A DNA stretch of 21,075 bases from positions 1 through 21,075 of the IMG/VR virus record IMGVR_UViG_3300030451_002441; one strand, given 5' to 3'. This document shows, in pieces, positions 1 to 21,075 of this stretch; positions within the stretch are counted from its first letter, which is position 1, and each line of letters opens with the position of its first letter. The notes beneath the pieces were generated by a model. It was not told the origin of the DNA, did not search any database, and was given only the letters and a program-made list of their open reading frames with translations. The stretch comes from a virus. Made by a program: the position numbers and the translations under genes.

Positions 1-1044
1 ATTGAAGACGACGTGGATTGGACATTAAAATATAATGATTCAAATCCATTACTTCTGATTCGTTCAGGTAGTGATTTTCTTCTAGAAGGTGTCAAGGCTA
101 GTTTAGATACAATTTGTTCTACTCTGGCTAGGTGCCTTTTTAGGAGCCTAAATAGCAGTGAGTTGAGTAAGTTCGCAATCAAGTTCCTGAAGACTCCTGA
201 CAATATTCACTATGCTCTTGAGAACAAGGTGCCTTACCACTTTTACGAAAATTGGGAAAAGGTAGTCACGAGGATGAATATTGAGGAGATTGGCGATGAC
301 ACATTCGCCATTGAACTCTACGAAGGAACGTGGGGACAAATCTCTACCAAGAATCTCAACACTTTCCTGAACACATATCGTCATGGAATGAAGAGGGGTA
401 ACTGGAAGAATCTGTCACCCCAACAATTGTTCTATCGCTTGATGGATAGGCAACCAAGCGAAGCAGAACTCACTCTGATGATTGAGACCATGAAACAGAA
501 TGACCCGGAGAAGATTGTTGAAGCCCGTGCCAAACAACTCGTTGAGAATCTACTTAGTGACTATCCCGACAGAATCAAGAAGATAGAAATCCCGAAAGCA
601 AGAGGAAATAGAGAAGACGGTGTAGTAGAAGAGTATCTTATTAGAGGAAAGTTGTGTGATTGGAAGATTGTCGATAGGGGATACAAGACTGATATCCAAG
701 CAGTGTCATCCTTTGTCTACCAAGAGGTAACCAATAAGAATCGAGTCGAACTTAGACACGAGAATGGAACCCCTTTCACCAAGGAAGAGGTTATTGAGTT
801 ACTCTCACGTCCTGAAGTTCATTGGGATGAGGATGAATATCCCTACACTTTGGATAACGAAGGGCGATGGGCAGGACCGATTTGCATCGATAATCTGATG
901 GGTGGTTCTTCGGTAGGTGACCAAATCGTTGCACGAGCAATGGCGTTCATGAATGACGATATGGTTGCATCAAGAGTCAACACGATTGGGAGATATCTCA
1001 CCCCTGAAATGAAGAATGGAAATGTACGAAGCCCTGAGTGGTGA
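1..1044 (+). CDS. Unknown protein, 5' end cut by window edge
   Basis: The frame is open from base 1, so the gene probably begins upstream; the first in-window start codon is a GTG at 13, giving 343 residues. I recognise no family. The protein is soluble-looking, with no signal peptide or membrane segment. It has a helical, charged middle around residues 110-190 and an acidic aromatic stretch near residue 275 (WDEDEYPY). A glycine/serine-rich patch (GGSSVGDQ) lies near residue 300. It ends 5 bases before the TFB start and carries that gene's GGTGAT ribosome binding site over its own stop codon, so the two are co-translated. It may be a structural or DNA-handling viral protein, but nothing in the sequence decides this. 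Confidence 0.75.
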   Translation: MEDDVDWTLKYNDSNPLLLIRSGSDFLLEGVKASLDTICSTLARCLFRSLNSSELSKFAIKFLKTPDNIHYALENKVPYHFYENWEKVVTRMNIEEIGDDTFAIELYEGTWGQISTKNLNTFLNTYRHGMKRGNWKNLSPQQLFYRLMDRQPSEAELTLMIETMKQNDPEKIVEARAKQLVENLLSDYPDRIKKIEIPKARGNREDGVVEEYLIRGKLCDWKIVDRGYKTDIQAVSSFVYQEVTNKNRVELRHENGTPFTKEEVIELLSRPEVHWDEDEYPYTLDNEGRWAGPICIDNLMGGSSVGDQIVARAMAFMNDDMVASRVNTIGRYLTPEMKNGNVRSPEW

Positions 1045-1049
1045 TATGA

Positions 1050-1934
1050 ATGGATTGGAAATGCATCGATTGCGGACATGATGAAAGTAGATTTGACGAA
1101 GATATCGGAGAACGTGAATGTACGAACTGCGGACTCATCGACATTGAGCACATCTCATCTAGTATCGAATTCAACAACATCGGTACTCAACGTGGAATGG
1201 AGACTGACCTTGGTAATCAAGAAACACCTCGGTTGAAAACTCAACGTTCGAGATTCGTCAATAAGAGCCACACTCACAAAGAGCGGTCGTTCTATACTGT
1301 GCGAAACTATGCGAGGATGCTCCTTGGTACACTTGACCACGGTACTCCTTTTCTGCTGAAGCAGGTTGATGAACTCTGTAAGAAACTCTACAACGAGTAC
1401 CGTTTCACTAGCAATGAACGATACGAGATGAGGGCAACAGCCATCGTCTATTTCGTTCTCATGGAGAACAATGTCAACGTCTCTCTTCGCAAGATTGGAG
1501 ATGAATATCAAGTCAACAAGACACAGACCTCTCGCTTGACACGAAAGATTGCTACTTGGTTAGGTAAGCCACATGTCATCTCAAACGACAAATCGATTGC
1601 CAAGATTAGGAGCATCACACCGAAGATTCCTGTAGGTCAGGATTACACCAGAAAGTGCCTACAGGTCTATGGGTATCTTGAGACACTTCATTCAGAATTA
1701 GGAGTTACACCGAGTCGTCATCTTGGAGCGGCTGTGGCATATCTCACTGCACTTCTGGAAGGATACCCCGTTACGCAAAACACGATTGAACAGTTCTTCG
1801 AAGTTAGCCCGAGAACGATTTGGCGAGCGATGGAACAGATTAGGAACATCACGAACGTCAAAAATAATCAGGAGTTCAAACTACTGATGGTTAACAATTT
1901 TATCCAAGGAATTAGAATGGAGGAAGAGAAATGA
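1050..1934 (+). CDS. tfb: Transcription factor B (TFIIB-like)
   Basis: TFB recruits RNA polymerase to TATA-bound TBP and helps open the promoter. An N-terminal zinc ribbon is visible: Cys5-x2-Cys8 and Cys24-x2-Cys27, the second followed by GLI as in TFIIB. A linker rich in Thr/Gln/Arg follows (residues 45-75). Two helical cyclin-like repeats come next, roughly 85-180 and 190-285; the second carries the helix-turn-helix-like stretch SPRTIWRAMEQI that would contact the BRE. At 294 residues it is normal length for an archaeal TFB, so it looks complete and functional. The start has GGTGAT just upstream. It overlaps the E1-like gene by 4 bases. A virus-encoded TFB would plausibly steer host polymerase to viral promoters; that role is inferred. 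Confidence 0.92.
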   Translation: MDWKCIDCGHDESRFDEDIGERECTNCGLIDIEHISSSIEFNNIGTQRGMETDLGNQETPRLKTQRSRFVNKSHTHKERSFYTVRNYARMLLGTLDHGTPFLLKQVDELCKKLYNEYRFTSNERYEMRATAIVYFVLMENNVNVSLRKIGDEYQVNKTQTSRLTRKIATWLGKPHVISNDKSIAKIRSITPKIPVGQDYTRKCLQVYGYLETLHSELGVTPSRHLGAAVAYLTALLEGYPVTQNTIEQFFEVSPRTIWRAMEQIRNITNVKNNQEFKLLMVNNFIQGIRMEEEK

Positions 1935-2479
1935 AAAAGATAATGATTATTGGAGCAGGAGGAATCGGTAGCCATTTGGTTCCGATTCTAAATCGAACAG
2001 GATGCTATGAGATTGAAGTATGGGATGCTGATAGAGTAGAAGAGAAGAATCTACTTACTCAGAACTTTACGGAAAAGGAAGTAGGTCGATTCAAGACTGA
2101 CAGTATCGCTGGAAAGAATGTAATTGGTAAGCGGTTTAACGTTAGAACTGACAAACAAATGCAAGGATATGATTTGGTGGTATGTTGTGCTGACAATCTG
2201 GGCATTAGGCGGACCCTTTATAGGGGCGCACCTAACTGGCTTGATTTGAGGGCGCAAGGGAGGAATGGGATTCTTATCTCGTATAAAACTCCTAAATCAA
2301 TGATGACTGAAGTATTGAAGGGACCAGATGGTTCTTTCTCATGTCAAGGAACAGAATGGGATGGAAAGAGTGAATCTCTAAATTTGATACATACTGTTGT
2401 AGCAGGATTAGGTGCCCAATGGATTCATAAGCATTTCAATGGAGAAGAGGTGAAGGATTACTTTATGATTAATTTCTGA
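1931..2479 (+). CDS. E1/ThiF/MoeB-like adenylyltransferase, short
   Basis: E1-like enzymes adenylate the C-terminal glycine of ubiquitin-like or sulfur-carrier proteins. The N-terminus is a Rossmann ATP-binding site GAGGIGS (residues 8-14), followed by the strand ending D32-x-D34 and the N40...Q44 pair typical of the family. In the usual NLxRQ motif the Arg is replaced by Thr43. A second-site acidic residue occurs in VVCCADN near residue 80. A possible catalytic cysteine lies in SFSCQG near residue 138; there are no CxxC zinc knuckles. At 182 residues it is shorter than ThiF or MoeB (about 240-250), so it is a minimal E1 core. A GGAGG site lies 7 bases before the start. The JAB protease gene is one gene downstream, suggesting a conjugation/deconjugation pair. 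Confidence 0.85.
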   Translation: MKKIMIIGAGGIGSHLVPILNRTGCYEIEVWDADRVEEKNLLTQNFTEKEVGRFKTDSIAGKNVIGKRFNVRTDKQMQGYDLVVCCADNLGIRRTLYRGAPNWLDLRAQGRNGILISYKTPKSMMTEVLKGPDGSFSCQGTEWDGKSESLNLIHTVVAGLGAQWIHKHFNGEEVKDYFMINF

Positions 2480-2488
2480 GGAATAAAA

Positions 2489-3193
2489 ATGGCAAAGAAA
2501 GTCAGACATAAGAAAGACCCTGCAACTAGAAAACAGTGCCGTCTAATTTCGCAACTTCAAACTGAGTTAGCAATCAAAGATGGTAAGTTGCCTGCTAATA
2601 TGAAAGCAGTTGATAAAATTCAAAATGCTAAAGATATTGAAAATGCTTTAGTAAATGCGGGTCATTTAACAAAAGGTATGGCATCGGAGGCGATTGTAAA
2701 TATGAAGAAACAATTAGAAAATAAGAAACAAGAAAAGAAAAAGAGACAGGGACCAAAGACTTTCAATAAGTGGACGAAGAAAGAGGAGAAGACTCTAACT
2801 CAACTATTTTTGGTAGAAGGATTAAGTTATTCTGAAGCCGCAAAAAAGATGGGTCGTTCACTTTCATCAGTTAAGAATAAGTGTCATTCTTTGAAGTTGT
2901 ATAAAAATGCGACTGAAGAACCTAAAACACAACAATCTCTTGATGAAAAATATGTCTTAGAACTGATTCGTTCTGAAATTAAAAAGTTCGAGAAAGAGTT
3001 CAGAAAGGACATGGAACAGCACCTCAAGGCGACACAACTTGATGATAAGAAGGACGTTGTGAAGCCATCTAAGGCTGAGGATTCTGAGAACCCAATGGTA
3101 CGCCATGAGCCTACAGAAAGCCTGTTGGAGACCCTTGATAGGCTCAAGAACCACCTTCTTCTAGACTATGTGAAGGGTGAGTTGGATGGATGA
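2489..3193 (+). CDS. Myb/SANT-like DNA-binding protein with coiled-coil tail
   Basis: The protein is very lysine-rich, fitting nucleic-acid binding. Residues about 93-138 look like a Myb/SANT or related tri-helical domain: a leading Trp (KWTKKEE), a helix ending LFLVEG, and a recognition-like helix in MGRSLSSVKNKCHSL. The N-terminal 75 residues are helical, with a pattern (ATRKQCRLISQLQ) that may be another small helical domain; the Lys/Glu-rich stretch 72-90 could be a linker. The C-terminal 90 residues are charged, with heptad-like hydrophobics consistent with a coiled coil and dimerisation. GAGGA lies 6 bases before the ATG. It sits between the E1-like and JAB genes. A viral transcription regulator or DNA-organising protein is likely; the target is unknown. 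Confidence 0.75.
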   Translation: MAKKVRHKKDPATRKQCRLISQLQTELAIKDGKLPANMKAVDKIQNAKDIENALVNAGHLTKGMASEAIVNMKKQLENKKQEKKKRQGPKTFNKWTKKEEKTLTQLFLVEGLSYSEAAKKMGRSLSSVKNKCHSLKLYKNATEEPKTQQSLDEKYVLELIRSEIKKFEKEFRKDMEQHLKATQLDDKKDVVKPSKAEDSENPMVRHEPTESLLETLDRLKNHLLLDYVKGELDG

Positions 3194-3653
3194 TGACCTA
3201 TTCGTGACCGGACCAATTATCGATTGGGATGATACTCCTTGGGATGCTCTGATTCGCCAATCGTGGGAAGGTGAAATTGACAACGATTTCTTGATGGCAA
3301 TCTGGGATACTTCAGAAAGTATTCTCGGTGGACTTGAAGTTCAAGTGGTCATTGACGCAAAGAACGATATCTACATCTCCAAGGGTACGCCATCATTCGT
3401 AGACTTTCAAACAGAACCTGTAGGTATGCGACTACCAATTGAGTGTTGGATTCACACTCATCCATTCGGTGCCGCATATTTCAGCGGAACAGATTGGCGA
3501 ACAATCAACACATGGAAACCCAATATGAAGACAGCAATTGTTCTCGGTAAGCCATACTGTCGTATGTGGGAGCGAGGATATCAGACAGAAGTCGAGAGTG
3601 GTTGGGCATATCATCCACTACACCCCTTCTTGGAAGAGAGCGTGGAAGAATGA
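3186..3653 (+). CDS. JAB/MPN (JAMM) metalloprotease
   Basis: JAMM proteases are zinc isopeptidases that remove ubiquitin-like modifiers or trim their C-termini. A full JAMM signature is present: His90-x-His92-Pro, ten residues, then Asp103, with Ser100 at the usual SxxD position (HTHPFGAAYFSGTD). The upstream general-base Glu is probably Glu51 or Glu44. At 155 residues it is a single-domain enzyme. I chose ATG 3186 over an upstream GTG at 3177 because GGGTGA at 3175-3180 is ideally spaced from 3186; the GTG lies within that site. It overlaps the previous gene by 8 bases and the next by 4. A JAB near an E1-like gene on a mobile element recalls plasmid PRTRC loci and bacterial ubiquitin-like operons. 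A peptidoglycan-hydrolase role as in phage tail JAB/NlpC proteins is less likely in an archaeal virus. Confidence 0.87.
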   Translation: MDDDLFVTGPIIDWDDTPWDALIRQSWEGEIDNDFLMAIWDTSESILGGLEVQVVIDAKNDIYISKGTPSFVDFQTEPVGMRLPIECWIHTHPFGAAYFSGTDWRTINTWKPNMKTAIVLGKPYCRMWERGYQTEVESGWAYHPLHPFLEESVEE

Positions 3654-3781
3654 AGTGTCCATTTTGTGGTAGTGTCGTTCTGACGAAAGTAGTGACTCTG
3701 AAGAAACCAACATATGCCAGACAAGCACCACAAAGGGTACTCATTCAGTGCAAAACCTGTGATTACGAGGATTCCGTATGA
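3650..3781 (+). CDS. Mini zinc-ribbon protein, 43 aa
   Basis: The protein opens with MKCPFC and closes with CKTCDYED, so Cys3-x2-Cys6 and a second CxxC about 31 residues later make a complete four-cysteine zinc ribbon. The start ATG overlaps the JAB stop as ATGA, and its own stop overlaps the next gene the same way, so it belongs to a tightly coupled string. The frame is open further upstream, but that part lies inside the JAB gene and is not supported. The fold resembles TFIIS/RpoM-type or ribosomal zinc ribbons in size only. The role is unknown; nucleic-acid or protein binding is the natural guess. Confidence 0.7.
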   Translation: MKCPFCGSVVLTKVVTLKKPTYARQAPQRVLIQCKTCDYEDSV

Positions 3782-4176
3782 AGAAACCTACAGTAACTGT
3801 AAGGCTACCTGCACCGGTAGGCACGGAAGTAAAGTGTCCAATCTGTGAAGGAAATAAGTGCAAGGTGTGCGAGTTTTCTGGCAAAGTCAAAGTGAAGGTA
3901 GATGCTAAGGTTCCTGTCCAAAGGGCGCATATCATCAAGTATATCGCTGACAACATGAAAGAAGTCGCATCTGAATTGACTCGACTTTACGGACTCACAC
4001 CTCAGGTCGAAACCTCAGAAGTCGTGGTCAAAGAATCAGGGACCTACGAAGTCATTCAGGTATCGAGCATCGGTGGAGCGTGTTGGATTGCGTTCCGTGT
4101 TGATGAACTAGAAACTCCGAAGTATTTCTTTTCGTACAAGGAGTTCAACGCATTCAGGAGGCCCGATTTTGAATAA
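3778..4176 (+). CDS. Unknown protein with N-terminal CxxC-x4-CxxC zinc site
   Basis: Residues 20-31 hold Cys20-x2-Cys23 and Cys28-x2-Cys31 in the arrangement CPICEGNKCKVC, close to the CxxCxG repeats of DnaJ zinc fingers. This is followed by a basic valine/lysine strand (KVKVKVDAKV). Residues 50-70 form an amphipathic helix, and the C-terminal 60 residues look like an alpha/beta domain with strands VVVKESGTYEVIQV and GGACWIAFRV. I recognise no family for this second domain. At 132 residues it starts with an ATGA overlap and ends 7 bases after the TTG start of the next gene, whose AGGAGG site it contains. The function is unknown. Confidence 0.72.
   Translation: MKKPTVTVRLPAPVGTEVKCPICEGNKCKVCEFSGKVKVKVDAKVPVQRAHIIKYIADNMKEVASELTRLYGLTPQVETSEVVVKESGTYEVIQVSSIGGACWIAFRVDELETPKYFFSYKEFNAFRRPDFE
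4156..4161 (+). promoter_or_regulatory. Shine-Dalgarno site for the TTG-started PC4-like gene
   Basis: AGGAGG, complementary to the archaeal 16S 3' end, sits 7 bases before TTG 4169. No ATG or GTG lies in that frame at proper spacing, so this site is what supports the TTG start. Confidence 0.7.
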
Positions 4177-4390
4177 TCTAAAATTGAACGGTAGAGTTCC
4201 TAGGAACGCTGAAGAGGAAATCAAAATCACTTCTGGTGTATATTGGAATATTCCTGTAGTGGATATTCGGTGGTACAAGAAAGATACCGCAACGAGAAAA
4301 GGAATTAGGATGAACCTACAAGAAGCGAGAAAGGTTCGTCATATGCTAGACAAGGCAATTCGTAGTCTGGCACAAAATGAGGAGGAATGA
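4169..4390 (+). CDS. PC4-like ssDNA-binding / transcriptional coactivator fold, 73 aa
   Basis: The middle and C-terminal parts follow the PC4/p15 pattern. A strand and aromatic-rich segment VVDIRWYKKD is followed by RKGIRMNLQEARKVRHML, which matches the family's invariant KGI-x-L turn into the long dimerisation helix. PC4 proteins bind single-stranded or melted DNA as dimers and act in transcription and replication; bacterial and viral homologues are known. Start TTG 4169 is supported by the AGGAGG at 4156-4161. It is followed at once by a histone-fold gene, and its last codons carry the GGAGG site for that gene. The assignment rests on pattern only, and a length of 73 residues fits a minimal PC4 domain. 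Confidence 0.6.
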   Translation: MNNLKLNGRVPRNAEEEIKITSGVYWNIPVVDIRWYKKDTATRKGIRMNLQEARKVRHMLDKAIRSLAQNEEE

Positions 4391-4392
4391 AT

Positions 4393-4698
4393 ATGAAATA
4401 TGAAATAAATGACGGAGACGTTACGAAATTTATCAGTGAACAAAAAATCAAGGGTTTGCTGAAAGCGAGACACAACAAGCAGTTGGGAGAGGGTGCATCA
4501 GCACGTTTCTCCAAGTATAGCCGTGATATCATCAAGCACTTTGCTGACTTGGTAAATCACATGCAGAACTTGGACAACACTTCCCGTGGCCCAAGGATTC
4601 AGCCACGACACGTTGACATGGCCTTTGCCGTCTTTGCTCACCAAATTCTTGACAGTATCTATGAGGATGATTCGAATGTCGCAGATGAGACTGATTGA
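4393..4698 (+). CDS. Histone-fold-like protein A, 101 aa
   Basis: Archaeal histones are helix-loop-helix-loop-helix dimers that wrap DNA. The same layout is seen here. A short helix spans about residues 12-27. A long central helix spans about 34-60 (ASARFSKYSRDIIKHFADLV). A loop with basic RGPRIQPRH leads into a third helix, HVDMAFAVFAHQIL. RIQPRHVDMAF matches the histone loop-2/helix-3 pattern (K/R-T/I-V-x-x-x-D/H-I-x-x-A). A charged Asp/Glu tail follows. I chose ATG 4393 over ATG 4387 because GGAGG at 4381-4385 is 7 bases from 4393 and only 1 from 4387. The gene overlaps the ligase start. It might instead be a TAF-like or NF-Y-like histone-fold regulator. Confidence 0.6.
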   Translation: MKYEINDGDVTKFISEQKIKGLLKARHNKQLGEGASARFSKYSRDIIKHFADLVNHMQNLDNTSRGPRIQPRHVDMAFAVFAHQILDSIYEDDSNVADETD

Positions 4699-6211
4699 CT
4701 TCTCTCGGTTAATGGAAGCAACAGAATACAGCACTCCTACTCGGAGCATCAATGTCATCGCTAGAGGTGAACATTGTAGTGAGTTGATTCAGATTCTCTC
4801 TCTGGAACTTGAACCAAATAACGTATCACTTGCACGAGCCACGAAGTGGATTTCATCTGCGTTCGGCCTATTTCATGATGAGATTGTAGACGAGTACGAT
4901 TACCATGGAGAACTAGGTGATGCCATTTTCTTCTTCGATGAAGATTACGAAGGTGATGGCGAATCTCCTACGCTCAGAGAAACCATCTCACTCTTGGAAA
5001 TGGATTGCCGTGCAATGGATTCAGATTCCTTTCGACGCTTCAGTTCGGCCATTCGAAAGATGTCAAGTCTTGAGCGAAAGTGGTTCATTCGATATTGGAT
5101 TAGGAAACCAAGGAACTCCTTGGGAGCATCAAATGTCCAGAAGTTGCTGAAGAAGATGTATCCTGATAACTACAATGAGCAACACTTCAATTCTAACTCC
5201 AACACTTCCCTATACCAACACTACAGTTCCGGTATGGAAGTCAGAATGACACTGATGCACGGTCAATTCGTGAAGCCCATGTTGGCTAAGGTGGTTGAGC
5301 CGAAGAAATGGCCAAGTGAAGTTCATGTGGATGTCAAGTATGATGGTAACCGATACCAAATCCACAAAACAGGTTCCAACGTTTTGATTTTCAATCGACG
5401 TGGCAAAGTTGTCACCGAGAAGTTTCCCGACGTTGAACAAACGGTGTTGCGATTCCCTGTTGATGCGGTTCTAGATACTGAAATCTATCCGGTAGAAAAT
5501 GGGAGGCCCGCTCCACATCAGAGACTTGGAACTCGTATTCATTCAAAGAATGTAGAAGAAGCAATAGAGAAGGTTCCTGTTAAATTGGCAATCTTCGATA
5601 TTCTGTCGCTAGACGGTTTATATATCATTGACCGTCCACTACGAGAACGCCTACAATTGTTGCAGGATAACTTCGGAGAACATACTGCCATTTCCTACAT
5701 TATGGATGAAGTTTCACCACTTCAAGCATATCAGTTGGCAATCAATGATGGATTCGAAGGAATCATGGTGAAGGACCTAAACGATACATATCACCCCGGA
5801 AAGAGGAAGTGGATTAAGCATAAGCCTCCACAAATTGACCTAGATGTGGTTATCATTGGTGGACGATATGGTGACGGTAAGCGAAGTAATGTCTACGCTT
5901 CCTTTGACATTGCAGTGAAGTCAGAAGATGGCTTTCTGGACGTAGGTAGCATTGGGACAGGCTTTACAGATTTACAGTTCAGAACACTGACGAATCGCCT
6001 GAGGAAAATCCTAGATGGCTCCACCAGAAAAGGAAGTGAGTTGACATACCATTTCCTTCCGAGGGTTGTTCTTGAGATTACAGCAGATGCAGTAACAACC
6101 GATGATAATGGAAACATTGGTTTGAGGTTTCCACGCTGTAAAAGAATTAGGGAAGATAAACCCGTCAGTGACATTAACAATGAAGATGACATTAGGGAGT
6201 TGATTGAATGA
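4676..6211 (+). CDS. lig: ATP-dependent DNA ligase
   Basis: The enzyme seals nicks through an enzyme-AMP intermediate. Motif I is KYDGNR with Lys221 as the adenylated lysine. Motif III is seen in DAVLDTEIYP, motif IIIa in KLAIFDILSLDG, motif IV in FEGIMVK, and motif V in KWIKHKP. An OB-fold domain occupies roughly residues 400-511. The first 190 residues form the helical DNA-binding domain of archaeal/eukaryotic ligases (opening MRLIDFSRLMEATEYST), with an acidic insertion DEDYEGDGES near residue 80. At about 511 residues it is slightly shorter than the usual archaeal Lig1 (about 560). The frame is open back to 4586, but ATG 4676 has GAGGATGA upstream and fits the family N-terminus; ATG 4685 is also possible. 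No PIP box was found. Confidence 0.93.
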   Translation: MSQMRLIDFSRLMEATEYSTPTRSINVIARGEHCSELIQILSLELEPNNVSLARATKWISSAFGLFHDEIVDEYDYHGELGDAIFFFDEDYEGDGESPTLRETISLLEMDCRAMDSDSFRRFSSAIRKMSSLERKWFIRYWIRKPRNSLGASNVQKLLKKMYPDNYNEQHFNSNSNTSLYQHYSSGMEVRMTLMHGQFVKPMLAKVVEPKKWPSEVHVDVKYDGNRYQIHKTGSNVLIFNRRGKVVTEKFPDVEQTVLRFPVDAVLDTEIYPVENGRPAPHQRLGTRIHSKNVEEAIEKVPVKLAIFDILSLDGLYIIDRPLRERLQLLQDNFGEHTAISYIMDEVSPLQAYQLAINDGFEGIMVKDLNDTYHPGKRKWIKHKPPQIDLDVVIIGGRYGDGKRSNVYASFDIAVKSEDGFLDVGSIGTGFTDLQFRTLTNRLRKILDGSTRKGSELTYHFLPRVVLEITADAVTTDDNGNIGLRFPRCKRIREDKPVSDINNEDDIRELIE

Positions 6212-6684
6212 TTAAGAAAGGTGAAATGACAATTATTGATGGACAAGCATTCAGGTGCATAAAGGTTGATTCTGATGGATATGCCCACCTTAAAAATGTC
6301 ATTCATGAGCAAGGGAGACCAAAGAAGATTCATAAGTCAAAGTGCCCGTATATCGTTGACGGTAAGGTTGTAGAGCCTACTAAGGTAAAAAAGAAGAATC
6401 TTAGGGTTTCTGGGACTATTAACATAGGAACCCTTATGAGAGATTTGACCGAACGACAGGTGAGCCGTGAAGCGGTTGCGTTCATGAAAGAGTGGATTGA
6501 GACTTTTATGGTTAATATGATGACATGGGCAGACAATAATGCCGAAGAAAGAGGTGACTCAAGAATTACTGCCGCTCATATTTATTGGTATGAAATGGAC
6601 CCAAGACACGACCTATTAGGAAAAGGATACTGGCCTTCGCAAAACGAATACGTTCTAAGTCAATCTGAAGGTGTGTATCAATGA
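6208..6684 (+). CDS. Histone-fold-like protein B with N-terminal extension
   Basis: Residues about 70-130 align by eye with a complete archaeal histone fold. Helix 1 is INIGTLMRDL; a turn TERQVSREA matches the histone AERVSxxA signature; the long helix 2 is AFMKEWIETFMVNMMTWADNN; loop 2 plus helix 3 is DSRITAAHIYWYE. The first 66 residues are a separate lysine-rich, strand-like region with Cys17 and Cys46, and the last 28 residues are a Tyr/Trp-containing tail, both unusual for a histone (normally about 67 residues). The start is an ATGA overlap with the ligase stop. It is clearly different in sequence from the histone-fold-like protein on the other side of the ligase. DNA compaction or a promoter-binding role are both possible. 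Confidence 0.68.
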   Translation: MIKKGEMTIIDGQAFRCIKVDSDGYAHLKNVIHEQGRPKKIHKSKCPYIVDGKVVEPTKVKKKNLRVSGTINIGTLMRDLTERQVSREAVAFMKEWIETFMVNMMTWADNNAEERGDSRITAAHIYWYEMDPRHDLLGKGYWPSQNEYVLSQSEGVYQ

Positions 6685-7019
6685 GCGCAAATCTCGACAT
6701 CGATATCCAAAAGTGGATTGAAGATTTTGGAAGCGTGACTTCTTACACTTACATCGTCTATAGTAGCATCAATGAAGATGATTTGAATACCATTTACGCT
6801 GGTGTCAAATTTCTTTCTAGTAACTTGGATGTACCTTTCATGTTTCTAGAAGACACCATTGATGAGAAGATGGCTAGACAATTTGGAGTGAAGAGAGGGC
6901 ACAAATTGCAGATTACGTTTCCGGGCAACGAAAAGAGTCGTGAGATTGAACTACGAAAAATCGTAGAAGAAGGTCTAGACTATCTTCGCCTTGAATACAA
7001 ATATTGGGGCTGTTTCTGA
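6681..7019 (+). CDS. Thioredoxin-fold-like protein without CxxC
   Basis: The order of a strand (YTYIVYSS), a helix (LNTIYAGVKFLSSNL), a strand (VPFMFLED), the segment DEKMARQFGVKRG, then a strand (KLQITFPG) and a final helix mimics the second half of thioredoxin-like folds, where a phrase like xxLAxxYGVRGxPT leads into a strand. The catalytic CxxC is absent: the equivalent turn reads SSINED, and the only cysteine is near the C-terminus. If the fold is right it would be a binding protein rather than a redox enzyme. The gene overlaps both neighbours by 1-4 bases. The assignment is tentative. Confidence 0.65.
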   Translation: MSANLDIDIQKWIEDFGSVTSYTYIVYSSINEDDLNTIYAGVKFLSSNLDVPFMFLEDTIDEKMARQFGVKRGHKLQITFPGNEKSREIELRKIVEEGLDYLRLEYKYWGCF

Positions 7020-7447
7020 TGTTCAGCAAAGACATTTTGATTGGCGTACTGCTCTCTCTTGCGAAACCTGAGATTCACATCTCAAGAAATAATCGAGCAG
7101 AGATTGGGTATGCAGTAAGGCTTCGTGTAAATGTCAGAGGACAAATCGAATTTCTACGTGCTGTAGAACATGCGCTAGCACAACAGGGAATCGATTGTCT
7201 AGTGAAAGAGAAAGAACACAAAGGGCGTCCACACCCTATCCTACGAATTAGTGGAATCAAGAATCTGTATAAGACAACCATGCTCCTACCCGGCAACTAT
7301 CCTGATGCCAAGGGAGAATGGAACGGATTCAAAATGTGTGTCGATATCTTTGGTGAAGGTCGACACCGTACTCTTGAAGGATTAGAATTGATAATGGCAA
7401 TAAAGGGGATTGACAATGGGACTAACAAACAAGGCAACAAGAATTAG
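7019..7447 (+). CDS. Small LAGLIDADG-fold-like protein
   Basis: The protein has the rhythm of one LAGLIDADG homing-endonuclease repeat: a hydrophobic helix ILIGVLLSLAKPEIHI, beta strands (IGYAVRLRVNV), a helix (IEFLRAVEHALAQQGI), then KGRPHPILRISGIKNLYKTT, a phrase common in such proteins. The acidic catalytic residue expected at the end of the LAGLIDADG helix is not evident (SLAKPE), so endonuclease activity is doubtful; domesticated DNA-binding members of this fold are known. ATG 7019 overlaps the previous stop, whereas the longer TTG form from 7004 lacks support. It overlaps the next gene by 32 bases. The gene is surely real; the family call is moderate. Confidence 0.6.
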   Translation: MFSKDILIGVLLSLAKPEIHISRNNRAEIGYAVRLRVNVRGQIEFLRAVEHALAQQGIDCLVKEKEHKGRPHPILRISGIKNLYKTTMLLPGNYPDAKGEWNGFKMCVDIFGEGRHRTLEGLELIMAIKGIDNGTNKQGNKN

Positions 7448-8270
7448 GCCAATATTACTGACAGGTAAACCCGGAACGGGTAAGTCTACGAAAGCGAAGA
7501 CACTCGTTTCGGATAACCCTGTCATCATTTATGCGAGTGAATGTGACAAGATTGACGTTTCTTCAATCGAACGTAGCCGTGGAATCATCATCGAGGACGT
7601 GACCTACAAACCGAAGAAGGATGCTATCTTACACATCATTCGAAAATACAAGGGCCAAGTCGTCATCACTTCAAAGAATCAGAAGGATGTACCTGCCCCA
7701 ATCAAGAGCACCTGCCAAATTAAGAGAGCAGGTTCCAAGAAGTTGCTTCAACAATCTATCAAGAAGAAGGCACCGAGGTCGATTGACCCTCTTGACCCAA
7801 ATCAAGATGTCTTCCCAATGACCATGATGTATCTCAAGAACAGCGATAGAGATGAAGTCGCTAAGATGCTATTGTGGAATAAGCCACCTGATGTTCAAAT
7901 CATTACTTGGCTCAGTGAAAATCTACATCCCAACAAACTTCTGTTCGTTGATGGTGTAGTAAAGAGGCGTTGGCCTCAGAAGTATCTCTACGAGATGCTC
8001 GCCTATGCACATGAAGGTAAGATGTATGGGCGACCAAATATGCCTAAGCGGGGTTCTTACTCTAAGATTCCCAGCATTTGTCGTCGCTTAGGTTTGAAGG
8101 GTGATGAAGAACGAACCCTTCGACAGTTGCTCAAGGACCCTGACTTCAAGGATTGGGCGAAAACTAAACTCGACAATTCGGAGTGCCGACTCCTAAAAAT
8201 CGGAGAGAAGAGAAGAAAGAAAAAGACTGACAGGATTGTGAGAGATTCACGCCTACTAGATTATTGGTGA
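7416..8270 (+). CDS. rfcL: Compact RFC-large-like AAA+ clamp-loader ATPase
   Basis: Walker A is GKPGTGKST (residues 17-25). A Walker B-like IIIEDV and a sensor-1-like strand VVITSKNQKDVPAPIKSTC follow within about 100 residues, the layout of a very small AAA+ module. The remaining 160 residues are helical, resembling a clamp-loader lid/collar, then a Lys/Arg-rich stretch (GEKRRKKKTDR). The extreme C-terminus DSRLLDYW looks like a degenerate PCNA-interacting peptide; archaeal RFC-L carries a PIP box at its C-terminus. It lies directly before the RFC small subunit gene. At 284 residues it is far shorter than cellular RFC-L (over 450) and lacks the WxxKYxP opening. ATG 7416 has GGGGATTGA upstream. 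A different DNA-repair AAA+ ATPase is the alternative. Confidence 0.68.
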   Translation: MGLTNKATRIRPILLTGKPGTGKSTKAKTLVSDNPVIIYASECDKIDVSSIERSRGIIIEDVTYKPKKDAILHIIRKYKGQVVITSKNQKDVPAPIKSTCQIKRAGSKKLLQQSIKKKAPRSIDPLDPNQDVFPMTMMYLKNSDRDEVAKMLLWNKPPDVQIITWLSENLHPNKLLFVDGVVKRRWPQKYLYEMLAYAHEGKMYGRPNMPKRGSYSKIPSICRRLGLKGDEERTLRQLLKDPDFKDWAKTKLDNSECRLLKIGEKRRKKKTDRIVRDSRLLDYW

Positions 8271-8275
8271 TAAAA

Positions 8276-9187
8276 ATGCTATGGACAGAGAAGTATAGAC
8301 CGAAATATATCAGAGATGTAATTGGCCAAGATGCATTCGTTATGGATGCTGAATCATGGGCCGAAGTTGGAGATATGCCAAACGTACTGTTGTTTGGTAA
8401 TGCTGGACTTGGGAAGACAGCGGGTGCTTATGCACTTGCTCGTACAATGCTCAAGGATGATTTCAACAGCAACTTCATCGAAGTAAATGCATCCGATGAC
8501 CGACGACTTGAGACGGTTCGAACTAAGATTAAGGAAGTCGCATCTACGGGTAAAATCGGAGAAGCACCTTTCCGTATCATCTTACTCGATGAGATGGACG
8601 GCATGACGAATGACGCACAGAACGCACTCAAGCGTTTGATGGAACGTTATAGTCATAATGTGCGATTCATTATCACATGTAATGAACGTAATCGAATCAT
8701 TTATCCTATTCAAAGTAGGTGTGCGAACTATTTGTTTTCTCCACTTTCTAACGAGAAGATTGCTACTATTATCAGTAATATTCTTCAGAGTGAAGGTATT
8801 GATGAGAAAAAGGTCGAAGGAATCGGACCCTTTATAGCCTCTTTCAATGGTGATGTTAGACGGAGCATTACGGAACTGCAAGCCGCTATCGCTTCCAATA
8901 AACCACTCAAAGAACAAACGGCTTTGGGATTACGTGAATATGAGAACATTATCTCACACCTTACCAATCAAGAATTAGATAGCGCACTGACGCTTTTACA
9001 CGAATTAATTTATGCAGGTCGTAGTATGAAAGACATTTGTAATGGCTTGCATGATGTGGTAATGGCAGGAGAGTTTGACCACATGAAGAAATACAAATTG
9101 CTCCGAATCATCGGAGAAGGAGAATGGCGGTCCATGAATATGACTCCAAGAGTTTTAGCATCTTGGATGGCAGGACAAATGATTTGA
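8276..9187 (+). CDS. rfcS: Replication factor C small subunit (clamp loader)
   Basis: RFC uses ATP to open and load the PCNA ring at primer ends. The protein opens with WTEKYRPKYIRDVIGQ, the RFC box I signature. Walker A is GNAGLGKT (41-48), Walker B is ILLDEMDGM, followed by NALKRLME, and the arginine finger is in IQSRCANYLF. A C-terminal collar of helices completes 303 residues, close to the usual 315-330. ATG 8276 is chosen because GGTGAT at 8266-8271 lies 4 bases upstream; upstream TTG and GTG codons fall within that site. DEMD replaces the more common DEAD/DEAN in Walker B with both acids kept. With the preceding gene it would form the full clamp loader. Confidence 0.96.
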   Translation: MLWTEKYRPKYIRDVIGQDAFVMDAESWAEVGDMPNVLLFGNAGLGKTAGAYALARTMLKDDFNSNFIEVNASDDRRLETVRTKIKEVASTGKIGEAPFRIILLDEMDGMTNDAQNALKRLMERYSHNVRFIITCNERNRIIYPIQSRCANYLFSPLSNEKIATIISNILQSEGIDEKKVEGIGPFIASFNGDVRRSITELQAAIASNKPLKEQTALGLREYENIISHLTNQELDSALTLLHELIYAGRSMKDICNGLHDVVMAGEFDHMKKYKLLRIIGEGEWRSMNMTPRVLASWMAGQMI

Positions 9188-9192
9188 GGTGA
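9186..9192 (+). promoter_or_regulatory. Shine-Dalgarno site deciding the ssDNA-binding-like gene start
   Basis: GAGGTGA straddles the RFC small-subunit stop and lies 5 bases before ATG 9198. It includes the GTG at 9189 that would otherwise be taken as a start, so ATG 9198 is preferred. Confidence 0.7.
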
Positions 9193-9197
9193 AAAAT

Positions 9198-10400
9198 ATG
9201 AACAACAAATTGACAACAGAAATTGAAAAAGCGGCCCAGAAGTTGAACATGCCCGTGGATGAGGTTACACAAAAGTTTGAGTCTATTATGACAGAAAACA
9301 ACGTTGATTTCAAGAATGATGATAATCTCAACGTTTGTCTCGGTCTTTTCCGTGGATGGTTCTATCAGCAAACTGCTAACCGAAAAGGAAACAACAATGA
9401 CTCCGGTTCATTGTTCAAGCCTGCTTTCGGATTCTTCGCTACCTTGGGTGACCCTCGTGGAGTGAACACTTGGAAGATTGGTCAGCACATTGCGGCTTTT
9501 GAGCGAGATGAAGATGATGCCTATGATACTGGACGAGTTGCTCTCTGTGAGCAAGTATCGAATGGTTGGAAGGTATCCCGTATGGATAAGGGAGATGAGA
9601 AGTCGAAGGTTTTCGGTAGTCTCCCATCAGCGGCTGTAGAGGTAAATGGTACATTCATCATTCCTCTTGACGAAGTTGCCGCCTATCCAAGTGGAGTTAA
9701 CCGAAACTACGGTAAGCCCCTTGACCCGAATCTGATGAAGATTGAAGGAGTATTCGTTGGAAGTGTTGGAGAAGAGGATATGCAGAAGTATTACTTCTCC
9801 TACAAAGGAAAGGCCGCAGAAGATTTCAGGCCACCTACCTTTGAGTGGATTCATCTTGCTGTTATTCAGAACGATAACCGACCAGACAATATCTACGGTG
9901 GAACTTCAATGACTCTTGATTCTCTGCAAATCAACAAGAATCTTGACCCAGAAGGACCACTTTGGAAGAAGGAAGGAGACATCACTTCGGCTATTCAGGA
10001 ACACTTGGACAGTAACATCGTTTCTCTCACAGAACTCGATGACTTCCATGGTAACATCATGGACCGAAACTACGGTGACCGATTCGTTGTGACGGATGGA
10101 CTCGTTGTGAACATGAACATGACTCCTCTGAAGAACGGTAACCGTATCCTTTCGCTTTCTTCTCTTGAAGATGAATTCGACACAGAAGCACAACCAACTA
10201 CCTGTTGGATTCCCTCTTCTATGCAAATCGATTTCGGAATCGGTAGCCAAGTTATCGTTGCTGGTCGAACATCTCAGAGAGATGTGGATGGTGAACTACA
10301 ACCTGCAACAATCAACGTTGCTGGTCTTCTCGTTACCGAAGCATACGGTTCAGCAGAAGAATCCACAGAAGTTGTCGAAGAGAACTACGATTGGTTCTGA
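9198..10400 (+). CDS. Probable ssDNA-binding protein (RPA/SSB-like) with acidic tail
   Basis: Four hundred residues with no enzyme motif but many strand-forming stretches. A helical N-terminal 70 residues (LTTEIEKAAQKLNMPVDEVTQKFE) is followed by beta-rich segments around 80-160, 170-250 and 280-375 that look like OB folds, for example NRILSLSSL and GSQVIVAGRTSQ. The C-terminus is very acidic and ends in an aromatic tip (EESTEVVEENYDWF), like the protein-recruiting tails of bacterial SSB (ending in PF) and T7 gp2.5. It sits between clamp loader and RecA-like genes, and no other RPA candidate is in the window. The RPA call is inference from tail, context and beta content. It might be a different replication accessory factor. 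Confidence 0.62.
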   Translation: MNNKLTTEIEKAAQKLNMPVDEVTQKFESIMTENNVDFKNDDNLNVCLGLFRGWFYQQTANRKGNNNDSGSLFKPAFGFFATLGDPRGVNTWKIGQHIAAFERDEDDAYDTGRVALCEQVSNGWKVSRMDKGDEKSKVFGSLPSAAVEVNGTFIIPLDEVAAYPSGVNRNYGKPLDPNLMKIEGVFVGSVGEEDMQKYYFSYKGKAAEDFRPPTFEWIHLAVIQNDNRPDNIYGGTSMTLDSLQINKNLDPEGPLWKKEGDITSAIQEHLDSNIVSLTELDDFHGNIMDRNYGDRFVVTDGLVVNMNMTPLKNGNRILSLSSLEDEFDTEAQPTTCWIPSSMQIDFGIGSQVIVAGRTSQRDVDGELQPATINVAGLLVTEAYGSAEESTEVVEENYDWF

Positions 10401-10409
10401 GGCGAGACT

Positions 10410-10676
10410 ATGACAGTGTTTTACGGAAGACTACTCGTTAAGGGTGGAAGTTACATCATCTCTCTCGATGATGTTGACTTCATCACTTGGCGAAAGAACC
10501 GGGACGACGGTAAGTTCTGGTTGAAGTGCCACATTGGGACAAAGGAGGTGAGGTATGTTTGCGAAACGATGAGTGAAGTCACACATATCGTAAACCTCTG
10601 GGCACAGACAAAGAATCTCCACGATGTTAAATTGACAATTGATGATTTGGGTGAAAATGATGGGTTTGACAACTAA
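10410..10676 (+). CDS. Unknown small protein, 88 aa
   Basis: I do not recognise it. It has a beta-rich first half (FYGRLLVKGGSYIISL, FWLKCHIGTKEVRYVC) followed by a helix (MSEVTHIVNLWAQTKN) and an acidic end, compatible with a small PH-like or ubiquitin-like alpha/beta fold, but there is no terminal di-glycine. The start lies 9 bases after the ssDNA-binding-like gene. Its last 17 bases overlap the RecA-like gene and carry that gene's GGGTGA site. Its position suggests a replication accessory protein. Confidence 0.7.
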   Translation: MTVFYGRLLVKGGSYIISLDDVDFITWRKNRDDGKFWLKCHIGTKEVRYVCETMSEVTHIVNLWAQTKNLHDVKLTIDDLGENDGFDN

Positions 10677-11481
10677 GACGAATACGAATGCCGCAGGAGA
10701 AAAGACGCAAGATAACGCACGAGTCTCTCTATTCCGAGAGAAACTAAAGCGACAAATGGACGCCCGACTTGGGCGAAGTAGTCGTTTGGTTTGTGGAGTG
10801 TGGGGAGAACCGAAGACGGTTAAATCTGGACTAGCACTTGATTTCCCAGATAAGAAAATCTACGTCCTCGATTGGGACGACGGTTGCGAACCTACTTGGA
10901 GACAGAATCACGATTCAACAGAAAGAATCGTTCTTTGGAATCCCCAAGTCATGAACGATAAGGGAGAACCTGACATTACTGAATCGGAGCGAAACTCCGA
11001 AGATTTCGTGCTATATGTTCAGCAACAAATCGAGGCCGGAGAAGACGCACTCTTTGTGTTCGATGGTATCGATAAGTGGCTAGAAACCTGCACCCTTCAC
11101 GTTACAGGTTCATCCAAGATTGGTAAGCCACAGAAGATGAAGTTCGAGTGGGGCAAGAGAAATGCCCCATTCTACGCACTTCTGAAGATGTGCCGAAAGT
11201 TGGAGTGTGACCAAATCTACATCACTCATGCTAAGGCAGATTACGGTTCTACCGGAGAAGTCGTTGGTCAGAAGGCTAACTGGCACAACTGGGGAGATTT
11301 CCTACACCAAGTCATTGAGACAAAGCGTGTAGAGAAGAAAGGCACGATTACCTATCGTGCAACATTGCATAGCAGTAAGACGAATACACCACTCGTAGGA
11401 ACATCATGGACTACTCTCGTTGTAGAAAATGGTGGAGTCGAGTGGACAGGTATTCCCGAACTTAGAGAAGGAAACATCTGA
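10660..11481 (+). CDS. RecA-core ATPase (Sak4/RadA-like)
   Basis: A single RecA-type ATPase core of 273 residues. The Walker A position reads GEPKTVKS (49-56), and a hydrophobic strand ending in Asp, ALFVFDGID, near residue 130 is Walker B. A later strand, CDQIYITHAK, is in the place of the RecA sensor motif. Many viruses encode such core-only ATPases (Sak4, AAA_24), which act with SSB proteins in single-strand annealing and recombination. The third glycine of Walker A is replaced by Val54, which is unusual. ATG 10660 is chosen over upstream TTG 10639 and ATG 10657 because GGGTGA at 10649-10654 is 5 bases away. The gene lies between the ssDNA-binding-like and clamp genes. Confidence 0.8.
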   Translation: MGLTTKTNTNAAGEKTQDNARVSLFREKLKRQMDARLGRSSRLVCGVWGEPKTVKSGLALDFPDKKIYVLDWDDGCEPTWRQNHDSTERIVLWNPQVMNDKGEPDITESERNSEDFVLYVQQQIEAGEDALFVFDGIDKWLETCTLHVTGSSKIGKPQKMKFEWGKRNAPFYALLKMCRKLECDQIYITHAKADYGSTGEVVGQKANWHNWGDFLHQVIETKRVEKKGTITYRATLHSSKTNTPLVGTSWTTLVVENGGVEWTGIPELREGNI

Positions 11482-11490
11482 GGAATGACA

Positions 11491-12258
11491 ATGAAATTTA
11501 CAATTGACAATAAAGAATTACAAACACTACTGACTGACATCCAAATCAAAGGTAAGCATCTAACTGCGACAGGATTCAAATCATCCTCTCTCGGTACAGA
11601 TGTCCATATCTCTGTGTACGATAATGTCCTAACACTTTGGAACGCTGACCAAACATTCGTTGTATGCATTCAGCACTCTGTTGAAGTGGACGAATCTGAC
11701 GAAGGAGAGTGTGTTGTTGATGCTGATACAGTGATTGCTTATCTGAAGAAGTTCAAGGGAGATATCACGTTTGAAGCAACTGACCACCTCAAACTATCTC
11801 AGGGCACAAAGCGAGCAACTGCTGGAATCGTTGTAAGTCATCAACACATGAACTCTATCAACATGGGTCGGTCAATTATTGACAACGTACCATACGAAGT
11901 AGCAATGAACAGTATCTTCGATATGTCAGAAAAGAGCAAGAACGAAGCGGCCTTCCAACTACATTCTAGTGAAGTTCAAACTGCTATCGAATGTTGCGAA
12001 GTTGTGGGTAGTGGTGTCTACAATATTTCCTTTGATGGAGAGAGTGTCAACTTCTCTTCTCGTGATGGAGTCAAATCCTACGAGCAAGAAATGAATGTCA
12101 TTCAGAAAGTCGGTGAACCTGCGGGTGCCGCTATCACGGGCGCATTTCATCGATTCCTTGAGAGCGATGTAATGTGCAACTTCTACATGACAGATGACCG
12201 ACCGGTTATGGTAAGGATGCCAAATCGGTTCATGCTCAAAGCACCGAGGCTTGATTAG
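11491..12258 (+). CDS. pcn: Sliding clamp (PCNA-like)
   Basis: The length of 255 residues fits a two-domain PCNA subunit that would trimerise around DNA and tether PolB and nucleases. It opens MKFTIDNKELQTLLTDI, and alternating strands follow (VHISVYDNVLTLWN, VCIQHSVEV). The second domain starts near residue 135 with helix and strand patterns such as AFQLHSSEVQTAIECC and YNISFDGESVNFSSRDG. The end, FYMTDDRPVMVRM, matches the PCNA C-terminal phrase before the last strand. ATG 11491 is chosen because GAGGA lies 6 bases upstream and would abut ATG 11485. Sequence identity to cellular PCNA looks low; I judged by fold pattern, length and gene context. Confidence 0.82.
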   Translation: MKFTIDNKELQTLLTDIQIKGKHLTATGFKSSSLGTDVHISVYDNVLTLWNADQTFVVCIQHSVEVDESDEGECVVDADTVIAYLKKFKGDITFEATDHLKLSQGTKRATAGIVVSHQHMNSINMGRSIIDNVPYEVAMNSIFDMSEKSKNEAAFQLHSSEVQTAIECCEVVGSGVYNISFDGESVNFSSRDGVKSYEQEMNVIQKVGEPAGAAITGAFHRFLESDVMCNFYMTDDRPVMVRMPNRFMLKAPRLD

Positions 12259-13926
12259 ATGATTGTTACAAGAATGCCTGACCATCGCACTATCTATCTC
12301 GCATGGAGAGATGAAGATGGGAATAGGCAAACTCGTGTCGATATGGAATTCGCTCCATACTTCTTCATCGAAGATGATTCTAGAGAACCGTCAAGGTACA
12401 AGTTACCTCGTGGTCTCTATGGTTCCTTTCGATATGAAGAGGGTGAATACTACAACCTTCAGGGTAAGAAACTGAAGAAGGTCATCGTAGAGAAGTCAAT
12501 TGACATTCGCTATGCCAAGGAGAAATTTGAGAAGACGTATGAAGCCGATGTTCCATATCATTATCGATACTGTATCGATGAGATGGATTCTATTCCTGAA
12601 TACAAATTGCGAAAGTGGTATTGGGATATGGAATGGCAACAAGGTGGAGCGTACAATGAAGCAATCACTACGATTGTTGCCTACGATAATTACGACGAAG
12701 TGTTTTACCAATGGTGGTGGACTCCGGAGGAGATTGAATATGAGAATGATGAAGACAATGTTATCACTTATAGTTTTGAAAATGAAAAGGAAATGCTGAC
12801 ACATTTTGTGGAAGAGGTTTCGAATCTAGACCCTGATATGCTCATTGCTTGGTTTGGGTTGAAGTTCGACCTTCCGGTCCTCCTGCGAAGGTGCGCCGCC
12901 AATGGAGTTGATGCCCGAAGTCTATCTCCGATTCGCTCCGTTAGGGGCTTTCACGGAACGTCTGGTGGCTTTCAGTGCTCTATTGGTGAAGAAGGATTCC
13001 GTGACATCGAACAGCCCATAGGGGGCCGCATAACCCTCAATCTTGACCTTGCTTTTGAGCGTCAATGGAACGATTCTCAGAGGGGTACGTTGCCTTCGAT
13101 GTCATTGGAGTATATCGGTCAAACTCTCTTCGGAGAGGGTAAGAAGAAGGAATCTAAATTTCAAGACCGAAGTGAATTCTTCCGACGAGGATGGCTCGAA
13201 GATACTCAGAACTACATGGAATACGCAGTGCAAGATGTAGAGTTGCTCCGGCGAATTGATGAAACGAACTTCACTAGCGAAGCAATCTTGGCGATTCAAC
13301 GACTCATCATTGCTCCGTTTGATGCATGTTTCTTCGTATCTCATATGGGGCAGATTTACTTCTGCCGTAACGCCGATTGGAAAACTCACACTGGAACTAA
13401 AATTGCCAAAGAGGATAGGGTCAGTTATGATGGTGCTCTAATCTATGACCCTTTGACAGAAGGAACGAATGGTCGTTATGAAAACGTAGCCGCATTTGAT
13501 TTCGCAGGACTGTACCCTTCGATGATGATTGCTAGAAATATTTCTTGGGAAACGAAGTCATTAGAACCAACTGAATTCGCTGTGAACATCTACACTCCCA
13601 GAGACTTCTCTGAAGGAGTTGCGAAGGAGATGATGTATTACAAAACGGATAAGATGGGTCTTCTGCCACGGGCTGTTCTAGAACTCAAAGAACTACGTAA
13701 CGAATATAAGCGCAAGATGCGAGCGGCAAGGGACTCTGGTGATAAGATGGAATACGTCAAGTGGAACAATAATCAAATGGCTGTAAAGCGACTAATGGCA
13801 TCATTCTATGGTGTTGTGGCAAAGCAGGGATTCGGTTGGGCTGATGTTGATTTGGCCGCAAGTATCACTGCTTCAGCCCGTGAAGCGATTCGTGAAGCGG
13901 CATTCAAAGTGAGGTCGATGACATGA
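12259..13926 (+). CDS. polB: Family B DNA polymerase, N-terminal fragment (exonuclease, motifs A and B)
   Basis: This 555-residue half carries the N-terminal and 3'-5' exonuclease domains plus the first part of the palm and fingers. Exo I is D123-x-E125 (YWDMEW). Exo II ends FD204 but has Phe where an Asn is usual (WFGLKFD). Exo III is Y322-x3-D326. Motif A is intact, DFAGLYPS (414-421). Motif B is KRLMASFYG (510-518), with Ala514 instead of the conserved Asn. The protein stops at KVRSMT, just before motif C, which begins the separate gene at 14358. The gene follows the clamp gene with no gap and overlaps the next small gene by 4 bases. The N-terminal fragment alone lacks the motif C catalytic aspartate, so it must act with the other half. 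Confidence 0.95.
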   Translation: MIVTRMPDHRTIYLAWRDEDGNRQTRVDMEFAPYFFIEDDSREPSRYKLPRGLYGSFRYEEGEYYNLQGKKLKKVIVEKSIDIRYAKEKFEKTYEADVPYHYRYCIDEMDSIPEYKLRKWYWDMEWQQGGAYNEAITTIVAYDNYDEVFYQWWWTPEEIEYENDEDNVITYSFENEKEMLTHFVEEVSNLDPDMLIAWFGLKFDLPVLLRRCAANGVDARSLSPIRSVRGFHGTSGGFQCSIGEEGFRDIEQPIGGRITLNLDLAFERQWNDSQRGTLPSMSLEYIGQTLFGEGKKKESKFQDRSEFFRRGWLEDTQNYMEYAVQDVELLRRIDETNFTSEAILAIQRLIIAPFDACFFVSHMGQIYFCRNADWKTHTGTKIAKEDRVSYDGALIYDPLTEGTNGRYENVAAFDFAGLYPSMMIARNISWETKSLEPTEFAVNIYTPRDFSEGVAKEMMYYKTDKMGLLPRAVLELKELRNEYKRKMRAARDSGDKMEYVKWNNNQMAVKRLMASFYGVVAKQGFGWADVDLAASITASAREAIREAAFKVRSMT

Positions 13927-14054
13927 AAGAATGTAGAATCTGTCACGCTGTAAGGCCCTCGATGCATGAAGGAAGGCACGGAGTGTGGTGCTTAGGTTGT
14001 ATCGAACATGCTCAAGATTCATATTTGGTTCGAGGAGGCTGGAAACATCCGTAG
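13923..14054 (+). CDS. Mini zinc-finger protein inside the split polymerase locus, 43 aa
   Basis: The peptide contains CRICH (Cys4-x2-Cys7, His8) and WCLGCIEH (Cys23-x2-Cys26, His29), a tidy four-cysteine zinc site. The start forms an ATGA overlap with the stop of the polymerase N-terminal fragment, arguing for real translational coupling. It contains a GAGGAGG near its end that may serve a later start. It is too short for family recognition; the CxxC pairing resembles HNH-associated or treble-clef knuckles, but the catalytic histidines of an HNH nuclease are not seen. Confidence 0.65.
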   Translation: MKECRICHAVRPSMHEGRHGVWCLGCIEHAQDSYLVRGGWKHP

Positions 14055-14220
14055 GAAGACTTTGAGAAGATGCAACAACTGTGGGTTTGAAGAAGTAACC
14101 TCAAGAAATTCTCACGAGAAAGCCAGAAAGAATGGAGAAAGAACATATTGTGGTACTATGGTAGTCGCAGATAAACAAAGAAGGAGGTATAAACTTGATA
14201 GACCTATCAGGACTAATTGA
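14008..14220 (+). CDS. Small basic CxxC protein, start uncertain
   Basis: The open frame of up to 70 residues is strongly basic, contains CNNCGFEE (Cys22-x2-Cys25), His36 and Cys48, and ends in an Arg/Lys-rich tail. Two cysteines plus His and Cys could bind one zinc. ATG 14008 overlaps the preceding gene by 47 bases and has only a weak ribosome site. GAGGAGG at 14032-14038 points to a later start, but the nearest suitable codons in frame are non-standard or the TTG at 14062. Function unknown. Confidence 0.5.
   Translation: MLKIHIWFEEAGNIRRKTLRRCNNCGFEEVTSRNSHEKARKNGERTYCGTMVVADKQRRRYKLDRPIRTN
14182..14188 (+). promoter_or_regulatory. Strong Shine-Dalgarno site for the TTG-started membrane peptide
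   Basis: AGGAGGT lies 6 bases before TTG 14195. This perfect site is the reason to accept the small TTG-started gene that follows. Confidence 0.7.
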
Positions 14221-14356
14221 AGCCCAAGAAGAGGGAAATAGAGTAATGCAAGAATTACTCAAGAATGTTAAACGTAGCAATAAAATTTTGATGATGGTTA
14301 ACGCAGTAAACATTGCGACCATCATCACAATTATGATAATGATTTTGGTGAATTAA
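14195..14356 (+). CDS. Single-pass membrane mini-protein, 53 aa (TTG start)
   Basis: The N-terminal 30 residues form a polar amphipathic helix (LIEAQEEGNRVMQELLKNV) followed by a basic patch KRSNK. A long hydrophobic run comes next (about residues 31-52, rich in Ile, Met, Val) that can span a membrane. The topology would be N-terminus inside by the positive-inside rule. The start is supported by the AGGAGGT 6 bases upstream. The stop codon lies one base before the ATG of the polymerase C-terminal fragment, and the last codons hold that gene's GGTGA site. Why a membrane peptide sits inside a polymerase locus is unclear. Confidence 0.65.
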   Translation: MIDLSGLIEAQEEGNRVMQELLKNVKRSNKILMMVNAVNIATIITIMIMILVN

Positions 14357-14357
14357 A

Positions 14358-15263
14358 ATGAAAGTAGTTTATGGACACACAGATTCAATTTACGTTCAAA
14401 TTGATTCAGTAGAAAAGGCGCAAGAGGTATTGGGTGAACTAAATGAACACGTCAGAAAAATATTCCCGAATGTTCTTGGACTTGAATCACATCCTGTGGT
14501 TCTTGAATTTGAGAAGTATTTTCTCTCCCTTGGTGTGGGCACGACAAAAAATCGTAACGCTGGTCTCATCGCTTGGGAAGACGGCGTTTGGTTGGATGAA
14601 CCCAAATTCACGATGACGGGATTCACTGCGAAGAGGATTTCAGAAACGAAGTTGGCATCTCAGTTCCAGATGTCCGTTCTTAGAAAATGGGCACAAGGAT
14701 ACACCAAATCCGAGATGGACGAATTCTGTGCTAAGGAGTATTCCGATACTCTGGAAGGAAAGAAGGAGTTCGACCTTATCGTAAAACGTTCTAGAATGCG
14801 TGAAGACCGATTCAAGGTCCGATGCCCGAACTGTGGAAGCAAGTACCATCTCTTCGAAATCGACTTCGATAAGTGCCAAGGGGAAGATAACGTGGGAGAA
14901 CCATGTCTACTACGACCACGATTCTTCAGGACTCTGGAAGGTAAGATGCCATCTATTGGTTCTGGTATTGCCGGAGTCGTTTATGGATGGGAGCAGAACT
15001 TCGACTTCGATGATTCGTACCTTTACATCAAGGTGAATCCTGACCCAAAAAATCGATTCACACACCCTCTCATGAGAGAGAAGAGAACGGTAGAATTCGT
15101 TTCTGCCCCTACCAAGGAAGTCTTGGAAAACTACGAACCAAATTGGTTCTTCTATGCCCAGTCTCTCGTAAAGAAGGCTGAACCCATTTACCGAGCAATG
15201 GGTTGGGACATGTCGGCAGTAACTCGGGATAGAAAGCAAACTACACTGGATGAGTGGTTCTAA
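14358..15263 (+). CDS. polB: Family B DNA polymerase, C-terminal fragment (motif C, thumb, PIP box)
   Basis: This 301-residue half begins at polymerase motif C: YGHTDS at residues 5-10, where the usual form is YGDTDS, so the first Asp is His7 and the catalytic Asp9 remains. The rest is palm and thumb, with KxRxE-like TGFTAKRISET near residue 90. A four-cysteine site (Cys156-x2-Cys159, Cys173-x9-Cys183) is inserted in the thumb region. The last eight residues, QTTLDEWF, are a canonical PCNA-interacting peptide. It joins the N-terminal fragment without missing sequence. GGTGA at 14347-14351 lies 6 bases before the start. A split between motifs B and C is known for PolB of Methanothermobacter. 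Confidence 0.94.
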   Translation: MKVVYGHTDSIYVQIDSVEKAQEVLGELNEHVRKIFPNVLGLESHPVVLEFEKYFLSLGVGTTKNRNAGLIAWEDGVWLDEPKFTMTGFTAKRISETKLASQFQMSVLRKWAQGYTKSEMDEFCAKEYSDTLEGKKEFDLIVKRSRMREDRFKVRCPNCGSKYHLFEIDFDKCQGEDNVGEPCLLRPRFFRTLEGKMPSIGSGIAGVVYGWEQNFDFDDSYLYIKVNPDPKNRFTHPLMREKRTVEFVSAPTKEVLENYEPNWFFYAQSLVKKAEPIYRAMGWDMSAVTRDRKQTTLDEWF

Positions 15264-16129
15264 TGGATAGAGAATACACATATGATTGGAAGCCTGAAAA
15301 TTATGACAAGCCGGGTGAACCCATCTTGAAGATTTCAAAGTCTTCACTTGGGTCATTCGATTGGTGTCCTGAGAAATACAAGAATCAGTATCCTCTCAGG
15401 ATGCCAATTGACCAAACGCCTGCAATGTATAAGGGAACGGTAATCCACAACACCCGAGAGGATTTCTTCAACACATTCGATGTGAAGAAGGCAGAAAGCA
15501 TGACCCCTTCAGAAGTAGAGCAGTATATCTTGGGATTACACCCTATCGATGACTTTGCTGATATCTACATCAATATGGCATCGTTTGAGGCTGAACGTTT
15601 TATCGAGGCTCGACAGGAAGGGAAGGTACACGAGTTTCTCCCAGTCATCAACGAGAAGAAGTTCGATTGCGTGATTACCATCAAGAAGGACCAGAATAGC
15701 AAGTTTCCCCTAAAGAGAGATTATGATGTTCACCTTCAGGGAATCATTGACCGAGTGTTCATGGAGAACGGAGGACTCATTCCCTTTGAGTTCAAGACAG
15801 GTCCTTGGAAGGATTACAAGATGAGCATGATGCGCAAGGAGATGGCGTTCTATCAGATTATGATTAACAACACCTCTGACGAAATCAAGGAAGAGATTGG
15901 ATGTCCTCCCGGTGATGTGACTCATTGGGGATGGTACTACCCTGTATCGAATTACGTCTACGTTGAAGAGATGAAGAAGTCCACAATTACAGCAGTTAAG
16001 AAGAACATTGCCAAGATGATTTTCCACTATGAGTGGAATATGTGGCCACCTAAGTATAATACTAGGACCTGTGGGTACTGTTCGTTCTTCGGAATCTGCT
16101 CTGCTGTTCAGGAGGAAACTTGGGTATGA
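15263..16129 (+). CDS. Cas4/RecB-type PD-(D/E)XK nuclease with Fe-S site
   Basis: The active site of a RecB-family nuclease is complete: His62 (GTVIH), Asp163 (QGIIDRV), Glu176-x-Lys178 (PFEFKTG) and the downstream Q198 motif (FYQIM). Four cysteines frame it, Cys35 in FDWCP and Cys270, Cys273, Cys279 near the C-terminus (CGYCSFFGIC), the 1+3 pattern that holds a 4Fe-4S cluster in Cas4, AddB and Dna2. Length is 288 residues. Such enzymes trim single-stranded or forked DNA; here a Dna2-like or recombination exonuclease role is plausible. ATG 15263 overlaps the polymerase stop by one base (TAATG). An upstream GTG at 15254 is in frame but less likely. There is no CRISPR context. Confidence 0.92.
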   Translation: MDREYTYDWKPENYDKPGEPILKISKSSLGSFDWCPEKYKNQYPLRMPIDQTPAMYKGTVIHNTREDFFNTFDVKKAESMTPSEVEQYILGLHPIDDFADIYINMASFEAERFIEARQEGKVHEFLPVINEKKFDCVITIKKDQNSKFPLKRDYDVHLQGIIDRVFMENGGLIPFEFKTGPWKDYKMSMMRKEMAFYQIMINNTSDEIKEEIGCPPGDVTHWGWYYPVSNYVYVEEMKKSTITAVKKNIAKMIFHYEWNMWPPKYNTRTCGYCSFFGICSAVQEETWV

Positions 16130-16491
16130 TTGACAAATTAGTAAAGCAAAAAGTTCTGTCGAGGTCTTGGTCTTTTTCAGATATTTCGAATTTAGTAAAT
16201 ACTGTAAAACTACTATCTCAAGAAATCTATATGGAATTGAAACTGACCGAAAGATTTGAACTCGTTCGTGAAGTTAGAATTAATGAAAACTTAGTCGGTA
16301 CTCATTTTGATGAAGCACTCAAAGAAATGGTAACGACTGTATTACAACTGAAAGTTGGAGAAGTTTTCAAAGAAATGTTAAATGGTGCAACAATTAATTT
16401 TGGTGGTGAAAATGAAATTTCCGAGGGAAGTCTGGGCCGGGAGTCATCTGACGACAAAGGGACAGATGAAAAGAAGAATAGTAAGAAGTAA
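16126..16491 (+). CDS. Unknown helical protein, 121 aa
   Basis: I recognise no family. Residues 1-85 are predicted mostly helical with regular hydrophobics (ISNLVNTVKLLSQEI, HFDEALKEMVTTVLQL), and the last 30 are a low-complexity Gly/Ser/Asp/Lys tail. The base composition is more AT-rich than the flanking nuclease gene. The start overlaps the nuclease stop (ATGA) with AGGAGG 10 bases upstream. The last 80 bases overlap the primase gene in another frame, which may explain the low-complexity tail. It could be a partner of the primase, by position only. Confidence 0.68.
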   Translation: MIDKLVKQKVLSRSWSFSDISNLVNTVKLLSQEIYMELKLTERFELVREVRINENLVGTHFDEALKEMVTTVLQLKVGEVFKEMLNGATINFGGENEISEGSLGRESSDDKGTDEKKNSKK

Positions 16492-17488
16492 GACCTCTTA
16501 CGTCTCTTTCATCAAAAACCAGAATAATAAGACGAACGTATATACGAATGTTTATGATTATACTGAATTTAATGAAAAGTCAAAGATTGATTCTTCTGTA
16601 GTTTTAGATAGAATTTTTCTAGACTTTGATAGTCACAATGAACCGATGCAAAACTCATTCGATGATTTCAAAACAGTTCTAGGATGGGCTATCGAAAATG
16701 ATTATGAAAGAACAATGTTCTTCTCTGGGAATGGGTTTCATATGTTTCTCTTTGGTGAGGTAACTGATGATATTCGTGACATTCAGTATTTCCAGAAAGA
16801 AGTCGTTGAATTTCTAGAGAGTAACATTTCTAGGAAGTCAACTCTTGACGAGAGGGTTTGTCAGCCTACTCGATTGAGGAGAGTTCCCAACACTGTTAAC
16901 ATGAAAACAGAGAACTTCCTCTACTGTATCCCTTTGCTGGATAGTGACCTCGACTCCTCACTAGAAGAGATTCTAGAGATGGCCCGAAAACCACGCCATA
17001 TTCCGAGGGAGTTGGCCGGGAAAACGAAGGTCTCTTGGCCGCATGCCCCCGATTTGATGGAAGTGGAAGGCGAGGTATCAGTCCCAAAAGCAGTGGGAAA
17101 CCTGCCCATGTTGCCCTGCTTGCACAATGCCATCATGGTAGAGAATCCAGCCCACGAAGCCAGATACTATCTGGTCCAGTGGTTCCGTGATTTACTAACT
17201 GGGCGAACAAATATTCTATCTCGTAGCGAACAAGAAAAGATTCTAGACGCTATTGTTGATGAAATTGAACATATCGTGACGAATACAGATGAGATTTGGC
17301 TCGATTGGAACCGTGAAAAAACGAAACAACATTCTTCTTTCTCGGTATATAAAAACATGAAAACTCCCGGTTGTCTCACACAACTGATACCAAAAGGATA
17401 TTGTATCGGAAAGTGTTGGAGATACCCGGACTTCGTAGGAGGAAAACAAAATGGAGGAAAAGAAAATGAGACAGACAACGTTAATTGA
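16412..17488 (+). CDS. Archaeo-eukaryotic primase fused to a PriL-type Fe-S domain
   Basis: The N-terminal part is a PriS-like AEP catalytic domain: metal-binding D71-x-D73 (IFLDFDS), motif II SGNGFH with His110, and motif III QPTRLRRVPN with Arg154. From about residue 225 the sequence changes to a helical domain with four spaced cysteines: Cys236 in LPCLHNA, Cys321 in PGCLTQL, and Cys331 and Cys335 in GYCIGKC. This is the order seen in the 4Fe-4S C-terminal domain of the primase large subunit, including the helix ARYYLVQWF. The whole is 358 residues. Single-chain PriS-PriL fusions occur in Nanoarchaeum and in the pTN2 plasmid primase. ATG 16412 follows GGTGGTGA; ATG 16466 is an alternative. 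It would lay primers for PolB. Confidence 0.88.
   Translation: MKFPREVWAGSHLTTKGQMKRRIVRSKTSYVSFIKNQNNKTNVYTNVYDYTEFNEKSKIDSSVVLDRIFLDFDSHNEPMQNSFDDFKTVLGWAIENDYERTMFFSGNGFHMFLFGEVTDDIRDIQYFQKEVVEFLESNISRKSTLDERVCQPTRLRRVPNTVNMKTENFLYCIPLLDSDLDSSLEEILEMARKPRHIPRELAGKTKVSWPHAPDLMEVEGEVSVPKAVGNLPMLPCLHNAIMVENPAHEARYYLVQWFRDLLTGRTNILSRSEQEKILDAIVDEIEHIVTNTDEIWLDWNREKTKQHSSFSVYKNMKTPGCLTQLIPKGYCIGKCWRYPDFVGGKQNGGKENETDNVN
17437..17442 (+). promoter_or_regulatory. Shine-Dalgarno site of the tandem-PIP microprotein
   Basis: AGGAGG lies 8 bases before ATG 17451, within the primase gene but not serving it. A second GGAGG at 17453-17457 lies 8 bases before ATG 17466, so either in-frame start is well served. 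Confidence 0.72.
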
Positions 17489-17552
17489 ATTTGGATTGAA
17501 AGTAAATCGACAAATGACACTTATTGAGTTTGGTCTAGATGTTGACAATTGA
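17451..17552 (+). CDS. Tandem PCNA-interacting-peptide microprotein, 33 aa
   Basis: This frame overlaps the end of the primase gene and the first codons of the ERCC4 nuclease gene. After MEEKKM it consists of two 13-residue repeats, RQTTLIEFGLKVN and RQMTLIEFGLDVD. Each holds a PIP-like core Q-x-T-L-I-E-F (Q8 to F14, Q21 to F27), compared with the canonical QxxLxxFF and with QTTLDEWF at the end of this virus's own polymerase. Ten of 13 positions are identical between repeats, and eight of those ten use different codons, as expected if the peptide sequence is selected. A perfect AGGAGG precedes the start. It probably binds the sliding clamp with two sites, bridging subunits or competing with other clients; the role is inferred. 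Confidence 0.7.
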   Translation: MEEKKMRQTTLIEFGLKVNRQMTLIEFGLDVDN

Positions 17553-18228
17553 TAGCCGAGAGAATTCTGCTCTATCCATTGAGGTAGAAAAGAAGGCTAA
17601 GGCTTTGAATATTGCTACAAAGAAAGAGTTTATCGAAGTCGGAGACTACGTGTTTTCTGACGTATGCTTTGAAGCAAAATCAGTTGTAGACTTTTTAGGC
17701 TCAGTAATGTCAAAGAGGTTATGGACTCAAATCGATAATATGGATAGGTACTACCAAACAAATGTAGTAATTATTCATGGCGATTTGGATGAAGGTATTC
17801 AGATGGTTAAGGACCATGTGGTATCTAAGATGCCAGAACCTGCCCGTAGTATCACACTTAGGAACAAATTTCTAGGTGCTATTGGGCGAATTACGTTGGA
17901 CACAGACGCCAAGGCTTTCTGGGTCCCTTCTCATCGTGAGGCGGCATTGATTATCACCGCCATTTGTAAGATGAGACCACTAGATAGGCCAACTATCAAG
18001 CCCACTCTTGCTAAGAGGATTTCATCCGATGATGTTCGAGCAGATATGCTTGCCACCATCAAGGGCGTATCCCACGCAAAAGCGGAAGCACTGTTGGAGA
18101 GTTTTGGTTCAATCATGGAAATTGGGGAGCACAAGGCTTACAATCTCTCCAGAGTCAACGGTATTGGGGAGACCGTAGCAAAAAGAATCCTCGACGCACT
18201 TAGCAATGAAGACAAGGTGAGAATATGA
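17539..18228 (+). CDS. XPF/Mus81-type ERCC4 nuclease with helix-hairpin-helix domain
   Basis: These structure-specific endonucleases cut branched DNA such as flaps and forks. The catalytic domain fills residues 1-135: D5-S-R-E8, G35-D36, then E45-A-K47 and D51. The family motif is GDxxxxxxxxxERKxxxD; here Ala46 replaces the Arg, while the metal ligands and Lys are kept. Residues about 165-225 are a double helix-hairpin-helix with IKGVSHAKAEALL and VNGIGETVAKRIL. At 229 residues it is the nuclease-plus-HhH form without a helicase. Archaeal XPF usually has a C-terminal PIP box; none is seen here, but the tandem-PIP peptide is encoded immediately upstream and overlaps its start by 14 bases. The next gene starts in an ATGA overlap. 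Confidence 0.93.
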   Translation: MLTIDSRENSALSIEVEKKAKALNIATKKEFIEVGDYVFSDVCFEAKSVVDFLGSVMSKRLWTQIDNMDRYYQTNVVIIHGDLDEGIQMVKDHVVSKMPEPARSITLRNKFLGAIGRITLDTDAKAFWVPSHREAALIITAICKMRPLDRPTIKPTLAKRISSDDVRADMLATIKGVSHAKAEALLESFGSIMEIGEHKAYNLSRVNGIGETVAKRILDALSNEDKVRI

Positions 18229-19676
18229 ATGAAGAATATGAAGAAGAAATGTTTGAAGAAATGCTAGAACCCGAAGAGGTTGAGAGACTCAAGGTTCCTA
18301 AACTCGTCAGTAAATACATGCGACGAGCATTGGAAATCTCGAACTACAACCCGATTCCTGCCGGAATCAATGCATTCGTACTTCTTGGACAGGCGTTCAA
18401 GAATTACGTAGCGATTCCTGTTGGCCCATCAAAGGTTGACCTACGAGTCCATTTCATCTGGATTCAAACGTCAGGAACGGGTAAATCGCAGATGTGGAAC
18501 TTCGTCCGTCCGGTATCAGAATCAGTATTCAATACCATTAACGCAATCGAAAGTCACGAAGAACGTTCTCTAGATGAATACAGTATCTTCGACACAAAGG
18601 AATACACTGCCGCCGCTCTGATTGGTAGTAGTCGTCCACTTACGAGTGCTGAACAAGCAATGTACGATGATGACGAAGATGCTCCGACCTCGATGGAAGT
18701 CAAAGGAGAACTATTCGGTAGTGGATTAGCATCTTGGGACGAGTTCGAAAACTCTGGTGTGTTCAAGGAAAGTGGGCATAAGGAGGGTATCATCAACTAT
18801 CTGAATACGTACATGAACGATATGTGGGGCCAGACCTACATCATGACAAAGAAGTTGGCAAGTGGAGATTTGATTTCGTGTGAGTGCCAAAGGTCCACGT
18901 ATGCTACGACGTATATCCCAGAGAACTTGACCAAGATTATCGTGACGAAGGGTGTTCTTCAGAGAATGGTCATTTACATCCGTGACGTTCCAGTAGAGGA
19001 ACAGAAGAAGATGAATGCAAAGCAAATCTCGATGATTGGTAAAGCGTCTGACTCGCAAATCGTTGTTGATGATATTAGTCAAGAAATCGTAGAAGTGTAT
19101 AAGAAATTGAAGAAGCGATATAAGCAACGTGGTGAGAATCCCATCAATACTATTCAGTATGACGATTCATTTTCTCAGGCTATTCAATTGAAATACAATG
19201 CGATGGTAGCCCTTGTCGAAACTTCACCAAAGAAGATTCGTGACCTTGGGTTGAACTTTTCTACACGTTTAAGAGTTAGTTTACAAAAGATGGCAACTAT
19301 CTGCTGTATTCTTGAGTCGGCTGATGATGAGATTACGGACAAAAGATGGGTCGCAACATCTAAACACGTCAATCAGGCGTTTCTTCTCCTCCGAGAATGC
19401 TATAACGGATTGCTGACGTGGCTAGAGTCGAGCATCCGAATGCCGAAGTCGGTTCTTCAGAAAGAGAAGACGCTAACAGAGTTTGAAAAGGCATATACTC
19501 AAGCAGAGAAAGAATTGGATGGATTTGTTAAAAAGAATACCATTCGAGAAATCTATGTAAGCAACGGTAACAGCCAAGCAAAGTTCTATACGGATTGGAG
19601 CAAAATTAAGTCGAATTGGCTATCTAGAAAAGAAGGAAAGGTAGTATTCGTAAAACCAAAAGGTGATGAAGAATGA
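18225..19676 (+). CDS. P-loop/AAA+ ATPase, probable replicative helicase (DUF3987/MCM-like)
   Basis: A conserved-looking ATPase core lies at residues 70-275. Walker A is SGTGKS (83-88) after the strand VHFIWIQT, and Walker B is LASWDEF with Asp172-Glu173. A sensor-1 region is near TKIIVTKG, followed by GVLQRMVIYI, which carries a probable arginine finger as in DUF3987 and MCM-type ATPases. A glutamate-rich N-terminal 25 residues and a C-terminal helical and winged-helix-like region (TIREIYVSN) flank it. At 483 residues it is shorter than MCM (about 650) and has no zinc domain. No other helicase is present in the window, and it is co-transcribed with the primase, which favours a fork-helicase role. 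The helicase activity itself is inference. Confidence 0.72.
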   Translation: MNEEYEEEMFEEMLEPEEVERLKVPKLVSKYMRRALEISNYNPIPAGINAFVLLGQAFKNYVAIPVGPSKVDLRVHFIWIQTSGTGKSQMWNFVRPVSESVFNTINAIESHEERSLDEYSIFDTKEYTAAALIGSSRPLTSAEQAMYDDDEDAPTSMEVKGELFGSGLASWDEFENSGVFKESGHKEGIINYLNTYMNDMWGQTYIMTKKLASGDLISCECQRSTYATTYIPENLTKIIVTKGVLQRMVIYIRDVPVEEQKKMNAKQISMIGKASDSQIVVDDISQEIVEVYKKLKKRYKQRGENPINTIQYDDSFSQAIQLKYNAMVALVETSPKKIRDLGLNFSTRLRVSLQKMATICCILESADDEITDKRWVATSKHVNQAFLLLRECYNGLLTWLESSIRMPKSVLQKEKTLTEFEKAYTQAEKELDGFVKKNTIREIYVSNGNSQAKFYTDWSKIKSNWLSRKEGKVVFVKPKGDEE

Positions 19677-19903
19677 CGTATGAAAACAAGTATGTAGTGT
19701 TTGATGTTAACAAAGGGCCAAAGGTAATCGTTGATTCCTTAAACACCTTTGGGGAAGATGGATGGGAGTTAGCCTCCTTAATCACCGTTGCTGGTGAAAA
19801 AATTGTAGCCTTCCTCAAGCGTGGACCTCTTGGAGAGCCTGAGCCAGTTGACGAGAATGCTGAGAAACTTGCCAAACTTTGGGGTAATGGCGGTAAAGCA
19901 TGA
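19673..19903 (+). CDS. DUF4177-like small protein, 76 aa
   Basis: The pattern ENKYVVFDV, then LNTFGEDGWELASL and an edge strand KIVAFLKR matches the DUF4177 type, a short beta-alpha-beta fold found in many bacteria and phages with no assigned function. The C-terminal 25 residues are a Pro/Glu-rich linker and a short helix ending GNGGKA. It overlaps both neighbours by 4 bases (ATGA). The near-terminal di-glycine is not at the very end, so it is not read as a ubiquitin-like modifier without processing. Confidence 0.75.
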   Translation: MTYENKYVVFDVNKGPKVIVDSLNTFGEDGWELASLITVAGEKIVAFLKRGPLGEPEPVDENAEKLAKLWGNGGKA

Positions 19904-20493
19904 CCGTAATGGCTCTTGACTTAGAAACGAAGAACCTTTCCTCCGACATCGGGGGATTCGGTAACACTCACATGTTTCTGGTGTCAACTGTAGCAACTTG
20001 GGATGGTGACAAAGGTACTGTCTATATTGATGAACCAGTGGACAATTTTGCTAAGTCTGGTCATGAAGTTAAACCACTAAGTCAACTAAAGTACGATTTG
20101 GATGACCATTTTGAAAAGGGTGGCAAACTTCTAGGGCACAATATTGCGGCTTTTGATTTACCTATTCTTAGGGATTCAATGGACATCTATTGTATTAACA
20201 AATACATGAAAGAGAAGCAGTATATTGATACGAGCCATTATTTGACAAAGCAATTTGGCGAAAGGTTCCGACTCAACAATTTGGTTCACCACACACTAGG
20301 AGATGAGAAGATGTATGATTCTCTAGATGCTCCTCGTTTGTGGAAACAAGGGGAGTATGATGAAGTGGCTAAGTATTGCATGAAAGATACAGTATTGGTT
20401 TACGACCTTTGGAAGCATGGCCAAGAAAACGGTATTGTTAAGGGCTTATCTATTGAGCAAGAAGAAGTAAAAGATTTGGAGGTGGAATGGTGA
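19900..20493 (+). CDS. Stand-alone DEDDy 3'-5' exonuclease
   Basis: All acidic sites of the DEDDy superfamily are present: D7-x-E9 (MALDLETK), N81-x3-F85-D86 (GHNIAAFDLP), and Y159-x3-D163 (YCMKDT). The protein is only the RNase H-like exonuclease domain, 197 residues. Exo II is canonical here, whereas the polymerase's own Exo II has Phe in place of the Asn, so this enzyme could provide extra proofreading or degrade DNA ends. The start overlaps the preceding gene as ATGA. The last codons contain GGAGGTGG for the next gene. Confidence 0.92.
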   Translation: MTVMALDLETKNLSSDIGGFGNTHMFLVSTVATWDGDKGTVYIDEPVDNFAKSGHEVKPLSQLKYDLDDHFEKGGKLLGHNIAAFDLPILRDSMDIYCINKYMKEKQYIDTSHYLTKQFGERFRLNNLVHHTLGDEKMYDSLDAPRLWKQGEYDEVAKYCMKDTVLVYDLWKHGQENGIVKGLSIEQEEVKDLEVEW

Positions 20494-20639
20494 CAACTTG
20501 GGAATGGCTAGGTTTAATCGTATTCATCCTTCTCATGGGTCTTCTTTTCTTCGCTACTTTTGGGACTAATGAAAGGTCTCAAGAGAGTATCGAAGAATAT
20601 ATGGCACGACTTATGAGAAGTGATAAGAATGGCCCTTAG
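20487..20639 (+). CDS. Single-pass membrane mini-protein, 50 aa
   Basis: A short N-terminus with two Trp (TTWEWLG) runs into a strongly hydrophobic segment of about 20 residues (LIVFILLMGLLFFATF), then a charged cytoplasmic-looking tail of 24 residues. GGAGGTGG sits just before ATG 20487; GTG 20490 at 4-base spacing is an equally good start and gives 49 residues. It overlaps the exonuclease by 7 bases and the next zinc gene by 11. Function unknown. Confidence 0.65.
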   Translation: MVTTWEWLGLIVFILLMGLLFFATFGTNERSQESIEEYMARLMRSDKNGP

Positions 20640-20772
20640 AGAGACTTGCATATATTGTCTTAGCGAAACCATTCCGGTTCGCATGATTGGCATCTATGTG
20701 GGTTCTCCAAAGAGAACAAAATTATGGGAATGCCGAGAATGTTTCGGCATTTGGTCTGAAAAAGCAAATTGA
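20629..20772 (+). CDS. Mini zinc-ribbon protein, 47 aa
   Basis: Cys7-x2-Cys10 (TCIYC) and Cys35-x2-Cys38 (WECREC) are 25 residues apart, a full zinc ribbon, with a basic stretch SPKRTK between. The start lies in the overlapped end of the membrane peptide gene. Its stop overlaps GAGGTGAT, the ribosome site of the following gene. It is similar in design, not in sequence, to the zinc ribbon at 3650-3781. Function unknown. Confidence 0.65.
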   Translation: MALRETCIYCLSETIPVRMIGIYVGSPKRTKLWECRECFGIWSEKAN

Positions 20773-20781
20773 GGTGATATG

Positions 20782-21036
20782 ATGAACAGAAAAGATTGGA
20801 GCCAAGTCGTTGACCGTTTCCCGGCCGCACTCATTTGGATTGTCACAGGCATCTTCCTGCAATTCAATGCATCGTTCTTCGCTGTTGATGTGTTTGCAGA
20901 GGGAACAACAGGGGAACTCGTATCCCTGAATCTCGTCATCATCGGTACAGTATTAACTGCCATTGGTGTTCTTCTACCGCCGTACAAGGCACTACAACTC
21001 GCTCTGAATACTCCCGAGGTGGATGACGAAGAGTGA
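20782..21036 (+). CDS. Small protein with two membrane segments, 84 aa
   Basis: Two hydrophobic stretches are seen, PAALIWIVTGIFLQFNASFF and LVIIGTVLTAIGVLLP, separated by an acidic loop (VFAEGTTGE), with a basic N-terminus (MNRKDW) and an acidic C-terminus (VDDEE). This hairpin layout is like small viral holins or envelope proteins but proves neither. ATG 20782 is favoured because GAGGTGAT ends too close to ATG 20779; the difference is one residue. It is the last complete gene in the window. Confidence 0.72.
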   Translation: MNRKDWSQVVDRFPAALIWIVTGIFLQFNASFFAVDVFAEGTTGELVSLNLVIIGTVLTAIGVLLPPYKALQLALNTPEVDDEE

Positions 21037-21075
21037 GACTCATGGGGGTTTTGCAGGCAAATTAGGGTGGCCCCT

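Follow-up and report, generated by a model that had tools for sequence, protein, structure and literature searches.

TIP, the Thermococcales inhibitor of PCNA, is a 64-aa protein with a putative N-terminal PIP and a C-terminal partial PH-like domain (PMC4929162). An earlier note on the DNA analysed here had described TIP as a plasmid and virus protein, but its source places it in Thermococcales species, where it occurs (PMC4929162). Among archaeal viruses, a split PolB and a full replisome have been described for the Magrovirales (PMC10768690). We analysed a 21,075-nt stretch of an IMG/VR virus record (the window; positions 1 to 21,075 of IMGVR_UViG_3300030451_002441), which carries an ATP-dependent ligase, RFC-like clamp loader genes, a sliding clamp, a two-gene family B DNA polymerase, a PD-(D/E)XK nuclease, a primase and an ERCC4 nuclease. 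These genes mark the window as the replication module of an archaeal tailed virus resembling magroviruses, and by gene content alone it is of Magrovirales type (PolB split into NTD and CTD, PCNA, RFC, primase and ligase). At its primase/ERCC4 junction lies a microgene for a putative clamp-binding peptide (Table 1). Elsewhere in the window, ThiF/E1-like and weak Prok-JAB matches stand one gene apart (1931-2479 and 3177-3653), a pair that suggests a viral ubiquitin-like activation or removal module, and the protein encoded at 6208-6684 weakly matches archaeal histone folds over its second half (PF00808/PF00125, scores under the cut-off).

Table 1. Coordinates in the window of the microgene, its parts, its neighbours and the viral clamp and polymerase genes
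Feature	Position	Strand	Basis
Conserved two-PIP microprotein gene, probable 28-aa product (stop included)	17466..17552	+	Gap-free alignment of relatives begins here; purifying selection in this frame only
Alternative upstream start of the microgene	17451	+	Gives 33 aa
AGGAGG Shine-Dalgarno for the 17451 start	17437..17442	+	Sequence
GGAGG Shine-Dalgarno for the 17466 start	17453..17457	+	Sequence; GGAGG/GAGGTG-type sites also upstream of starts in relatives
PIP-like motif 1, QTTLIEFGL	17472..17498	+	Q, L and F/Y invariant in 20/20 lineage-1 sequences
PIP-like motif 2, QMTLIEFGL	17511..17537	+	Q, L and F/Y invariant in 20/20 lineage-1 sequences
Archaeo-eukaryotic-type primase; upstream neighbour, overlaps the microgene	16382..17488	+	phrog_16345 primase, E 1.5e-10
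ERCC4-type nuclease; downstream neighbour, 14-nt overlap with the microgene	17539..18228	+	PF02732, E 1e-13
Viral sliding clamp, likely binding partner	11485..12258	+	phrog_947 processivity factor, E 2e-5; ATG also at 11491
C-terminal part of family B DNA polymerase, ends in canonical PIP QTTLDEWF	14358..15263	+	PF00136; C-terminus

The frame at 17451-17552 (+) translates as MEEKKMRQTTLIEFGLKVNRQMTLIEFGLDVDN, followed by a stop, and the 28-aa product from its second ATG (17466) is MRQTTLIEFGLKVNRQMTLIEFGLDVDN. Each ATG has a Shine-Dalgarno sequence 8 nt ahead of it: the perfect AGGAGG pointed out in the earlier note (17437-17442) precedes ATG 17451, and GGAGG (17453-17457) precedes ATG 17466. 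Relatives align from 17466, which has its own GGAGG, and the conserved product therefore probably starts at the second ATG and has 28 aa, not 33; the 33-residue frame proposed earlier is a genuine gene, but probably a shorter one. Its two repeats are RQTTLIEFGLKVN and RQMTLIEFGLDVD, with motif 2 lying 13 residues downstream of motif 1. Reading the codons directly from the sequence bore out the observation that 8 of the 10 identical repeat residues use different codons. The window contains a single match to the two-motif DNA pattern, and none of 100 dinucleotide shuffles contains one. Both motifs have the PIP-box core (Q, a hydrophobic residue at +3 and an aromatic residue at +6) in all 20 sequences of lineage 1, the lineage of the window. 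The second aromatic residue of the PIP box was not found at +7, where motif 1 has Gly throughout the 20 lineage-1 sequences and motif 2 mostly has G, D or Y, and we therefore class the motifs as PIP-like.

Searching IMG/VR with a degenerate DNA pattern and by scans of gene neighbours yielded 38 different tandem relatives. All 38 microproteins consist of two Q-x-x-[LI]-x-x-[FYW] motifs and little else, spaced by 13, 15 or 19 residues, and most members are 27-48 aa long; the core in relatives is Q-x-x-L-x-x-[F/Y/W], in two copies 13-19 residues apart. Scanning with the ERCC4 nuclease gave 80 viral loci, approximately 12 of which have a 28-aa ORF at the same place (for example, MKQLTLDDFGLIMEGQTKLSDFDASNRQ). 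These ORFs are only 32-36% identical to the window peptide, and all motif core positions are kept (invariant residues: Q3, T5, L6, F9, G10, L11, Q16, L19 and F22). The degenerate pattern for the two motifs matched in 17 contigs, the ERCC4 of a distant member (L083) used as query led to more members (for example, MRQTTLFEFGLRIEGQTTLEDFGLVFEE, MKEGRQMTLYEFGLKMKGQTSLLDYGLKLDEEE and MQKTLFEYGLVLEGQMTLLDFGLELED), and a relaxed pattern matched 28 contigs, every one with this microprotein. In 257 Gb of bacterial and archaeal genomes, the relaxed pattern had 8 matches; each fell in a bacterial record and in a frame of another kind, and they look like chance. The 28-aa alignment gave no tblastn-confirmed relatives, the protein being too short as a query, and degenerate DNA patterns were used instead. 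Annotated phage records yielded no microprotein and, for ERCC4, only a distant Methanobacteriales virus, and PHROG gave no significant match for the window peptide or the L083 member. The microprotein is present at 19 of 89 non-redundant ERCC4 loci, a patchy distribution that marks an accessory gene. In the ERCC4 tree of these 89 rows, the 19 carriers cluster and imply approximately 4 gains or losses; some branches are long, which leaves the placing unsure.

A search of related genomes for a short frame between primase and ERCC4, as the earlier note had proposed, thus found a conserved frame with dN/dS below 1. Over the 20 codons shared by the lineage-1 sequences, dN/dS was 0.115 in clade A, 0.32 in clade B and 0.36 overall. 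Measured against randomised substitutions, amino-acid changes were depleted in clade A (7 observed, 11.6 expected; P = 0.012), in clade B (23 observed, 31.3 expected; P = 0.002) and in the motif core (3 observed, 14.4 expected; P = 0.0002), and the same randomisation gave no depletion in the other two frames. The frame is therefore under purifying selection as a protein-coding gene, with the shifted frames as controls. Among the 20 lineage-1 sequences, Q1, L4, Q14 and L17 are invariant, and F and Y are the only residues at positions 7 and 20; loss of the Q, L or F positions, which the earlier note had named as a sign against its proposal, was not seen beyond this F/Y exchange. Clade B microgenes do not overlap ERCC4, so their conservation is not borrowed from it. 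As an ORF conserved under purifying selection in many related marine archaeal viruses, 17451-17552 is far beyond chance. On this comparative sequence evidence it is a real gene, conserved and selected for its peptide, and the earlier proposal of a two-motif microprotein under peptide-level selection holds.

In magrovirus-like replication operons, the gene lies either at the primase/ERCC4 junction or directly after DNA polymerase B, within the operon in both contexts. Start-stop coupling to the primase is often seen at the junction. One or two extra small genes separate primase and microgene in L003, L005 and L022, two extra genes lie between microgene and ERCC4 in L100 and one does in L195, and the frame offset between microgene and ERCC4 differs between clades. 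The microgene is thus an independent cistron, because its frame relation to ERCC4 varies by clade and genes are inserted on either side. Two derivations from the neighbours were ruled out: a primase C-terminus read in another frame, by the one or two intervening genes in L003, L005 and L022, and a programmed frameshift fusing the PIPs to ERCC4, by the clade-dependent offset and by the kilobases between the two in lineage 2. The nuclease at 17539..18228 gave no PIP of its own in a motif scan, in agreement with the earlier note, but the specific recruitment of ERCC4 that the note suggested is not supported, given the intervening genes in L100 and L195 and the place of the microgene in lineage 2, directly behind polymerase B and 3.3 kb from ERCC4. 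Seven other viruses (L004, L006, L024, L027, L054, L130 and L150) carry a different, membrane-segment-like short ORF (MERSDLMFYARIGFYLTGTIAFILAS...) upstream of ERCC4, which makes the primase/ERCC4 junction a microgene hot spot.

The position after the polymerase is seen in L202 and L204 (relaxed pattern), where a product beginning MTKTRQTKLTEYGMTFEGQTKLTEFGMTFEADIKRN is encoded directly behind an undivided polymerase B, 3.3 kb from ERCC4. Scanning with this type of polymerase gave 80 loci, with polymerase tails that are PKSYF/PATYW-like and not a canonical PIP. Beside the polymerase stands a tandem-PIP microprotein at 23 of the 80 loci and a single-PIP one at 4, examples being MNNERQTTLDEWGMTMDNTRQTTLDEWGMTLE... 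and MEEKKKYRQTTLHEFMPEATRQTTLEEFL. The lineage-2 microprotein motifs QTTLDEWG and QTTLEEWG equal the lineage-1 polymerase PIPs QTTLDEWF and QTTLEEWF except in the last residue, and some members (L236 and L237) have a basic helix-like tail and an acidic end. The two contexts, compared here by very short sequences, may share one ancestor or have arisen twice. The polymerases B of L229-L308 form a whole lineage with a conserved proline-aromatic tail (PKSYF, PATYW or PKTYGWW) in place of a PIP, which may be an unrecognised clamp-binding tail. A separate family of approximately 80 aa, with a zinc-ribbon-like CxxC, a conserved RKYRG tail and one or two PIP-like motifs (RQSTLGEFG, RQTTLDEW), is encoded ahead of polymerase B, or right behind it, in viruses without the tandem microprotein (L242, L243, L246, L247, L248 and L260).

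The AlphaFold2 model of the clamp (11485-12258; pLDDT 86) matches sliding clamps, A. fulgidus PCNA among them (1rwz, E = 1.2e-12), and as modelled the sliding-clamp fold is confirmed. The elements around P238 and A251-P252 are invariant in the clamp alignment, and we take them, from the PCNA family, to be the PIP pocket. Homologues of the window clamp were found in 14 of 14 lineage-1 records tested, lineage-2 viruses have a different clamp (13 of 13 records tested), and a clamp gene was present in the window and in each of the 16 other microprotein-bearing virus records checked; PF00705 recognised none of the clamps in the virus records above cut-off. The clamp is equally common in relatives without the microprotein, so this co-occurrence does not prove the target. 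The C-terminal polymerase gene of the window ends DRKQTTLDEWF, as the earlier note had read it, and lineage-1 polymerases whose ends are visible finish Q-x-x-[LF]-[DEG]-[DE]-W-[FW], by sequence a textbook C-terminal PIP. The strict motif occurs in three genome samples of approximately 80 kb only at the polymerase end, in the microprotein and in one 81-aa protein, and in the window additionally near the ligase N-terminus. There, at 4668-4702 (ORF 4586-6211), a possible PIP-like QMRLIDF lies near the likely N-terminus (MSQMRLIDFSRLM) of the ATP-dependent DNA ligase and resembles the microprotein motif more closely than the polymerase PIP. The L083 virus also encodes a protein of approximately 80 aa (L220:16537-16777, -) with a single canonical-looking PIP, TTQSSLDDF, a possible clamp binder.

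The microprotein is a well-supported candidate clamp binder and probably controls what binds to the clamp. Our preferred reading, to which we assign a probability of approximately 0.5, is that it is a stand-alone clamp-binding microprotein that would occupy the pockets of the viral clamp, competing with or relaying clients. The whole product, two PIP boxes and a short linker, would be expressed alongside the replisome, from the operon for viral replication; each motif would dock in a client pocket on a sliding clamp, most likely that of the virus, and the free peptide would fill pockets and compete with or relay polymerase B, ligase and nucleases. We favour the viral clamp because the gene keeps to the replisome operon, with frequent start-stop coupling, and because its motifs copy the polymerase PIP in viruses whose polymerase has none. 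Against this, lineage-1 motifs end F/Y-G and polymerase PIPs end W-F/W-W, so that the affinity of lineage-1 peptides for the viral clamp may be low, or their target different. Between the aromatic residue of motif 1 and the Q of motif 2, the linker has approximately 7 residues and spans at most approximately 25 Å, whereas neighbouring pockets on the PCNA ring of approximately 80 Å are an estimated 50 Å apart by general PCNA geometry. This mismatch makes binding of two pockets within one ring unlikely and tells against the earlier idea of bridging two subunits; instead, the two motifs might add avidity through rebinding or cross-link two rings. Under the preferred reading, the tandem copy would raise effective affinity through rebinding and not by spanning two subunits.

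The main rival is a host-directed PCNA inhibitor, possible but on balance unlikely. It would saturate the PIP pockets on the clamp of the archaeal host, shutting off host replication or PIP-dependent repair or defence nucleases, while viral replication ran on the virus's own clamp. Magrovirales are considered to depend little on the host replisome (PMC10768690), phage shut-off proteins that target DnaN exist (Twort gp168 and G1 gp240; PMC3594737), and the microgene is patchy and accessory. The lineage-1 aromatic residue, always F/Y against W-F/W-W in the polymerase, is also what would be expected if the viral clamp must be spared. Host targeting fits poorly with a gene kept within the replisome operon, often start-stop coupled to the primase, and with lineage-2 motifs that match the viral polymerase PIP (QTTLDEW) in a gene that follows a PIP-less polymerase. 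It is decidedly unlikely that the microprotein is a clamp tether or adaptor in trans, with one motif on the clamp and the other motif or the tail on a second clamp or a replisome protein, such as a PIP-less polymerase B whose covalent PIP it would replace. The tandem (23/80) and single-PIP (4/80) microproteins near lineage-2 polymerases with PKSYF/PATYW-type C-termini point this way, as do the basic helix-like tail and acidic end in L236 and L237. However, window-lineage polymerases have their own PIP and need no substitute, two thirds of the PIP-less polymerases are without such a neighbour and their C-tails may bind the clamp otherwise, and many members have no tail for docking.

A conserved microprotein that is no clamp ligand and uses Q-x-x-L-x-x-F for another partner is very unlikely. 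Position 8 is usually Gly and not the second aromatic residue of a canonical PIP, and clamp binding is predicted from sequence; yet in the sampled genomes the strict motif occurs almost nowhere but in the polymerase PIP and the microprotein, and lineage-2 motifs share 7 of 8 residues with canonical polymerase PIPs. The chance that the ORF is an accident of the junction of two genes is negligible. Its very small size speaks for such an origin, as does its overlap with both neighbours in the window, but the comparative data refute it: there are 38 distinct relatives, purifying selection acts in no frame but this one, the clade B genes are free of overlap, the position in lineage 2 is independent, and the 257 Gb of cellular genomes gave only 8 chance-like hits, of other frame kinds.

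These results show that a complete, selected viral protein can be just two copies of a short linear motif. The microproteins add a gene family, of 27-48 codons in most members, to the repertoire of viruses related to the abundant surface-ocean magroviruses; gene calling usually stops at 90 nt, and the family lies in part below this limit. They are also predicted to be a natural minimal ligand for archaeal sliding clamps, testable with synthetic peptides. If the target is the viral clamp, the microprotein would be a new kind of replisome regulator, and if it is host PCNA, an archaeal counterpart of the phage clamp shut-off proteins. As a tentative and rather doubtful extension, PIP-only viral microproteins might form a widespread class of detachable clamp ligands that take over or modulate the clamp tethering of replicative polymerases in trans and replace the polymerase PIP in cases of its loss, with the gene moving within the operon.

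Among known systems, TIP is similar as a small protein of archaea that has a putative PIP, binds PCNA and prevents client interactions in vitro (PMC4929162), but it has one putative PIP and a PH-like part, whereas the microprotein is two PIPs with no domain, viral and encoded in a replication operon. At 28 aa, with two motifs and no domain, it departs from the TIP family (approximately 64 aa, a PH-like domain and one PIP), and no kinship between the two is detectable. Canonical archaeal PIP boxes (for example, the consensus peptide KTTQSTLDSFFK, A. fulgidus PCNA, 1RXM; PMC4929162) have the same Q-x-x-hydrophobic-x-x-aromatic core, but the microprotein usually has Gly for the second aromatic residue, then a hydrophobic residue, and its motif is the whole protein and not the tail of an enzyme. 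Twort gp168 and G1 gp240, which target DnaN (PMC3594737), are likewise small viral proteins that act on a sliding clamp, but that clamp is bacterial, the proteins are unrelated and the microprotein viruses carry their own clamp. The polyomavirus agnoprotein, also small and viral, carries a PIP-like sequence and inhibits PCNA-dependent synthesis; it differs in being larger and multifunctional, with a membrane-type segment and one PIP-like motif (PMC5217368). Human Pol eta has several PIPs in one polypeptide, three in all, but they are appendages of an enzyme and not the whole product (PMC4652755). The open-access literature searched, mainly titles and abstracts, describes no viral protein of tandem PIPs only. 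TIP is the nearest functional analogue, with a different architecture; small PCNA binders are already known, and the two-PIP-only viral form is a variant of them.
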